DNA of 64,000 nt from Microbacterium galbinum (GTDB taxonomy: Bacteria; Actinomycetota; Actinomycetes; Actinomycetales; Microbacteriaceae). The position numbers and the translations under genes are program-made. The DNA lies in assembly GCF_023091225.1 (NCBI RefSeq), contig NZ_JAHWXM010000001.1, forward strand, positions 124,001-188,000, given 5' to 3'. The stretch's first letter is position 1. Each line of letters starts with the position of its first letter. Shown here one piece after another: positions 1 through 64,000 of this stretch. A model generated the notes under the pieces. That model saw only the letters and a list, made by a program, of their open reading frames with translations. It did no database searches and was not told where the DNA came from.

Positions 1-409
1 CGTCGAGACCAAACAGGCGATCGAGTCCGATCGCACCGTCGCCGGCATCCTGGAGGAGGCCGCCGACGCGCAGGCCTTCCTGTTCACGGCCGGTCCGTGC
101 GACGCCTCCTCGGCGCACGTCGAGAACGGCTACCTCAGCGCCGAAGACGTCGATGAGCTCGCCCGACGCGGAGCCGTCGGAGACGTGCTCGGCCGCTACG
201 TCGATGCCGAGGGCAACATCGTCGACGCGAAGCTCGACGCCCGTACGGTCGGCGTGAGCCTCGACCGCCTGCGCGGAGCGAAGAAGGCGATCTTCGTCAC
301 CGCCGGCCCCGCGAAGCATGACATCGCCCGCACCGTCGTCACCAGCGGCCTGTGCGGGGTACTGGTGACAGATGAGACCACAGCACGAGCATTGTTGGAG
401 GAACGATGA
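1..409 (+). CDS. SorC/DeoR-type sugar-binding transcriptional regulator (3' part)
   Basis: The reading frame is open from the window edge and ends at 409; the DNA-binding N-terminus lies outside. The visible part is the C-terminal effector-binding domain of SorC-family regulators, with segments such as LFTAGPCDASS and AIFVTAGPAKHDIART. Members of this family bind phosphorylated sugars and control the adjacent catabolic operon. The stop codon overlaps the deoC start (ATGA at 406-409), so regulator and enzymes are probably co-transcribed. By position the effector is probably deoxyribose-5-phosphate, as for the DeoR that controls deoxynucleoside use in Bacillus; that is inference. Confidence 0.8.
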   Translation, partial: VETKQAIESDRTVAGILEEAADAQAFLFTAGPCDASSAHVENGYLSAEDVDELARRGAVGDVLGRYVDAEGNIVDAKLDARTVGVSLDRLRGAKKAIFVTAGPAKHDIARTVVTSGLCGVLVTDETTARALLEER

Positions 410-1407
410 CGACCAATGAACTGACCCGCAGAACGGCGGTGGACGTGCTCGGCGGAGATCCCGACGACGCGACGCTCCGCCGCTTCCTGCACGGCCTCCC
501 CGGCGTCGACGCCGTCGGCCTCGAGCAGCGCGCCGCGGGCCTGGGCACGCGATCGATCAAGACGACGTCGAAGGCGTGGGCTCTCGACACGATCATCAAG
601 CTGATCGACCTCACCACTCTCGAGGGGGCCGACACCCCCGGCAAGGTGCGTTCTCTGGTCGCCAAGGCCAAGAACCCGGATGCTGCGGACCCCACGACCC
701 CGAAGGTCGCCGCGGTGTGCGTCTACGGCGACATGGTCGGAGACGCGGTGACCGCACTCGGTGCCCTGCACGGCGATCCCGACGAGGGGCTGATCTCGGT
801 CGCCGCCGTCGCGACGGCGTTCCCGAGCGGCCGTTCGTCGCTCGAGATCAAGCTCGCCGACACGGCCGAGGCCGTCGCCGCCGGAGCCGACGAGATCGAC
901 ATGGTCATCGACCGGGGAGCATTCCTCTCCGGGCGCTACGGGATCGTGTTCGACCAGATCGCGCGCGTGAAGGAAGCCTGCCGCCGCGAGGACGGCAGCT
1001 ACGCCTCGCTCAAGGTCATCCTCGAGACCGGTGAGCTGAACACCTACGACAACATCAAGCGGGCGTCGTGGCTCGGCATCCTCGCGGGTGGCGACTTCAT
1101 CAAAACCTCGACCGGAAAGGTGCAGCCGGCGGCGACTCTCCCGACGACGCTACTCATGCTCGAGACGGTGCGCGACTGGCACCGCGCGACCGGCGAGAGG
1201 ATCGGTGTGAAGCCCGCCGGCGGCATCCGCTCCTCGAAGGACGCGATCAAGTATCTCGTCACCGTCGCCGAGACCGTGGGGGAGGAGTGGCTCCAGCCGC
1301 ACCTGTTCCGCTTCGGCGCCTCGAGCCTCCTCAACGACGTGCTGCTGCAGCGTCAGAAGCTCACCACCGGCCACTACTCCGGCCCCGACTACGTCACGAT
1401 CGACTGA
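406..1407 (+). CDS. deoC: Deoxyribose-phosphate aldolase
   Basis: This enzyme splits 2-deoxy-D-ribose 5-phosphate into acetaldehyde and glyceraldehyde 3-phosphate, the last step of deoxynucleoside breakdown. At 333 residues it belongs to the long form, with about 70-100 extra N-terminal residues compared with the short bacterial type. The Schiff-base lysine is K233 in FIKTSTGK, the second active-site lysine is K269 in GVKPAGGIR, and the active-site aspartate is probably D165 in EIDMVID. The start overlaps the regulator stop. The two aldehyde dehydrogenase genes that follow would oxidise the acetaldehyde produced here. Confidence 0.95.
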   Translation: MTTNELTRRTAVDVLGGDPDDATLRRFLHGLPGVDAVGLEQRAAGLGTRSIKTTSKAWALDTIIKLIDLTTLEGADTPGKVRSLVAKAKNPDAADPTTPKVAAVCVYGDMVGDAVTALGALHGDPDEGLISVAAVATAFPSGRSSLEIKLADTAEAVAAGADEIDMVIDRGAFLSGRYGIVFDQIARVKEACRREDGSYASLKVILETGELNTYDNIKRASWLGILAGGDFIKTSTGKVQPAATLPTTLLMLETVRDWHRATGERIGVKPAGGIRSSKDAIKYLVTVAETVGEEWLQPHLFRFGASSLLNDVLLQRQKLTTGHYSGPDYVTID

Positions 1408-1421
1408 CTGGGATACGCAAA

Positions 1422-2864
1422 ATGTCATTTCTGGAATACGCCCCCGCGCCGGAATCCACGGCGCTGCTGAACCTCAAGGACAGCTACGGCCTCTTCATCG
1501 ACGGTGAGTTCGTCGACGGATCCGGCAACAGCTTCACCACCATCTCGCCCGCGACCGAGAAGCGCATCGCCGAGATCGCGACCGCGAGCGATGACGACGT
1601 CGACCGCGCCGTCGCCGCTGCACGCCGTGCCTACGAGAAGACGTGGTCGCGGATGAGCGGTCGCGACCGCGGCAAGTACCTCTTCCGCATCGCCCGCCTC
1701 GTGCAGGAGCGCGCCCGCGAGCTCGCCGTGGCCGAGAGCCTCGACAACGGCAAGCCGATCAAGGAGAGCCGTGACGTCGACGTGCCCCTGGTCGCCGCCT
1801 GGTTCTTCTACTACGCCGGGTGGGCCGACAAGCTCGATCACGCCGGCCTCGGCGCGAACCCGCGTGCGCTTGGCGTGGCCGGTCAGGTCATCCCGTGGAA
1901 CTTCCCGCTGCTGATGCTCGCGTGGAAGCTCGCCCCTGCTCTCGCGGCAGGCAACACGGTCGTGCTGAAGCCCGCCGAGACGACGCCGCTCACCGCGCTG
2001 ATCTTCGCGGAGATCCTGCAGCAGGCGGACCTGCCCGCCGGTGTCGTCAACATCATCACCGGTGCCGGGCCGACGGGCGCGGCCCTCGTGCGCCACCCCG
2101 ACGTCGACAAGGTCGCCTTCACCGGTTCGACCGGCGTCGGCCGCGACATCGCGAAGGCGGTGGCCGGCACGAACAAGAAGCTCACGCTCGAACTCGGCGG
2201 CAAGGCCGCGAACATCGTGTTCGACGACGCGCCGATCGACCAGGCGGTCGAGGGGATCGTCAACGGCATCTTCTTCAACCAGGGGCACGTGTGCTGCGCC
2301 GGAAGCCGCCTGCTCGTGCAGGAGTCGATCCACGACGAGGTCATCGACCGGCTCAAGACGCGCCTGTCGACGCTGCGTCTGGGCGACCCGCTCGACAAGA
2401 ACACCGACATCGGCGCCATCAACTCCGCAGCCCAGCTGGCACGCATCCGCGAGCTCAGCGACATCGGCGAGGCGGAGGGCGCCGAGCGCTGGACCGCGGA
2501 CTGCGCGATCCCGGAGAAGGGCTTCTGGTTCGCCCCGACGATCTTCACCGGCGTCGAGGCCTCGCACCGCATCGCGCGTGACGAGGTGTTCGGCCCGGTG
2601 CTCTCGGTGCTGACCTTCCGCACGCCGGCCGAGGCGATCGCCAAGGCCAACAACACCCCTTACGGCCTCTCCGCGGGCATCTGGTCGGACAAGGGATCGC
2701 GCATCCTCGCCGTCGCCGACCGCCTGCGCGCGGGCGTGGTGTGGGCGAACACGTTCAACCGTTTCGACCCGTCGAGCCCGTTCGGCGGATACAAGGAGTC
2801 CGGTTACGGCCGCGAGGGCGGCCGCCAGGGTCTCACCGCCTACCTGAAGGGATCGGCAGCATGA
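1422..2864 (+). CDS. Aldehyde dehydrogenase, catalytically complete (ALDH16-like N-terminal half)
   Basis: A 480-residue NAD(P)-dependent aldehyde dehydrogenase. The cofactor-binding segment VVLKPAE and FTGSTGVG, the general base E257 (LELGGK) and the catalytic cysteine C291 (NQGHVCCAGSR) are all present, and the C-terminus NPFGGYKESGYGREGG is the usual ALDH end. The start at 1422 lies 14 bases after deoC; a longer frame upstream only overlaps deoC. The stop overlaps the start of the next gene (ATGA at 2861-2864). Downstream of DeoC the natural substrate is acetaldehyde, giving acetate. Substrate is inferred from context. Confidence 0.9.
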   Translation: MSFLEYAPAPESTALLNLKDSYGLFIDGEFVDGSGNSFTTISPATEKRIAEIATASDDDVDRAVAAARRAYEKTWSRMSGRDRGKYLFRIARLVQERARELAVAESLDNGKPIKESRDVDVPLVAAWFFYYAGWADKLDHAGLGANPRALGVAGQVIPWNFPLLMLAWKLAPALAAGNTVVLKPAETTPLTALIFAEILQQADLPAGVVNIITGAGPTGAALVRHPDVDKVAFTGSTGVGRDIAKAVAGTNKKLTLELGGKAANIVFDDAPIDQAVEGIVNGIFFNQGHVCCAGSRLLVQESIHDEVIDRLKTRLSTLRLGDPLDKNTDIGAINSAAQLARIRELSDIGEAEGAERWTADCAIPEKGFWFAPTIFTGVEASHRIARDEVFGPVLSVLTFRTPAEAIAKANNTPYGLSAGIWSDKGSRILAVADRLRAGVVWANTFNRFDPSSPFGGYKESGYGREGGRQGLTAYLKGSAA

Positions 2865-3712
2865 GCAAGCGACTGACCGTGCCGAAGACGTACAAGCTGG
2901 CGATCGGCGGCGCCTTCCCGCGCAGCGAGTCGGGACGCACCTACGAGGTCGTCTCACCGAAGGGAGCCTTCCTCGCGAACGCGGCGCAGGGTTCGCGTAA
3001 GGACGCCAGGGATGCCGTCGTCGCGGCGCGTTCCGCGGTGAAGGGCTGGTCGGGCGCCACCGCGTACAACCGCGGCCAGGTGCTCTACCGCGTCGCAGAG
3101 GTGCTCGAGGGCCGTCGCGCGCAGTTCATCGATGAGATCGTCGCCCAGGAAGGGCTGTCGGCATCGGCCGCAGCCTCGCAGGTCGACGAGGCGATCGACC
3201 TCTGGGTCTGGTACGCGGGATGGTGCGACAAGTACGCGCAGGTCGCCGGCAACGCGAACCCCGTGGCGGGTCCGTACTTCAACATCACCGTTCCCGAGCC
3301 GACGGGTGTCGTCGCGATCGTCGCACCGCAGGACTCGGCGCTGCTCGGTCTCGTCTCGGTCGTGGCACCGGCGCTCGTCGCGGGCAACACGGTCGTCGTG
3401 ATCGCGAGTGAGCGGCATCCGCTGTCGGCCATCAGCCTCGCCGAGGTGCTCGCGACCAGCGACGTGCCCGGCGGCGTGGTGAACGTGCTCACCGGCTCGC
3501 CGGCCGAGATCGCGCCGTGGCTCGCCTCGCATCAGGACGTGAACGCGCTCGACCTCGCGGGTGCCGGTGCGCTCGAGTGGGTCGACCTGCAGATCGCGGC
3601 CGCCGAGACGCTCAAGCGCGTGGTCGCGCCGGGTGAGGTCGTCGCCTCGCCCGAACGCATCGCGGCGTTCACCGAGGTCAAGACCGTGTGGCACACCAAG
3701 AGCATGATCTGA
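2861..3712 (+). CDS. Truncated aldehyde dehydrogenase-like protein without catalytic cysteine (ALDH16-like C-terminal half)
   Basis: A 283-residue protein with the ALDH N-terminal and cofactor-binding region (LAIGGAFPRSESGRTYEV, EPTGVVAIVAP, LVAGNTVVV, GGVVNVLTG) that then jumps to a short C-terminal tail (AFTEVKTVWHTKSMI). The segment that would carry the Glu base and the catalytic Cys is absent, and the usual FTGS motif reads LDLAGA. Codon use and reading frame are intact and the gene overlaps the full ALDH by ATGA, so it does not look like decay. Two-domain ALDH16 enzymes join an active ALDH domain to a second, catalytically degenerate one; this pair (480 + 283 residues) looks like that arrangement split in two. 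A structural partner role is inferred. Confidence 0.8.
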   Translation: MSKRLTVPKTYKLAIGGAFPRSESGRTYEVVSPKGAFLANAAQGSRKDARDAVVAARSAVKGWSGATAYNRGQVLYRVAEVLEGRRAQFIDEIVAQEGLSASAAASQVDEAIDLWVWYAGWCDKYAQVAGNANPVAGPYFNITVPEPTGVVAIVAPQDSALLGLVSVVAPALVAGNTVVVIASERHPLSAISLAEVLATSDVPGGVVNVLTGSPAEIAPWLASHQDVNALDLAGAGALEWVDLQIAAAETLKRVVAPGEVVASPERIAAFTEVKTVWHTKSMI

Positions 3713-3732
3713 TCCGACCTGATCCGATTTCT

Positions 3733-3778
3733 CGACGAAGGGCCGGTTCGCAGGATGCTGCGGGCCGGCCCTTCGTCG
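3733..3778 (+). terminator. Hairpin terminator after deoC-ALDH operon
   Basis: A 14-bp perfect stem (CGACGAAGGGCCGG at 3733-3746 pairing with 3765-3778) with an inner five-base-pair stem (3749-3753 with 3758-3762). It begins 20 bases after the last stop codon. No T-run follows, as is common in this GC-rich group. Confidence 0.75.
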
Positions 3779-3851
3779 TGTCGAGCGCTCCGAACCGAGG
3801 CTCTCTGACACGGCCCCTGTCCCAATGCGTCCCGGTGTCCGATGCAGAGGT

Positions 3852-3857
3852 TAGGCT
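3852..3857 (+). promoter_or_regulatory. -10 box (TAGGCT) of clpX
   Basis: TAGGCT lies 38 bases before the clpX start codon and downstream of the operon terminator, so clpX probably has its own promoter. A clear -35 was not found. The ribosome binding site AGGAGGA is at 3884-3890. Confidence 0.45.
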
Positions 3858-3895
3858 CGAAGCACGATCTCTGGATCCCCCATAGGAGGACGCGC

Positions 3896-5160
<1,265 letters not shown>

Positions 5161-5164
<4 letters not shown>

Positions 5165-5781
5165 CCTCGGACCGGGCGTCGTCGCCCGAACCCTGGGAGA
5201 CCCGCCGGTCCGAAACCATCGTCTCCGATCGGTGGATCTCGGTGCGTGCCGATGACTGCGTCGATGCCCGAGGGCGGACGATCGCGCCGTACTACGTTCT
5301 CGAATACGGCGATTGGGTGTCCGTGCTCGCCATCGACACCGCCGGCGACGCCGTCATCGTCGAGGAGTATCGTCACGGGGCCGGCATCGTCGCGTGGGGC
5401 ACGATCGGCGGTGGCGTAGCCGAGGGTGAAGACGTGGCCGTCGCAGCCGCCCGCGAACTCCGAGAGGAGACCGGATACGAGGCGGCGTCGATGATCGCGC
5501 TCGGTGCGACGTGGGCGAACTTCGGCAACCACACGAACCGCGTCCATCATTTCGTGGCGCTCGGCTGTCAACCGACGTCCGAGCAGTCGCTCGACGAGAA
5601 CGAGGACATCAGAGTCCATGTGGTTCCGTTCGAGGGCCTCGCCGAGCACCTGCATCAGAGCTATCACCAGCTCACCTGGTACAAGGCGGAGGAGTTCCTC
5701 CGGACGACGGGACCTCAGGCGACCGGCAGGATGAGGTCGGTGCGCAGCTCTTCGGGATCCTCGGTCGGGTCGGAGACGTAG
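5161..5781 (+). CDS. Nudix hydrolase
   Basis: The 206-residue product carries a Nudix box around residues 84-106 (GGVAEGEDV then [11 protein letters not shown]), the metal-binding signature of enzymes that cleave nucleoside diphosphates linked to another group. Overall layout resembles ADP-ribose pyrophosphatase-like members, but the substrate cannot be read from sequence. Translation starts at GTG 5161, overlapping the clpX stop, so the two are coupled. The last 22 codons (rich in Ser and Arg) overlap, in the opposite direction, the end of the GyrI-like gene; the functional domain ends before this tail. Confidence 0.85.
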
Positions 5782-6212
5782 ACCTCGATCCAGATCCCCC
5801 GGTGGTGCAGGCCCTCTGCGCCGGCTCTCTCGGCGAGGCCCATCCACGCCCGCCCGAGACCGTCGTACGATCCGATGTGCGTCGTCGCGGCGGCGTCGCC
5901 GGATGGAAGGGTGGACGCCTGCACCGACGCGCCGCTCGCGGTGATCAGTGGATCCGTCGGCGCTGTCGTGACGGGGAAGCCGAGTTCCAGGTCGAAAACG
6001 CCCATGGGGTCCCCGTGGTAGATCGCCACGGCGGGCCCCGCCGGCACGAGCGTGCCGTCGTGGAAGAAGGCGGCGATCGCGCCGTAGCCGGTGTCGAAGG
6101 CGTTGCGCAGGTCTGCGATGCGGATGCTCTCGTGCCGGATCACCGCCAGAGGAGCGGGATCGAGAGTGAGGCGCTCCATCGCGCCGAACGGGCTGTCGGG
6201 AAAGGCGTTCAT
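5715..6212 (-). CDS. GyrI-like / effector-binding domain protein
   Basis: A stand-alone 165-residue protein of the GyrI-like small-molecule-binding fold, the domain also found at the C-terminus of AraC- and MerR-type regulators. Features are the N-terminal strand [19 protein letters not shown], the segment [10 protein letters not shown], and [17 protein letters not shown]. No DNA-binding domain is present. Such proteins bind hydrophobic or cationic ligands or act as hydrolases; the ligand here is unknown. ATG at 6212 is used; a GTG at 6218 in frame is an alternative. Its 3' end overlaps the Nudix gene by 67 bases. Confidence 0.7.
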
Positions 6213-6246
6213 GCCCACATCGTCGGGGCTTCCCGCGGAAACCGCA

Positions 6247-6280
6247 AGAGGCCCCTCCGCCGGTGGGCGGAGGGGCCTCT
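6247..6280 (-). terminator. Hairpin terminator after valS operon
   Basis: A perfect 15-bp stem (6247-6261 with 6266-6280) and a four-base loop. It lies 18 bases beyond the stop of the last gene of the valS operon and upstream of the GyrI-like gene on the same strand. Confidence 0.85.
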
Positions 6281-6298
6281 CACGATGACTGCAGGGCG

Positions 6299-6514
6299 TC
6301 AGTCCTCGAACGGGCGGGCGATGACCTCACCCGTCGCGGACTGCAGGACCTCCCAGCCGGCGTCGAGCTCGGCGATCGCACGCCCCTCGAGCCAGGTGAG
6401 TGTCCAGTGACCGGTGACTCCGCGCGACTCGACCTCGGCGATCGCGGGGCGGAGAGCCGCGGGAACCGATGCGGGAGCCTCGGAACCGGTGGCCCAGCGC
6501 GTGCCCAGCTGCAT
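6299..6514 (-). CDS. Small conserved hypothetical protein downstream of valS
   Basis: A 71-residue product beginning MQLGTRWATG whose start codon shares one base with the valS stop (TGATG at 6512-6516), so translation is coupled. The sequence has a helical N-terminal part followed by alternating strands (GHWTLTWLEGRAIAELD). I do not recognise a family. The strict coupling to valS and the shared terminator are the only functional clues. Confidence 0.65.
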   Translation of the reverse strand: MQLGTRWATGSEAPASVPAALRPAIAEVESRGVTGHWTLTWLEGRAIAELDAGWEVLQSATGEVIARPFED

Positions 6515-9129
6515 CAGGAAGCCTCGGTCGGTGCGAGCTCGATGGCGGTGACGGCGAAGGCATCCGCCTCCACGAACTCCAGCTCGGCGATCCGGCCCAC
6601 GGCCCGCAGGTCGTCGGCGGCGGCTTCGAGAGCAACGAGCGTCGTGGCGGGCGCGGCGATCACCGCACGTGACACCGGAGTCTTCTGCGACGCCTTGGCC
6701 TCGGTCTTCGCACGGCGGATACCGATCAGCGCCTCGCTCGCGGCCGACAATACGGCGGTGTCGCCCTCGATGCCGAGAGCCTCGGGCCAGGCTGCGGTGT
6801 GCACCGAGCCCTCCTCGAACCACGACCAGGCCTCCTCGGTCGCGAACGACAGCACGGGCGCGAGCAGCCGCAGCAGGGTCGACAGGGCGAGGCGCAGCGC
6901 GAGGGCGGCGGATGCCTGCCCCACGTCGTTCTGGTTGTAGGCACGTTCCTTCACCAGCTCGAGGTAGTCATCGCAGAACGTCCAGAAGAACGCCTCGGTG
7001 ATCTCGAGCGCACGGGCCTGGTCGTAGTTCTCGAACGCGGCGGTGGCCTCGGCGATCACTCCGTCGAGCGCGCTGAGCATCGAAGCGTCGAGGGCGTGCG
7101 TGACCTGAGCGCCCTCGGGCACCGGGAACGATAGCACGAACTTCGCCGCGTTCAGCACCTTGATCGCGAGACGACGACCGATCTTCACCTGCGTCGGGCT
7201 TTGCGGGTCGAAGGCGGCATCGGCGCCGAGGCGGCTCGATGCGGACCAGTAGCGCACGGCATCCGATCCGTGCGTCTCGAGGATGTCGGCGGGCGTGACC
7301 ACATTGCCCTTGGACTTCGACATCTTCTTGCGGTCGGGGTCGACGATGAAACCGCTGATCGCGGCGTTGCGCCACGGCGAGCGGCCGTCTTCGAGCACGG
7401 ATCGCAGCATGGTCGAGAAGAGCCAGGTGCGGATGATGTCCTGGCCCTGCGGGCGCAGGTCGAACGGGGCCGTGAGGTTCCACAGCTCCTCGTCGCGCTG
7501 CCAGCCGCCGGCGAGCTGCGGGGTGAGCGACGAGGTCGCCCAGGTGTCGAAGATGTCGGCCTCGGCGTCGAAGCCCCCCGCGACGCCGCGCTGGTCCTCG
7601 GTGTAACCGTCGGGCACGTCAGTGGTCGGGTCGATCGGAAGCGACGCGGCATCCGGCACGATCACGCGCTCGTAGTCGCGTTCGCCGTTCTCGTCGAGTC
7701 CGTACCAGAGCGGGATCGGCACGCCGAAGAAGCGCTGACGCGAAACGAGCCAGTCGCCCGTGAGTCCGCCGACCCAGTTCTCGTAGCGCACGCGCATGAA
7801 GTCCGGGTACCAGTTCAGCTCGGTGCCGTGCGAGAGCAGCTGCTCGCGCAGGTTGCCGTCGCGGGCGCCGTTGCGGATGTACCACTGGCGCGTCGACACG
7901 ATCTCGAGCGGGCGGTCGCCCTTCTCGAAGAACTTCACCGCGTGGCTGAACGGCTTGCCGACCGCGGTCATGTCGCCGGTCTCCTGCAGCTTCTCGACGA
8001 TCGCCTTGCGGGCGCTGAAGACCGTCTTGCCGGCGACCTCCTCGGCGTACCAGGCGCGGGCGTCGGCGTCGGCGACGGTCGAGGGCGCCTCCGGCAGGAA
8101 GCGACCGTCCAGGCCGATCGTGGTCATGTTCGGCAGCGACTCGCCGGCGGCGGTGCGCAGTTCGCGCCACCAGATGATGTCGGTCACGTCGCCGAAGGTG
8201 CAGACCATCGCGGCTCCCGTGCCCTTGTCGGGCTGAGCGAGGTGGTGACCGTGGATCTCGATCTCGGCGCCGAAGAAGGGCGTGCGCACCTTCGTGCCGA
8301 TCAGGTGCTTGTGCGGGCCCTCGGGGTGCGTCACGATCGCGATGCATGCGGGGAGCAGTTCCGGGCGGGTGGTGTCGATGGCGATCGACCCCGATCCGTC
8401 CGCGAAGGGGAATTCGATCGTGTGATAGGCCGCCTGCTGCTCGCGGTCCTCGAGCTCGGCCTGCGCGATCGCGGATCGGAAGTCGATGTCCCAGAGCGTC
8501 GGCGCGAGGGCCTGATACGCCTCACCGCGCTCGATGTTGCGCAGGAAGGCGAGCTGGCTCTGGCGGATCGTGTCGTCCGAGATCGTGCGGTAGGTCTGCG
8601 TCCAGTCCACGCTCAGGCCGAGCTGGCGGAACAGCGCCTCGAACTGCTTCTCGTCCTCGAGGGTGAGGCGTTCGCACAACTCGATGAAGTTGCGGCGGCT
8701 GATCGGCAGCTGGTCGGCGGCACGGCTCGACTTGTTGTCGCCGCCCTCGAACGGGGGAGTGAAGTCGGGGGTGTACGGGAGCGACGGGTCGCAGCGCACT
8801 CCGTAGTAGTTCTGCACGCGGCGTTCGGTCGGGAGGCCGTTGTCGTCCCAGCCCATCGGGTAGAACACCGTCTTGCCGCGCATGCGCTCGAAGCGCGCCT
8901 TGACGTCGGTGTGCGTGTACGAGAACACGTGACCGATGTGCAGGCTGCCGGATGCCGTCGGCGGCGGGGTGTCGATCGAGTACACGCCGTCGCGGCCGGA
9001 CTGCGCCGCCCGCAGGCGGTCGAACAGGTAGGTGCCCTGCTCCGCCCAGGCGGCATCCCACTTCGCTTCGAGACCTTCGAGTGCGGGCTTGTCGGGAATC
9101 TGGTTCTGCGCGATTTCGGAAGCAGGCAT
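6514..9129 (-). CDS. valS: Valyl-tRNA synthetase
   Basis: Class I aminoacyl-tRNA synthetase that charges tRNA-Val. The 871-residue product has HIGH at residues 64-67 (SLHIGHVFSYTH) and KMSKS near residue 600 (RKKMSKSKGNV), with the editing domain between and an anticodon-binding helical domain after. The start MPASEIAQNQ at 9129 is preceded by AGGAGA; a longer frame extends upstream but has no such site. Unlike ileS in this window, no T-box leader is visible in the ~65 bases between the promoter and start. Confidence 0.95.
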   Translation of the reverse strand: MPASEIAQNQIPDKPALEGLEAKWDAAWAEQGTYLFDRLRAAQSGRDGVYSIDTPPPTASGSLHIGHVFSYTHTDVKARFERMRGKTVFYPMGWDDNGLPTERRVQNYYGVRCDPSLPYTPDFTPPFEGGDNKSSRAADQLPISRRNFIELCERLTLEDEKQFEALFRQLGLSVDWTQTYRTISDDTIRQSQLAFLRNIERGEAYQALAPTLWDIDFRSAIAQAELEDREQQAAYHTIEFPFADGSGSIAIDTTRPELLPACIAIVTHPEGPHKHLIGTKVRTPFFGAEIEIHGHHLAQPDKGTGAAMVCTFGDVTDIIWWRELRTAAGESLPNMTTIGLDGRFLPEAPSTVADADARAWYAEEVAGKTVFSARKAIVEKLQETGDMTAVGKPFSHAVKFFEKGDRPLEIVSTRQWYIRNGARDGNLREQLLSHGTELNWYPDFMRVRYENWVGGLTGDWLVSRQRFFGVPIPLWYGLDENGERDYERVIVPDAASLPIDPTTDVPDGYTEDQRGVAGGFDAEADIFDTWATSSLTPQLAGGWQRDEELWNLTAPFDLRPQGQDIIRTWLFSTMLRSVLEDGRSPWRNAAISGFIVDPDRKKMSKSKGNVVTPADILETHGSDAVRYWSASSRLGADAAFDPQSPTQVKIGRRLAIKVLNAAKFVLSFPVPEGAQVTHALDASMLSALDGVIAEATAAFENYDQARALEITEAFFWTFCDDYLELVKERAYNQNDVGQASAALALRLALSTLLRLLAPVLSFATEEAWSWFEEGSVHTAAWPEALGIEGDTAVLSAASEALIGIRRAKTEAKASQKTPVSRAVIAAPATTLVALEAAADDLRAVGRIAELEFVEADAFAVTAIELAPTEAS

Positions 9130-9194
9130 GAAGGGTCTCCTCGAGCGATGTATGCGGCACTGTGTGAGCGTGCCTGAGTGTGGGTGTGCCCACC

Positions 9195-9200
9195 AGTCTA
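9195..9200 (-). promoter_or_regulatory. -10 box (TAGACT) of valS
   Basis: On the minus strand TAGACT stands 66 bases upstream of the valS ATG. The same hexamer is used in front of several other genes here (9258, 27476, 28746). No convincing -35 was found. Confidence 0.45.
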
Positions 9201-9257
9201 GCGAGGGCGCACGCGAGCGGATGCCGTCGCAAATCGACCCAGTCCAAGAATCGGTCC

Positions 9258-9263
9258 TAGACT
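9258..9263 (+). promoter_or_regulatory. -10 box (TAGACT) of the peptide ABC importer operon
   Basis: TAGACT at 9258-9263 lies 35 bases before the start codon, with CTGAGGA as the ribosome binding site just ahead of ATG 9299. A weak TCGACC at 9235-9240 could be part of a -35. Confidence 0.45.
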
Positions 9264-9298
9264 GATCCCACCCCCATTTTTCGTTCTGAGGAATCGTC

Positions 9299-10909
9299 AT
9301 GCCCGCAGCATCCGTGCGCCGTCTTCTCCCCGCCGCGGCGATCGTCGCCGTGACCGCCCTGGCGCTCAGCGCCTGCGCCACCCCCGGTGGACAGGACGGT
9401 GACCGCGAGGTGGTGTGGTCGATCGAGGGCGCGAACCTCTCCGCCGGTCACATGGACCCGCAGGTCAGCCAGCTCGACGTGTCGGGCACGGTGCAGCGCG
9501 CGGTGCTCGACTCCCTCGTCTTCCAGGAGGAGGACGGCACGTTCTCCCCGTGGCTCGCGACCGACTGGACCGTGTCGGACGACAGCACGGAGTACACCTT
9601 CACGCTGCGCGACGACGTCACCTTCACCGACGGCGAGCCCTTCGACGCGGCGGCGGTCAAGGCGAACTTCGACCGCATCGTCGACCCGGAGACCGCATCC
9701 GCGCAGGCGGCGAGCATGCTCGGCGCCGACTTCTACGCGGGTACCGAGGTCGTCGACGACCACACGGTGACGGTGAGCTTCACCCAGCCCTACGCTCCCT
9801 TCCTGCAAGCGGCCAGCACGCCGCAGCTCGGGTTCTACTCGCCGGCCGTCCTCGCCGACTCCGCCGATCAGCTCAAGGCCGGTGGCCCCGGGATCACCGT
9901 CGGCACCGGGCCGTTCGAGCTCACCGAGTACACGCCCGACCAAGAGCTCGTGTACACGCGCAACGACGACTACGCCTGGGGTCCGCACGGCGAGGGAGCC
10001 CCGAAGTTCGAGACGCTGCGCGTCGAGATCCAGCCCGAGGCATCCGTCCGTGCGGGCGTCGTGACCAGCGGCGAGGCCGACCTCGCGAGCAACATCCCGC
10101 CGAACCTCGCCGGAGACCTCGGCGACGGTGTGAGCGTCGACTCCGTCGAGTACCCGGGCCTCCCGTACTCGCTCTACCTCAACGAGAAGTACGGCGTGTT
10201 CGCCGACGAGAAGGTGCGCCAGGCGTTCGCCCGCGGCATCGACATCGACCCCGCGGTCGAGGAGATCTTCTTCGGCCAGTTCCCCCGCGCCTGGAGCGTG
10301 TTGAGCTCGACGACGCCGGGTTACGACGCCGCCATCGAGGGCACCTGGGCTTTCGACCCCGACGAGGCGAACCGCCTCCTCGACGAAGCCGGCTGGACCG
10401 AGCGCGACACCGACGGCATCCGCATGAAGGACGGCGCGCGTCTCTCCGCACGCTGGATCGCCTGGACGCCGGTGCCCGACGACCGCGCGGCCCTCGCGAA
10501 CGCGATCCAGTCCGACCTGAAGAAGATCGGCTTCGAGATCGAGCGTGAGGTGCTCGAGCCGGGCGCCTACAACGAGCAGTACGGACCGAAGACGTTCGAC
10601 CTCACCGACTGGGGCTTCTCGGGCGTCGACCCCGACTTCCTGCGCGCGCACCTGCACACCGACGGATTCCAGAACGCCTCGCAAGTGACCGATCCCGAGG
10701 TCGACGGGCTGCTCGAGCAGGCCGTGGCCACCAGCGACCAGAACCAGCGCAATGCGATCTACACGCAGCTGCAGGAATGGAACGCCACCTACACGGCGAT
10801 CGTGCCGCTCTACAGCCCGTCGGCGATCACCGCGGTCGGCGAGCGCATCGACGGACTCTCGTACGACCTCTACGGTCGGCCGCTGTTCTACGATGTGACG
10901 GTCGGCTGA
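9299..10909 (+). CDS. ABC transporter substrate-binding lipoprotein (peptide/nickel, SBP family 5)
   Basis: A 536-residue exported lipoprotein: basic N-terminus, hydrophobic stretch and lipobox LSAC (the Cys would be lipid-modified). The body follows the DppA/OppA family, with the characteristic early segments LVFQEEDGTFSPWLATDW and YTFTLRDDVTFTDGEPFDA, and GTGPFELTEYTPDQELVYTRN. It captures the solute outside the membrane and delivers it to the two permeases encoded next. The ligand could be an oligopeptide, a glycoside or a metal chelate; sequence alone does not decide. Confidence 0.92.
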   Translation: MPAASVRRLLPAAAIVAVTALALSACATPGGQDGDREVVWSIEGANLSAGHMDPQVSQLDVSGTVQRAVLDSLVFQEEDGTFSPWLATDWTVSDDSTEYTFTLRDDVTFTDGEPFDAAAVKANFDRIVDPETASAQAASMLGADFYAGTEVVDDHTVTVSFTQPYAPFLQAASTPQLGFYSPAVLADSADQLKAGGPGITVGTGPFELTEYTPDQELVYTRNDDYAWGPHGEGAPKFETLRVEIQPEASVRAGVVTSGEADLASNIPPNLAGDLGDGVSVDSVEYPGLPYSLYLNEKYGVFADEKVRQAFARGIDIDPAVEEIFFGQFPRAWSVLSSTTPGYDAAIEGTWAFDPDEANRLLDEAGWTERDTDGIRMKDGARLSARWIAWTPVPDDRAALANAIQSDLKKIGFEIEREVLEPGAYNEQYGPKTFDLTDWGFSGVDPDFLRAHLHTDGFQNASQVTDPEVDGLLEQAVATSDQNQRNAIYTQLQEWNATYTAIVPLYSPSAITAVGERIDGLSYDLYGRPLFYDVTVG

Positions 10910-10942
10910 CCCGGGTCGACGCACGGCGGTGAGAGGAGAGCG

Positions 10943-11887
10943 GTGAAGGCTGCGCTCGCGAAGATCGCCGGTCTCGTCGCATCCGTGGTGGTCGTGCTGT
11001 GGGGCGCCGCGACGGTGGCGTTCCTGGCCTTCCGCGTGATCCCCGGCGATCCGGTGTCGGTGATGCTCGGCCCCCAGGCGCAGGTCAGCGAAGCGGTGAA
11101 GGACGGCATCCGAGAAGACCTCGGTCTGAACCGTCCACCGTTCGAGCAGTACGTCGACTATCTCGGCCGGCTGGTGCGCGGGGACCTGGGGGAGTCGTAT
11201 CAGTTGCGGATGCCGGTGGCGGAGGTTATCGGTCGGCAGCTCGGGGCGACCCTGCAGCTCTCGGCGCTCGCATTGCTCATCGCCGTCGTGATCGCCCTCT
11301 CCGTCGCGCTGCTCGTGCGCGGGGAGACAGCGCGTGCGGTCGCGACGGGTGTCGAGCTGGTCGTGCTCTCGTCACCGGTGTTCTGGATCGGACTGGTGCT
11401 GTTGAGCGTGTTCGCGTTCGGCCTCGGTTGGTTCCCCGTGTCGGGCGCGCGCAACCCCGCCACCATCGTGCTTCCGGCGATCACGCTCGCCCTGCCCGTC
11501 GCGGCACTGCTCGGGCAGGTGCTGCGCGACGGCCTCGTGCAGGCCGAGCGGATGCCGTTCGCCGAGACCGTGCGCGCTCGGGGTGCGAGTGCGGGGTGGT
11601 TCACGCTGCGGCACGGTCTGCGCCATGGGGCAGCGGGAGCCGTGACGCTGACCGCCTACCTCACCGGATCGGTGCTCGGCGGGGCGGTGCTGGTCGAGAC
11701 CGTCTTCGCGCGGCCGGGACTCGGACGGGTGACGCTCGCCGCGATCAGCGACCGCGACCTCCCCGTGATCTCGGGGATCATCCTGCTCAGTGCGCTCGTG
11801 TTCGTGATCGTGAACGTCATCGTGGAGCTGGTGCATCCGCTCATCGACCCGCGCGTGCGCGCGGTCGACCGTGGGGCGAGCCGATGA
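10943..11887 (+). CDS. ABC transporter permease, DppB type
   Basis: A 314-residue membrane protein with about six helices and the DppB pattern: N-terminal helix followed by FRVIPGDPVSVMLG, the segment PVFWIGLVLLSVF, and the ATPase-contacting loop VRARGASAGWF. It begins at a GTG with a GAGAGGAG site upstream and its stop overlaps the next start by ATGA. It forms the translocation pore together with the DppC-type permease. Confidence 0.92.
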   Translation: MKAALAKIAGLVASVVVVLWGAATVAFLAFRVIPGDPVSVMLGPQAQVSEAVKDGIREDLGLNRPPFEQYVDYLGRLVRGDLGESYQLRMPVAEVIGRQLGATLQLSALALLIAVVIALSVALLVRGETARAVATGVELVVLSSPVFWIGLVLLSVFAFGLGWFPVSGARNPATIVLPAITLALPVAALLGQVLRDGLVQAERMPFAETVRARGASAGWFTLRHGLRHGAAGAVTLTAYLTGSVLGGAVLVETVFARPGLGRVTLAAISDRDLPVISGIILLSALVFVIVNVIVELVHPLIDPRVRAVDRGASR

Positions 11888-12696
11888 GCCGCGCGCAGCG
11901 GGGGCTGCTGTGGGCGGCCGTCGGGGTGCTGTGCCTCATCGCGTTCGCCGCCGCCTTTCCCGGAGTCCTCGCGACGCACGACCCCGTGCTCACCGATGTG
12001 CGGGGAGCATTGCTCCCGCCGAGTGCCGACCACCTCTTCGGCACGGACCAGAGCGGCCGCGACGTGTACTCCCGGGTCGTGTTCGGCGCCGCGCGTTCGG
12101 TCGGTATCGGGCTGCTCGCCACGGCGATCGCGCTGGTGGCCGGGCTCGCCATCGGAGCGGTCGCGGGTCTCGCACCCCGTTGGGTCGACGTGTCGCTGAT
12201 GCGCGTGAACGACGTGCTCATGGCATTCCCCGAGTTCCTGGTCGCGCTCGTCGTGATCGCCGTGCTCGGGCCGGGGCCGGTGAACGTCGCGATCGCCGTG
12301 ACGCTCGCCGCGGTGCCCGTGTACATCAGACTCGCCCGCGTGCAGACGCGCACCCTCCGCGTCGCCGAGCACGTGGAGGCCGCCCGCATCCTCGGCGTGC
12401 CGCGTCTGGTGGCGTTCTGGCGGCATGTCCTCCCCGGCGTGCTCGGATCGCTGAGCGTGCTGGCGACGATCGGCATCGGGTCGAGCATCCTCGCCGCCTC
12501 CGGACTCAGCTTCCTCGGGCTCGGCCCGGCGGAGCCGACACCGGAGTGGGGCCTCATGCTCGCGGGCGGTCGGAACGTGCTCGGTCAGGCCTGGTGGATC
12601 TCGGTGTTCCCCGGCATCGCCATCACCGTCACGGTGGTCGCGGCGACGATCGTCGGTCGCGTGCTGCGGGCGCGCGCGGAGGGGAACGGGCGATGA
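11884..12696 (+). CDS. ABC transporter permease, DppC type
   Basis: A 270-residue inner-membrane protein of the DppC family: the diagnostic HLFGTDQSGRDVYSRVVFG near residues 50-70, then five further helices and the loop VEAARILGVPRLVAFWRHVLP that docks on the ATPase. Start at 11884 overlaps the DppB-type stop and its own stop overlaps the ATPase start, indicating a tightly coupled operon. Confidence 0.92.
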   Translation: MSRAQRGLLWAAVGVLCLIAFAAAFPGVLATHDPVLTDVRGALLPPSADHLFGTDQSGRDVYSRVVFGAARSVGIGLLATAIALVAGLAIGAVAGLAPRWVDVSLMRVNDVLMAFPEFLVALVVIAVLGPGPVNVAIAVTLAAVPVYIRLARVQTRTLRVAEHVEAARILGVPRLVAFWRHVLPGVLGSLSVLATIGIGSSILAASGLSFLGLGPAEPTPEWGLMLAGGRNVLGQAWWISVFPGIAITVTVVAATIVGRVLRARAEGNGR

Positions 12697-14207
12697 GCGA
12701 GAACAGCGTGCCGGTCATCGAGGTGGAGAGCCTGCGCATCACGATCGACGGTGCCGCGGTCGTGGACGGGGTGTCGCTCACCGTGGCACCCGGCGAGTGC
12801 GTCGCGATCGTGGGCGAGTCCGGGGCGGGGAAGTCTCTCACCGCCCGGGCGCTTCTCGGGCTCGCTCCCCGCCGAGCCGCCGTCACCGCCGACGCGATGC
12901 GCGTCGGCGGCACGGACGTGCGCGGCCTCGACGAGCGCGGATGGCGAAGCGTGCGCGGGGCGCGTGTCGCCCTGGTAGCTCAGGACGCCCTCGTGGCCCT
13001 CGACCCGCTGCAGCGCATCGGATCGGAGATCGCGGAGCCTCTGCGCCTGCACGCGCGGGCGGGCGGCGCACTGCGGGATCGGGTGCTCGCGCTGCTGCGC
13101 CGGGTCTGGATGCCGGACCCCGAGCGACGCGTGCGCCAGTATCCGCACGAACTCTCGGGCGGTCTGCGCCAGCGGGCGCTCATCGCCTCGGCGCTCGCCG
13201 CCGGGCCCGCCGCACTCATCGCCGATGAGCCGACCACGGCGCTCGACGCCACCGTGCAGGCGAAGATCCTCGGTCTGCTGAGGGAGATCGCGGATGCCAG
13301 TACCGCCGTTCTCTTCATCAGCCACGACTTCGCCGCCGTGCGCCTGCTCGCGGACCGGGTGCTGGTGATGCGCGACGGAGAGATCGTGGAGGAGGGCGCC
13401 GTCGCCGAGGTGCTCGAGGATCCGCAGCATCCGTACACGCGGCAACTCATCGCCGCGACCCTGCACGAGCCCCGTGAGGCGGGCGATGCCGGCGGTGAAA
13501 CGGTCGCCTCGGTCGAGCGGGTCTCGGTAGCGTTCGCAGGGGTCCCCGCCGTCGTCGATGCCTCGTTCGACGTGCGCCAGGGAACGACACTCGGGATCGT
13601 CGGGGAATCCGGATCGGGCAAGACCACGCTCGCACGGGTGCTGTTGGGGGTGCAGGCGCCGGGTACCGGGAGCATCCGCTGGAACGGGGCGCACCGGGTG
13701 CAGTTCGTTCACCAGAATCCGCTCGGCGCCTTCGATCCGCGCTGGAGCGTCGGCCGTTCCCTGCACGAGGCGCTCGCGGCGGGCGGCGTACCGCGTGCCG
13801 AACGTCGGGAGCGCGTCTCGGCCCTTCTCGGTGAAGTCGATCTCGATCCGTCCTTCGCCCGGCGTCGCCCGTCGGAACTCTCCGGCGGGCAGAGGCAGCG
13901 CGCGGCGATCGCCCGCGCGCTCGCGGCGAATCCCGACGTGCTCGTGCTCGACGAGCCGGTCTCGGCGCTCGATCCCTCGGTGCGGGAGCGCGTGCTGCGT
14001 CTGCTCCACCGGCTGCAGCGCGAAAGGCGGTTGACGATGGTCTTCGTCTCCCACGACCTCGACGTCGTGGCAGCGGTCGCCGACGACGTCCTGGTGATGC
14101 AGGGCGGCCGGATCGTGGAGCAGGGGGCGGTCGCCGAGGTGTTCGCGGCTCCGCAGCATCCGTTCACCCGGGAGCTGCTCGCGGCGAGCGGCGTCCGCCG
14201 ACCCTGA
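12693..14207 (+). CDS. Fused dual ATP-binding protein of the peptide ABC importer (DppD-DppF type)
   Basis: A 504-residue protein holding two complete nucleotide-binding domains in one chain. Domain 1 has Walker A GESGAGKS, signature LSGGLRQR and Walker B ALIADEPTTALD; domain 2, from about residue 270, has GESGSGKTT, LSGGQRQR and VLVLDEPVSALD. In the best-known Dpp/Opp systems these are two separate genes. Domain 1 is somewhat shorter than stand-alone DppD. It completes a one-operon importer together with one binding protein and two permeases. Confidence 0.93.
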   Translation: MSENSVPVIEVESLRITIDGAAVVDGVSLTVAPGECVAIVGESGAGKSLTARALLGLAPRRAAVTADAMRVGGTDVRGLDERGWRSVRGARVALVAQDALVALDPLQRIGSEIAEPLRLHARAGGALRDRVLALLRRVWMPDPERRVRQYPHELSGGLRQRALIASALAAGPAALIADEPTTALDATVQAKILGLLREIADASTAVLFISHDFAAVRLLADRVLVMRDGEIVEEGAVAEVLEDPQHPYTRQLIAATLHEPREAGDAGGETVASVERVSVAFAGVPAVVDASFDVRQGTTLGIVGESGSGKTTLARVLLGVQAPGTGSIRWNGAHRVQFVHQNPLGAFDPRWSVGRSLHEALAAGGVPRAERRERVSALLGEVDLDPSFARRRPSELSGGQRQRAAIARALAANPDVLVLDEPVSALDPSVRERVLRLLHRLQRERRLTMVFVSHDLDVVAAVADDVLVMQGGRIVEQGAVAEVFAAPQHPFTRELLAASGVRRP

Positions 14208-14216
14208 TCGGGTCGC

Positions 14217-14867
14217 TCAGTCGGTGACGTGGATGCCGAGCCCCGCGGCGAACACAGGGGCGAGCTGCTGCACCTGGAAAGCCGTGAGCGTCGTGCCGCG
14301 CAGGCTGTTCGCGTCGAGGAAGGCAAGGGCGTCGAGTCCGCGCAGATCGACATCGGTCGCCCGCATGCCGCGGGTGTCGACCTCGTCGCTCGCCGAATCG
14401 GTGAAGCGCACCCGGGTGAGCTCCGCCTGGGGCATGTCGAGAGCGCGGATGCGGCATCCGATCACGTCGAGGTCTTCGACGCGGGCCGCTCCCAGGTTGA
14501 GGTAGTCGATGCGGAGATCGCGGAGTTCGAGCTCGGACACCCGGGTGGTGCTGAGATCGAGCGTGCCGATGCGGCCGCCGGTCACCCGCAGGCGGCGGAT
14601 GCCGGCGCCGCGGAGCTTGACCGACGCGGCGCGGATGCCGGTGACGTCGACGTCGAGCACGGTGGCCCCCGTGAGGTCGATCGTGTCGGCATCCGCGGTC
14701 ACGACGCACTGCTCGAGCGAGGCGTAGGCGAGGTCGGCGTCGCCTGCGAGCTCGATACGTGCGGCGATGAGGTCGGCGTTGCGCGCGGCGACGGCGGCGT
14801 CGAGGTGATCGGGGAGGTCGGGAGGCGAGACGCGAGGTGCGACGGGGGTCTCGGGGGAGCGGGCCAT
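14217..14867 (-). CDS. Pentapeptide-repeat-like beta-helix protein
   Basis: A 216-residue protein made mostly of short repeating strands with Leu, Ile or Val every five residues (for example LDLSTTRVSELELRDL and YLNLGAARVEDLDVIGC), which suggests a right-handed quadrilateral beta-helix like pentapeptide-repeat proteins. Some relatives mimic DNA and protect gyrase; no such role is shown here. ATG 14867 is chosen because a -10 hexamer ends six bases before it; a GTG at 14900 is an alternative. It is convergent with the ABC operon, with nine bases between stops. Confidence 0.7.
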   Translation of the reverse strand: MARSPETPVAPRVSPPDLPDHLDAAVAARNADLIAARIELAGDADLAYASLEQCVVTADADTIDLTGATVLDVDVTGIRAASVKLRGAGIRRLRVTGGRIGTLDLSTTRVSELELRDLRIDYLNLGAARVEDLDVIGCRIRALDMPQAELTRVRFTDSASDEVDTRGMRATDVDLRGLDALAFLDANSLRGTTLTAFQVQQLAPVFAAGLGIHVTD

Positions 14868-14873
14868 TCCTCG

Positions 14874-14879
14874 AGCGTA
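14874..14879 (-). promoter_or_regulatory. -10 box (TACGCT), leaderless arrangement
   Basis: On the minus strand TACGCT is followed by six bases and then ATG 14867, which places the predicted transcription start at the start codon. Confidence 0.45.
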
Positions 14880-14927
14880 GGGCGGAGCGCCGACACTCAC
14901 GGGATCCCGCAGGCCCGCCGGGGCGCG

Positions 14928-14933
14928 TACACT
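14928..14933 (+). promoter_or_regulatory. -10 box (TACACT) of the ileS T-box transcript
   Basis: TACACT lies just before the conserved start of the T-box leader, so the transcript would begin near 14940. No clear -35 was found. Confidence 0.45.
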
Positions 14934-14939
14934 GGAAGC

Positions 14940-15147
14940 ACGAGCATCGATCCGGCATCACCGGGGAGCTCTCGGAAGAACGGCCCGGCGACGGGCTCAG
15001 TAGAACCGAGCGGGGCAGGCCCGTCACAGCCGCAGTGAGAGTGGCGTGAACGCACCGAGAGGGGCGGGAACGCACGCGAGGTGGTACCGCGGCCCGGCAG
15101 GGTCGTCCTCGCAGGAGCATCCGCCACGACGACCACTGCGAGACACG
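14940..15147 (+). promoter_or_regulatory. T-box riboswitch (isoleucine), translational type
   Basis: The leader has the T-box core AGGTGGTACCGCG at 15079-15091, whose TGGTACC bulge pairs with the acceptor end of uncharged tRNA. The specifier is probably the Ile codon ATC at 14957-14959 within GGCATCACCGGGG. Stem I is much shorter than in Firmicutes, as known for actinobacterial ileS leaders. No terminator hairpin with a T-run separates the core from the ileS start, so control is probably by masking the translation start rather than by termination. Confidence 0.9.
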
Positions 15148-18100
15148 ATGACCTACCCGCGTTCCTCCTTCGGCCCCGCCGCCGACGCCTCCGTCGCGCC
15201 CAGCCCCCGCTTCCCCCGGATCGAGGAGGAGGTGCTCGAGTTCTGGAAGACGGACGACACCTTCCGCGCCTCGATCGAGCAGCGCGAGGGCTCGCCCGAG
15301 TGGGTGTTCTACGACGGCCCTCCGTTCGCCAACGGCCTGCCGCACTACGGCCACCTGCTCACCGGCTACGCCAAGGACGTGTTCCCGCGCTTCCAGACGA
15401 TGACCGGTCACAAGGTCGACCGCGTGTTCGGGTGGGACACCCACGGGCTCCCCGCCGAGCTCGAGGCGATGAAGCAGCTCGGCATCACCGAGAAGAGCGA
15501 GATCGAGTCGATGGGCATCGACGTCTTCAACGACAAGGCGAAGAGCTCGGTGCTCGCCTACACGCGCGAGTGGCAGGACTACGTCACCCGCCAGGCCCGC
15601 TGGGTCGACTTCGACCGTGGGTACAAGACGCTCGACCTCGGGTACATGGAGAGCGTGCTCTGGGCGTTCAAGACCCTCTACGACAAGGGCCTCGCCTACG
15701 AGGGCTATCGCGTGCTCCCGTACTGCTGGCGTGACGAGACGCCGCTCAGCGCCCACGAGCTGCGTATGGACGACGACGTGTACCAGATGCGTCAGGACCC
15801 GTCCGTCACCGTCACCTTCCCCCTCACCGGGGCCAAGGCCGAGGCGCTCGGCCTCACCGCCGTGCGCGCCCTCGCGTGGACGACCACGCCGTGGACCCTC
15901 CCGACCAACCTCGCGCTCGCCGTGGGTCCCGACATCGAGTACGTCGTCGTGCCGGCCGGCCCGAACGGAGCGGCCGACGTGCACCAGGTCGCAGGCTCCG
16001 CGGATGCCGCGGTCGAGGCCTCCGCCCACCGCTACCTTCTCGCCCGCGAACTGCTCGGCGGCTACGCGAAGGATCTCGGCTACGAGAGCGCCGAGGAGGC
16101 GCTCGCCGCGGTCGAGGCATCCGTCCGCGGATCCGAGCTGCAGGACGTCACGTACGACCGGCTCTTCGACTACTACGCGGATGCCGAGGTCTGGGGCACC
16201 GAGAACTCCTGGCGCATCCTGGTCGACGACTACGTGACGACGAGCGACGGCACCGGCATCGTCCACCAGGCCCCGGCCTACGGTGAGGACGACCAGCGGG
16301 TCGCGGGTGCCGCCGGCATCCCCACGATCCTGTCGCTCGACGACGGCGGGCGCTTCCTGCCGAGCGTCACCGACGTCGCCGGTGAGCTCTGGATGGACGC
16401 GAACACCCCGCTCGTGCGCCTGGTGCGCGAGAACGGCCGCCTCGTGCGTCTGCAGAGCTACGAGCACTCGTACCCGCACTGCTGGCGCTGCCGGAACCCC
16501 CTGATCTACAAGGCCGTGTCGAGCTGGTTCATCCGCGTGACGGACATCAAGGACGACATGCTCGCGAACAACGAGCAGATCACCTGGGTGCCCGAGAACG
16601 TCAAGCAGGGACAGTTCGGCAAGTGGCTCGAGGGCGCGCGCGACTGGTCGATCAGCCGCAACCGCTACTGGGGATCGCCGATCCCGATCTGGAAGAGCGA
16701 CGACCCCGAGTACCCGCGCGTCGACGCCTACGGTTCGCTCGAGGACCTCGAGCGCGACTTCGGTACGCTGCCGCGCAACCCCGAGGGTGAGATCGACCTG
16801 CACCGCCCGTACATCGACGACCTGACGCGTCCGAACCCCGACGACCCCACCGGCAACAGCACGATGCGCCGCATCGAGGACGTGTTCGACGTGTGGTTCG
16901 ACTCGGGCTCGATGCCGTACGCCCAGGTGCACTACCCGTTCGAGAACCAGGAGTGGTTCGACACGCACGCACCCGCCGACTTCATCGTCGAGTACATCGG
17001 GCAGACCCGCGGGTGGTTCTACGTGATGCACGTGCTGTCGACCGCGCTGTTCGACCGCCCGGCATTCACCGGCGTCAGCTGCCACGGCATCGTGCTCGGC
17101 AGCGACGGCTACAAGATGTCGAAGTCGCTGCGCAACTACCCCGACGTCTCCGAGGTGCTCGATCGCGACGGTTCCGACGCGATGCGCTGGTTCCTCATGT
17201 CGAGCTCGGTGCTGCGCGGTGGCAACCTCGCGGTGACGGAGGAGGGCATCCGCTCGGGCGTGCGGGAGTTCCTGCTGCCGCTGTGGAACTCGTGGTACTT
17301 CTTCGCCACCTACGCGAATGCGTCGGGCGACGGGTACGAGGCGTCGTGGCGCACCGATTCGACCGACGTGCTCGACCGGTACATCCTCGCGCGCCTCGGT
17401 GACCTCGTGCGCGAGGTGCGCGCCGACCTCGAAGGACTCGACTCGACCACCGCAGCCGGTCGCCTGCGCGACTTCGCTGAGGTGCTGACGAACTGGTACA
17501 TCCGCCGCTCGCGCGACCGCTTCTGGGTGGGTGTGAGCGAGGACCTGAAGAGCCGCGAGGCCTTCGACACTCTCTACACCGTGCTCGAGACGCTCACCCG
17601 CGTCGCCGCGCCCCTCGTGCCGCTCATCAGCGAGCGCGTCTGGCAGGGACTCACGGGCGGGCGCAGCGTTCACCTGCAGGACTGGCCGGATGCCGCGGCG
17701 TTCCCCGCCGCCGACGAGATCCGCGACGCGATGGATGCCGTCCGCGAACTCTCGAGCGTCGGCAACGCGCTGCGCAAGAAGGAGAAGCTGCGCGTGCGTC
17801 TTCCGCTCGCGCGCCTCACCGTCGTGTCGCCGCTCGCCTCGACGCTGGGGCAGTTCGAGGACATCCTGCGCGAGGAGCTGAACGTGAAGTCGGTGGAGCT
17901 GGTGGCACTCGCCGACACCACCGCCCACGAATACGGCATCGACCACCGCCTCAGCGTGAACGCGCGAGCGGCCGGACCGCGCCTCGGCAAAGAGGTGCAG
18001 AAGGCCATCCAGGCCGCGCGCTCCGGCGACTGGTCGGAGGTCGACGGTGTGGTCACGGCCGGAGGCATCGCCCTGGAACCGGCCGAGTACGAGCTGGTGC

Positions 18101-18498
18101 TCGAGACGACGGGTCGCCCCGAGGGCGAGGCCCTCGCGATCGTGCCCACCGGAGGCTTCGTGCTGCTCGACACGCAGACGACCCCGGAGCTCGAGGCCGA
18201 GGGGTTGGCGCGCGACGTGATCCGCGCCGTGCAGGAGACGCGCAAGAACGCCGGCTTCGACGTGAGCGACCGCATCCGCCTGGATCTGCGGTTCGCGAGC
18301 GAGGAGGACGCGGATGCCGTCGCCTCCGCCTTCGAGATCGCGGATGTGGCGGGGGAGACGCTGGCCGTCGAGCACTCGCTGCACCGGGAGGACCGACCCG
18401 TGGCAGGGGCCGAGTTCATCGCCGACATCGCGAAGGGCACGTACGCGAACCGTGCGGCCTTCACGATCGCCGTGTCCCGGATCGGCGGTGCCGCATGA
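15148..18498 (+). CDS. ileS: Isoleucyl-tRNA synthetase
   Basis: Charges tRNA-Ile; class I synthetase of 1116 residues, the longer type common in Actinobacteria and eukaryotes. HYGH at 66-69 stands for the HIGH motif and KMSKS is at 656-660. The CP1 editing domain lies between, and an extended C-terminal domain follows. ATG 15148 comes directly after the T-box leader. The stop overlaps folC (ATGA), placing ileS first in an operon with folC, a DUF4233 gene and ndk, all of which may share T-box-dependent expression if the effect reaches downstream genes. Confidence 0.97.
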
Positions 18499-19847
18499 GT
18501 GCTCGCGAACGGGCGGATGCCGTCTACGAGACCCTTCTGGGGCGCGCGGGGGAGCGCTGGGTGCAGCCGCGCAAGGAGCGCACCGCGCGCATCCTCGCCT
18601 TCCTCGACGACCCCCAGCGCACCTACCGCGTCGTGCACATCACCGGGACGAACGGTAAGACGTCGACCGCCCGGATGATCGAGAGTCTGCTGCGCGCGCA
18701 CGGTCTGCGCACGGGACTCTTCACGAGTCCGCATCTGGAGCGTTTCACCGAGCGCATCATGATCGACGGCGAGCCGATCGACGACGCCGCCGTGGCCGAC
18801 GCCTGGGACGAGATCGCCCCGTTCGTCGAGATCGTCGACGCCGAGCTCGAGGCCGCGGGCGACGCGCCGCTGACGTTCTTCGAGCTGCTGACGGTGCTCG
18901 CCTTCGTCGCCGTGGCGGATGCTCCGGTCGACGTGCTCGTGCTCGAAGTGGGCATGGGCGGCGAATGGGATTCGACCAACACGGCCGACGGCGACGTCGC
19001 CGTGTTCTCGCCCATCGACATCGATCATGCGGACCGCCTCGGCGACACGATCGCGAAGATCGCCGAGGTCAAGGCCGGCATCATCAAGGACGGCGCAGCC
19101 GTCGTCTCGGCGCAGCAGCCGGCCGAGGCAGCCGAGGTGCTGCGCCGAGTCGCCGCCGAGCGGGGAGCGACGATCGCCTTCGAGGGCGACGACTTCGGCC
19201 TCGCCGAGCAGAAGCTGGCGGTCGGCGGGCAACTGCTCACCATCCGCGGCCTGGCCGGCGATTACGTCGAGGAGTACCTGCCGATCTACGGCGCCCACCA
19301 GGGCCACAACGCCGCCCTCGCCGTCGCGGCGGTCGAGTCGCTCATCGGTGGAGCGGCGCAGCGGATCGCCGACGACATCATGTCGGAGGGTCTGCAGGGC
19401 GCCACGTCGCCCGGCCGCCTGCAGCTGCTGGGTGTCGCCCCGACCGTCGTCGTCGACGCCGCCCACAACCCGCACGGCGCGAAAGCGCTCGTGCAGGCGC
19501 TGGACGACAGCTTCGACTTCGACGAGTGGGGTGTGGTGCTCGGGGTCCTGGCCGACAAGGATGCCGCGGGCATCGTCGCGCAGCTCGCTCCTGCGGCGGC
19601 GCACGTCTTCGCCACGGCCCCCGACTCCGATCGCGCGTCGGACGCCGATGTGATCGCCGACCTCGTCGAGCAGACGGGACAGCGCGCCACCGTGCATCCG
19701 ACCCTCGCCGATGCGGCCGATGCCGCGCGGGAGTGGGCCGCGTCCAACGACCGCCGAGCGGTCGTCATCGCCGGATCGGTCGTGCTCGCGGGCGAGGCGA
19801 TCGCCCTCGCCGAGGAAGAGGACTGGAAATCCGGGTGGCGCGCATGA
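18495..19847 (+). CDS. folC: Bifunctional folylpolyglutamate synthase / dihydrofolate synthase
   Basis: Adds glutamate to dihydropteroate and folates using ATP. The 450-residue product has the Mur-ligase-type P-loop [10 protein letters not shown] at 48-57, the segment [16 protein letters not shown], and [12 protein letters not shown] in the C-terminal domain. Starts within the ileS stop and ends overlapping the DUF4233 start. The folate product supplies, among others, the formyl group for initiator tRNA, so grouping with a synthetase makes sense but is not proof of a link. Confidence 0.95.
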
Positions 19848-20266
19848 CCTCCAGCGCCGCCGGCGGACGCGCTCCACGCCCGCCCCGTCCGCCTCGTACC
19901 CTCGTGCAGAAGCTCGCGCCGGTCGTGCTCGGCTTCGAGTCGATCGTCGTGTTCCTCGTCGGACTCACGATCTTCGGCCTGCGCTCGCTCCCGCCGGCCA
20001 TCCCGCAGTGGTGGGGGATCGTGGGCGGCATCGTGATGGCGCTGGTCTGCATCGCCATCGCCGGGATGATCACCCGGCCCTGGGCCATCACCGCAGGGTG
20101 GATCGTGCAGGTCATCATCGCCCTGTCCGCGATCCTGGTTCCGTCCATCCTGTTCGTCGTCCTGATTTTCGGCGGCATGTGGGCGTATGCGACCATCAAG
20201 GGGGCGCGGGTGGATGCACAACGCCCGACCGAGCCCTCGACCGAGACTCAGACAGAGAGTGAATGA
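19844..20266 (+). CDS. DUF4233 membrane protein
   Basis: A 140-residue protein with a Pro/Arg-rich cytoplasmic N-terminus and four predicted membrane helices (VLGFESIVVFLVGLTIFGL, a Gly-rich second, WAITAGWIVQVIIALSAILV, and SILFVVLIFGGMWAYATI), ending in an acidic tail. Actinobacterial DUF4233 proteins are typically encoded between folC and ndk, exactly as here; function is unknown. It overlaps folC by ATGA. Confidence 0.8.
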   Translation: MTSSAAGGRAPRPPRPPRTLVQKLAPVVLGFESIVVFLVGLTIFGLRSLPPAIPQWWGIVGGIVMALVCIAIAGMITRPWAITAGWIVQVIIALSAILVPSILFVVLIFGGMWAYATIKGARVDAQRPTEPSTETQTESE

Positions 20267-20267
20267 C

Positions 20268-20684
20268 ATGGCCACCGAAGAAACCCTCGTCCTCGTCAAG
20301 CCCGACGGCGTCGCTCGCGGCCTCACCGGCGCGATCCTCGCCCGCATCGAGGCGAAGGGCTACGCGCTCGTCGACATCCGCCTCGTCGAGCCCGACCGCG
20401 ACCTGCTCGCCGCGCACTACGCCGAGCACGAGGGAAAGCCGTTCTATGAGCCGCTCCTCGAGTTCATGCTGTCGGGGCCGTCGGTCGCGATCCGCCTCGC
20501 CGGCAACCGCGTGATCGAGGGATTCCGTTCCCTCGCCGGCACGACCGACCCGACGACCGCAGCCCCCGGCACGATCCGCGGCGACTTCGGCCGCGACTGG
20601 GGCCTCAAGGTCCAGCAGAACCTCGTGCACGGCTCGGACAGCCCCGAGAGCGCCGCACGCGAGCTCGGCATCTGGTTCGACTGA
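20268..20684 (+). CDS. ndk: Nucleoside diphosphate kinase
   Basis: Transfers the terminal phosphate between nucleoside tri- and diphosphates. The 138-residue product has the family N-terminus ETLVLVKPDGVARG, the substrate-binding segment and the phosphorylated histidine H121 in NLVHGSDS. It starts one base after the DUF4233 stop and ends the ileS operon, followed by a strong hairpin. Confidence 0.97.
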   Translation: MATEETLVLVKPDGVARGLTGAILARIEAKGYALVDIRLVEPDRDLLAAHYAEHEGKPFYEPLLEFMLSGPSVAIRLAGNRVIEGFRSLAGTTDPTTAAPGTIRGDFGRDWGLKVQQNLVHGSDSPESAARELGIWFD

Positions 20685-20696
20685 GTCGCACTGCAG

Positions 20697-20737
20697 GAGA
20701 AAGGCCCGTCCGCTTCGGAAGCGTACGGGCCTTTCTC
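20697..20737 (+). terminator. Bidirectional hairpin terminator between ndk and VKOR gene
   Basis: A 13-bp perfect stem (GAGAAAGGCCCGT at 20697-20709 pairing with 20725-20737). It lies between two convergent genes and carries A/T-richer stem ends on both sides, so it probably serves both transcripts. Confidence 0.85.
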
Positions 20738-20751
20738 GTGCGCGGGTCGGA

Positions 20752-21363
20752 TCAGAAAATGATCTTGGCCATCTCGCCCAGGAAGTCCAACCCCTGGAGC
20801 TGAGCGAGAAGGATGATGATGGCGTAGGCGACGATCGTCATCAGCGGGACCCACTGCATGAGCTTGTCTGCGCGCCCCTGAACCCGCTCGTTCTGGGAGA
20901 ACGTCCCGTTTCGCGTGAGGTGGATCATCGTCGCGAAGAACGTCGGGATGGTGACTGCCCAGGTGACCATGCACCACGGGCAGAGAACGAAGAGGTCGTA
21001 GAGGCTCTGTCCGATCAGCCAGCAGACGAGGCCGAACGCGAAGGTGATTCCAGCGCCGAACGCGGCCCAGAACCAGCGGGGGAAGCGGGCTCCCGCAAGC
21101 ACTGCGACCCCGACGACGAGCGGAGCCATCCAGCCTGTGAGTCCCATGATCGGATTGGGGAAGCCGAACACTGAGCCCTGCCAGGACTCGAGATTCTTGC
21201 TGCACTGGATGAAGGGGCTGAGATCGCACCCGAGCGCTTCGCTCGGGTTTTCGAGAAGTGTGAACTTTTCGACTGTGAGCTGGAAGGCGGCGAACCAGCC
21301 GATCACGCTCGCGATGATCAGCCAGACGGCGAAGATGACGGGGCGGGTGCGCTGCTCGCTCAT
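20752..21363 (-). CDS. Vitamin K epoxide reductase family protein (VKOR)
   Basis: A 203-residue membrane protein with five hydrophobic segments. It has the active-site pair C128-P-W-C131 and the loop cysteines C46 and C54, the four residues that define VKOR. In Actinobacteria VKOR takes the place of DsbB and reoxidises DsbA-type proteins, passing electrons to menaquinone. A DsbA-like gene lies elsewhere in the window at 42568, but that one has no export signal. The start is supported by a -10 hexamer six bases upstream. Confidence 0.92.
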   Translation of the reverse strand: MSEQRTRPVIFAVWLIIASVIGWFAAFQLTVEKFTLLENPSEALGCDLSPFIQCSKNLESWQGSVFGFPNPIMGLTGWMAPLVVGVAVLAGARFPRWFWAAFGAGITFAFGLVCWLIGQSLYDLFVLCPWCMVTWAVTIPTFFATMIHLTRNGTFSQNERVQGRADKLMQWVPLMTIVAYAIIILLAQLQGLDFLGEMAKIIF

Positions 21364-21369
21364 CTGAGG

Positions 21370-21375
21370 ATTATC
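21370..21375 (-). promoter_or_regulatory. -10 box (GATAAT) of VKOR gene, leaderless arrangement
   Basis: On the minus strand GATAAT is followed by CCTCAG and then ATG 21363, six bases later. No ribosome binding site is needed if transcription starts at the A of ATG. Confidence 0.5.
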
Positions 21376-21461
21376 TCAGCGACGGCTATGGATCGGGCGA
21401 GAACGGGGCCGGAGAAAATCTCCGGACGTGCACGGATGCCGCATTCTGCGGAACTTGGTGC

Positions 21462-21467
21462 GATAAT
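21462..21467 (+). promoter_or_regulatory. Extended -10 promoter (TGC-GATAAT) of rne
   Basis: GATAAT preceded by TGC gives an extended -10. It would start a leader of roughly 170 bases ahead of the RNase E/G gene. The region 21364-21644 holds no gene other than this leader and the divergent VKOR promoter. Confidence 0.5.
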
Positions 21468-21575
21468 GGCCTGTGACGCGATGAGCGGCCCAGCCGTGAC
21501 ACGTGTCGACGCAGACTTCGGGGCCCATGCCCCACGCGACCAGAGCTACGAGCCGGTCGCAGATCGAGTGAGTTC

Positions 21576-21595
21576 GCGGCACCCGCGGGTGCCGC
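21576..21595 (+). repeat. 20-base perfect palindrome in the rne leader
   Basis: GCGGCACCCGCGGGTGCCGC is self-complementary over its full length and lies 50 bases before the start codon. It could fold as a leader hairpin or bind a dimeric protein. RNase E is known in other bacteria to regulate its own message through its 5' leader; a similar role here is a guess. Confidence 0.6.
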
Positions 21596-21644
21596 ATGAG
21601 TTTCGCGGAACACTCCGGTGATCCGCGCAGGGAGCAAGCCAGAG

Positions 21645-24038
21645 ATGGCCGATGAGAACAATGACAACAACACCCCTACCCTCGACTTCCCGGCTGACGC
21701 CGCGGAAGAGCTGACGGAGTCCCCGACTCCCGAGGGCGAGACTCCGGAAGACGAGGCCCCGGCCGAGTCGGATGCTCCCGCAGAGGTCGCACAGGTCGAG
21801 GAGACCCTCGTGGCCGAGGACGAGTCCTCAGTCCCGGAAGAGTCCGCGGTCGAGGAGCCCTCGGCTGAGGAGAAGCCCGTGGCCGAGGAGCCCCCGGTCG
21901 AGGCGCCTGCCGCTCCCGAGGCACCTGCCGCTCCCGAGGAGCCCGCCGCGGTCACCGCCGTGTCGCTGGGTCTGCTCCCCGAGGTGTTCGTGTCGCAGGT
22001 CTCCACCCAGCTGCACTTCTACGCCCCCGAGATCGTGCCGCTGCCGGCACGCCCCGGTCGTGGCCCGGCTCCCGAGCGCGAGCTCGACGATGCCGACGGT
22101 GGTCGTCGCGGTCGCCGCCGTCGGGGCGGATCCGAGGGTGACGACCAGCGCGATGCTCCCCGTCAGCGCCAGCGCGTCGTCGAGTACATCACCGAGCCGA
22201 AGGCGATCAAGGGCTCCACGCGTCTCGAGGCCAAGAAGCAGCGCCGCCGTGACGGACGCGACGCCGGTCGCCGCCGTCCGGTCGTCACCGAGGCCGAGTT
22301 CCTCGCCCGCCGCGAATCCGTCGACCGCAAGATGGTCGTCCGATCGAAGAACGGCCGCACGCAGATCGGCGTCCTCGAGGACGGGGTCCTCGTCGAGCAC
22401 TACGTCGCGCGCAACCAGGACGCCTCCCTCATCGGCAACGTCTACCTCGGTCGCGTGCAGAACGTGCTCCCGAGCATGGAGGCCGCCTTCGTCGACATCG
22501 GCCGTGGCCGCAACGCCGTGCTCTACTCCGGCGAGGTCGACTGGGACGGCGTCGAGACCGGCAACCAGCCCCGTCGTATCGAGCTCGCCCTCAAGCCGGG
22601 CGACCGCGTGCTCGTGCAGGTCACCAAGGACCCGGTCGGCCACAAGGGCGCCCGCCTGACCAGCCAGATCTCGCTCCCGGGCCGCTACCTCGTGTACGTC
22701 CCCGGCGGTTCGATGAACGGCATCAGCCGCAAGCTGCCCGACAACGAGCGCGCGCGTCTCAAGCGCATCCTCAAGGAGGTGCTGCCGGAGTCGTCCGGCG
22801 TCATCGTGCGCACGGCCGCGGAGGGCGCGACGGAGGACCAGCTCACGCGCGACGTGCAGCGTCTGACCTCGCAGTGGGAGCACATCCAGAAGCAGGTCGA
22901 GAGTCAGCAGGCTCCCGCGCTGCTGCACGCCGAACCCGACCTGCTCGTCAAGATCGTCCGCGACGTCTTCAACGAGGACTTCACGAAGATGCTCATCCAG
23001 GGCGAGGAGTCGCAGCGCACGATCCGCTCCTACCTCGAGAGCGTCGCCCCCGACCTCCTCGAGCGCGTCGAGTCGTACGAGGACGCCGCCGACCCCTTCG
23101 ACGCGTTCCGGATCACGGAGCAGATCGAGAAGGCGCTCGACCGCAAGGTCTGGCTGCCGTCGGGCGGTTCGCTCGTGATCGACCGCACCGAGGCCATGAC
23201 CGTCGTCGACGTCAACACCGGGAAGTTCGTCGGCTCCGGCGGCAACCTCGAGGAGACGGTCACCAAGAACAACCTCGAGGCCGCCGAGGAGATCGTCCGC
23301 CAGCTGCGTCTGCGCGACATCGGCGGCATCATCGTGGTCGACTTCATCGACATGGTGCTCGAGTCCAACCGCGACCTCGTGCTGCGCCGTCTCATCGAGT
23401 GCCTCAGCCGCGACCGCACCAAGCACCAGGTCGCCGAGGTCACCTCGCTCGGTCTCGTGCAGATGACCCGCAAGAAGCTCGGCCTCGGCCTCCTCGAGAC
23501 CTTCAGCGAGGCGTGCGAGGTCTGCGCCGGACGCGGTGTGATCGTGCACCACGACCCCGTCGTCAAGCACCGCTCCAACGGAAACGGTGGCAACGGCAAC
23601 GGGGGCAACGGCAACAACCAGAGCGGCCGCCGTCAGCGCGGTGGCAACGGTGGCGGACAGAGCCAGAGCGCCCCGCCCGCTGCGAACGTGACGCACAGCA
23701 TCCCCGAGGGTGCGAAGTCGGCCCTCGCGCAGATCGCGGCATCCACGAAGGCTCCCGCCGAGGGTGCCGGCGACGTGGTCGTCGTCGACGAGGCGCCGGT
23801 CGAGGCGCCGGAGCGCGCGAAGAAGCCCCGCAAGAAGCGTGGGGCGGATCGCAAGCCCGCGCCGCGCAGCCAGGCCGAGCAGCTGCTCGACTCGGTGCTC
23901 GACGCCCTCCCGGAGCCGAAGGCGCCGGGACAGGGTCGTGGACGCCGTCGGGTCAGCACCGCGGCGCTCACCGGAACCCCGGTATCGGTGAACGGCGAGG
24001 CGTCAGCGCCGGTCGCGAGCGGGGATCCTGAGGCCTGA
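21645..24038 (+). CDS. rne: Ribonuclease E/G
   Basis: Endoribonuclease for mRNA decay and rRNA/tRNA processing. The 797-residue product has a long acidic, Pro/Ala-rich N-terminal extension (about 200 residues), an S1 RNA-binding domain (RTQIGVLEDGVLVEHY on through VDIGRGRNAVLY), the catalytic core with TVVDVNTGKFVGSG and IIVVDFIDM supplying the metal-binding aspartates, the zinc link CEVCAG, and a disordered Gly/Asn/Arg-rich then Lys-rich tail. ATG 21645 is preferred to GTG 21618 because AGGGAG stands ten bases before it. The tail end overlaps the DUF4031 gene by 36 bases. Confidence 0.95.
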   Translation: MADENNDNNTPTLDFPADAAEELTESPTPEGETPEDEAPAESDAPAEVAQVEETLVAEDESSVPEESAVEEPSAEEKPVAEEPPVEAPAAPEAPAAPEEPAAVTAVSLGLLPEVFVSQVSTQLHFYAPEIVPLPARPGRGPAPERELDDADGGRRGRRRRGGSEGDDQRDAPRQRQRVVEYITEPKAIKGSTRLEAKKQRRRDGRDAGRRRPVVTEAEFLARRESVDRKMVVRSKNGRTQIGVLEDGVLVEHYVARNQDASLIGNVYLGRVQNVLPSMEAAFVDIGRGRNAVLYSGEVDWDGVETGNQPRRIELALKPGDRVLVQVTKDPVGHKGARLTSQISLPGRYLVYVPGGSMNGISRKLPDNERARLKRILKEVLPESSGVIVRTAAEGATEDQLTRDVQRLTSQWEHIQKQVESQQAPALLHAEPDLLVKIVRDVFNEDFTKMLIQGEESQRTIRSYLESVAPDLLERVESYEDAADPFDAFRITEQIEKALDRKVWLPSGGSLVIDRTEAMTVVDVNTGKFVGSGGNLEETVTKNNLEAAEEIVRQLRLRDIGGIIVVDFIDMVLESNRDLVLRRLIECLSRDRTKHQVAEVTSLGLVQMTRKKLGLGLLETFSEACEVCAGRGVIVHHDPVVKHRSNGNGGNGNGGNGNNQSGRRQRGGNGGGQSQSAPPAANVTHSIPEGAKSALAQIAASTKAPAEGAGDVVVVDEAPVEAPERAKKPRKKRGADRKPAPRSQAEQLLDSVLDALPEPKAPGQGRGRRRVSTAALTGTPVSVNGEASAPVASGDPEA
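23577..23660 (+). repeat. Gly/Asn-coding short tandem repeat in rne
   Basis: Imperfect repeats of GGCAAC-like units (GGTGGCAACGGCAACG and variants) encode a run alternating Gly and Asn, followed by Arg-rich and Gly-Gln segments. This is the disordered linker of the RNase E/G C-terminal region. Confidence 0.75.
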
Positions 24039-24269
24039 GGCGATCAGGCGTCGGACGAGCTCCTTGCCGCCGACGTGCTGGGCGCCGCCGGCGACGAGCC
24101 GGGGGATGCTCTCCTCCGGCACGTCGTAGTGGTCCAGGTCGAAGGCGCGCGGGGGGAGATCGTGGCTGAGCGCGAACGCGTGCAGCTCGTCGAGGCTCTC
24201 GTCGCTGACGAGGTGCGCCCACAGGCGTCCGTGCGCGGGCCAGAGCGGGTCGTCGACGAGAACGGTCAT
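24003..24269 (-). CDS. DUF4031 protein
   Basis: An 88-residue protein with the family pattern [20 protein letters not shown] then [24 protein letters not shown]4031 proteins are widespread in Actinobacteria and of unknown function; His/Asp-rich motifs ([14 protein letters not shown]) could form a metal site. The start is supported by a -10 hexamer six bases upstream. Its 3' end overlaps the rne 3' end head-on by 36 bases. Confidence 0.8.
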
Positions 24270-24275
24270 CCCGCA

Positions 24276-24281
24276 AGCCTA
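24276..24281 (-). promoter_or_regulatory. -10 box (TAGGCT) of DUF4031 gene, leaderless arrangement
   Basis: On the minus strand TAGGCT, six bases (TGCGGG), then ATG 24269. Confidence 0.5.
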
Positions 24282-24307
24282 TGACCGGACACACCCCTCG
24301 GCTCACT

Positions 24308-24336
24308 TTGCGAGTGGCTCCGGCATCCGGTAAAGT
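24308..24336 (+). promoter_or_regulatory. rplU promoter (TTGCGA, 17 bp, TAAAGT)
   Basis: TTGCGA at 24308-24313 and TAAAGT at 24331-24336 are separated by exactly 17 bases, the best -35/-10 pair in the window. It predicts a leader of about 140 bases before rplU, long enough for autogenous control, though no known L21 leader structure could be assigned by eye. Confidence 0.6.
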
Positions 24337-24481
24337 AGTCCCTTGGTGCGTATGCCGCGTCGTCCTCGTCGGTCGAAGCGGAGAGTCTTGCATTCGCACC
24401 CGTCGCCCCGCGGCGCATGCAAGCAACAGTCTTCCCGTGAGATTCTCGGAGCCGCGAGCTCCCCAACGAAACAGGTATGAA

Positions 24482-24790
24482 GTGGTTTACGCAGTAGTGC
24501 GCGCCGGTGGGCGGCAGGAGAAGGTCGAGGTCGGCACGATCGTTCAGCTCGACCGTGTGCAGGCTGCCCAGGGCGAGAAGATCGAGCTTGCCGCTGTGCT
24601 GCTCGTCGACGGCGCTACGGTGACCACCGACGCCGACAAGCTGGCCAAGGTCAAGGTCACCGCCGAGGTCATCGGCAACCTCCGCGGCCCGAAGATCATC
24701 ATCCAGAAGTACAAGAACAAGACCGGCTACAAGAAGCGCCAGGGCCACCGTCAGGAGCTCACGCGCGTCAAGATCACCGGCATCAAGTAA
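24482..24790 (+). CDS. rplU: 50S ribosomal protein L21
   Basis: The 102-residue product (start GTG 24482, giving [14 protein letters not shown]) matches the usual L21 length and pattern: [11 protein letters not shown], and the C-terminal [18 protein letters not shown] that contacts 23S rRNA. A much longer open frame continues upstream but the family always begins here. It is followed after 18 bases by rpmA. Confidence 0.96.
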
Positions 24791-24808
24791 GACCGAGGAG
24801 ACCAGGAC

Positions 24809-25066
24809 ATGGCACACAAAAAGGGCGCAAGCTCCACCCGTAACGGTCGTGATTCCAACGCTCAGCGCCTCGGCGTCAAGCGCTTCGGCGGCCAGCAGGT
24901 CAACGCCGGCGAGATCATCGTCCGTCAGCGCGGCACCCACTTCCACCCCGGCGTGAACGTCGGCCGTGGCGGCGACGACACGCTGTTCGCGCTGTCCGCC
25001 GGTGCGGTGCAGTTCGGCGCGAAGGGCGGCCGCAAGGTCGTCAACATCGTCGCTGCAGGCGAGTAA
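24809..25066 (+). CDS. rpmA: 50S ribosomal protein L27
   Basis: An 85-residue ribosomal protein whose N-terminus [16 protein letters not shown] reaches into the peptidyl transferase centre. There is no N-terminal extension of the kind cleaved in Firmicutes. It has a GAGGAGACC-type site upstream and forms an operon with rplU. Confidence 0.97.
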
Positions 25067-25093
25067 TCGCCGCACAGCAACAGACATCCGGTT

Positions 25094-25117
25094 CGGGGCG
25101 GGCTTCGGCTCGCCCCG
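25094..25117 (+). terminator. Hairpin terminator after rplU-rpmA
   Basis: CGGGGCG at 25094-25100 pairs with CGCCCCG at 25111-25117, and an inner GC-TTCG-GC extends it with one mismatch. It lies 27 bases after the L27 stop and 60 bases before obg. Confidence 0.7.
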
Positions 25118-25164
25118 TCCGTGTATCTGCCCACCGATTCCGATGGGCAACAGCTACCACCTGA

Positions 25165-27458
<2,294 letters not shown>

Positions 27459-27475
27459 GCGGGATCGGAGCGCCC

Positions 27476-27481
27476 TAGACT
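27476..27481 (+). promoter_or_regulatory. -10 box (TAGACT) of proA, leaderless arrangement
   Basis: TAGACT, six bases (GGGCGG), then ATG 27488. It lies in the 29-base gap between proB and proA, so proA can be read independently of the obg-proB transcript. Confidence 0.5.
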
Positions 27482-27487
27482 GGGCGG

Positions 27488-28741
27488 ATGACCGATCAGA
27501 CCCCGCAGGTGCGCCTCGAGCGCGCGAAGGAGGCGTCGCGCGCGACGGCCGCTCTGACCAGTGGCGACAAGGAGCGCGTTCTCGAGGAGATCGCCCTCGG
27601 ACTCGAGCGCGACGCCGAGCGCATCATCGCCGCCAACGAGCTCGACATCGCGCGCGGAAACGAGAACGGGATCGGCGACTCGCTGATCGACCGTCTGCGC
27701 CTCGACGACAAGCGCGTCGCGGCTCTCGCCGCCGCCGTTCGCCAGGTCGCCGCGCTCCCGGACCCGGTGGGTCGCGTGGTGGGCGGGCATCGGATGCCGA
27801 ACGGTGTCGCCCTCGAGCAGATCCGAGTGCCCTTCGGCGTGGTCGGCGCGATCTACGAAGCGCGGCCGAACGTCACGGTCGACATCGCCGCTCTCGCACT
27901 GCGTTCGGGAAACGCGGCCGTTCTCCGGGGCGGCAGCGCCGCGCGTGAGTCGAACACCGTTCTCGTCGAGGTCATGCGGGAGGCGCTGGTGCGATCGGGC
28001 GTCACCGCCGAGGCGATCCAGACCGTCGACGACTTCGGTCGGGACGGAGCCACGGCGCTCATGCACGGACGCGGCTACATCGACGTGCTCGTTCCGCGCG
28101 GGAGCGCAGGGCTCATCGAGACCGTCGTCACGGAATCGACCGTTCCGGTCATCGAGACGGGGGCCGGGAACGTGCACATCGTTCTCGACGAGTCGGCGCC
28201 GGACGACTGGGCCCGCGACATCGTGGTCAATGCGAAGGTGCAGAGGCCGAGCGTCTGCAACGCGGTCGAGACCGTGCTCGTACATCGTCAGGCGGCACCG
28301 CGTCTCGTGCCCCTCGTGGGCAGTGCGCTGCAGAGCGAGGGAGTGGCGATCCACGGCGACGACATGGTCGCCGGGCTCGTGTCGAACGTCATCCCGGCCA
28401 CGGAGGAGGACTGGGCGACCGAGTACCTCAGCCTGGACATCGCGATCAAGGTGGTCGACGACCTCGACGAGGCCCTCGCGCACATCCGCCGCTACAGCAC
28501 GGGTCACACCGAGTCGATCATCACGACCGACACCCGCAACGCCGAGCGTTTCCTCGCCGAGGTCGATTCCGCGGTCGTCATGGTCAACACCTCGACCCGC
28601 TTCACCGACGGCGGCGAGTTCGGCTTCGGGGCAGAGGTGGGTATCTCGACGCAGAAGCTGCATGCGCGGGGCCCGATGGGTCTCGCCGAACTCACGAGCA
28701 CGAAATGGCTGGCGCGTGGGTCGGGGCAGACGCGCGGCTGA
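27488..28741 (+). CDS. proA: Gamma-glutamyl phosphate reductase (glutamate-5-semialdehyde dehydrogenase)
   Basis: Second proline-synthesis enzyme, reducing glutamyl phosphate with NADPH. The 417-residue protein has the catalytic cysteine C257 in QRPSVCNAVET and the family segments FGVVGAIYEARPNVTVD and GRGYIDVLVPRGSAGLI. Its start is supported by the -10 box six bases upstream; proB upstream supplies its substrate. Confidence 0.96.
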   Translation: MTDQTPQVRLERAKEASRATAALTSGDKERVLEEIALGLERDAERIIAANELDIARGNENGIGDSLIDRLRLDDKRVAALAAAVRQVAALPDPVGRVVGGHRMPNGVALEQIRVPFGVVGAIYEARPNVTVDIAALALRSGNAAVLRGGSAARESNTVLVEVMREALVRSGVTAEAIQTVDDFGRDGATALMHGRGYIDVLVPRGSAGLIETVVTESTVPVIETGAGNVHIVLDESAPDDWARDIVVNAKVQRPSVCNAVETVLVHRQAAPRLVPLVGSALQSEGVAIHGDDMVAGLVSNVIPATEEDWATEYLSLDIAIKVVDDLDEALAHIRRYSTGHTESIITTDTRNAERFLAEVDSAVVMVNTSTRFTDGGEFGFGAEVGISTQKLHARGPMGLAELTSTKWLARGSGQTRG

Positions 28742-28745
28742 GGGA

Positions 28746-28751
28746 TAGACT
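28746..28751 (+). promoter_or_regulatory. -10 box (TAGACT) upstream of the 74-residue membrane protein gene
   Basis: TAGACT stands 42 bases before ATG 28793, which has its own ribosome binding site (GGAG at about 28783). It could drive the 28793-nadD-rsfS group. Confidence 0.4.
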
Positions 28752-28792
28752 GGATGGCGCTGCACTGACTCAGGTCACGAAACGGAGAAACG

Positions 28793-29017
28793 ATGAACCT
28801 CATCGCACAGGTCGCGATGGCCGCTGCGGAAACCGAGCACCACGGCAACGTTGCCCTCGAGACCGTGATCTTCGGTGTGATCGCCGCGACCATCTTCGCC
28901 TTCCTCGGTCTCGTGACGCTGTCGTACCGCAACGTCGCCAACCGTCACTCGGCCAAGGCCGAGGCCTGGGCTGCGAAGCACGGCAAGGACGGCCACGGCG
29001 CAGGGCACGGCCACTAA
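28793..29017 (+). CDS. Small single-helix membrane protein with His-rich tail
   Basis: A 74-residue protein with one membrane helix (about residues 25-43, VIFGVIAATIFAFLGLV) and a cytoplasmic tail ending in GKDGHGAGHGH. The His/Gly tail could bind a metal ion. I do not recognise a family. It lies between proA and nadD, six bases before nadD, and is probably transcribed with it. Confidence 0.7.
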   Translation: MNLIAQVAMAAAETEHHGNVALETVIFGVIAATIFAFLGLVTLSYRNVANRHSAKAEAWAAKHGKDGHGAGHGH

Positions 29018-29023
29018 GGAACT

Positions 29024-29626
29024 ATGAAGACCGTGACCTCGCGCGCTCCGCGCATCGGTGTGATGGGTGGAACGTTCGACCCGATCCACCACGGTCACCT
29101 CGTCGCCGCCAGTGAGGTCGCGCACTCCTTCGATCTCGACGAAGTGGTCTTCGTCCCGACCGGGCGCCCCTGGCAGAAGTCGGACGTAACCCCGAGCGAG
29201 CACCGCTACCTGATGACCGTGATCGCGACGGCATCGAACCCGCAGTTCACCGTCAGCCGCGTCGACGTCGATCGCGAAGGGCCGACGTACACGATCGACA
29301 CCCTGCGGGATCTGAAACGGGACCGACCGGATGCGGAGCTCTTCTTCATCTCGGGAGCGGATGCCGTGGCGCAAATTCTCAGTTGGAGGGACCATGATGA
29401 GTTGTGGGAGTTGGCCCACTTCGTCGCGGTCTCCCGGCCAGGACACGTCCTGAGCACGGATGGCCTCCCGAGCGACAACGTCAGCCAGCTGGAGGTGCCG
29501 GCCCTGTCGATCTCGTCGACCGCCTGCCGAGAGCGGGTCCGGGACGACCAGCCGGTCTGGTATCTCGTTCCCGACGGGGTCGTCCAGTACATCGCGAAGC
29601 ATCATCTGTATCGGAGCAAGTCATGA
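29024..29626 (+). CDS. nadD: Nicotinate-nucleotide adenylyltransferase
   Basis: Converts nicotinate mononucleotide and ATP to deamido-NAD. The 200-residue product shows the nucleotidyltransferase motif [11 protein letters not shown] at 15-25, the segment [12 protein letters not shown] and the C-terminal [15 protein letters not shown] ISSTxxR motif. The stop overlaps the following membrane-protein gene (ATGA at 29623-29626). Confidence 0.95.
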
Positions 29627-30876
29627 CTACATCGGATCAGCACGGCCAGGGTCCGCTGACACGCAAGCAGTTGCGTGAGATCCGACTGACCGGATCGACG
29701 CCCGTCATCACCGACGAGGAGGCGGCTGCCGCGCCCGCGCAGACGCGGGAGCCCGACGCCGTCGTCGAGAAGCCCGCCGTCGAGAAGCCTGCCATCGAGA
29801 AGCCCGCCGCGCAGAAGCCCGCCGCGCAGAAGCCTGCTGAGCAGAAGCCCGCGCCCGTTGCTGAGGCTCCCGTTGCGGCGAAGCCCGCTCCCGTCGCCGA
29901 AGAAGCAGCCGCTCCCGCATCCGCGGCCGCCCCACTCACCCGCCGCCAGGCGCGTGACCAGGAGCGCGTGCGCACGGCCTCCGTTCCCGTCGTCGAACCC
30001 GAAGACGCCACGCCGCTCGCTCCGGTGGAGCCGCCGGCGCCGGTGGCACAGGAGCCGGAGCCGCAGGAGCAGCCCCCGGCCGATCGGACGCCGATCGTCT
30101 CCGCTGTGCCGGAGTTCTCGGCACCGGCCGCACCGGCCGTCTCGACCGACGACGACATCGATGAAGACGACGCGGAGGTCGCGATCACGCCCGTGAGCGC
30201 CGCCGGCGCGAGCGCATCCGTGGGTGAGATGCCTCTCGACGCGGCGGCCGAGGAGCCGCAGGAGGACGTCGACGACGTCGATGCCGTTCTGGGCCTCGAC
30301 CAGGAACCCGCCCTCTCGGACACCGATGACGTGCTCGCCGACGTCGGAGACGATGACGAGGTCATCGCTCCCGATGAGCGCCCCACCGTGAACCCGGCGT
30401 TCGGGGCGTCCGTGATCGACAAGACGCAGAAGCCGTTCGCACCGTCGTTCGACGAGCTGCTCACGGTCGGCGATTCGAGCGGCTCTCAGCACACGTCTCC
30501 CAGCGCGCTGATCTTCACGCCCTCGCCGGGCGAGGGATCGCTCTCGGGACCGGTCGCATCGACCGGCGAGATCCTCGTCACCGGTTCCTACGAACTCCCG
30601 CGCGGCATCGGCTCCCAGGGTCACGCCCACGGCGTCGCCGACGGCAAGGACGTCGATGCCGTCCTCATCGACGGCGAACTGCCGCCCGCTTCTTCTCCCA
30701 CGCCGATCGCCGCCAGCTCGGCGGTCAGCACCATCAAGCCCGCCGGCGAGGTCATCCGACCGCCCGTCCCCGAAAAGGGCAACAAACTCATGCTCATCCT
30801 TGCGATCGTTGCGGGTGGTCTCGCCCTCGCACTGGGCGTGGTCCTCGTCGTCGCCTTCACCACGAATGTGTTCTGA
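29623..30876 (+). CDS. Pro/Ala-rich disordered protein with C-terminal membrane anchor
   Basis: A 417-residue protein that begins [20 protein letters not shown], has a low-complexity region of repeated KPA/EKPA/QKPA units near residues 47-75, a second [13 protein letters not shown] segment resembling the N-terminal LTRKQLREI, a long acidic stretch, and a single C-terminal helix ([22 protein letters not shown]). The Lys/Arg motif occurring twice may be a short binding motif. Placement between nadD and rsfS, with overlaps on both sides, suggests co-expression. No family recognised. Confidence 0.75.
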
Positions 30877-31253
30877 TGCAATCACCTGAAACCGCTGAAG
30901 CCATGCTGCAGATCGCTGCCGCAGCCGCCGTCTCGAAGGGCGGTGAAGACCTCGTCGCGCTCAACGTCTCGGAGCCGCTTCCGCTCGTCGACATCTTCCT
31001 GCTCGTCACGGGAAACAGCGAGCGCAACGTCGCCGCGATCGCCGACGAGATCGAGGACCGTCTCATCGCGGAGGGGCACAAGCGTGTCCGCCGCGAGGGT
31101 CGCGCCGAGTCGCGCTGGGTCCTCATGGACTTCGGCGACCTGATCGTGCACGTCTTCCATCAGGAGGAGCGCGTGTACTACGGGCTCGAGCGCCTGTGGA
31201 AGGACTGCCCCGTCGTGCCGATCGACCTCCCGGAGCCCGTCGCGGGGGAGTGA
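30876..31253 (+). CDS. rsfS: Ribosome silencing factor RsfS
   Basis: A 125-residue protein that binds ribosomal protein L14 and keeps the large subunit from joining the small one when nutrients are scarce. Family pattern LVDIFLLVTGNSERNVAAIADEIED and the C-terminal WVLMDFGDLIVHVFHQEERVYYGLERLW (only parts shown) are intact. Its start shares one base with the previous stop (TGATG). nadD-rsfS neighbourhood is conserved in many bacteria. Confidence 0.95.
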   Translation: MQSPETAEAMLQIAAAAAVSKGGEDLVALNVSEPLPLVDIFLLVTGNSERNVAAIADEIEDRLIAEGHKRVRREGRAESRWVLMDFGDLIVHVFHQEERVYYGLERLWKDCPVVPIDLPEPVAGE

Positions 31254-31259
31254 CCCCCC

Positions 31260-31288
31260 TGCCGCGCCCGCGAGTGCCGGGCGCGGCA
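31260..31288 (+). terminator. Hairpin terminator after rsfS
   Basis: An 11-bp perfect stem (TGCCGCGCCCG at 31260-31270 with 31278-31288) and a seven-base loop, starting seven bases after the rsfS stop. Confidence 0.75.
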
Positions 31289-31321
31289 TCCTGCATCGAT
31301 TCTGTCAAGGGTCTTCCCCGG

Positions 31322-31331
31322 CGGTATACCG
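31322..31331 (+). promoter_or_regulatory. Palindrome CGGTATACCG, possible promoter/operator
   Basis: A ten-base perfect palindrome containing the -10-like TATACC, 46 bases before ATG 31377. It sits between the rsfS terminator and the next gene. Whether it is a -10 box, an operator or both cannot be told from sequence. Confidence 0.35.
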
Positions 31332-31376
31332 GAGCGCACACTCTTTCTTAAGGGGAGAGAGTCTTGGAGGGTCGAC

Positions 31377-31661
31377 ATGACAGAGGATCCAGAACCGCGC
31401 TACGTGCTGCGTCGGATCACCCCGACCGAATGGGTGATCAACGACCAGCGCTTCCCTGCGAACGACCCGCGTCACATCGTCGCGTGCGTCTACGAATACG
31501 CCGAGACCGAGGTCGAGGTGGTGTGGGTGCGCGATCTGCCGCTCGCGATGCGCTATTCGAACGCCTTCGAGGTGCTCGCCGACGTCGAGCGCATGCACGG
31601 ATCGAGCCGGGCCACCCGCCCGGTGCAGATTCCTCATCTCCCACCGTTGCTGGCCAACTGA
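31377..31661 (+). CDS. Conserved hypothetical protein
   Basis: A 94-residue soluble protein beginning MTEDPEPRYVLRRITPTEWVIND, with a GGAGGG ribosome binding site. It has alternating strands and a helix (MRYSNAFEVLADVERM) and ends in a Pro/Leu-rich tail. No family or active-site motif recognised. It stands alone between two hairpins. Confidence 0.65.
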   Translation: MTEDPEPRYVLRRITPTEWVINDQRFPANDPRHIVACVYEYAETEVEVVWVRDLPLAMRYSNAFEVLADVERMHGSSRATRPVQIPHLPPLLAN

Positions 31662-31675
31662 GTCGGCATCCCGTA

Positions 31676-31707
31676 ACGGGCGGATGCGATTGTTCGCACC
31701 CGCCCGT
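31676..31707. terminator. Bidirectional hairpin between convergent genes
   Basis: A 13-bp stem with one mismatch (31676-31688 with 31695-31707) and a six-base loop, lying between the stops at 31661 and 31720. Confidence 0.7.
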
Positions 31708-31719
31708 CGGACGTCTCGT

Positions 31720-31893
31720 TCACTCGCCCTCTGCGGCGATCCGATCGGCCTCGGCGCTGTCGACCTGCGTGCCGTCGATATCGGGATCGACCTCTTCCGC
31801 GCCGTCGACCTCGAGCGTGGGGACTCCGTCGCGATCATCGTCCGACTCGTCTCCGAGCGACGGGATCGGAGGGATCGGTGGGGGATTGGACAT
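31720..31893 (-). CDS. Small acidic disordered protein
   Basis: A 57-residue product starting MSNPPPIPPIPSLGDESDDD and rich in Asp and Glu, with no hydrophobic core. ATG 31893 is preceded by AGAGGAG at a good distance, which separates it from a longer frame upstream lacking such a site. A second acidic peptide of similar size is encoded at 53128-53292. Function unknown. Confidence 0.6.
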   Translation of the reverse strand: MSNPPPIPPIPSLGDESDDDRDGVPTLEVDGAEEVDPDIDGTQVDSAEADRIAAEGE

Positions 31894-32075
31894 CGGATGC
31901 TCCTCTCGTCGGTGAGGGCCCCACGCTACGAGTGTGCGACCCCGGCTGGAGAGGCCGTTGACGAAGGCGTCCCAGGCGTGTACTTCTGCCGTCATCGTCA
32001 GATTTCGCGGGCCGGCACGTTGATATTCCGGGGAGAGAACGCGCGTTCCCGAGCGCGCCCCGGAGAGGAACGCAC

Positions 32076-32582
32076 ATGAAGCGTGCATCACGTCTTGGAA
32101 CCGCAGCGATCGCGGCAATGGCGGCAGTGGCCGTGCTGTCTGGCTGTTCGGTCATCACCGACCTGGTCGGAGGGGGCAACGCGGTTCGCGATGCCGACAG
32201 CGCGGAGATCACGGAGGGCGGTGACCTCAGCGTCTTCACGCTCGAACTCGGCGACTGCTTCAACGACACGGTCGCAGAACAGGTCAGCGAGCTGCCCGTC
32301 GTGCCCTGCGCCGACCCGCACGACAACGAGGTCTACTACGAGCACGAGATGCCCGAGGGGGAGTTCCCGGGCGACGAAGCGATCTCGGCCGCGGCCGAGG
32401 AGAACTGCCTCGCGCAGTTCGAGAGCTTCGTCGGCATCGCCTACGCGGATTCGGTGTTCGAGTACAGCGCCCTCACGCCGAGCACGGGCGGCTGGGAGGA
32501 CTACGACGACCGCCTGATCCAGTGCATCGTCTTCGACCCCAGCGCGCAGGTGCAGGGCTCGCTCCAGGGCGTCGCGCGCTGA
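32076..32582 (+). CDS. Septum-formation-type lipoprotein
   Basis: A 168-residue exported protein with a signal peptide and lipobox (VAVLSGC). The mature part has GDCFND, VVPCADPHDNEVYYEHEMP and a later paired Cys (ENCLAQF, LIQCIVF), the pattern of the actinobacterial Septum_form domain; four cysteines probably make two disulfides. The domain's exact role is unproven. CGGAGAGGAA stands before the start. Confidence 0.7.
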   Translation: MKRASRLGTAAIAAMAAVAVLSGCSVITDLVGGGNAVRDADSAEITEGGDLSVFTLELGDCFNDTVAEQVSELPVVPCADPHDNEVYYEHEMPEGEFPGDEAISAAAEENCLAQFESFVGIAYADSVFEYSALTPSTGGWEDYDDRLIQCIVFDPSAQVQGSLQGVAR

Positions 32583-32724
32583 CGAGGAGGGGCGACGACC
32601 TCAGAGGGCGACCGCGAAGGAGGAATTCTCGCGTGTCGGCGTAATGAACCGGCTTCTGCGGCGTCTTCCTAGTGGGGCCGGACGGTGTGGACTCTTCCGG
32701 CTCGCACGATCACGAAGGAGTTCC

Positions 32725-32913
32725 ATGTCCCCCACTGGAGTCGTCCCCCTGCCGTCCGCCGCATCTGCTCGGACCGGGATGGTCCGCGTCTCGCTCGTCG
32801 TCCGCGACGAGCGCGGGTTCACCCACTATTACGAAGAAGTCGAGACCACGGCGGATGCCGTACGCGATGCGTACGACCTCATGGCGCGCCGGTCCCCCGC
32901 CGTCGCCGGGTGA
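32725..32913 (+). CDS. Small hypothetical protein
   Basis: A 62-residue protein (MSPTGVVPLPSAASART onward) with the core MVRVSLVVRDERGFTHYYEEVETTADAVRDAYDLM, of which the beta-strand then helix arrangement is clear. AAGGAG precedes ATG 32725; a longer frame from 32644 has none. No family recognised. Confidence 0.55.
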   Translation: MSPTGVVPLPSAASARTGMVRVSLVVRDERGFTHYYEEVETTADAVRDAYDLMARRSPAVAG

Positions 32914-32984
32914 CCGACGCCGGCGACGCACCGATCCGGCATCCGTCCTTCGGACTTTCGACGCACGTCGGATGCCCGGCCCAC

Positions 32985-33012
32985 CCCGTGCCCCTAGCGT
33001 GAGGGGCACGGG
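32985..33012 (+). promoter_or_regulatory. Long palindrome embracing the -10 box TAGCGT
   Basis: An 11-bp perfect inverted repeat (32985-32995 with 33002-33012) whose six-base centre overlaps TAGCGT (32995-33000). It is 16 bases ahead of the GTG start at 33028. It could be an operator covering the promoter or a 5' hairpin in the mRNA. Confidence 0.5.
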
Positions 33013-33027
33013 AAGGGAGGTATCGCC

Positions 33028-33411
33028 GTGGAAGAGATCCGCCGCGAGGCGCTGGACGGGATCCAGCAGATGGAGCGAGAGCTCATCGTCCGCGATTTCG
33101 TGGCGGTGCTGAACGAGGGCGGCGTGGGCGAACTGCTGCCGTTCCTCACCGAGGACGTCGTTTACCGTCCTTCGCACAACCGGGGCGTGACGGGCCGCCG
33201 GGAGATGCTGGCGATGATCGAGGAGATCAGGTCGCGCTTCGCGGAATGGTCGACGGCGCTCGTCACCGTCGCGGTGGCAGGAGACACCGTGCTCACCGAG
33301 CAGGTGCTGCACCTGCGCCTCCCGGAGGGCGAGAGGTGCGAGGTGCTGGGGTTCGGGAGCTTCCGCCTCGACGGCTCGCGGATCTGCACCTGGCATCAGG
33401 TGCACGCCTGA
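33028..33411 (+). CDS. SnoaL-like / NTF2-fold protein
   Basis: A 127-residue protein of the cone-shaped NTF2/SnoaL fold, with helix IVRDFVAVLNEGGVGELLPFLTEDVVYRPS and strands around VTVAVAGDTVLTEQVLHLRL. Members are epoxide hydrolases, cyclases or simple binding proteins; no catalytic set stands out here. GGGAGG precedes the GTG start. It is convergent with the large regulator gene. Confidence 0.7.
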   Translation: MEEIRREALDGIQQMERELIVRDFVAVLNEGGVGELLPFLTEDVVYRPSHNRGVTGRREMLAMIEEIRSRFAEWSTALVTVAVAGDTVLTEQVLHLRLPEGERCEVLGFGSFRLDGSRICTWHQVHA

Positions 33412-33426
33412 GCGGGCACCGCGGCG

Positions 33427-36270
33427 TCAGGCGGTCTCGCGCTCCTCACTGGCGCTCGCATACCAGAGGCGCAGCGCGCTGCGGGAGTTGACGCCCGTCT
33501 TCGCGTAGAGGTGTCGGATGTGCGAGACCACGGTGTGCGGCGACATGAACAGCGCGTCGGCGATCTGCTGGGTCGTGGCCCCGAGCGCCACGCGCTCGAT
33601 GACCTGGCGTTCGCGGGTCGAGAGAAGTTCGGGCGCCCCGCGCCGGGCCGGCCGGCGGCGGACACCCCGCGTGCGCAGCGCGCGCAGCACACGACTCGCG
33701 TCGCGCACGGCTCCGAGGGACTCGTAGATCTCCAGCGCTTCGTCGAGCGCTCGTCGTGCCTGCTGTTCGTCGCCGCCCACGAGGGGGCGCAGCTCCAGCA
33801 CGCGGGCCAGCACCAGCGGACGCGACAGTCCGCGCAGGGCGGATGCTGCGGCGTCGAGTGCGGCGGGGTCTGCGCGGGTGCGTCCGACCACGGCATCGTG
33901 CACAGCGCGGGAGAAGACGCTGTCGGGGTTGAGCTCGCAGCGACGACTCGTGCGCTTCAGCACGGCGGCGATGGTCTCGTCGTCGTTCGTGCGCACGGCG
34001 AGGTCGGCGAGCACGATGTCGTCGGAGAAGTCCGACGGGGTCGTCATGGGAGGCACGGGAGCGTCGAGCCCTGCCCGGGCGAGAGCGCTGGCGGAGACCG
34101 CATCGTCGAGTCGCCCCTCATCGATGGCTTCGACGGCGAGGAGCCAGCGGCCGGCCTTCGTCACGGCCGTGCTCGTGGCGAGTGCCTCGACGATCGGCTT
34201 GGCCTGCGCGCGGATCTGCGCGTCGCCGGTGTGGAGAGAGATGCGGAAGAGCACGACCCCGGCCGTGGCGTTGGCGAAGTCTCCCAGCCCCAGCTCGGCG
34301 GACAGCGCGAGTACGGCCTCGGCCAGCACACGGGCCTCGTCGATCCGGCCACCGTCGTAGAGCACCCGGGTGCGCACCATCATCCAGAACGCCTCGGCCA
34401 CCGCGCTGCCCGCTGCGCGTGCCTCGGACAGCCCGAGGTCGGCCAGCTGCAGGGCAAGCTCGGGATCGCCCATCGAGTTGTGCAGGAATGCGGGCCAGAG
34501 GCCTTCGGGGAGCCAGCGCGATGTGACGAGTCCGGCTTCCTCGGCGCGGCGGAGTGCGGCGTCGATGAGCTCCACCGCCCGATCGTGGTGGCCGCTGTTG
34601 AACTGATAGACCGAATCCGTCGCGTCGATGGTCGCCAGGGCGAGATGATCGGTCTCCGGATCGGCGACCTCCCGCGCGAGGGTGAGCGTCTGTTCCAGGC
34701 CGGCGAAGTCGGCGCGGTTCGCGCAGTTGAGCGCGCGGACGGCGAGGAGCTCGGCCCGAGTGCTGCGTGCGATTCCCCGGATGCCGAGCGCCTCGTCGCA
34801 GGTCGCGATCGCTCGATCGAACGAGAACTCGGTCTGGCGTCGGGCGACGGCCAGCAGAGCACGGGCGCGCAGATCGGCGGAGAGATAGGGGGCGAGGGCG
34901 GTCGTGACCGCCTGCGCCTCGTCGTGGCGGCCGTCGGTCCACACCAGCGGGAGGAGTTCGGCGGCGCGAACGACCAGTCGCGGGACGTGCAGCGCGAGGC
35001 GGATCGCTGCGGCCGCCAGATCGGCGGCGAACGCGGAGTCGGTCGCCGAGATGTCCCGAGCGGCCTCGGCGACCAGGACGAAGGAGTCCTCGTCGCCGGG
35101 CTCCGCCGCCTCGATCAGAGCGGGCGCGACAGCCGATGCCGGCTCGCCAGACGACAGGCGCACCCGCACGACCTCTCGGAGCAGCGCGGGGCGGATGGGT
35201 GGGGCGATCGACGCATCGGCCGCTTCCCGCAGGGTGTCGTGGGTGAAGGCGAGAGCCGCGCCGTCCCCGACGAGGATCGACTCCGCGAGAAGCTCGTCGA
35301 CCGATGGCGCGGCGGCCGCTGCCGAGAGGTCCAGCACGCGGAGCGCGTCGCGCAGGCGGAACCTGCGTCCGAACAGACTCGCCACCTGCGCGAATCGCCG
35401 GGCGGCCGGTGAGATCGAGGAGAGTCGTTCGCGCGCGGCCGCACCGAACCTCGCCGGCACGGCGGCATCCACCGCGTCGACGGACCCCGCGTGTCGGGCC
35501 AGGAGGTGCTCCTCGCGGAGCCCGCGCACGAGTTCGACGACGAGGAGGGGAACGTTGGCCGTCTGGTCGAGTGCCGCACGCAGCACAGGACCGGGGGTAC
35601 CACCGGCGATGTCGGCGGCGATCTCCGCCGATGCCGAGGAGTCGAGCGGAGCGAGCTCGATGACGAGACCCTCCGCGGCGATGTGCGCTGCCGCACGAGC
35701 ATGCGCGGAAGGGAGGACGCCATCGCGTGCGGCGACGAGCCACGCGACGGGCTGGTCGGCGAGTCCGCGCACGAGCGCGATGAGCGTGGTCACGGATGCG
35801 GTGTCGAGCCACTGCAGGTCGTCGATGACGATAAGGAGAGGATGCTCGGCTGCGGCCTGCTCGAGACGGTCGAGCAGCAGACGGGTGACCCAGTACCGGT
35901 GCTCGCCGCCGGAGAGCACCGGCTTCAGATCGGCGGGCGTCAGCAGCGGGGAGGACCCGCGCAGCGACGCCTCGAGGAGGGCCGCGAGAGGCACGGTCGA
36001 TTCGTCGACGTCCGGGGCGATGACCAGCGTGCGCCAGTCGGACACCGAAGCGCGGGCGAGCACTTCGGCGAGCAATCGCGTCTTACCGATGCCCGGCATG
36101 CCGCGCACCAGAACCGGACCGCCGGCGCCGTCGCGCACGGAGGTGAGCACGTCGAGGATGTCCGTCAGGGCGTCGTCGCGACCGCGGAGAGGAGCCGCGT
36201 GCGCCGCGGGGGAGCCGGCGAGGAGAGCGCGGTCGGATCCGACGGCTCCGCCATCGGATGTATCGTGCAT
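33427..36270 (-). CDS. Large ATP-binding LuxR-family transcriptional regulator (LAL type)
   Basis: A 947-residue STAND-type regulator: N-terminal AAA ATPase with Walker A GMPGIGKTRLL at 57-67 and LLIVIDDLQWLDTAS as Walker B, a long helical TPR-like sensor region, and a C-terminal LuxR helix-turn-helix (LLSTRERQVIERVALG then SPHTVVSHIRHLYAKTG). Such proteins bind an inducer in the sensor region and activate nearby catabolic or secondary-metabolism genes. ATG 36270 is supported by a -10 box six bases upstream. Neighbours are the DyP peroxidase (same strand, upstream) and the SnoaL-like gene. Confidence 0.9.
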   Translation of the reverse strand: MHDTSDGGAVGSDRALLAGSPAAHAAPLRGRDDALTDILDVLTSVRDGAGGPVLVRGMPGIGKTRLLAEVLARASVSDWRTLVIAPDVDESTVPLAALLEASLRGSSPLLTPADLKPVLSGGEHRYWVTRLLLDRLEQAAAEHPLLIVIDDLQWLDTASVTTLIALVRGLADQPVAWLVAARDGVLPSAHARAAAHIAAEGLVIELAPLDSSASAEIAADIAGGTPGPVLRAALDQTANVPLLVVELVRGLREEHLLARHAGSVDAVDAAVPARFGAAARERLSSISPAARRFAQVASLFGRRFRLRDALRVLDLSAAAAAPSVDELLAESILVGDGAALAFTHDTLREAADASIAPPIRPALLREVVRVRLSSGEPASAVAPALIEAAEPGDEDSFVLVAEAARDISATDSAFAADLAAAAIRLALHVPRLVVRAAELLPLVWTDGRHDEAQAVTTALAPYLSADLRARALLAVARRQTEFSFDRAIATCDEALGIRGIARSTRAELLAVRALNCANRADFAGLEQTLTLAREVADPETDHLALATIDATDSVYQFNSGHHDRAVELIDAALRRAEEAGLVTSRWLPEGLWPAFLHNSMGDPELALQLADLGLSEARAAGSAVAEAFWMMVRTRVLYDGGRIDEARVLAEAVLALSAELGLGDFANATAGVVLFRISLHTGDAQIRAQAKPIVEALATSTAVTKAGRWLLAVEAIDEGRLDDAVSASALARAGLDAPVPPMTTPSDFSDDIVLADLAVRTNDDETIAAVLKRTSRRCELNPDSVFSRAVHDAVVGRTRADPAALDAAASALRGLSRPLVLARVLELRPLVGGDEQQARRALDEALEIYESLGAVRDASRVLRALRTRGVRRRPARRGAPELLSTRERQVIERVALGATTQQIADALFMSPHTVVSHIRHLYAKTGVNSRSALRLWYASASEERETA

Positions 36271-36276
36271 GATCCG

Positions 36277-36282
36277 ATTATG
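36277..36282 (-). promoter_or_regulatory. -10 box (CATAAT) of the LAL regulator, leaderless arrangement
   Basis: On the minus strand CATAAT, six bases (CGGATC), then ATG 36270. Confidence 0.45.
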
Positions 36283-36347
36283 ACGGATGCGCACGGCGAA
36301 GCTGATCACGCCGTCGAACGCACGCGGGGTCGCTCTCCGAGTGGCGG

Positions 36348-37292
36348 TCAGCCGTCCCCGAGAGCGGCGAGAACCTCCGGTCGCGGGGCGAAGAACACGG
36401 AGCCGGTGACGGCGGTGGAGAAATCGAGGAGGCGGTCGTGCAGTCCGGGCGGATCGCCGAGGAACATGCGCTCGAGCATCCGCTGGATGACGCTCAGATC
36501 GCGGGAGCATCCGAGGAAGTACGTGCCGAACTCATCATGGCCCGGGCGGCCGAACGGCATGTTGTCGCGCTGGATGTCGTGCTCGACCCCCTGTTCGTCG
36601 ACGATCGTCGCCAGGGACTTGTGCGACTGCTGACCCGACGGTGCATCGTCGAGCTCGACGTTCTCGAGCTTCGTGCGCCCGATGATCGCCTCCTGCGTCT
36701 CGGTCGGCAGGGCACGCCAGGCGGCGAGAGGGTGCAGGTACTTCTGCGTGACGATGTACGAGCCACCGCGGTGCGCGGGGTCCTCGTCTCCGACCAGCAC
36801 CGCTGCGTCGAGTTCGGCACCGATCGGATTCGCCGTCCCGTCGATGAATCCCAGGAGATCGCGCCGGTCGAAGGAGCGGAACCCCACGGTCTCGTCGACG
36901 ACGCGGACGGCGTCGCCGAGCGACTCCAGCAGACGACGTTCGAACTCGAAGCAGACGTCGGCACGCTCGGCCCGGATATGGAAGAGCAGGTCTCCGGGGG
37001 TCGAGGGGGCGGTGTGGTGCGCGCCGACCACGGGGGTGAACGGGCGCAACTGAGCCGGACGGGGGAGTGCCGTGAGCTCGGCCCAGATCGCACTCCCGAT
37101 CCCGACCGTGCACGTGAGCGCGGAATCGGAGTAGGGGAAGGCGAGGGACTTGATCGATCCGGCGAGGTCGGCGAGGACGTCTCGCACCCGATCGGCTGCG
37201 CCGGGAGCGACGTCGACGACGAGGAAGACGGCATTCGCCGTGAGGGGCGAAGCGACCGCCTGCACCGCACCCCGGGGGTCCTGATCCGTCAT
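36348..37292 (-). CDS. Dye-decolorizing peroxidase (DyP, YfeX-like)
   Basis: A 314-residue haem peroxidase. The catalytic GFIDG is at 148-152 (D151), the probable haem-ligating histidine is H224 (QQSHKS), and the conserved distal arginine is R242 in DIQRDNMPFG. There is no Tat or other export signal, so it acts in the cytoplasm or in an encapsulin shell; no encapsulin gene is near. AAGGAT precedes ATG 37292. It is divergent from the XRE-type regulator gene. Confidence 0.92.
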   Translation of the reverse strand: MTDQDPRGAVQAVASPLTANAVFLVVDVAPGAADRVRDVLADLAGSIKSLAFPYSDSALTCTVGIGSAIWAELTALPRPAQLRPFTPVVGAHHTAPSTPGDLLFHIRAERADVCFEFERRLLESLGDAVRVVDETVGFRSFDRRDLLGFIDGTANPIGAELDAAVLVGDEDPAHRGGSYIVTQKYLHPLAAWRALPTETQEAIIGRTKLENVELDDAPSGQQSHKSLATIVDEQGVEHDIQRDNMPFGRPGHDEFGTYFLGCSRDLSVIQRMLERMFLGDPPGLHDRLLDFSTAVTGSVFFAPRPEVLAALGDG

Positions 37293-37442
37293 GCGCGCCG
37301 ATCCTTCCCATGTGGATTGTGACAGCGCCAGTCTCGCGGAACGCGGAGTGCGGCGCATCCGACAGATGACGAACGGCCACGCGACAGCGGGGAGGGGATG
37401 TGCGCCCCCGGGGCGGGTGATGTGCGCTTCCTCGGGCGCGGG

Positions 37443-37448
37443 TAGCGT
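37443..37448 (+). promoter_or_regulatory. -10 box (TAGCGT) of the MmyB-type regulator
   Basis: TAGCGT within GGGTAGCGTCG, 40 bases before GTG 37488; the same element at the same distance is found before 38430 and 40614. Confidence 0.45.
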
Positions 37449-37487
37449 CGCAGACGCCCCACCCCCTCGACGACCGGAGCCCGCCCC

Positions 37488-38330
37488 GTGGACGATGCAT
37501 CGACCTCTCTCGGAGAGTACCTCCGCGCCCGCCGCGCCGTCACCCAGCCCGAGGACGTAGGGATCGTTCCCACCCCCGGACGGCGGGTCACGGGCCTCCG
37601 TCGCGACGAGGTCGCCGCCTTGGCCGGGATCAGCAGGGAGTACTACCTGCGCTTGGAGCAGGGCCGCGGTGCCCGCCCCTCCGACCAGGTGCTCCTGTCG
37701 CTCTGCCGGGCGCTCCGGCTCGACCACGAGGCGACCGCCTACGCCTTCCGCCTCGTCTCGGGACGGCTGCACACCCCCGTTCCCGTTCCCCGGGACTCGG
37801 CCGACCGCATCGTGCGCGCGCTGTCCGCCTGGACGCACACCCCGGCGTACGTGACCGATCCGCACCGCGACATCGTCGCCGCCAACCCTCTCGCGACCGT
37901 GTTCGGGCACGGCGGTCTCTCTGCAGGCGGGAATCAGTTGCGTCATCTGTTCGTGCCCCGCATGAAGGAGACGCTGGTGGAGTGGGAGGCGATGAGCCGC
38001 GCAGCCGTCGCCACGCTGAGACGCGACGCCGTACCGCAGTCTCCTCGGTTGCGGGAGATCGTGGCCGAACTGTCGTCGGATCCCGACTTCGTGCGCATCT
38101 GGGCGCGGCACGACGTGTCCGGCCCCGAGGATGCCACGTTCCACATCCTCGTCGAGGGAGTGGGGGAGATCCCGGTGGACGCCCAGAACTTCGCGGTGCG
38201 CAGCATGCCCGGGTATCAGCTCACGGTGCTCTCGGCACCGCCGGGCGCCGTCACCGCCGCCGTGTTCGCCCGACTGGCCGATCAACTGCCCGGCGGAATC
38301 GGCGCCGATGCCGTGGAGGCGGCGCGATGA
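37488..38330 (+). CDS. XRE-family regulator with MmyB-like ligand-binding domain
   Basis: A 280-residue regulator: N-terminal helix-turn-helix (LRRDEVAALAGISREYYLRLEQG) followed by the MmyB-type PAS-like ligand domain (AYVTDPHRDIVAANPLA, PDFVRIWARHDVSGP, MPGYQLTVLSAPP). In Actinobacteria this domain binds fatty acids or similar ligands and often controls an adjacent oxidoreductase or hydrolase. It starts at GTG 37488. It may act on the divergent DyP gene or on the downstream cluster. Confidence 0.88.
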   Translation: MDDASTSLGEYLRARRAVTQPEDVGIVPTPGRRVTGLRRDEVAALAGISREYYLRLEQGRGARPSDQVLLSLCRALRLDHEATAYAFRLVSGRLHTPVPVPRDSADRIVRALSAWTHTPAYVTDPHRDIVAANPLATVFGHGGLSAGGNQLRHLFVPRMKETLVEWEAMSRAAVATLRRDAVPQSPRLREIVAELSSDPDFVRIWARHDVSGPEDATFHILVEGVGEIPVDAQNFAVRSMPGYQLTVLSAPPGAVTAAVFARLADQLPGGIGADAVEAAR

Positions 38331-38384
38331 CCATGAGCGGTGGGTGGGACGACGCGGGCCTCCCAGCGCTCGCCCTCGCTCCCG

Positions 38385-38407
38385 TAGCGTCGGGCGCGAG
38401 GCCCGAC
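38385..38407 (+). promoter_or_regulatory. -10 box (TAGCGT) and adjoining hairpin upstream of the PucR gene
   Basis: TAGCGT at 38385-38390 is flanked by CCCG and CGGG; GTCGGGC (38389-38395) pairs with GCCCGAC (38401-38407) to form a 7-bp hairpin at the predicted transcript start. It lies 40 bases before the small ORF at 38430. Confidence 0.4.
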
Positions 38408-38429
38408 GACGCAGGCCGGGAGGAGCAGC

Positions 38430-38495
38430 ATGACCATCACCCCGCGGCATCCGGAGGCGACCTCCTCACCGTACCCGGACGCGTGGCGGGCATGA
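38430..38495 (+). CDS. Candidate 21-residue leader peptide coupled to the PucR gene
   Basis: A short frame MTITPRHPEATSSPYPDAWRA preceded by a strong ribosome binding site GGGAGGAG at 38418-38425, and with a -10 box and hairpin upstream. Its stop overlaps the proposed PucR start (ATGA at 38492-38495), and the PucR gene has no ribosome binding site of its own at that place. This layout predicts that translation of the peptide brings ribosomes to the regulator. It is not a known family; reality rests on the signals alone. Confidence 0.5.
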   Translation: MTITPRHPEATSSPYPDAWRA

Positions 38496-39655
38496 ACCTG
38501 CAGGACCTGGTCGACGAGCTCGCCGAGACACTCGACCGCTCGATCGTCATCAACGACCCCGCATTCCGCCCCATCGTCGCCAGCGCGCAGGGCGACGAGA
38601 TCGACGAGCTCCGTGCACGTGCACTCCTGCGTCGGGTCACTCCACCGCGGGAACGGGCGTACGTCGAGAGCCTGCGCCTGACGCAGTCCCGGAGGCCGCG
38701 GACCGTGGACCTCGCGGAGTTCGGCGCCCATGAGCGCCTCGCGGTTCCGATCTGGTCGGACGACACCCTCCTGGGAATCCTGTGGCTCATCACCGGCGGA
38801 CTGCCTCCGCTGCGCGAGGAGCAGTTCCGCGCCCTGGACGTGGCCGTCGACGTCGTACGCACCGTCCTCGCCGCCCAGACCGAGAACACCGCGCTCACGG
38901 CCCGAGACGGAGTGATGCGCTCGCTGCTGGCCGCCGACCCCATCGCCCGTCGCGATGCTCTGAGCATGGCGGTGCGCGCGCACGGCGTCACCCGCGACGC
39001 CGACACCCTCGTGCGGGCCGTCGCGATCGGCCACGACACGGGCGTCGTCCAGCGGGCCGCACTCGGCCGCGCCGTCGAGAGCGCCACTCGGTCCGCGCTC
39101 GTGCTGATCGGCGAGATCGGCGCGGCGCTGCTGTTCCTCGGCCGCCGCGGCGAGACCGAGCGCCTCGACGCCGCCGTCATCGCCGAGGCAGAGCGCGCGG
39201 GAGTGCTCCTGCGCGCCATCGGCGCGGCCGGGCTCTCCGACGCCGACAACGACCTGCATCCCGTCGCCGAGCGGGCCATCGCCACCGCCACCGTCGCAGA
39301 GCTCCTCCCGGAACTCGGCAGAAGCCTGCACGCCGATGACGTCGGTCCCTGGCTGCTGATCTCCGACGTCCTCACCGACCCCCGACGACTCTCCTGGTAC
39401 TCGCCCGCCGCTTTCGCCCTCGTGCACGACGCCGACCCGCTGCGCCGGCAGACCGTCGAGGCGCTCCTCGACAACGCCGGGCACGTGCGACAGGTGTGCG
39501 AGGTGCTCCACATCCACCGCACGACGCTGTACTACCGGCTCGAGAACATGCCCCAGGTGGTGCGCGACGCCCTCGACGACGGCATGCAGCGCAGCGCCCT
39601 GCACCTCGGGCTCAAGCTCGCCGCCTACTGGGAGAATGCGGGTCACATCCGATGA
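38492..39655 (+). CDS. PucR-family transcriptional regulator
   Basis: A 387-residue regulator with an N-terminal sensor region (ETLDRSIVINDPAFRPIVASAQ, then a GAF-like middle part) and the PucR C-terminal helix-turn-helix (LLDNAGHVRQVCEVLHIHRTTLYYRLENM, of which VCEVLHIHRTTLYYRL is typical). The frame stays open upstream to an ATG overlapping the MmyB-type stop at 38327, but that extra 55 residues are low-complexity; ATG 38492 is chosen. The stop overlaps the hydrolase gene by ATGA, so regulator and hydrolase are co-translated. Confidence 0.8.
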   Translation: MNLQDLVDELAETLDRSIVINDPAFRPIVASAQGDEIDELRARALLRRVTPPRERAYVESLRLTQSRRPRTVDLAEFGAHERLAVPIWSDDTLLGILWLITGGLPPLREEQFRALDVAVDVVRTVLAAQTENTALTARDGVMRSLLAADPIARRDALSMAVRAHGVTRDADTLVRAVAIGHDTGVVQRAALGRAVESATRSALVLIGEIGAALLFLGRRGETERLDAAVIAEAERAGVLLRAIGAAGLSDADNDLHPVAERAIATATVAELLPELGRSLHADDVGPWLLISDVLTDPRRLSWYSPAAFALVHDADPLRRQTVEALLDNAGHVRQVCEVLHIHRTTLYYRLENMPQVVRDALDDGMQRSALHLGLKLAAYWENAGHIR

Positions 39656-40530
39656 GCGCTCACCGCATCGAGGTGACCACGAGCGACGGTGTCGTGCTCC
39701 GTGCCCACGACACCGGAGGTGACGGCGTCCCCCTGCTGCTCCTGCACGGCTGGTCGCAATCGCAGGAGATGTTCCGCCACCAGCTCACCGGCTTCGGCGC
39801 TCGCCGCGTGATCAGCTTCGACATGCGCGGGCACGGAGGCTCGGAGGCGCCGACCCACGGCTACCGCATCGCCCGCTTCGCCGCCGACCTGCGCGATGTG
39901 CTGGAGGCGCTCGCCGTGGATCGCGTCGATCTGCTCGGGTGGTCGATGGGTGCATCCGTCGCCTGGTCGTACCTCGAACTCTTCGGTGACGCGCGCGTGC
40001 GCTCCCTCGTCGTCGTCGACCAGCCCGCCGCGGTCATCGCGCAGTCCTGGATGAGCGAGGAGGAGCGCGTGCGGGCGGGGAGCATCCTGCCCGTCGACGG
40101 CCTCGTGGCCCTGGCCGATGCCGTTGCCGGTCCGGAGGGCGAGAGCGCGGTGCGGGCGTTCGTGCGCGGAATGTTCTCCGGCCCGGTGGACGAGGAGCTC
40201 TGGTCCTTCGTCATGAGCGAGGTCGCCCGCACGCCGCCGCATGCCGCGGTGCCCCTGCTCATCGATCACGGCACCCAGGATTGGCGTGACGTGGTGCGCG
40301 GAATCCGCGTCCCCACCCTCGTGATCGGATGCGACGGCAGCCATGTGCCCCCGGAGTCGCAGCGGTGGCTGGCGGAACGCATCCCCGGCGCTCGCGTGCA
40401 CGTCTTCCCGCGCGACATCGCCTCCTCGCACTTCCCGTTCCTCGAGAACCCCGAGGCGTTCAACGCGGTCGTCGGTGCGTTCCTCCGCGAGGTCGAGCAC
40501 GGCGCACTCGACAGTCGTCCAATGCACTGA
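39652..40530 (+). CDS. Alpha/beta hydrolase (haloperoxidase/esterase-like)
   Basis: A 292-residue hydrolase with the oxyanion segment LLLLHGWSQSQEMF, nucleophile elbow GWSMG, an acid in VIGCDGSHVPP and the catalytic histidine in SSHFPFLENP. The family includes cofactor-free haloperoxidases and esterases; sequence does not reveal the substrate. It is joined to the PucR gene by ATGA and is probably its target as well as its partner. Confidence 0.85.
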   Translation: MSAHRIEVTTSDGVVLRAHDTGGDGVPLLLLHGWSQSQEMFRHQLTGFGARRVISFDMRGHGGSEAPTHGYRIARFAADLRDVLEALAVDRVDLLGWSMGASVAWSYLELFGDARVRSLVVVDQPAAVIAQSWMSEEERVRAGSILPVDGLVALADAVAGPEGESAVRAFVRGMFSGPVDEELWSFVMSEVARTPPHAAVPLLIDHGTQDWRDVVRGIRVPTLVIGCDGSHVPPESQRWLAERIPGARVHVFPRDIASSHFPFLENPEAFNAVVGAFLREVEHGALDSRPMH

Positions 40531-40567
40531 CGACAAGCGGTCGGAAAGGGCCGAGCCTCCTCTGCCG

Positions 40568-40573
40568 TAGCGT
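40568..40573 (+). promoter_or_regulatory. -10 box (TAGCGT) of second alpha/beta hydrolase
   Basis: TAGCGT within GCCGTAGCGTCGG, 41 bases before ATG 40614, matching the elements at 37443 and 38385. Confidence 0.45.
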
Positions 40574-40613
40574 CGGGGAAGAGAGCCGGAGATCCGGCGC
40601 AAGGGAGTGTGAG

Positions 40614-41330
40614 ATGGCCATCAAGCCCACGGTCGTGCTGGTGCACGGAGCGTTCTCGGACGGGGCGAGCTGGTCGCCGGTCGCGATGCGGCTCCTCGGC
40701 GAGGGCCTCGAGGTACGGGTGCCGGCGATCTCGAATCGGAGCCTCGCCGCGGATGCCGCGTACGTGCGCTCCTTCGTCGAACGGATCGATGGCCCGGTGC
40801 TGCTCGTCGGGCACTCGTACGGTGCCACGGTCGCGGGTGTCGCCGGCGATGCGGCGAACGTCCGCGGCCTCGTCTTCATCGAGGGGTACGTGCTCGAGGT
40901 GGGGGAGAGCGCGCAGGACGTGCACCGCCGCTTCCCGGACCCGGAGGCGATGCCGTACTTCGACGAGGCGGCCTATCCCGTGCCCGGAGAAGCCGATGCC
41001 GCGGAGATCTCGGTGAGGATCGAGGAGTTCCCCTTCCTCACGGCCCTCGGCATCCCCGCAGACGAGGCCGCCGTGCTCGCCGTCACCCAGCGCCCGCTCG
41101 ACGCGGAGGTGCTGGCGGAACCCGCGACGGTCGCCGCCTGGCGCGACCGACCGTCGTGGGGCGTCGTGGCGACCGCCGACCGCCTCATCAACCCCGAGGC
41201 GGTGCGCTTCGGACTCGACCGGGCGGGCGTGCGCGAGCTCGTGGAACTGCCCGGTCCGCATCTCGTGCTGCACACCCACCCCGGCGATGTCGCCCGGCTG
41301 ATCGTCGACGCCGCCGACGCCGTGCGCTGA
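40614..41330 (+). CDS. Alpha/beta hydrolase (EstC-like)
   Basis: A 238-residue hydrolase of the short esterase type: VVLVHGAFSDGASW near the N-terminus, nucleophile GHSYG, and the final histidine in GPHLVLHTHP. AAGGGAG stands before ATG 40614. It is followed after four bases by an MFS exporter gene, so the pair probably forms an operon for modifying and exporting or importing one compound; the compound is unknown. Confidence 0.85.
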   Translation: MAIKPTVVLVHGAFSDGASWSPVAMRLLGEGLEVRVPAISNRSLAADAAYVRSFVERIDGPVLLVGHSYGATVAGVAGDAANVRGLVFIEGYVLEVGESAQDVHRRFPDPEAMPYFDEAAYPVPGEADAAEISVRIEEFPFLTALGIPADEAAVLAVTQRPLDAEVLAEPATVAAWRDRPSWGVVATADRLINPEAVRFGLDRAGVRELVELPGPHLVLHTHPGDVARLIVDAADAVR

Positions 41331-41334
41331 CAGA

Positions 41335-42537
41335 ATGAGCGCTGTGACCGATATCGAAGCTCCTGCCGGCCGAGCGACCGGGTTCTGGGTCGTCGCCGTC
41401 GCCTTCCTGCTGGTGATGGCGTACTCGACCGTGCCGACGCCGCTGTATCCGCTGTACCAGCAGCTCGATGGATTCCCCGTGTCGGTGGTCACGGTGGTCT
41501 TCGCCGCCTACGCGGTCGGAGTGGTCGCGAGCCTGTTCCTGCTCGGTCACGTGAGCGACTGGATGGGGCGCCGGCGGATGCTGGTGATCGCCATCCTCGT
41601 CTCGGCGCTCTCCGCCGTGCTCTTCATGGTCTTCACCGACGTCGCCGGTCTCCTCGTCGCGCGCGTGGTGAACGGCGTGAGCATCGGCATCCTCACGGCG
41701 ACCGCCACCGCGCACCTCGGCGAGCTGCGCGCTCGAGCCCGACCCGACGAGAACGCGATCGTCGCGGCGTCGGTGGCCGGCGGGGCCAACCTCGGGGGAC
41801 TCGCGCTCGGGCCGCTCATCGGAGGGGTGTTCGCGGACTACCTCCCCGATCCGCTGCATCTGCCGCACACCGTGTTCGCGATCGTGCTGATCTGTCTGGC
41901 CATCGCCGTGGCGCTCGTGCCCGAGACTGTCGCGCCGCAGCACCGGCAGTACCGGCCGCAGCGGATCGCGGTTCCCGCGTCGTCGCGCGGAGCATTCGTG
42001 GCGGCGGGGTTCGCGGCCTTCGCCGGGTTCGCCCTCTTCGGCCTGTTCACCTCGCTCGCCCCGACACTGCTCGTCGGCACCTTCGGCGAGACCCGTCACC
42101 TCGTCGCCGGTGTCACGGTCTTCCTCGTCTTCGGCTCCGCGGCCGCCGCCCAGGTGCTCCTCGCCCGGGTGTCACGGCGCTCGCAACTGCTCTTCGCCGC
42201 ACTCGCCTGCGGGATCGGTCTCGCGGCGATCGCGCTCGGCGCCGTGCTGCCGTCGTTCGTCCTGTTCCTGGTTGGTGGCGTGGTCGCCGGTGCGGGCGTG
42301 GGAGCGCTGTTCAAGTGCGCCCTGGCCACGGCATCCGAGATCGCCGAGCCGGGTCGTCGGGGCGAGACGCTCGCCGCGATCTTCCTGGTCGCCTACTGCG
42401 GTCTCGCCGTCCCGGTGCTGGCGATCGGTGCTGCCCTCACGGTGGTGCCGCAACTCGTCGTGCTGCTGGTCTTCGTCGTGCTCGTGGCGGTCGTCACGGT
42501 GGTGGCGGCGCTGCGGATGCGACGCATCGCGCGCTGA
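41335..42537 (+). CDS. MFS transporter
   Basis: A 400-residue, 12-helix transporter of the drug/sugar major facilitator type, with the helix 2-3 loop GHVSDWMGRRRML and a helix-4 region ISIGILTATATAHL-like (VSIGILTATATAHLGELR). The N-terminus is short and soluble, the C-terminus ends in basic residues. Its position right behind an esterase and after two regulators suggests efflux of a substrate or product of the hydrolases. Confidence 0.85.
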   Translation: MSAVTDIEAPAGRATGFWVVAVAFLLVMAYSTVPTPLYPLYQQLDGFPVSVVTVVFAAYAVGVVASLFLLGHVSDWMGRRRMLVIAILVSALSAVLFMVFTDVAGLLVARVVNGVSIGILTATATAHLGELRARARPDENAIVAASVAGGANLGGLALGPLIGGVFADYLPDPLHLPHTVFAIVLICLAIAVALVPETVAPQHRQYRPQRIAVPASSRGAFVAAGFAAFAGFALFGLFTSLAPTLLVGTFGETRHLVAGVTVFLVFGSAAAAQVLLARVSRRSQLLFAALACGIGLAAIALGAVLPSFVLFLVGGVVAGAGVGALFKCALATASEIAEPGRRGETLAAIFLVAYCGLAVPVLAIGAALTVVPQLVVLLVFVVLVAVVTVVAALRMRRIAR

Positions 42538-42567
42538 GCGCACTGCGCGGTGTGCGCAATGCGACGC

Positions 42568-43098
42568 TCAGGACGCGCGCTGCACCGCCGCGCGTAGGGC
42601 GTCCGGCAGCTCGGCCGTGCCGCCGTCGAGCCGCTCCCCGTTCAGGAAGAACGTGGGCGTGCCGTTCACGCCGCTGCGGATGCCGCTCTCCTCGTCCGCG
42701 CGGATGCGCGCCAGGTACCGCTGCTCCTGTACCGCCGCGCGCAGATCGGCGACGGGGAGGGCGAGCTTCGCGCAGATCTCGGCGTAGAGCGGCGATCCGA
42801 GTCGGGACTGGTTCTCGTACAGCAGGTCGTGCACCTCCCAGAAAGCGCCGTGCGATGCGGCGAACTCCGCCACGAATGCCGCATCGACCGCTTCGGGATG
42901 CATCTCGGCGAGCGGGAAGTTGCGGAACACGAAGCGCACGCGGTCGCCCAGTTCGGCGAGGAGATTCTTCACGACCGGGTACGCCTCGCCGCAGTAGGGG
43001 CACTGGTAGTCGCCGTATTCGACGAGCACGACGGGGGCGTCGTCCGGTCCGGTGCTGTGGTCGTCGGTCGAGACGGGAATGCGGAGCGAGGACATCAT
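42568..43098 (-). CDS. DsbA-family thioredoxin-fold protein
   Basis: A 176-residue protein with the DsbA/FrnE-like pattern: active-site C33-P-Y-C36 in YGDYQCPYCGEAY, the helical insert, and the cis-proline region GVNGTPTFFLNG. No signal peptide, so it works in the cytoplasm. Its start overlaps the peroxiredoxin stop (ATGA on the minus strand), pointing to a direct partnership, possibly as reductant of the one-cysteine peroxiredoxin. Confidence 0.88.
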   Translation of the reverse strand: MMSSLRIPVSTDDHSTGPDDAPVVLVEYGDYQCPYCGEAYPVVKNLLAELGDRVRFVFRNFPLAEMHPEAVDAAFVAEFAASHGAFWEVHDLLYENQSRLGSPLYAEICAKLALPVADLRAAVQEQRYLARIRADEESGIRSGVNGTPTFFLNGERLDGGTAELPDALRAAVQRAS

Positions 43099-43604
43099 CC
43101 TCTCCTTCCATCCGGGGTGAGAGCGTCGAGCGCGTCCAGCACGCCGTCGACGCCGGGGTTGAGGGCGACGGGGGAGAGATAGCTCCAGGCGATCACGCCC
43201 GCCGCGTCGATCACGAAGAGGGCCCGACGGCTCTCACCGGTGCCGTCGTCGTAGGCGCCGTAGAGGCGGGAGACCGCGCCCTTCGGTTCGAAGTCGCTGA
43301 GGAGCGGGAAGTGCAGCCCGTGCGCGGAGGAGAACGCCTCGTGCGACCACACGTTGTCGACCGACACGGCGACGACCTGCGCGCGGCCCTCGTGGAGCAT
43401 CGGCAGCGCGGCGTTGATGACGGAGAGTTCATCCCCGCACACCGGACTCCAGTCGGCGGGGTAGAAGGCGAGGACCACCGGCGCGCCGCGGAGTTCACCG
43501 AGTCGCAGCGACTGATCGGCGGTGACGCGCAGCGTGAAGTCGGGTGCCGTGGTCCCGGCGGTGAGGATCCGTTCGCGGCCCTCGGTCTCAGGGGTGTCTG
43601 TCAT
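43095..43604 (-). CDS. Peroxiredoxin (AhpC/TSA family, single cysteine)
   Basis: A 169-residue peroxidase with the peroxidatic cysteine C56 in PADWSPVCGDE, where Ser replaces the usual Thr of PxxxTxxC. It is the only cysteine in the protein, so the resolving thiol must come from another molecule; the coupled DsbA-like protein is a candidate. Family relatives reduce H2O2 and organic peroxides. A GGAGG-rich leader precedes the start at 43604. Confidence 0.9.
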   Translation of the reverse strand: MTDTPETEGRERILTAGTTAPDFTLRVTADQSLRLGELRGAPVVLAFYPADWSPVCGDELSVINAALPMLHEGRAQVVAVSVDNVWSHEAFSSAHGLHFPLLSDFEPKGAVSRLYGAYDDGTGESRRALFVIDAAGVIAWSYLSPVALNPGVDGVLDALDALTPDGRRG

Positions 43605-43684
43605 GGCTCCACTCTCCCTTCCTCCGGTGGCCGCCGGTTAGGGCGTGCGTCCGGACTCGACCAGACAGGTGTCGAGGAGGGATG

Positions 43685-44413
43685 TCACGGGGTCGGCGCG
43701 TTCTGAGAGGGATCGACCGCACCGTGCGCGGAGCGGGCGACGATGAGGAGGATGCCGAGGACCGCTGCGGCACCGACGATCGACGCGCATGACCACGCCC
43801 GATCGAGGGCGAATCCGATGCCGCCGCCGGCAGCGAACGCCACGAGCACCGAGGTGTAGGCCGCCGCCGGACGCAGGTGGGGCTCGCCGTCGGAGGCGAT
43901 CGTCCTCCCCGCGGCTCGAGCGAGAAGGCTCGCGGCCATCTGAACCACCGAGGTGACGGCGATGTTGCCGTAGAGCATGCCGGTCTCGCGGTGGAAGGCA
44001 TTGCCCTGCACGCCGGCGACGAAGCTGATCGCGCCGGCGATCCACTCCGGCCCCACCGCCCCCGTGCCGCTCGCGAGGGCGAGCGCGGCGAGCGCGATCA
44101 CCTCGCACAGCAGCACCTCGACCGAGTACCCGCGCCCGGTTCGCGCTCGCCACAGCACGACGAGCGTGCAGAGGAACGAGCCGAGGGCGAACGACAGGAC
44201 GGATGCCGCAGCCGCGAGCACCCTCGACGGGTCTCCCTCGGCCATGAAGTAGCCGATCGAGAGCAGATTGCCGGACTGCACGGTCGCGAAGGTGCCGATC
44301 TGCCCGAACGTCCAGGCATTGAGCAGGCCCGAGACCAGGGCGAGCGCGGCAGCGGCGGGCGCGCTCTCGAGCAGGGGATAGGGGCGGGGCGTGCGAACGG
44401 TCGATGACGACAT
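43685..44413 (-). CDS. DUF1275 (YoaK-type) membrane protein
   Basis: A 242-residue protein with six to seven predicted helices and the family pattern NAWTFGQIGTFATVQSGN and GVQGNAFHRETGMLYGNIAVTS. Function of the family is unknown; some members are near stress or metabolite genes. ATG 44413 follows GGAGG. It is divergent from the bicupin gene across a 150-base region. Confidence 0.85.
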   Translation of the reverse strand: MSSSTVRTPRPYPLLESAPAAAALALVSGLLNAWTFGQIGTFATVQSGNLLSIGYFMAEGDPSRVLAAAASVLSFALGSFLCTLVVLWRARTGRGYSVEVLLCEVIALAALALASGTGAVGPEWIAGAISFVAGVQGNAFHRETGMLYGNIAVTSVVQMAASLLARAAGRTIASDGEPHLRPAAAYTSVLVAFAAGGGIGFALDRAWSCASIVGAAAVLGILLIVARSAHGAVDPSQNAPTP

Positions 44414-44567
44414 GAAGACCTCCAGGGATGCCCCCATGCAAGCGCCGTGCGGGATCGACCCCGTCCGACGAGAGTCGAGAACCGATTCGTCACGGGGGTG
44501 TGTACCGGCGAGGGACCAAGGAGCAGACTCCTCGGTATCGTCCGGAACCATCACGAAGGAGCACCGC

Positions 44568-45779
44568 ATGGACACGTCCGAGAACGCCGAGCTGGGGCAC
44601 GAGGTCCCGTCACTCGGGAACCCCGACCTGCCGCAGGAGGGCGAGGTGAACATCGCCGACCGTCCGCAGAGCAACACCATGGGCGGGCCGCAGAACGAGG
44701 TCATCGAGTCGCAGTTCCCCAATCAGATGCACGCTCCGGCGACCGACATCAGCACGCAGCCGTTCTTCTGGTCGTCGTTCAACATCTCCCCGCGGCGCGT
44801 GCAGCGCGGCGGGTGGGCGCGGGAGCTCACGAAGCAGGACTTCCACATCTCCGACGAGATCGCCGGGGTGAACATGTACCTGGAGCCCGGCGGCATCCGC
44901 GAGCTGCACTGGCACCAGACCGCGGAATGGGCCGTGATGACCCGGGGCAAGGCGCGCGTCACGACGCTGAGCCGTTCGGGTCTTCCCGCCGTCGAGGACG
45001 TGGAGGAGGGCGACCTATGGTTCTTCCCGGCCGGCACCCCGCACTCCCTGCAGGGACTGGGTCCGGACGGCGCGGAGTTCGTGCTCGCGTTCGACGACGG
45101 CGACCAGTCCGAATCGAACACGCTGCTGCTCACCGACTGGTTCGCGCACACGCCTCCCGAGGTGCTCGCCAAGAACTTCGGCGTGGCGCAGGAGGTGTTC
45201 TCCGACATCCCGCTGCACAACCTCTGGATCTTCCCCGGTGACGAGCCGCCGGCCCTCGAGGTCGATCAGGCCGCCGCGGGCGTCGAGTGGGGCATGGAGC
45301 CGGTGATCTTCCGCCTCTCGCGGTCGAAGCCGTTCTACGAGAACTCGGGCGGGTCGATCCAGATCGCGGACTCCACCAACTACAAGTACTCGTCCACCGT
45401 CGCCGCGGCGCTCGTGACGGTCGAGCCCGGTTCGATGCGTGAACTGCACTGGCACCCGAACGCCGATGAATGGCAGTACTACCTGCGCGGCTCCGCCCGT
45501 ATGACCGTGTTCAACACGGGGCCGCACGCCAACACGACCGACTTCCGCGCGGGCGATGTGGGCGTCGTGCGCAAGAACTTCGGTCACTACATCGAGAACA
45601 CCGGTGATGACGTGCTGCAGTTCCTCGAGGTGTTCCGCACCGACAAGTACGAGGAGATCTCGCTCACGAACTGGCTCTCGCACGTTCCGCCGCAGCTCGT
45701 GTCTGCGCATCTCAACATCGACCCGGCGATCCTCACGACGTTCCCGCGCGGGGCGCAGGGGATCACCCCGCTGCGCTGA
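44568..45779 (+). CDS. Bicupin, oxalate decarboxylase family
   Basis: A 403-residue protein with two cupin domains. Domain 1 has the metal ligands H114, H116, E120 and H159 (ELHWHQTAEW, GTPHSLQG); domain 2 has H294, H296, E301 and H340 (ELHWHPNADEW, FGHYIEN). Between them SESN at 181-184 resembles the SENS lid that marks true oxalate decarboxylases, as opposed to oxidases. The enzyme would turn oxalate into formate and CO2 using manganese. No signal peptide is seen. A strong hairpin follows. Confidence 0.88.
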   Translation: MDTSENAELGHEVPSLGNPDLPQEGEVNIADRPQSNTMGGPQNEVIESQFPNQMHAPATDISTQPFFWSSFNISPRRVQRGGWARELTKQDFHISDEIAGVNMYLEPGGIRELHWHQTAEWAVMTRGKARVTTLSRSGLPAVEDVEEGDLWFFPAGTPHSLQGLGPDGAEFVLAFDDGDQSESNTLLLTDWFAHTPPEVLAKNFGVAQEVFSDIPLHNLWIFPGDEPPALEVDQAAAGVEWGMEPVIFRLSRSKPFYENSGGSIQIADSTNYKYSSTVAAALVTVEPGSMRELHWHPNADEWQYYLRGSARMTVFNTGPHANTTDFRAGDVGVVRKNFGHYIENTGDDVLQFLEVFRTDKYEEISLTNWLSHVPPQLVSAHLNIDPAILTTFPRGAQGITPLR

Positions 45780-45786
45780 GCACCGG

Positions 45787-45830
45787 ACGAAGGGGGCGGT
45801 GCGACCGAAAGGTCACACCGCCCCCTTCGT
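45787..45830. terminator. Bidirectional hairpin terminator between bicupin and FUSC genes
   Basis: A 15-bp perfect stem (45787-45801 with 45816-45830) and 14-base loop. It starts eight bases after the bicupin stop; the convergent FUSC gene ends inside the loop, so its last six codons form one arm of the hairpin. Confidence 0.85.
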
Positions 45831-46895
45831 GTGCGTCGGGGAGGCGGGAAGGCGCCGACCCGCGCGGCGGCTCAGGAGCACAGCACCGAGGACGAGCATG
45901 TAGACCACCGCTCCGATCGCCGTGTCGCCGACGCGCGCGAGCACCGATTCCAGCAGGCGGTCACGGTCTCCACCCGTGACGAGCAGGAGCGCCATGGGCG
46001 TCACCAGCATCAATGCGAAGAGCAGATTGCGTCGCACCAGCGCCACGAAGCCGAACACGAGCACGCCGACGATCGTGAGCAGCGCCAGTCGCTCCGGTGT
46101 CCAGAGGAGGAAGAGCAGCGCGAGTGCGCCGCCCAGGGCGGTTCCGAGCACGCGCTGCGCCATCCTGATCGTGCCGCGGTGCACGTCGGCATCCTTCTGG
46201 AGGATGCCGAGCACCGCGAGCAGCACCCAGGCCGCGTGGTGCAGACCGAGCGCGGCGCTGACGAGCAGGGCGAGCAGGATCCCGATCGTGAGCCGTGCGA
46301 GGATGCGCGCCGACTCCGGCGTGAAGGTGAACGTCCAGCCATGATCCGCCGGGGCGAGGGCATCGCGTCGCCGCACCGCGGGGACGAGCAGCGGAGCGAC
46401 GACCGCGGCATAGCCCGCGAGGATCCCGACGACGATCGTCGCCAGGACGACGCCGGGGTCCATCGCGGCCCCACCGGACGAGGCGGGCGCCGTGAGCTGC
46501 CCCATCGACCCCGTCGTCAGGACGGGGAAGATCGCTCCCGGCGGGCCGACATCGACGGCGAGGCTCAGGAAGGAGAACGCGATCGCGACAGCGCCGATCG
46601 CGAGCAGACTCGCGGTGAGGGAATCGCCGGTGAGGATTCCGAGCAGGGATCCCAGGACGAAGCCCGCCGCGATCACGGGGAGCTTGGCCGCGCGCTCGCG
46701 ACGGCTGCGTCCGGAGAGGTACATGACGACGAGAGCGCCGAACGAGGCGAGCAGACCGAGCGATGCGGCGCCGGCGGCGGTGAACACGACGGCGGGCAGG
46801 ACGACCGCGAGCATCGCCTGGGTCGCGGCGACCCAGGAACCGGGCGAGGGAGTGACGGCGGTGAGCTCGCGGAGCGTCCGGGAGGGCCCTCTCAT
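45813..46895 (-). CDS. FUSC-family membrane protein
   Basis: A 360-residue protein with about ten hydrophobic segments and the FUSC-type region HHAAWVLLAVLGILQKDADVHRGTIRMAQRVLGTALGGA (only LQKDADVHRGTIRMAQRVLG quoted as signature). Related proteins export aromatic acids or fusaric acid. Start overlaps the MFS stop by ATGA, so it is the last gene of the quinone oxidoreductase-MFS-FUSC operon. Its C-terminal codons lie in a terminator hairpin. Confidence 0.8.
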   Translation of the reverse strand: MRGPSRTLRELTAVTPSPGSWVAATQAMLAVVLPAVVFTAAGAASLGLLASFGALVVMYLSGRSRRERAAKLPVIAAGFVLGSLLGILTGDSLTASLLAIGAVAIAFSFLSLAVDVGPPGAIFPVLTTGSMGQLTAPASSGGAAMDPGVVLATIVVGILAGYAAVVAPLLVPAVRRRDALAPADHGWTFTFTPESARILARLTIGILLALLVSAALGLHHAAWVLLAVLGILQKDADVHRGTIRMAQRVLGTALGGALALLFLLWTPERLALLTIVGVLVFGFVALVRRNLLFALMLVTPMALLLVTGGDRDRLLESVLARVGDTAIGAVVYMLVLGAVLLSRRAGRRLPASPTHTKGAV

Positions 46896-48577
46896 GAGGG
46901 CGCGGCGGGGTAGGGTGGGGAGTGGTGCGCAGCGCCCGCATGATGGGCGCGGCGGGGAGTTGCGGCATCCGCCGTCTCGACCAGATGCTCGACCTCCACC
47001 GAGTTCGCGAGCGCGCCCGCCGTCTCGATCACCGTCTGGTCGTAGCGGGTCAGTCGTGCTCGGTGCTGCTGCAGGTGCTCGTCCCAGCTGCCGACACCGA
47101 AGGCCTCGACCCAGCCGCCGTCCTCGCGGTCCTGGTAGAGCGCCCAGGTGCGCGCGCCCGTGCGCCGCCGGCTATGCTCGACGAGGCGCATCTGAGCGCG
47201 GAAGGCATCGACGTTCTCGGGCGCGACGTCGTAGCGCACGAGAACGAGGGTGGGGCTCGTGCCATCGACGTCCACGGAGGCTTCGGCGAGAGGGAGCGCG
47301 AACGTCTCTCGCTTCTTGTCGGCGGTCTCGAGCAGCGGCCAGAAGAGCTGCGAGGCCGCGACCAGCAGCGTGACCACGCCCGCGGCGGCGGTCACCGCGG
47401 TGGCACCGACCCAGCCGGCGACCACACCGCTGAGAAGCCCGCCCGCCGCCATCGAGCCGTACAGCACCATCTGGTACACCGAGAGGCCCCGCGCCCGCAC
47501 CCACACCGGCAGGAAAGATTGCACCGCGCCGTTCAGCGTTGCGACGACGCCGATCCACGCGGCACCGGCGAGGGCGAGAAGGGGCAGGGCGAGCACGATC
47601 GTCGGCGAGAGGGCGACGCCGATGGTGGCCGCGCCGAAGAGGACGGATGCCGCGAGCACCGTGCGGTTGGCTCCCCACGAACGGAACACGGGCATGAGGA
47701 AGGCCGCGCCGATCGATCCGACGCCGATCCCCGCCAGCAGCAGTCCGTAGCCGGCGGAGTCGAGCCCCAGCCGCTCGGTCGCGATGAGGGGGAGGAGCGC
47801 GTAGAGAACGCTGCCGGGCACGACGAACGCCCCGAGCCGCACGTACATGCGTCGTACGACGGCGGCGCGGGTGACGTAGCGGACTCCCGCGCGTGCCGCA
47901 TCGACGAACCGCTCGGCCTGTCGCGCATCCGGACGGTAGGTGCGCCAGGTGACGAGCACGACGAGGAACGCGGCGAACGAGAGGAGGTTCATGCCGAACA
48001 CGAAGGCGACGCCGAAACCCGACAGCAGTACTCCGGCGATCGCGGGACCGATCGCGCGGGCGATGTTGACCGAGACCGCGCTCAGCGACGCCGCCATCGG
48101 CACCAGCCGCACCGGCACGATCTCGGTCGCAAGGGCTTGGTACGCCGGCAACTGCACCGCGGTCGCCCCGCCGAGCAGGAGGGTGATGATCAGCAGCAGG
48201 TACGGCGTCATCTCGCCGGTCGCGGTGAGAGTCACCAGAGCAGCGCTCAGGAGGACCTGCAGCGTCTGCATCCAGATGAGCAGCGATCGGCGGTTCAGGA
48301 ACTCCCCGAGCACCCCGGCCGGGATGCCGAGCAGCAGCACGGGCGCGGCGGATGCCGTCTGGATCAGGGCGATGAGCAGAGGATGCGTGTGCTGCTCGAC
48401 CATGAACCACTGCGCACCGACGGTCTGCATCCAGGTGCCGATGTTGCTGACGAGCGCGGTGATCCAGAGTGCGCGGAAGATCGGGACGGCGAGCGGCGCC
48501 CAGATGCGGTCGTGCGCAGGATCGTTCGGGACGGGGCGGTCACCCGTCGCGGGCTTCGGTTCGGGCGGGCGGTCCAT
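46892..48577 (-). CDS. MFS transporter (MFS_3/EntS-like) with C-terminal ABM-like domain
   Basis: A 561-residue protein: 12 helices of the EntS-type MFS_3 family (WITALVSNIGTWMQTVGAQW, LLLGIPAGVLGEFLNRR, YGLLLAGIGVGSIG), then about 110 cytoplasmic residues resembling a small ferredoxin-like ABM/monooxygenase domain (LVLVRYDVAPENVDAFRAQM, ALYQDREDGGWVEAFGVGSW). This C-terminal extension is typical of the family, but its role is not settled. ATG 48577 follows the oxidoreductase stop by ten bases. Confidence 0.85.
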   Translation of the reverse strand: MDRPPEPKPATGDRPVPNDPAHDRIWAPLAVPIFRALWITALVSNIGTWMQTVGAQWFMVEQHTHPLLIALIQTASAAPVLLLGIPAGVLGEFLNRRSLLIWMQTLQVLLSAALVTLTATGEMTPYLLLIITLLLGGATAVQLPAYQALATEIVPVRLVPMAASLSAVSVNIARAIGPAIAGVLLSGFGVAFVFGMNLLSFAAFLVVLVTWRTYRPDARQAERFVDAARAGVRYVTRAAVVRRMYVRLGAFVVPGSVLYALLPLIATERLGLDSAGYGLLLAGIGVGSIGAAFLMPVFRSWGANRTVLAASVLFGAATIGVALSPTIVLALPLLALAGAAWIGVVATLNGAVQSFLPVWVRARGLSVYQMVLYGSMAAGGLLSGVVAGWVGATAVTAAAGVVTLLVAASQLFWPLLETADKKRETFALPLAEASVDVDGTSPTLVLVRYDVAPENVDAFRAQMRLVEHSRRRTGARTWALYQDREDGGWVEAFGVGSWDEHLQQHRARLTRYDQTVIETAGALANSVEVEHLVETADAATPRRAHHAGAAHHSPPYPAAPS

Positions 48578-48587
48578 GCGCGTGCCG

Positions 48588-49580
48588 TCAGAGTCGCTCG
48601 GCGGTCGCGTCGAGCACGACCTTGCCGACGGTCGTCCCGCTCTCCAGCAGCGCATGCGCACGGCCGGCCTCGGCGAGCGGGAAGACGGCATCCACGGCGC
48701 CGCGGATCGCACCGCTGTCGACGAGCGGGAGGACGTCGCGGATGACACCGGAGACGATCGCGGCCTTCTGCGCGGCCGGGCGTGCGCGCAGGAGCGTGGC
48801 CGAGACGCTCGCCCGGCGCGACATCAGCTCCCACAGGTCGAGCGTCGTCGGCCCGGTCGTCCCTCCGATGATCACGAGGTGGCCGTCGAGGGCGAGGCTC
48901 TCGATGTTGCGCTCGAGGTACGGAGCGCCGACGATGTCGAGGATGGCGTCGGCGCCGCGTCCGTGCGTGGCGGCGAGCGTGGCCGCGGCGAAATCCTCAT
49001 CGCGGTAATTGATGGCCACGTCTGCGCCGAACGTGCGGGCCGCCGCCGCCTTCGCGTCGCTGCCCGCCGTGGCGATGACTCTGGCGCCGATCGCCTTCGC
49101 CCACTGCACCGCGAACGAGCCGATCCCGCCCGCTCCGCCGTGCACGAGCACGGTCTGCCCGGCGGTGAGACCGGCGATCATGCCGAGATTGGAATACACC
49201 GTGCAGGCAACCTCGGGGAGACCCGCTGCCTCGACCATCGTGAGGGAGCGCGGCTTCGGCATGACCTGCGTCGCCGGCACGACGACCTCCTCGGCGTAGC
49301 CTCCCCCGGCGAGCAGGGCGCACACCTCGTCGCCGATGCTCCAGCCGTCGACATCCGCACCCACCGCGTCGATCACGCCGGCGCACTCGAGGCCGGGGCC
49401 TTCCGGTGCCCCCGGAGGGACCGGATAGTGGCCCCGGCGCTCGAGCAGGTCGGCGTTGTTGATCCCCGCCGCATGCACGCGGATGCGCACCTCGTGGGCG
49501 GCCGGTTCGGGCCGCGCGATCGGCACCAGACGCAGCACCTCGGGCGGGCCCGGGTGCGTGAAACGGATGGCGGAGGTCAT
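48588..49580 (-). CDS. Zinc-independent quinone oxidoreductase (MDR family)
   Basis: A 330-residue NADPH:quinone oxidoreductase-like enzyme. It has GINNADLLERRGHYPVPPG near the N-terminus, the NADPH-binding VLVHGGAGGIGSFAVQWAK and GTDA-like tail segments GHLVIIGGTTG. The zinc ligands of alcohol dehydrogenases are absent. First gene of an operon with an MFS and a FUSC exporter, which suggests handling of a quinone or enone compound by reduction and efflux; this is inference. Confidence 0.88.
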   Translation of the reverse strand: MTSAIRFTHPGPPEVLRLVPIARPEPAAHEVRIRVHAAGINNADLLERRGHYPVPPGAPEGPGLECAGVIDAVGADVDGWSIGDEVCALLAGGGYAEEVVVPATQVMPKPRSLTMVEAAGLPEVACTVYSNLGMIAGLTAGQTVLVHGGAGGIGSFAVQWAKAIGARVIATAGSDAKAAAARTFGADVAINYRDEDFAAATLAATHGRGADAILDIVGAPYLERNIESLALDGHLVIIGGTTGPTTLDLWELMSRRASVSATLLRARPAAQKAAIVSGVIRDVLPLVDSGAIRGAVDAVFPLAEAGRAHALLESGTTVGKVVLDATAERL

Positions 49581-49618
49581 GGGATGCCTTCTCTCGGATC
49601 GGGTGCGAGCGGGAACGC

Positions 49619-50179
49619 TCAGGCGGCGGCCGTGGCCGGGTTGCTCTTCGCGTACGCGATGATGCTCTGCGCGTAGTGCGGGGTCTCGAGCTCGCAGTGC
49701 TGACCGGAGGCCTTCTGGCGTGCCGCGGCGGCCTCTTCGAACGTCGCGCCGCTGGCCGTGATGAACTCGAGGAACTCCTCGGTCGGGTGCGAGGTGACGG
49801 TGTTGACGTAGCGCAGCTGGTCGCCCTCCAGCTGCTCCATGCCCAGCTCCCAGATCACCTGCGTGGTGGTCCAACCGGTCGGGGTGAGGATGTCGGAGAT
49901 CGACACCATCTTGCAGTAGTGCTTGCTCGCGACCTCGTAGCGGTACTGCTGGATCACGAGGCCGGTGCCGATGACCTCGACGTTGATCGACATGGGCGTG
50001 CCGTCGTCGTCGACCGTGTAGCCGGCCGCCTTGTGGTCGCCGGGCGCGCAGCGCTGGTACTCGTGGGTGGGCAGGTTCTTGAGCCAGGACTCGATGTCGA
50101 CGTCGTCGAAGTTGCCGGTCACATCGGAGGTGACGACGGCGTGGGAGAGCACCAGGTCGGAGCGGACGGTGACAGCCAT
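49619..50179 (-). CDS. Unrecognised 186-residue protein
   Basis: A soluble protein starting MAVTVRSDLVLSHAVVTSDV with a mostly beta, then helical, composition, and two cysteines in the middle region (QRCAPGDHKAAGY, SKHYCKMVS) plus one near the end. ATG 50179 has AAGGAT upstream. It lies 38 bases before the quinone oxidoreductase and may belong to that operon. I cannot assign a family. Confidence 0.6.
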   Translation of the reverse strand: MAVTVRSDLVLSHAVVTSDVTGNFDDVDIESWLKNLPTHEYQRCAPGDHKAAGYTVDDDGTPMSINVEVIGTGLVIQQYRYEVASKHYCKMVSISDILTPTGWTTTQVIWELGMEQLEGDQLRYVNTVTSHPTEEFLEFITASGATFEEAAAARQKASGQHCELETPHYAQSIIAYAKSNPATAAA

Positions 50180-50326
50180 GAGGGGATCCTTCGTTCGTGC
50201 CGGGTGGAGGGGAGAGCCACGCAGGATTCCCGGTGTCGTCCTTGCGTTCCTCCATCTCCCCACATCGCCCGGCACGGGGCATCCGACGAAGGACGGGGAC
50301 TGCTTCGTCGGCTGTCGAGGCCCGCG

Positions 50327-51442
50327 TCAGACGGTCTCGGACCGCTTCTTGCGGAAGGGGCGAGCAGGCGTGTGCGGTCCGTCCCACACGGTGATGATTC
50401 CCCAGGCGACCGCGGCGAGCGGTACCGAGAGCACGGCGCCGACGATGCCGCCGAGGATCGTGCCCGCGGTCAGGGCCAGCAGGATGACGAGGGCATGCAG
50501 CTTGAGCGACCGCGCCATGACGACCGGCTGCAGGAAGTTGCCTTCGAGCTGGTTGACGAGCACCACGATGCCGACCACGATCAGCGCCGCCACCGGGCCG
50601 TGCGTCACGAGGGCCACGAGAGCGGCGAGGATGCCGGCGGCCGTCGCGCCGACCAGGGGGATGAAGGCGGTGAGGAAGACGATCACGGCGAGCGGGATCG
50701 CGAGCGGGATCTGCAGGATCGCGAGGCCGATGCCGATACCCAGCGCGTCGGCCGCGGCGACGATCGACGTGCCGCGGATGTAGCCGCCGAACACGTCGAC
50801 GGTCTTGTCACCGATCCGGCGCGCCCGCTCGTAGCTCTCGCCGGTGAAGGGGCGCAGCAGGAACTCCCAGATGCGGGGGCCGTCCTTGAGGAAGAAGAAC
50901 AGCACGACGATCATCAGCGCGAGGCCGGTGAAGAAGCTCGCGGTGGCCGAGACACCGGCCAGGGCGCCCTGACCGAACGAGGCGCTCGTGAGGAAGTCCT
51001 GCGCGTTGGCCCAGACATCGTCGAGGTCGATGGCCCCGAAGTCGAACGGGAGGGTGCCGAGCCAGTCGGTGACCTGTGCGATGCCGTCGGTGGCGGAGTC
51101 GACGAGGTCGTCCCACTGCGATCGCACGGTCAGCACGATCACCCAGACGACGCCGCCGAGCACGGCGAGGATGCCGATCAAGGCGATCCAGGTGGCGAGG
51201 ATCGACGGCATCCCGCGACGGCGCATCAGGGCGACGAGCGGATGGATCGCACTCGCGAGGATCAGCGCGATCGTCACGGGGATGAAGACGAGAGAGAGCT
51301 GCGTGATCACGAGCACGCCGACGGCGACGAGAGCGAGCACGATCAGGGTCTGCAGGCTGCGGGTCGCGACGACACCGAACCCTCGGGACCAGAGCCCCGG
51401 CTCGGCGGGCTTCGGCATCTCCGGTCGTCGGAACAGTCCCAT
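50327..51442 (-). CDS. AI-2E-family transporter (PerM/YdiK-like permease)
   Basis: A 371-residue membrane protein with the family arrangement: N-terminal helices (TLIVLALVAVGVLVI, LVFIPVTIALILASAI), a cytoplasmic or periplasmic middle part, and the conserved IPLVGATAAGILAALVAL and EGNFLQPVVMARSLKLHALVILLAL regions. Members include autoinducer-2 exporters and sodium/proton antiporters; the substrate is not predictable. GGGAGGAAACC precedes ATG 51442. Confidence 0.87.
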   Translation of the reverse strand: MGLFRRPEMPKPAEPGLWSRGFGVVATRSLQTLIVLALVAVGVLVITQLSLVFIPVTIALILASAIHPLVALMRRRGMPSILATWIALIGILAVLGGVVWVIVLTVRSQWDDLVDSATDGIAQVTDWLGTLPFDFGAIDLDDVWANAQDFLTSASFGQGALAGVSATASFFTGLALMIVVLFFFLKDGPRIWEFLLRPFTGESYERARRIGDKTVDVFGGYIRGTSIVAAADALGIGIGLAILQIPLAIPLAVIVFLTAFIPLVGATAAGILAALVALVTHGPVAALIVVGIVVLVNQLEGNFLQPVVMARSLKLHALVILLALTAGTILGGIVGAVLSVPLAAVAWGIITVWDGPHTPARPFRKKRSETV

Positions 51443-51527
51443 CGGTTTCCTCCCGTTCGCCGGCGCTCGCGCACCGTGAGTGTCCAACCTAGCAACCGCC
51501 CCTGACGCTCTGTGGCAGGTTGGAGGG

Positions 51528-52349
51528 ATGAACACCTTTCCCGCTCACGAGACGAGGCCGGTTCGACGCACCCTGCTCGTCGGATTCGGCAAGCTCGGCG
51601 CCCGGCTGGCCCCCTCGTTGATCGCGGACGGGAGCGAGGTGTTCGCGCTTCGCCGCTCGGCATCCGACCTGCCCGCCGGCGTGATCGGTATCGAGGCAGA
51701 CGTCGCATCGCCGTTGCCCGTCGAGCTTCCGGCGATCGATTCGCTGGTCGTCACCCTTCCGCCGGGAGAGGGGGTCGACGCGTACCGCGTAGCGCTCGGC
51801 CATATCGTCCGTGCGCTGCCGGCGATCCCGGAGCGCACGGTGTTCGTGTCCTCGACGGGCGTCTTCGCGGGCGAGGAGCCCGACCGTGTGCTGACGGAGC
51901 GCACGCTGCCGCACCCGCAGACCGAGCGCTCGAAGGCGATCCGCGATGGAGAGCTCGCCGCGCAGGAGCTGTTGTCTGCGGTCGTGCTCCGCCCTGCGGG
52001 CATCTACGGCCCGGGCAGGGACTTCTTGATCCGCCGCGTGCGGGATCACGCGGAGGTGGACTATCGGCGCTGGACCAACCGCATCCATGAGAGCGATCTC
52101 GTCCGCACGATCGACACGCTTCTGCGCATGGCCTCTCCACCCGTGCTCCTGCACGCCGTCGACGAAGAGCCGGTCCGGCTCGGCGAGGTCGTGACCTACA
52201 TCGCCGATCTACTCGGTGTGGAGCCGCCGCCGGATGCCGGGGCTCACCGCGATTCGGGCCATGTGTTGGACGGTGCACTCCTTCGCAGGGTCGTCGGGCC
52301 GCTCGAGTTCCCGTCGTTCCGATCCGGGTACGACGCTATGCACGGGTGA
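51528..52349 (+). CDS. NAD-dependent epimerase-like protein
   Basis: A 273-residue Rossmann protein with the N-terminal nucleotide-binding GFGKLGARLA, the segment TVFVSSTGVFAG with a Ser/Thr catalytic position, and RPAGIYGPGR. Related to the SDR-like YeeZ proteins, in which the YxxxK pair is not conserved; none is seen here (Tyr/Lys missing), so redox activity is uncertain. TGGAGGG precedes ATG 51528. It overlaps the end of the BLUF gene head-on by 14 bases. Confidence 0.8.
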   Translation: MNTFPAHETRPVRRTLLVGFGKLGARLAPSLIADGSEVFALRRSASDLPAGVIGIEADVASPLPVELPAIDSLVVTLPPGEGVDAYRVALGHIVRALPAIPERTVFVSSTGVFAGEEPDRVLTERTLPHPQTERSKAIRDGELAAQELLSAVVLRPAGIYGPGRDFLIRRVRDHAEVDYRRWTNRIHESDLVRTIDTLLRMASPPVLLHAVDEEPVRLGEVVTYIADLLGVEPPPDAGAHRDSGHVLDGALLRRVVGPLEFPSFRSGYDAMHG

Positions 52350-52785
52350 CGGAGGGGACGGACCGCACGCGGAACCACAGCGTCAACTCGGCCAGCGCCC
52401 GCCGAGCGGTCTCGGCATCCGCTCCCTCGTCGAGGTCGTCGAACGAATCCCGGTACCCCTCGGGGATGCCGCCGGAGAAATCGCGGAGGGGCCGGTAACC
52501 CATGGTCCAGTCGCTGAAGCGACGCTCCGCGATCCCGTCGCGCAGAAGGATCCGGAGGTCGTGGTGGCGATGGTCGCGACGGATCGTCTCGACGAGAAGA
52601 TCGACGACGTCGGGCGCCCCCTCGAGGATCTGGATGAACCGCCCGTCGCGGTAGAGGAGCATGCCGGTGACACCTCTCTGCGTGTTCAGGCGTCGGCAGG
52701 TCGTGAGGAGGTCTTCGAGAGCGGAGCTGCGGAACGGCTGCGACGCGGTGCTCGTGTAGACGACGGAGATCAGGTCGGCGCTCAT
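52336..52785 (-). CDS. BLUF-domain blue-light photoreceptor
   Basis: A 149-residue protein made of a BLUF domain plus a short helical cap. The flavin site is complete: Y10, N34, Q52, W93 and M95, with spacings 24, 18, 41 and 2 identical to the classic AppA set (Y21, N45, Q63, W104, M106). BLUF senses blue light by hydrogen-bond switching around FAD. There is no effector domain, so the signal must pass to a partner protein. Start overlaps the upstream 96-residue gene by ATGA. Confidence 0.93.
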   Translation of the reverse strand: MSADLISVVYTSTASQPFRSSALEDLLTTCRRLNTQRGVTGMLLYRDGRFIQILEGAPDVVDLLVETIRRDHRHHDLRILLRDGIAERRFSDWTMGYRPLRDFSGGIPEGYRDSFDDLDEGADAETARRALAELTLWFRVRSVPSVTRA

Positions 52786-53072
52786 CTGTCACCTCCGACG
52801 AGTTCGTCGCCCGCGGTGGACAGGGGCGTGCTCGGCGTCGACGAGGCGGTGACGGCATCCGTCGCCTCGTGGAGCGACGCGAACGCGCCGATCTCCCGCG
52901 ATCGCGCATCGAAAGCGGCGTACTGCCCGTCCGCCCGCCGGTCGACGTAACCGAGGAAGTCCCCACCGCGGCTGCCGACATGGAATCCGTCTTCGACGCA
53001 CGCCCAGAGGACGTCGTCGGGGTGCTGATCAGGATCGTTCACAACGTGAACGTTAGGGCGTGCCGCCGACAT
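52782..53072 (-). CDS. Small hypothetical protein coupled to BLUF
   Basis: A 96-residue protein beginning MSAARPNVHVVNDPDQHPDD; it has the folded core VLWACVEDGFHVGSRGGDFLGYVDRRADGQYAAFDARSREIGAFASLHEATDAV (first segment VLWACVEDGFHVGSRGGD) and a disordered Ser/Thr-rich tail. AAGGGGGAAG precedes ATG 53072. The stop overlaps the BLUF start (ATGA), making it a candidate signalling partner. No known family recognised. Confidence 0.65.
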   Translation of the reverse strand: MSAARPNVHVVNDPDQHPDDVLWACVEDGFHVGSRGGDFLGYVDRRADGQYAAFDARSREIGAFASLHEATDAVTASSTPSTPLSTAGDELVGGDR

Positions 53073-53127
53073 CGTCTTCCCCCTTGCGCTCAGCACGCCC
53101 CGTACGGCAGGCAGAGTCGAAGCCCTC

Positions 53128-53292
53128 CTATGCTCCGCCGTCCGCGTCCGCGTCCGCCTCATCCTCGGGGGATGTGCCTTCCGGAGCGTCGGTGGTGAAG
53201 TCCGCGTCGGTGATGTTCCCTGCGGCGATGTCGGAATCCGGGCCGTCGTAGGTGCGCGGGTCGTCGGTCTCGGGCGAATCGGGGGTGCTCAT
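53128..53292 (-). CDS. Small acidic disordered protein upstream of BLUF cluster
   Basis: A 54-residue protein starting MSTPDSPETDDPRTYDGPDS and ending EDEADADADGGA. ATG 53292 has a very good ribosome binding site (AGGAGATC), which is the main reason to call it. It resembles the acidic peptide at 31720-31893 in size and composition. It is read in the same direction as the 96-residue gene and BLUF, 55 bases upstream. Confidence 0.6.
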   Translation of the reverse strand: MSTPDSPETDDPRTYDGPDSDIAAGNITDADFTTDAPEGTSPEDEADADADGGA

Positions 53293-53428
53293 CTGATCTC
53301 CTGTCTCGAGTGCGGGAGATCATCGTCCCGCCCGACGGTGTGACGGTCGAGATCGTTGACTTCGGGTCGTCGTTCGTGCTCGTCGCCGCACGACATCGCT
53401 CACGGCATCCGAACGACGACCCGCAGCG

Positions 53429-54784
53429 TCAGCGCTCGAACGACCCGGTGGATGCCTTCAGATCGGCGACGGTCGTCGCGCTCATCCGGCGCCCACGAGT
53501 CTCGCCGCCGAAGAAGACCGCGATCGCTCCCACGACGCAGGCCGCGACGATGAACAGCGAGACCGCCCAGGTCGCACCGCCGGTCGCCGCGACGAGGGCC
53601 ACGGCGATCAGCGGTGTCGTGCCCGCGCTGACGGCACCGGCAAGTTCCCGCGAGAACGCGAGGCCCGTGAACCGAGCGCCGCCGGTGAAGAGCTCGGCGA
53701 AGTAGGCCGCCTGGGGGCCGAACATCGCGCCCACCCCGAGGCCCAGGCTCAGCACGATCGCCACGACGACCAGTGCCGGTGCCTCCCCGCCGCCGATGAG
53801 CCAGAAGTACGGGAACGCGAAGATCCCTGAGAAGACGATGCCGAACAGGATCACCGGACGTCGGCCGATCCGGTCGGAAAGGGCGCCGAACACGGGCAGC
53901 AGCACCATCGTCACGGCCGTGCCGATCGTCGTGGCGATGGGGCCGACGGATGCCGACAGCTGCAGGTTTCCGACCAGGTACGCGGTGATGAAGGCGAGGT
54001 TGATCGACGAGACGACGTTCTGGGGCAGTTGAGCGAGGAAGAGGGTGAGCATGCCGGTCTTCTCCTGCGCGAAGACGGTCCTCACCGGGGAGACGGGGGC
54101 GTGCTCGTCCGACTGCATCGCGACGAATGCGGGGCTCTCGGCGAGGCGGAGACGGATGATCAACGCCACGATCACGACGACGGCGCTGAGCAGAAACGGG
54201 ATGCGCCAGCCCCAGGCGAGGAACTGATCCTCGGGCAGCTGGGTGACGACGGCGAAGACACCCGAAGCCATCAGCAGACCGAGGTAGACGCCGGCCGACG
54301 GCCAGGCGCCGTGCAGGCCGCGGCGTCGCGGGTCGGCGTGCTCGACCGAGAAGATGGCCGCCCCGCCGAACTCGGCTCCGGCACCGATGCCCTGCACGAG
54401 GCGGAGGACGATCAGCATGATCGGTGCCCAGATGCCGATCTGCTCGTAGGAGGGGGTGAGCCCCATCAGGAACGTCGCGACGCCCATGATCAGCAGTGTC
54501 AGCACGAGCACGCGCTTGCGGCCGAGGGTGTCGCCCATTCGGCCGAAGATGAGACCGCCCAGGGGACGGATGAGGTAACCGACAGCGAAGGTCGCGAAGG
54601 CGGCGAGCGTGGCCACGACGGGGTCGGAATTCACGAAGATGATCCGGTTGAAGACCAGCGCTGCGGCCGTGCCGTACAGGTAGAAGTCGTACCACTCGAG
54701 GGCCGAGCCGACGAGGGCTGCGGCGCCGACGCCGAGCATCGAGTTCTTCTTCGTGGGGGTGGTGGGGGAATCCGTGCGAGACAT
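53429..54784 (-). CDS. MFS transporter, metabolite:H+ symporter (MHS) family
   Basis: A 451-residue, 12-helix symporter of the ShiA/ProP/KgtP group: LVGSALEWYDFYLYGTAAAL at the first helix, GGLIFGRMGDTLGRKRVLVL and RLVQGIGAGAEFGGA in helices 2-5. Members import shikimate, proline/betaine, citrate or oxoglutarate with protons. Substrate unknown. AAGGAC stands ahead of ATG 54784. Confidence 0.88.
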   Translation of the reverse strand: MSRTDSPTTPTKKNSMLGVGAAALVGSALEWYDFYLYGTAAALVFNRIIFVNSDPVVATLAAFATFAVGYLIRPLGGLIFGRMGDTLGRKRVLVLTLLIMGVATFLMGLTPSYEQIGIWAPIMLIVLRLVQGIGAGAEFGGAAIFSVEHADPRRRGLHGAWPSAGVYLGLLMASGVFAVVTQLPEDQFLAWGWRIPFLLSAVVVIVALIIRLRLAESPAFVAMQSDEHAPVSPVRTVFAQEKTGMLTLFLAQLPQNVVSSINLAFITAYLVGNLQLSASVGPIATTIGTAVTMVLLPVFGALSDRIGRRPVILFGIVFSGIFAFPYFWLIGGGEAPALVVVAIVLSLGLGVGAMFGPQAAYFAELFTGGARFTGLAFSRELAGAVSAGTTPLIAVALVAATGGATWAVSLFIVAACVVGAIAVFFGGETRGRRMSATTVADLKASTGSFER

Positions 54785-54827
54785 CGTCGTCCTTCGTGTC
54801 GTTGCCAGAGGGGGAGAGGGGTGGTCG

Positions 54828-55031
54828 TCATCGACTCAACGGAGATGGCACCTCCTTCCTGCGGCGCCGACCGCTCAGCCCGAGAAGGGCGATGACGTTC
54901 GGGAGCGGGCAGAGGAGTGAGACGGCGAGGTATCCGGTCCGGGGGACCCGCATCGACGATAGCGCCGCCGAGTGGCGTGGTCCGACCGGGGCGTGAGAGA
55001 TCCGTAGCGGGGGGAGCGGCTCGGCGTTCAT
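54828..55031 (-). CDS. Doubtful 67-residue ORF upstream of MHS symporter
   Basis: The frame begins at ATG 55031 with AGGAT eleven bases ahead, and lies 40 bases downstream of a -10 box; it has a hydrophobic stretch (AVSLLCPLPNVIALLGL) followed by RRRRK. It could be a leader peptide of the symporter gene. Codon quality is indifferent, and it may be chance. Confidence 0.25.
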   Translation of the reverse strand: MNAEPLPPLRISHAPVGPRHSAALSSMRVPRTGYLAVSLLCPLPNVIALLGLSGRRRRKEVPSPLSR

Positions 55032-55070
55032 GGCAGATCCTGCATCGTTGCGAGGGGCATGGTGAGCCAA

Positions 55071-55089
55071 ATCCTACAGGAAACAGGAT
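55071..55089 (-). promoter_or_regulatory. -10 box (TAGGAT) with imperfect inverted repeat, MHS promoter region
   Basis: On the minus strand TAGGAT (55076-55071) lies 287 bases before the MHS start and 40 before the doubtful ORF. It is one arm of ATCCT-N9-AGGAT at 55071-55089, a layout an operator for a dimeric repressor might take. Confidence 0.35.
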
Positions 55090-55124
55090 CTATGCAGACT
55101 CTTTCGCGAGGATCGTTCCGTCGC

Positions 55125-55130
55125 TATCGT
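55125..55130 (+). promoter_or_regulatory. -10 box (TATCGT) of esterase gene, leaderless arrangement
   Basis: TATCGT, seven bases (GGCGACG), then ATG 55138. No ribosome binding site is present. Confidence 0.45.
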
Positions 55131-55137
55131 GGCGACG

Positions 55138-56013
55138 ATGACATCCGTGATCCCTTTCCGTGAGCTTCCCGTCGACCTCGCCGACGTGCGTTATGCGTAC
55201 GGTCCCGACAGTCAGCGGAGCGCCCGGACCGCCCCTGGCGAGGTCATCGAGTTCACGATCGACGAGAGCACCGTCTTCCCCGGAACCGTGCGACGATGCT
55301 GGATCCACGTGCCGAGCGCGTACGACGGTGAGCGCGATGCGGCACTGATGGTGTTCAACGATGGCTGGTGGTACTTGGATCCCGAGGGGGAGATTCGCGC
55401 CGGAACAGTGCTCGACAATCTGATCGAGCACGGGGAGATACCTGTGACCATCAGTCTCTTCATCGACCCCGGGGTCGTGCGCGACTCGGGACACCCGAAG
55501 AACCGCAACGTCGAGTACGACGCCTTCGACGGGCGTTACGCGACATTTCTGACGACGGAGGTTCTTCCGATCGTCGAATCGCGCTTCCGGATCTCCGTGG
55601 ATCCGGGATGGCGCGGGATCTGCGGTGGCAGCTCGGGTGGGAACGCCGCGTTCACGGCCGCTTGGCAGCGGCCCGACGCGTTCTCGCGCGTCATCGCGTT
55701 CGTATCGAGCTTCGCCCAGATCCCCGGGGGCAATCCGTTTCCGCATCTGATCGCGACCGAGCCGCGGAGGAACGTGCGGTTCTTCCTTCAGGCGGCCCAT
55801 CGTGACGACGGATGGGATCAGCCGCAGATGAATCAGCTCGCGGAGAATCTCGAGGTCACGGCCGCGCTTGCACGTGGGGGTTACGACTTCCGGCTCGTGC
55901 TGGGTGATGGCGGGCACAGCCCGAACCACGCGGGCGTCCTGCTGCCGGATGCGCTTCGCTGGCTCTGGCGTGATGCGATGCACGGCAGCATCCCTGAGGC
56001 GGCTGCGTTGTGA
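55138..56013 (+). CDS. Alpha/beta-hydrolase esterase (enterochelin-esterase/EstD-like)
   Basis: A 291-residue hydrolase with ALMVFNDGWWYLDP, the nucleophile elbow GGSSGG, and the histidine in LGDGGHSPNH. It follows the IroE/Fes-like putative esterase pattern (RNVEYDAFDGRYATFLTTEVLPIVE, quoted in part) and has no signal peptide. Enterochelin esterases open siderophore trilactones; related proteins act on other esters. ATG 55138 is chosen for the leaderless -10. The stop overlaps the kinase start by GTGA, so the two are coupled. Confidence 0.78.
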   Translation: MTSVIPFRELPVDLADVRYAYGPDSQRSARTAPGEVIEFTIDESTVFPGTVRRCWIHVPSAYDGERDAALMVFNDGWWYLDPEGEIRAGTVLDNLIEHGEIPVTISLFIDPGVVRDSGHPKNRNVEYDAFDGRYATFLTTEVLPIVESRFRISVDPGWRGICGGSSGGNAAFTAAWQRPDAFSRVIAFVSSFAQIPGGNPFPHLIATEPRRNVRFFLQAAHRDDGWDQPQMNQLAENLEVTAALARGGYDFRLVLGDGGHSPNHAGVLLPDALRWLWRDAMHGSIPEAAAL

Positions 56014-56564
56014 CAGACATGCCGGACAAGAGCGGGGGTCTAGCGCGGTTCGGAACGGCAACCACGCGCCTGGTCGTCTTGCGGGGTGACTCGGCGTCGG
56101 GAAAGACGACGACGGCGCTGGCGTTACGTCGGCAACTCGGCGGACGCACCGCCCTGATCCATCAGGACTACTTCCGTCGTGAGCTCCTCTCCGACGCCGA
56201 TCGAGGCTCGGTGTCCGCTGATGCTGCGCCGCTCATCTACGCAGTCGCGCGTGAGTCGATCGACCTCGGCTACGACGTGATCCTCGAAGGAGTGCTGAAC
56301 CTGCGTGATTACGATTCGATGCTCGATCGGCTACGGCGGGATCACCCCGGCGTCACGCGCTTCTATCAGTTCGATGTGGGGTTCGAGGAGACGGTTCGGC
56401 GCCATGAGACGCGCGCGCTTCGAAGCGCGTTCGGCGCTGGCCAAATGCGCGAATGGTATGACGGGTGGGCTCCACTGACCGGGATCGACGAAGAGCGCGT
56501 CGGGCCGCACGAGTCGCCGGATGACATCGTCGCGAGGGTTCTCTGCGATCTGAGGGAGGCATGA
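56010..56564 (+). CDS. Small P-loop kinase (zeta-toxin/CPT-like)
   Basis: A 184-residue kinase of the AAA_33/zeta-toxin type: Walker A GDSASGKTT near residues 26-34, the acidic segment HQDYFRRELL, and ILEGVLN. The small-molecule target is unknown; family members phosphorylate antibiotics, nucleotides or sugars of cell-wall precursors. Translation begins at GTG 56010 inside the esterase stop, or possibly at ATG 56019. A 9-bp hairpin follows. Confidence 0.75.
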   Translation: MTDMPDKSGGLARFGTATTRLVVLRGDSASGKTTTALALRRQLGGRTALIHQDYFRRELLSDADRGSVSADAAPLIYAVARESIDLGYDVILEGVLNLRDYDSMLDRLRRDHPGVTRFYQFDVGFEETVRRHETRALRSAFGAGQMREWYDGWAPLTGIDEERVGPHESPDDIVARVLCDLREA

Positions 56565-56567
56565 GAA

Positions 56568-56593
56568 AAGCCCCGCTATCTCTCGCGGGGCTT
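56568..56593. terminator. Bidirectional hairpin between the kinase gene and tRNA-Ala
   Basis: AAGCCCCGC at 56568-56576 pairs with 56585-56593 (9 bp, eight-base loop). It lies between the plus-strand kinase stop and the 3' end of the minus-strand tRNA, so it can end both transcripts. Confidence 0.75.
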
Positions 56594-56604
56594 CCCATCT
56601 TCGG

Positions 56605-56677
56605 TGGACCTGAGGGGACTCGAACCCCTGACCCCCTGCATGCCATGCAGGTGCGCTACCAGCTGCGCCACAGGCCC
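56605..56677 (-). tRNA. tRNA-Ala (anticodon GGC)
   Basis: Read on the minus strand: acceptor GGGCCTG pairs with CAGGTCC through a G3-U70 wobble pair, the identity mark of tRNA-Ala. The D arm is GCGC-AGCTGGTA-GCGC, the anticodon arm CCTGC-ATGGCAT-GCAGG giving anticodon GGC, and the T arm AGGGG-TTCGAGT-CCCCT. The terminal CCA is not encoded. Confidence 0.96.
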
Positions 56678-56832
56678 AGAATCGCTCCGGACTGACCGGG
56701 GCAACTCGAAAAGCGTACTACAGGTCGCGAGCTCAACACCAATCGGCGCGAGCCGCCCGGGCGCGTCGTGATGCGGAACAGGTACGAGAGCCCCGGGGGA
56801 ACAACGGCGGGTGCCCGCACGTTCACGTCAGC

Positions 56833-57894
56833 GTGAGCATCCTCGACAGCATCGTGATCGGCGCGGGTCAGGCCGGACTGTCGGCGTCGTACCACCTGAC
56901 GCGGCTCGGCATCTCGCACGTGGTGCTCGATTCCGACGCCGAGCCGGGCGGAGCCTGGCAGCACCGATGGGATGCCCTGACGATGCGCGACGTGCACGGG
57001 GTCGCAGAGCTCCCGGGCGACACTCCGCCCCCGCGTGACGGCCAGCGCGCGAACATCGTCGTCCCCGCCTACTTCGCCGCCTACGAGCGAACCCATGTCC
57101 TTCCGATCATCCGCCCCGTCACGGTCGATCGCGTGGACGACGAGGACGGCGTGCTCGTGACACGAGCAGGGGAGCGGGAGTGGCGCTCGCGCACCCTGGT
57201 GAACGCGACCGGCACCTGGACGCATCCGTTCCTGCCGCACTACCCGGGCATGGAGACGTTCCTCGGCGAGCAGCTGCACACGATCGATTACCCTGGCCCC
57301 GAGCACTTCCGAGGGAAGCGCGTTCTCGTGGTCGGGGGCGGGGCATCCGCTGTCCAGTTCCTCGGCGCGCTCGCCCCGATCACCGACACCCTCTGGGTGA
57401 CGCGGCGCGAGCCGGTCTGGCGCACCGACGACTTCACGCCCGAGGCGGGCGCGGCTGCAGTCGCACTCGTCGAGCAGCGCGTCGCGCAGGGGCTGCCGCC
57501 GCAGAGCGTCGTGAGCGTCACCGGGCTCATGCTCCGCGAACAGGAGCGAGAAGCCGAGCGCCTGGGAGCATACTCTGCACGGCGACCCATGTTCACGCGT
57601 ATCGAACCCGACGGCGTGCGCTGGGCCGACGGATCGTTCGAGCGAGTCGACGCGATCCTGTGGGCGACCGGGTTCCGGCCCGCGATCGGTCACCTCGCCC
57701 CGCTGCACCTGCGCAGCGCCGCGGGAGGCATCCAGCTCGATCGTGGCGGACGGGGAACGACGGCCGTCGCCGATCCCCGGATCCAGCTCGTGGGTTACGG
57801 GCCCTCGGCGAGCACGATCGGGGCGAACCGTGCAGGGCGCTCTGCCGCGACCGGAGTGCGGCGAGCGCTGGCGAACGTTCCCTCGATACGCTGA
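56833..57894 (+). CDS. Flavin-dependent monooxygenase-like NAD(P)/FAD oxidoreductase
   Basis: A 353-residue flavoprotein with the FAD-binding GAGQAG at 10-15, an NAD(P)-binding VLVVGGGASAVQF near residue 165, and WATGFRPA near the C-terminus, the layout of the shorter bacterial flavin-containing monooxygenases and related pyridine nucleotide-disulfide oxidoreductases. No substrate can be assigned. It starts at GTG 56833. It precedes two small membrane protein genes and may share their transcript. Confidence 0.85.
   Translation: MSILDSIVIGAGQAGLSASYHLTRLGISHVVLDSDAEPGGAWQHRWDALTMRDVHGVAELPGDTPPPRDGQRANIVVPAYFAAYERTHVLPIIRPVTVDRVDDEDGVLVTRAGEREWRSRTLVNATGTWTHPFLPHYPGMETFLGEQLHTIDYPGPEHFRGKRVLVVGGGASAVQFLGALAPITDTLWVTRREPVWRTDDFTPEAGAAAVALVEQRVAQGLPPQSVVSVTGLMLREQEREAERLGAYSARRPMFTRIEPDGVRWADGSFERVDAILWATGFRPAIGHLAPLHLRSAAGGIQLDRGGRGTTAVADPRIQLVGYGPSASTIGANRAGRSAATGVRRALANVPSIR
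57887..57892 (+). promoter_or_regulatory. -10 box (TACGCT) of the DUF3592-like gene, leaderless arrangement
   Basis: TACGCT, six bases (GAAGGC), then ATG 57899. The box lies in the last codons of the upstream gene, so this gene can be read from its own promoter or by read-through. Confidence 0.4.
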
Positions 57895-57898
57895 AGGC

Positions 57899-58690
57899 AT
57901 GCTTCGCCTCGCACTGCTGATCGTTTGGTTGCTGCTCACCGCCTGGCTGGTGATCTGGACGGGCGAGGGGCTCTTCGGAATCGATCAGCGGCAGTCGATA
58001 CTCCCTTTCGGGGGCGACAGCCTCGGTGCCCCGATCATGATCGGCGTGGCCTGGGGGCTTCTCCTCACCTTCGGGGGCGTGATGCTCGGCCCTGCCCGCC
58101 GACGACTCGCACGCGCGGGTGACGCACGGATCGGTATCGGACGCATCGTCGAGGTCGAGACCACGGGAACGACCATCAACGACGTGCCTCAGTACGACAT
58201 CTTCCTCCGCGTGACCCCGACCGATGGCGACGACTTCGTGGCACAGCTGCGCACCCTCGTGCCGCTCGCCGACGTGGGGGCGCTGCAGGTCGGACAACCG
58301 TTCGCGGTGCGATACCGGCCCGGCGACCACGACGCCCTCGAACTCGTGGATCCGTCCGATCCGGCGGTGAGCGAGGCGTTGCTGCAATGGCGCATCGACC
58401 GCGGACTGATCGACCCGAGCCAGGTGCGGGCGCGCACGACCGGTACGCAGGTTCCGGCATCCGTTCTCGAGATCCGGCCCACCGGGCGCCGTCGTGAAGG
58501 CCAGTCCGAACTCGCGCTGCGGGTGCTGCTCGCGCCCGAGGGAGGGGAGACCTGGGAGGCCGACACCACGGTGTTCGTGTATCCGCAGGCGATCCCGCAT
58601 CTGCAGGTCGGCGCCCCGATCTGGGCGTTCTATCGCCGGGAGGATCCGCAGACCGTGGCCGTGACGATCGAGAAGGAGGCCGGGCGATGA
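57899..58690 (+). CDS. Membrane protein with two DUF3592-like domains
   Basis: A 263-residue protein with two N-terminal helices (LALLIVWLLLTAWLVIW, IMIGVAWGLLLTFGGVML) and a long cytoplasmic or external part in which the same beta motif appears twice: QVGQPFAVRYRPGDHDALEL and QVGAPIWAFYRREDPQTVAV. Each has the DUF3592-like end VxxxYxPxxP-type pattern. Function unknown. The stop overlaps the next gene by ATGA. Confidence 0.7.
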   Translation: MLRLALLIVWLLLTAWLVIWTGEGLFGIDQRQSILPFGGDSLGAPIMIGVAWGLLLTFGGVMLGPARRRLARAGDARIGIGRIVEVETTGTTINDVPQYDIFLRVTPTDGDDFVAQLRTLVPLADVGALQVGQPFAVRYRPGDHDALELVDPSDPAVSEALLQWRIDRGLIDPSQVRARTTGTQVPASVLEIRPTGRRREGQSELALRVLLAPEGGETWEADTTVFVYPQAIPHLQVGAPIWAFYRREDPQTVAVTIEKEAGR

Positions 58691-59214
58691 ACCCCCTCGA
58701 CACCCTGTTCTGGCTGCTGAACTTCCCTGCGTCCCACGCCTACGCGATGGTCTTCATCGCCGGCTTCTCGATCCTCGGGCTGTTCGCGATCTCGGCGAAA
58801 CGCACGAGTCCGGGTGCGGCGCTGCGCCGTGTGCGGGAGCGCGAGGGTCTCCTCCCGGAGGGCGGCGCGACGCGCCGCGACATCGGCGGAACGACCGTGC
58901 GCGTGCTGTTCCGCATCCTCGCCTTCGTGATGCTCGCGAACCTCGTCATCGGCATCCTGAGCCTGACCGGTGTGCCGGTCACGCGCGCGTACATCTACGA
59001 CAACGGCCGCCCGACCGTCGGAACGCTCGACGGCGACTGGGTCACCTTCACCACGGGCGACGGGGTGGAGTACACCCTCGAGAGCAACTTCTTCAGCCCG
59101 GCCGTCTTCCCCGATCGCGATGCGTACATACCGGGCGGTCAGGGTGTGGTCGTACGCTACCTTCCGAGCCATCCGCAAGCTTTCGTGATCGACAGCTCTC
59201 AGCTGCCGGAGTGA
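58687..59214 (+). CDS. Membrane protein with DUF3592-like domain
   Basis: A 175-residue protein with two helices (residues about 17-37 and 76-96, YAMVFIAGFSILGLFAIS and VLFRILAFVMLANLVIGIL), then an extracytoplasmic DUF3592-like domain (TGDGVEYTLESNFFSP, QGVVVRYLPSHPQAFVIDS). It is coupled to the preceding gene and probably forms a complex with it. Confidence 0.7.
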   Translation: MNPLDTLFWLLNFPASHAYAMVFIAGFSILGLFAISAKRTSPGAALRRVREREGLLPEGGATRRDIGGTTVRVLFRILAFVMLANLVIGILSLTGVPVTRAYIYDNGRPTVGTLDGDWVTFTTGDGVEYTLESNFFSPAVFPDRDAYIPGGQGVVVRYLPSHPQAFVIDSSQLPE

Positions 59215-59224
59215 GGAGAATCGC

Positions 59225-59878
59225 ATGTCCCGCATCATCGTCTTCGGAGGGCACGGCCGTATCGCCCTGCTGCTCGCCCCGCTCCTGGTCGCCCGCGGCG
59301 ACGAGGTGACCGCCGTCATCCGCAACCCCCAGCACATCGCCGACGTCGAAGCCGCGGGCGCGCGTCCGCTCGTGGCCGACATCGAGTCGCTCGATGTCGC
59401 GGGGATCGCCGATCTGATCCGCGGTCAGGACGCGGTCGTCTGGTCGGCCGGCGCCGGTGGGGGAGACGCGCAGCGCACCTATGCGGTCGACCGCGATGCC
59501 GCGATCCGCTCGATGGACGCGGCCGAGGTCGCGGGAGTCCGCCGCTACGTGATGGTGTCGTGGATCGGCTCGACCGCCGACCACGGCGTGCCCGAGAGCG
59601 ACGGCTTCTTCGCCTACGCCGATGCGAAGTGGGCGGCCGACGAGCACCTGCGCTCCACCGATCTCGACGGCACGATCCTCGGCCCCGGCACCCTCACGTT
59701 CGACGACCCGACCGGTCGCATCGTGCTCGACCCCGAGGGCAAGGGCGAGGTGTCGCGTGCGGATGTCGCCGCGGTCATCGCTGCCGCGCTCGTCGAGCCG
59801 TCGACGTTCGGGCGCACCATCCGGTTCGGCAACGGTTCGGCCGACGCCGCCCTGCCCATCGCCGAGGCTTTGAGCTGA
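59225..59878 (+). CDS. Atypical SDR / NAD(P)-binding protein
   Basis: A 217-residue Rossmann protein of the NAD(P)H-binding SDR type: IIVFGGHGRIALLLAPLL at the nucleotide site, VWSAGAGGGD, and YVMVSWIGS; the Tyr-Lys catalytic pair is not in the usual place. Similar proteins are used as flavin or biliverdin reductase-like enzymes or redox sensors. GAGGAG precedes ATG 59225. Confidence 0.8.
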   Translation: MSRIIVFGGHGRIALLLAPLLVARGDEVTAVIRNPQHIADVEAAGARPLVADIESLDVAGIADLIRGQDAVVWSAGAGGGDAQRTYAVDRDAAIRSMDAAEVAGVRRYVMVSWIGSTADHGVPESDGFFAYADAKWAADEHLRSTDLDGTILGPGTLTFDDPTGRIVLDPEGKGEVSRADVAAVIAAALVEPSTFGRTIRFGNGSADAALPIAEALS

Positions 59879-59882
59879 TCGG

Positions 59883-61088
59883 ATGAGAGCGCTGCGTCGC
59901 TGGATGCTCGCGACCGTCGCCGCCCTCGCGGTGGCGGCGGTCGCGGCACCGGCGGCGGCGCAGACGCCATCGGATGATCCGCGGCCGACCGCTCTTCGTC
60001 TGCAGACGGATGCCGCGACCCCGGCGGCTCTCGGACCCGCTGCGCGCGCGGAGGCAGAGGTGCGCGGCATGAGCGTCGCCGAGCAGGCGGCGAGCGTCGT
60101 GATGGGACACATCCCGGTGGCGGATCCCGCGGCACTCCACGCGTACATGCAGCAGGGACTCGGCGGCTTCATCCTGATGGGCTCGAACATTCCCGCCACC
60201 GAGCCGGAACTGCGCGCGCTCACCTCCGCGTTGACGGTCGACGAGTCGCTTCCTCCGCTGATCGCGATCGACCAGGAGGGCGGAATCGTCTCGCGTCTGC
60301 CGTCCGACGCGTTCGCGGCATCGACGACTCTGAAGTCCGCGCCGGTGGAGGACACGACGGATGCCTTCACGGCACGGGCCTCACTGGTCGCCCGCGCCGG
60401 GGTCAATGTCAACTTCGGCACCGTCGCCGACGTCACCGCGGATTCCGCATCCTTCATCTACGGGCGGGCTCTCGGCACCGACCCGTCGTCGGCCTCGGAG
60501 CGCGTCGCGGCGGCGACGACGGCGCAGGAGGAGTTCCTCGCTTCGACCCTCAAGCACTTCCCGGGACACGGAGCGGCGGAGGGGGATTCGCATCACGCGA
60601 TCCCGACGACGCCGATGTCGAAGGAGCAGTGGCGCACGGCCGACGAGCCCCCGTTCGCCGCCGGGATCGATGCGGGTGCCTCGCTGCTGATGTTCGGACA
60701 CCTCGCCTACACCGCGGTCGATGCCGCGCCCGCGTCGATGTCGGCCGAGTGGCATCGGATCGCTCGCGAGGAACTCGGGTTCGACGGCGTCATGGTGACC
60801 GACGATCTGGGCATGCTGCTCTCGTCGGGCGACCCCGCCTACGCGGATCCGGTGGCGAACGGCGTCGCCGCGATCGCCGCGGGCAACGACCTCGTGCTCA
60901 TGATCGCGGGGTCCACGCCCGAGACCGCCGGTCGAATGGTCGCGGGACTGGTCGCCGCCGTGGAGTCCGGCGACCTGCCGGCAGAGCGACTCGCCGATGC
61001 GGCGACGCGCGTCAGGGAGCTGCGCCTCGAGCTGGCCGCCGACACCGCCGACTGGTCGGTGTGCGAGGACTGCACGCCCGCCGGCTGA
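59883..61088 (+). CDS. Exported glycoside hydrolase family 3 (NagZ-like beta-N-acetylhexosaminidase)
   Basis: A 401-residue protein with a cleavable signal peptide (cut likely after AAA near residue 26), then a GH3 N-terminal barrel with GGFILMGSNI, AIDQEGGIVSRL, the NagZ signature KHFPGHG and the catalytic nucleophile in VMVTDDLGM. There is no C-terminal GH3 domain. It would remove beta-linked N-acetylglucosamine from cell-wall or chitin fragments outside the cell. Two Cys close to the C-terminus (VCEDC) are unusual for the family. Confidence 0.9.
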   Translation: MRALRRWMLATVAALAVAAVAAPAAAQTPSDDPRPTALRLQTDAATPAALGPAARAEAEVRGMSVAEQAASVVMGHIPVADPAALHAYMQQGLGGFILMGSNIPATEPELRALTSALTVDESLPPLIAIDQEGGIVSRLPSDAFAASTTLKSAPVEDTTDAFTARASLVARAGVNVNFGTVADVTADSASFIYGRALGTDPSSASERVAAATTAQEEFLASTLKHFPGHGAAEGDSHHAIPTTPMSKEQWRTADEPPFAAGIDAGASLLMFGHLAYTAVDAAPASMSAEWHRIAREELGFDGVMVTDDLGMLLSSGDPAYADPVANGVAAIAAGNDLVLMIAGSTPETAGRMVAGLVAAVESGDLPAERLADAATRVRELRLELAADTADWSVCEDCTPAG

Positions 61089-61095
61089 ACTCGCC

Positions 61096-61965
61096 TTACG
61101 CGGCCGCGGTATCCGCATCGCCGAGCCACGCGTCGAGCAGCGCCGTGCGCAATGCCGCACCGCGGTCGGCGAAGACCCGCTGGCGGCGCACGTAGTCCGC
61201 CTTGCCCTCGCTCGTCTCGATCGGCACCGGCTCGACGTTCCAGGCCGAGAGGTCGTAGGGGGCGGCCTGCATGTCGAGCAGACGGATGTCGCGCGCGAGC
61301 TCGAACGCATCGAGCAGCAGGTCGCCGGGAACGAGGGGACCGAGCTTGGTCGCCCACTTGTAGAGGTCCATCCCCGCGTGCAGGCAGCCCGGCTGCTCGA
61401 ACAGCGGCTGCTCCTCGCGCGTGAGCGCCGAGCGGTTGAGGGGCACGGCCTCGGGAGTGAAGAAGCGGAAGGCATCGAAGTGGGTGCAGCGCAGATCGTG
61501 CGCCTCGACCACCGCGTCGGTGCCCTCTCGTCCCAGCCGGAGCGGCACGGGATGGCGGTGCTCGTCCGCCTGGTAGACCATGGCCCACTCGTGCAGACCG
61601 AAGCAGCCGAACTGTCCGGGCCGTGAAGCGGTGCGGCGCAGCATCCGTTCGACGAGTCCCGCGAGTTCCGGCTTCTCGCGCGCGAAAGCCGGAGCGTCGG
61701 GCACGACGCTGCCGGGAGCCGATCCCGCGGCGTACCAACGCCAGCCCGCGCGTTCCGCAGCGTCGGCGAGCTCGACGCCCGCGCCGGGATGCCAGCGACG
61801 CACCTGCGCGGGCTTGTACGAGTAGTAGGTGAAGAGGAAGTCCCACACGGGGTGCTTCTCCCCGGCCGCGGCGCGCGAGCGGTGCTCGGCGGTCAGGGCG
61901 TCGGCGCGCTCCTGGTGGGCGTGCTCCCGCGCGCGCCAGTCGACCTCGTCCAGGGGGAGGGACAT
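61096..61965 (-). CDS. Conserved actinobacterial protein, often named 3-methyladenine DNA glycosylase
   Basis: A 289-residue soluble protein with HPVWDFLFTYYSYKPAQVRRWHPG, CFGLHEWAMVYQ and GCLHAGMDLYKWATKLGPLVPGDLLLDAFELARDIRLLDM (start and end segments quoted only). The name used in databases comes from old annotation; no helix-hairpin-helix or other glycosylase motif can be seen, so I would not rely on it. Last gene of an operon with DedA and App1-like genes. ATG 61965 is one base past the upstream stop. Confidence 0.65.
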   Translation of the reverse strand: MSLPLDEVDWRAREHAHQERADALTAEHRSRAAAGEKHPVWDFLFTYYSYKPAQVRRWHPGAGVELADAAERAGWRWYAAGSAPGSVVPDAPAFAREKPELAGLVERMLRRTASRPGQFGCFGLHEWAMVYQADEHRHPVPLRLGREGTDAVVEAHDLRCTHFDAFRFFTPEAVPLNRSALTREEQPLFEQPGCLHAGMDLYKWATKLGPLVPGDLLLDAFELARDIRLLDMQAAPYDLSAWNVEPVPIETSEGKADYVRRQRVFADRGAALRTALLDAWLGDADTAAA

Positions 61966-61966
61966 G

Positions 61967-62992
61967 TCAGTCCAGGATGCCGGCGTCGCCGAGCCGGTCG
62001 CGGAGTCCGGCGCCGTCCTCGGCGCTGACCCACGGCACGTCTTCGTCGCCGTGCGGCTCGGCATCCGTGCGCCCACCGGCGAGAACGGCCTCTGCGGGGA
62101 GCAGACGACGGATCGCCACGCCGGCGACGGACTCGGGATGCTCCTCGAGGAAGGTCGAGTAGATGGCCTCGTCATGCTGCCCGTCGTCGCCGATGAGCAG
62201 CCAGCGCACGTGCGGGAACTCGTCGGCGAGCCGACGCAGGTTGGTGAGCTTGTGCTCACGGCCGCTGCGGAACCAGCGGTCGTGCGTGGGGCCCCAGTCG
62301 GTGAGGAGCATGGAACCGGCGGGGAAGAGGTGGCGGCTCAGGAAGCGACGGAGCGTCGGCGCGATGTTCCATGCGCCGGTCGACAGGTACACCATCGGAG
62401 CGCCGGGGTGCTGGCGCAGCAACTGGTCGAGGAGCACTCCCATGCCGGGCACGGGGATGCGGGCGTGCTCGTCGAGCACGAAGGAGTTCCAGAACGCGAT
62501 GAACGGACGCGGCAGAGCGGTCACCATCACGGTGTCGTCGACGTCGGAGACGACCCCGAACGTGGTGGACTCGCCGACGACGAAGGCGGTCGCCTCGACC
62601 GGCTCCTGCTCTTCCGTCGACACGCGGAACGTCTGCCATCCGGCGTCGAGATCCGCGTGGATCACGGCGTCCACGACGCCGCCGCGATCGGCGACGACCT
62701 GGTGAACCGTGTCGCCGACGTGCACCGAGACCTTCGCGAAGCTCACCGGGATCCCGACGAAGCTTCGCCAGCCGCGGATGCTCGCGAGCTCCCCATCCTT
62801 GCCGCGTCGCTGCGGCGGCACGATCAGGACGCGCCCGACGACGCGCACCCAGCCGGGTCCGCCATAGCCCGGGAACGGCACGACCGTCGCGGTGCGACCC
62901 CGCTTGCGCGCACGAACTTCACGCCACACATGGAAGCGGTGTTCGAGTCGGGCGAACCAGTGGATCCGGGGCGCCGGGGGTGCGGAAGCCAT
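61967..62992 (-). CDS. App1-family (DUF2183) phosphatase
   Basis: A 341-residue protein of the phosphatidate-phosphatase APP1 catalytic family. It has the haloacid-dehalogenase-like motif DVDDT at 150-154 (VVSDVDDTV), a second motif region PMVYLSTGAWNIAP and GDDGQHDEAIYSTF supplying the third acidic cluster. It probably removes phosphate from a lipid or phospho-metabolite. Four bases separate it from DedA, so membrane-lipid related work is a plausible reason for grouping. Confidence 0.82.
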   Translation of the reverse strand: MASAPPAPRIHWFARLEHRFHVWREVRARKRGRTATVVPFPGYGGPGWVRVVGRVLIVPPQRRGKDGELASIRGWRSFVGIPVSFAKVSVHVGDTVHQVVADRGGVVDAVIHADLDAGWQTFRVSTEEQEPVEATAFVVGESTTFGVVSDVDDTVMVTALPRPFIAFWNSFVLDEHARIPVPGMGVLLDQLLRQHPGAPMVYLSTGAWNIAPTLRRFLSRHLFPAGSMLLTDWGPTHDRWFRSGREHKLTNLRRLADEFPHVRWLLIGDDGQHDEAIYSTFLEEHPESVAGVAIRRLLPAEAVLAGGRTDAEPHGDEDVPWVSAEDGAGLRDRLGDAGILD

Positions 62993-62996
62993 TGGC

Positions 62997-63668
62997 TCAG
63001 TCTTTCACGTCCGCCTCGGGTTCCGTGTCGTGGGCCTCGAGGTGGCGGGCTTCCGAGCGCTCGAGGAGCTTCTTGCCGAGGTAGACCACGACGAGGAAGA
63101 CGACGATGATGCCGACGAAGATGTATCCGGCGTAGTGCACGCGATCGACCATCTCGTCGAAGGTCAGCGCGGCGAGAGAGGTGACACTGACGTACGCGAC
63201 CGCCCAGATCACGCAGGCGGGAGCCGTCCACGCCAGGAAACGCCGGTACGAGTAGGCGCTCATGCCGACCGTGAGGGGCACGAGGGAGTGCAGCACGGGC
63301 AGGAATCGCGAGAGGAAGATCGCGATTCCACCGCGGCGTTGCAGATAGCGCTCGGCACGCACCCAGTTCTTCTCGCCGATCCGGCGCCCGAGCCACGACG
63401 TGCGGATGCGGGGGCCGAGCCAGCGACCCAGGGCGAAACCGATGCTCTCGCCGATCAGCGCGCCGATGACGACGGCGATCACCATCGCGGTCGCCTCGAC
63501 CGGACCTCGGACGCCGATCGAGGCCATGATCACGACGGTGTCGCCGGGCACGATGAGTCCGATGAGGACGCTGGTCTCGAGCATGACGGCGACGCCGGCG
63601 ATGAGAGTGCGGGTGACGGGGTCGATCGAACGGATGAATTCGAACAGCCAGGTCAAGAGGTCATCCAC
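62997..63668 (-). CDS. DedA-family membrane protein
   Basis: A 223-residue membrane protein with five to six helices and the DedA pattern PGDTVVIMASIG, GESIGFALGRWLG and FLSRFLPVLHSLVPLTVGMSAYSYRRF (only parts quoted). DedA proteins help recycle lipid carriers and maintain membrane potential. GTG 63668 is chosen because a -10 box ends six bases before it; ATG is not available in frame nearby. It leads the operon with the App1-like gene. Confidence 0.87.
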   Translation of the reverse strand: MDDLLTWLFEFIRSIDPVTRTLIAGVAVMLETSVLIGLIVPGDTVVIMASIGVRGPVEATAMVIAVVIGALIGESIGFALGRWLGPRIRTSWLGRRIGEKNWVRAERYLQRRGGIAIFLSRFLPVLHSLVPLTVGMSAYSYRRFLAWTAPACVIWAVAYVSVTSLAALTFDEMVDRVHYAGYIFVGIIVVFLVVVYLGKKLLERSEARHLEAHDTEPEADVKD

Positions 63669-63674
63669 AGCACG

Positions 63675-63680
63675 AGAATA
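63675..63680 (-). promoter_or_regulatory. -10 box (TATTCT) of the DedA gene, leaderless arrangement
   Basis: On the minus strand TATTCT, six bases (CGTGCT), then GTG 63668. It stands 17 bases from the divergent pabB -10 box. Confidence 0.45.
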
Positions 63681-63697
63681 CGGGAGCGGCCAGGTTC

Positions 63698-63703
63698 TAG
63701 GCT
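63698..63703 (+). promoter_or_regulatory. -10 box (TAGGCT) of pabB, leaderless arrangement
   Basis: TAGGCT, six bases (GACAAG), then GTG 63710. With the DedA box it forms a compact divergent promoter pair of only 41 bases between the two start codons. Confidence 0.45.
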
Positions 63704-63709
63704 GACAAG

Positions 63710-64000
63710 GTGCCCCATCGTCCACCCGCTCGTCCCCTTTCCGTCTGGGTCGAGCCCATTGACGTCTTCCGTGTTCTCGACGCCTCGTCGCCGGAGGTGT
63801 TCTGGCTCGACGCGGGTCCCGATACGGCGAACGGGTGGAGCTTCGTCGGTGTCGGCGAACCGTCGGCGCTGCCCGCTGATGTGGCGCTCGGGGAGGTCCG
63901 CGGCGCTCCCGCCGACGGGGGAGCGGCCGACGATGAACGACCGCCGTTCCGCGGCGGATGGGTGGGTTGGCACGACTACGAGACCGGGGCGGCCGCGGCC
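63710..64000 (+). CDS. pabB: Para-aminobenzoate/anthranilate synthase component I (5' part)
   Basis: The frame starts at GTG 63710 and runs open to the window edge. The visible 97 residues match the N-terminus of chorismate-using component I enzymes: SVWVEPIDVFRVLD, FWLDAGPDTANGWSFVG, and PPFRGGWVGWHDYE, where GGWVGW is typical of PabB more than TrpE. It would make aminodeoxychorismate for folate. The chorismate-binding core lies outside the window, so PabB versus TrpE is not fully settled. Confidence 0.75.
   Translation, partial: MPHRPPARPLSVWVEPIDVFRVLDASSPEVFWLDAGPDTANGWSFVGVGEPSALPADVALGEVRGAPADGGAADDERPPFRGGWVGWHDYETGAAAA

Follow-up and report, generated by a model that had tools for sequence, protein, structure and literature searches.

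The 64,000-nucleotide stretch of Microbacterium galbinum DNA analysed here (the window) begins with a run of four genes on the + strand: a regulator, deoC and two genes related to aldehyde dehydrogenases (ALDHs), the latter called the N-half and the C-half below. ATGA overlaps occur at the regulator/deoC and the N-half/C-half junctions. The features are as follows.

1..409, + strand: 3' end of a SorC-type (sugar-binding) regulator gene (PF04198, 193 bits), sharing an ATGA overlap with deoC
406..1407, + strand: deoC, long-type deoxyribose-phosphate aldolase, 333 aa (TIGR00126)
1422..2864, + strand: N-half, catalytic ALDH subunit, 480 aa (best PDB match the bacterial ALDH16 6mvr; catalytic residues conserved)
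1899..1901, + strand: codon of Asn160, the oxyanion-hole Asn of ALDHs (alignment, conservation)
1968..1970, + strand: codon of Lys183, the NAD-binding Lys (alignment, conservation)
2190..2192, + strand: codon of Glu257, the general base (translation, alignment, conservation)
2292..2294, + strand: codon of Cys291, the catalytic thiol (translation, alignment, conservation)
2861..2864, + strand: ATGA overlap of the N-half stop and the C-half start (sequence; 52 of 68 actinobacterial junctions overlap)
2861..3712, + strand: C-half, a non-catalytic ALDH16 C-terminal domain as a 283-aa protein of its own
3251..3301, + strand: oligomerisation-flap strands, C-half residues 131-147 (the N-half is about 10 residues shorter there)
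3671..3697, + strand: C-terminal strand with EVKTVW, C-half residues 271-279 (no counterpart at the N-half end)

The first-pass annotation had described the two ALDH-related genes as overlapping by ATGA, and their coordinates, lengths and overlap are exactly as it gave them; the overlap probably brings about translational coupling of the two halves. The deoC product scores well above the curated cut-off of its family model (158 vs 117.3 bits) and carries an N-terminal extension of about 50 residues. This genome holds one deoC (E 1e-5) and eleven further ALDHs, each with no more than 43% identity to the N-half. The SorC-type regulator gene in its full length, coding for 341 aa, is L321:11384-12409. 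In this genome the cluster lies between two genes that, from their sequence, we take to be clpP-like and one that is presumably clpX (window 1-5164; L321:10063-12409).

Among PDB sequences, the N-half is best matched by residues 11-477 of the bacterial ALDH16 6mvr (554 bits, with the next other molecule at 427, i.e., 127 bits lower), and alignment identifies Asn160, Lys183, Glu257, Cys291 and Glu388 in it. Of these, Asn160, Lys183 and Cys291 occur in every N-half row compared (85/85 split, 143/143 fused), and Glu257 in 85/85 split and 142/143 fused ones, where split rows take in one locus (L294) that the trees place elsewhere. The earlier description of a full ALDH with E257 and C291 stands for the catalytic residues, both of which lie at the codons listed above, but is slightly too strong for the protein as a whole: in the N/C and PDB alignments the N-half is about 10 residues short of the C-half in the oligomerisation flap, and its matches to canonical ALDHs end early, e.g., at residue 487 of 500 in 1zum. 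No NCBIfam model among those printed rose above its cut-off for either half.

The C-half likewise has 6mvr as its best PDB sequence match (195 bits, the next other molecule standing at 115, 80 bits lower); its nearest homologs carry Microbacterium names. The first-pass annotation had proposed an ALDH16 affinity for the pair and had named a nearest relative outside ALDH16 as grounds for abandoning it; among PDB sequences ALDH16 came out best, which rules out a nearer kinship of the C-half to some other ALDH family within that set, and together with the shared anatomy and the paired trees this strongly supports the proposed kinship for both proteins. The same annotation's account of a 283-aa protein that keeps its start and tail and lacks its middle is likewise borne out. 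The match to the Pfam Aldedh profile is confined to positions 4-232 of 461, and the predicted structure (pLDDT 90.5, pTM 0.88) spans canonical ALDHs from the first to nearly the last residue, yet only some 270 of about 490 residues are paired. At the position of the NAD-binding Lys, Lys is found in 0/90 split rows and 0/148 printed fused rows (of 149), and at that of the oxyanion-hole Asn a Glu or Asp is found in 47/90 split and 115/149 fused rows, with Asn kept in 6 fused rows, the split rows here including L294 and L170.

That the N-half is short where the C-half is complete follows from alignments with ALDH1L1 and ALDH16, from the alignment of the halves with each other and from the early end of the N-half against solved ALDHs. 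Across the family, the median flap linker is 14 (split) or 12 (fused) residues in the N-half and 25 (split) or 22 (fused) in the C-half, and 79/90 split and 140/149 fused C-halves, but 0/85 and 0/143 N-halves, carry the terminal motif K-[TNSD]-[VIL]-W. In the same alignment, the ALDH paralogs from the genome of the window have linkers of 8-23 residues (median 15) and a loose form of the tail motif in 2/11, which weakens the argument for a complementary loss between the halves.

The two halves were traced, along with DeoC, through one sample of 296 Actinomycetota genomes. The C-half is present in 71 of these (at least 257 bits, against 127 for the next best score); 69 have the N-half (E 1e-165 or better), and both occur together in 68 of the 72 genomes with either; the C-only genomes (G211, G267, G287) and the N-only one (G135) are all cut by contig ends. 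With the window counted, 71 loci were compared, and in 68 of them the N-half precedes the C-half on the same strand by no more than 500 nt, 4 of these having it only in part because of a contig end. Of the remaining three, L096 and L099 have a contig end at their start and L053 (G028) has its N-half about 1.4 kb upstream of the C-half, with another open frame of about 1 kb between them on the same strand. The junctions of the 68, measured from the start codon nearest the alignment start, overlap in 52 cases (-4 in 28, -8 in 15, -1 in 8 and -11 in 1), are 0 to +2 in 6 and 25 to 235 in 9, and are unreadable in 1 (L059, from G117, in which the N-half is interrupted by frameshifts in that assembly). 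A continuous frame through both halves was found in none of the 68. In a single assembly (G241:C17:53242-54672), the N-half or linker shows an in-frame stop or a frame break. Within the split rows the distances of the N- and C-halves correlate (r 0.83; 0/999 permutations as high), as expected of genes travelling together.

Other bacteria also make the two halves as a single fused chain. Named genomes were scanned with an alignment of C-halves whose lead sequence is alphaproteobacterial, and as the best 80 of 585 relatives were taken, the set leans to the fused clade; with this leaning, 79 of the 80 loci have both halves in one open frame, the exception being L170. By their titles, the 80 include Pseudomonadota, Gemmatimonadota, Chloroflexota, Bacteroidota, SAR324, Myxococcota and Acidobacteriota. 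Individual records call for care: L170, in which the N part is interrupted, is "split" by script; L102 (Phyllobacterium) is "fused" by script, yet its N part spans two frames; and L131, kept in the set and titled Nocardioides marinus, carries a fused ALDH16 falling among sequences of the Ruegeria type; the record is probably misnamed or contaminated, or the gene transferred. Phylum surveys around three of the 80 loci gave a less selected sample. In Pseudomonadota, 23/249 genomes have a match and 23/23 loci are fused. In Chloroflexota, 53/151 genomes match, and the 40 loci examined comprise 17 split, 22 fused and 1 without an N-half; in L220, no N-half lies within 500 nt. In Gemmatimonadota, 71/101 genomes match, and the 30 loci examined comprise 25 fused and 5 split, although one of these five (L294, from G741) has a stop codon in its linker and belongs to the fused clade. 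The split form is thus not confined to Actinomycetota, and the split loci of Chloroflexota and Gemmatimonadota fall in the same clade with it.

In a protein collection, 51 of 120 listed proteins (of 649) combine a near-complete N-half and C-half in a single chain. Their identity to the window proteins is mostly 53-86%, and the aligned parts are separated by 4 to about 100 residues; some entries are frameshift products, and single cases are therefore uncertain. One of the entries, P0121, a gene model named after the insect Bradysia odoriphaga, is 92% identical to the C-half of the window and is probably bacterial contamination. The fused relative P0130, predicted whole (pTM 0.62), does not yield a confident N-C arrangement, and ALDH16 is absent from the 50 whole-chain matches listed for its model, a list that is no proof of absence.

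Trees were built from 228 N-halves and 239 C-halves with FastTree and rooted on the ALDHs of the genome of the window. The split clade has a support of 0.998 (N) and 0.958 (C) and the fused clade 0.955 (N) and 0.956 (C). With IQ-TREE, the split clade of the N subset is recovered at 100/98 and takes in 26 of 27 split rows, the 27th being L294; in the C subset, the split clade stands at 97/86 and the fused clade at 100/97, with L294 among the fused. The split clade has members from Actinomycetota, some Chloroflexota and some Gemmatimonadota. By their sequences, then, the window proteins belong to a split clade that is sister to the fused ALDH16 and not nested within it. With sister clades and long outgroup branches, the trees do not order fission versus fusion.

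The first-pass annotation had also pointed to deoC directly upstream, and this link proves strong, the fused loci included, and weaker in Chloroflexota. In 62 of the 68 actinobacterial split loci, a deoC is situated no more than 1.3 kb upstream on the same strand; of the rest, 4 are cut by contig ends and two have it at 1.9 kb (L049) and about 2.6 kb (L041). The same holds for 76 of the best 80 named loci (of 585), the remaining 4 being three cut loci and one without deoC (L122). In Chloroflexota, deoC is nearby in 20/39 loci, made up of 10/17 split and 10/22 fused ones. The annotation of Nitratireductor thuwali reads deoC, aldehyde dehydrogenase (794 aa), RbsD/FucU in that order. On two plasmids of Rhizobiales, the ALDH16 gene is followed by a member of the RbsD/FucU family (L101:6897-7349, L102:6984-7439).

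The linked aldolase is moreover of a particular kind. While 219 of the actinobacterial genomes have some DeoC match, the long type (at least 249 bits) is present in 71, the line between the types being set by identity (at least 52% vs at most 49% in untruncated matches) with no wide score gap. Two truncated long-type sequences at contig ends (G256, G277) fall below the 249-bit line, and the next full-length DeoC below it has 240 bits and 48% identity (G279). Long DeoC is found in 69 of the 72 ALDH16 genomes, the other three being contig-end cases without a DeoC match; it occurs without ALDH16 only in G073 and G127, in both of which deoC is near a contig end. Among the 148 genomes with lower-scoring DeoC alone there is no ALDH16 genome (Fisher's P 4e-61 for the association, shared ancestry ignored). 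Actinomycetota thus have at least two DeoC types—the long type, whose N-terminal extension is conserved and which is associated with ALDH16, and others which are not. The nearest solved deoxyribose-phosphate aldolases (DERAs; 250-267 aa) match the DeoC of the window only from residue 56-63 on. Across 135 sequences, this extension is conserved in the split and the fused clade alike, two Arg positions and one Lys position being 100% conserved among 58 split as well as 76 fused loci. Several medium-identity DeoC genes contain one in-frame stop: those of G279, G172, G151, G095, G252 (TGA) and G091 (TAG).

With considerable confidence, lowered slightly by the selected nature of the set of 80 loci and by the comparison with paralogs, we take the locus to encode a split ALDH16, in which a dead subunit completes the assembly and the enzyme oxidises DeoC-derived acetaldehyde to acetate. 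The first gene would provide the catalytic subunit with its NAD-binding and catalytic domains, and the second a Rossmann-like domain that has lost NAD binding and catalysis and carries the oligomerisation flap. The ALDH16 type is marked by a dimer that mimics the classical ALDH tetramer. Once the overlapping genes are translated, the two proteins would most likely assemble as N2C2, with each C subunit taking the place of a second ALDH protomer, much as the C-terminal domain does within a fused ALDH16 chain, and supplying its flap to the assembly. DeoC cleaves deoxyribose 5-phosphate to acetaldehyde and glyceraldehyde 3-phosphate; Cys291 of the N-half would attack the aldehyde, NAD would take the hydride and Glu257 would activate water to give acetate. 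Cysteine attack, hydride transfer to NAD and Glu-activated water are established ALDH chemistry. CoA-acylating acetaldehyde dehydrogenases have no general-base Glu, and the retention of Glu257 in 85/85 split N-halves argues against a CoA-acylating reaction. Such a physical N-C complex, acting on acetaldehyde, may also serve to contain it.

Alternative readings differ in what they make of the second gene and of deoC. The missing catalytic segment might suggest that the second gene encodes an ALDH fragment in decay; this is scarcely credible, as 66 aligned C-halves with 34-94% identity to the window protein share 35 invariant columns and the family extends across phyla, and chance or decay is ruled out as its origin by such conservation together with its presence in 71/296 genomes. 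The C-half, being a separate protein with neither catalytic nor NAD residues, might instead be an independent regulator or adaptor outside the ALDH assembly, and the open frame between the halves in L053 would fit this. Against it, the same domain is covalently joined to the N-half in the fused clade, fused chains exist at identities typical of the split clade, and the two halves go together across the 296 actinobacterial genomes, contig-end cases aside; this role is accordingly very unlikely. As for the substrate, another aldehyde might be oxidised with deoC merely a neighbour, given that no deoC is nearby in L122 or in about half of the loci from Chloroflexota and that many ALDHs are promiscuous. 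The adjacency nevertheless appears repeatedly, in the split and the fused clade and across several phyla, and the neighbour is one specific DeoC type, which leaves a different aldehyde improbable.

A further reading goes beyond the split ALDH16 in the opposite direction: DeoC, N-half and C-half might form one acetaldehyde-channelling assembly, in which the C-half or the DeoC extension docks the aldolase and acetaldehyde reaches Cys291 unreleased. The restriction of ALDH16 to the long DeoC type (69/72 genomes against 0 among 148 others) and the conservation of the extension, with its invariant Arg and Lys positions, in both clades speak for it; however, operon linkage already explains the co-inheritance, and the extension could serve DeoC itself, so that channelling seems doubtful. 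In its widest form, ALDH16 across bacteria would be a dedicated acetaldehyde oxidiser for one long DeoC type, the C-half or C-domain both completing the dehydrogenase and docking the DeoC extension in a three-protein complex from which acetaldehyde from DNA sugar is not released—a generalisation we hold to be rather unlikely. Were channelling to be true, animal DERA and the pseudoenzyme ALDH16A1 could, on our assumption, be relics of the same pair.

The split ALDH16 favoured here bears on a puzzling family. That both forms, split and fused, often adjoin an acetaldehyde-releasing DeoC suggests a role for it, and the recurring deoC-ALDH16 order in bacteria provides a concrete, testable substrate hypothesis. 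The split form can also be seen as a natural experiment, for one can take away the dead half, restore it or titrate it against the catalytic half in a manner that the fused chain forbids; it would show how a pseudoenzyme domain completes the assembly of an enzyme. A known parallel for the genetic arrangement is the channelling pair DmpFG, in which an aldolase and an acetaldehyde dehydrogenase are encoded together, though the aldolase is a different one and the dehydrogenase is CoA-acylating. Unlike in DmpFG, the dehydrogenase of the window is a hydrolytic-type ALDH with Glu257. In the deoxyribose kinase/aldolase pathway (deoK-deoC), deoC yields acetaldehyde and glyceraldehyde 3-phosphate; the available part of that account names no dehydrogenase for the acetaldehyde ("aldehyde dehydrogenase" having 0 occurrences in it), whereas the window encodes one beside deoC (PMC6365646). 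Neither a split ALDH16 nor a deoC-ALDH16 link was found in the portions of open-licence literature searched (including PMC8160307, PMC10650815, PMC6365646 and PMC9007349). Thus, while the ALDH16 family itself is already known, its split version and its recurring link to a particular DeoC appear to be new. Human ALDH16A1 is of the ALDH16 type and lacks the catalytic residues, which the N-half of the window keeps; a review table lists its oligomeric state and substrate as unknown (PMC10650815). The closest comparison is the bacterial ALDH16 of Loktanella sp. (PDB 6mvr/6mvs/6mvt/6mvu; Liu and Tanner 2019, cited through PMC8160307 and PMC10650815). Like it, the window has a catalytic N domain with Cys and Glu and a dead cofactor-binding C domain with the flap and without a catalytic domain; the Loktanella enzyme is the best sequence match of both window proteins, and the deoC neighbourhood is common to fused relatives. 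Unlike this single chain, in which both domains share one polypeptide, the window distributes them over two genes of a sister clade.
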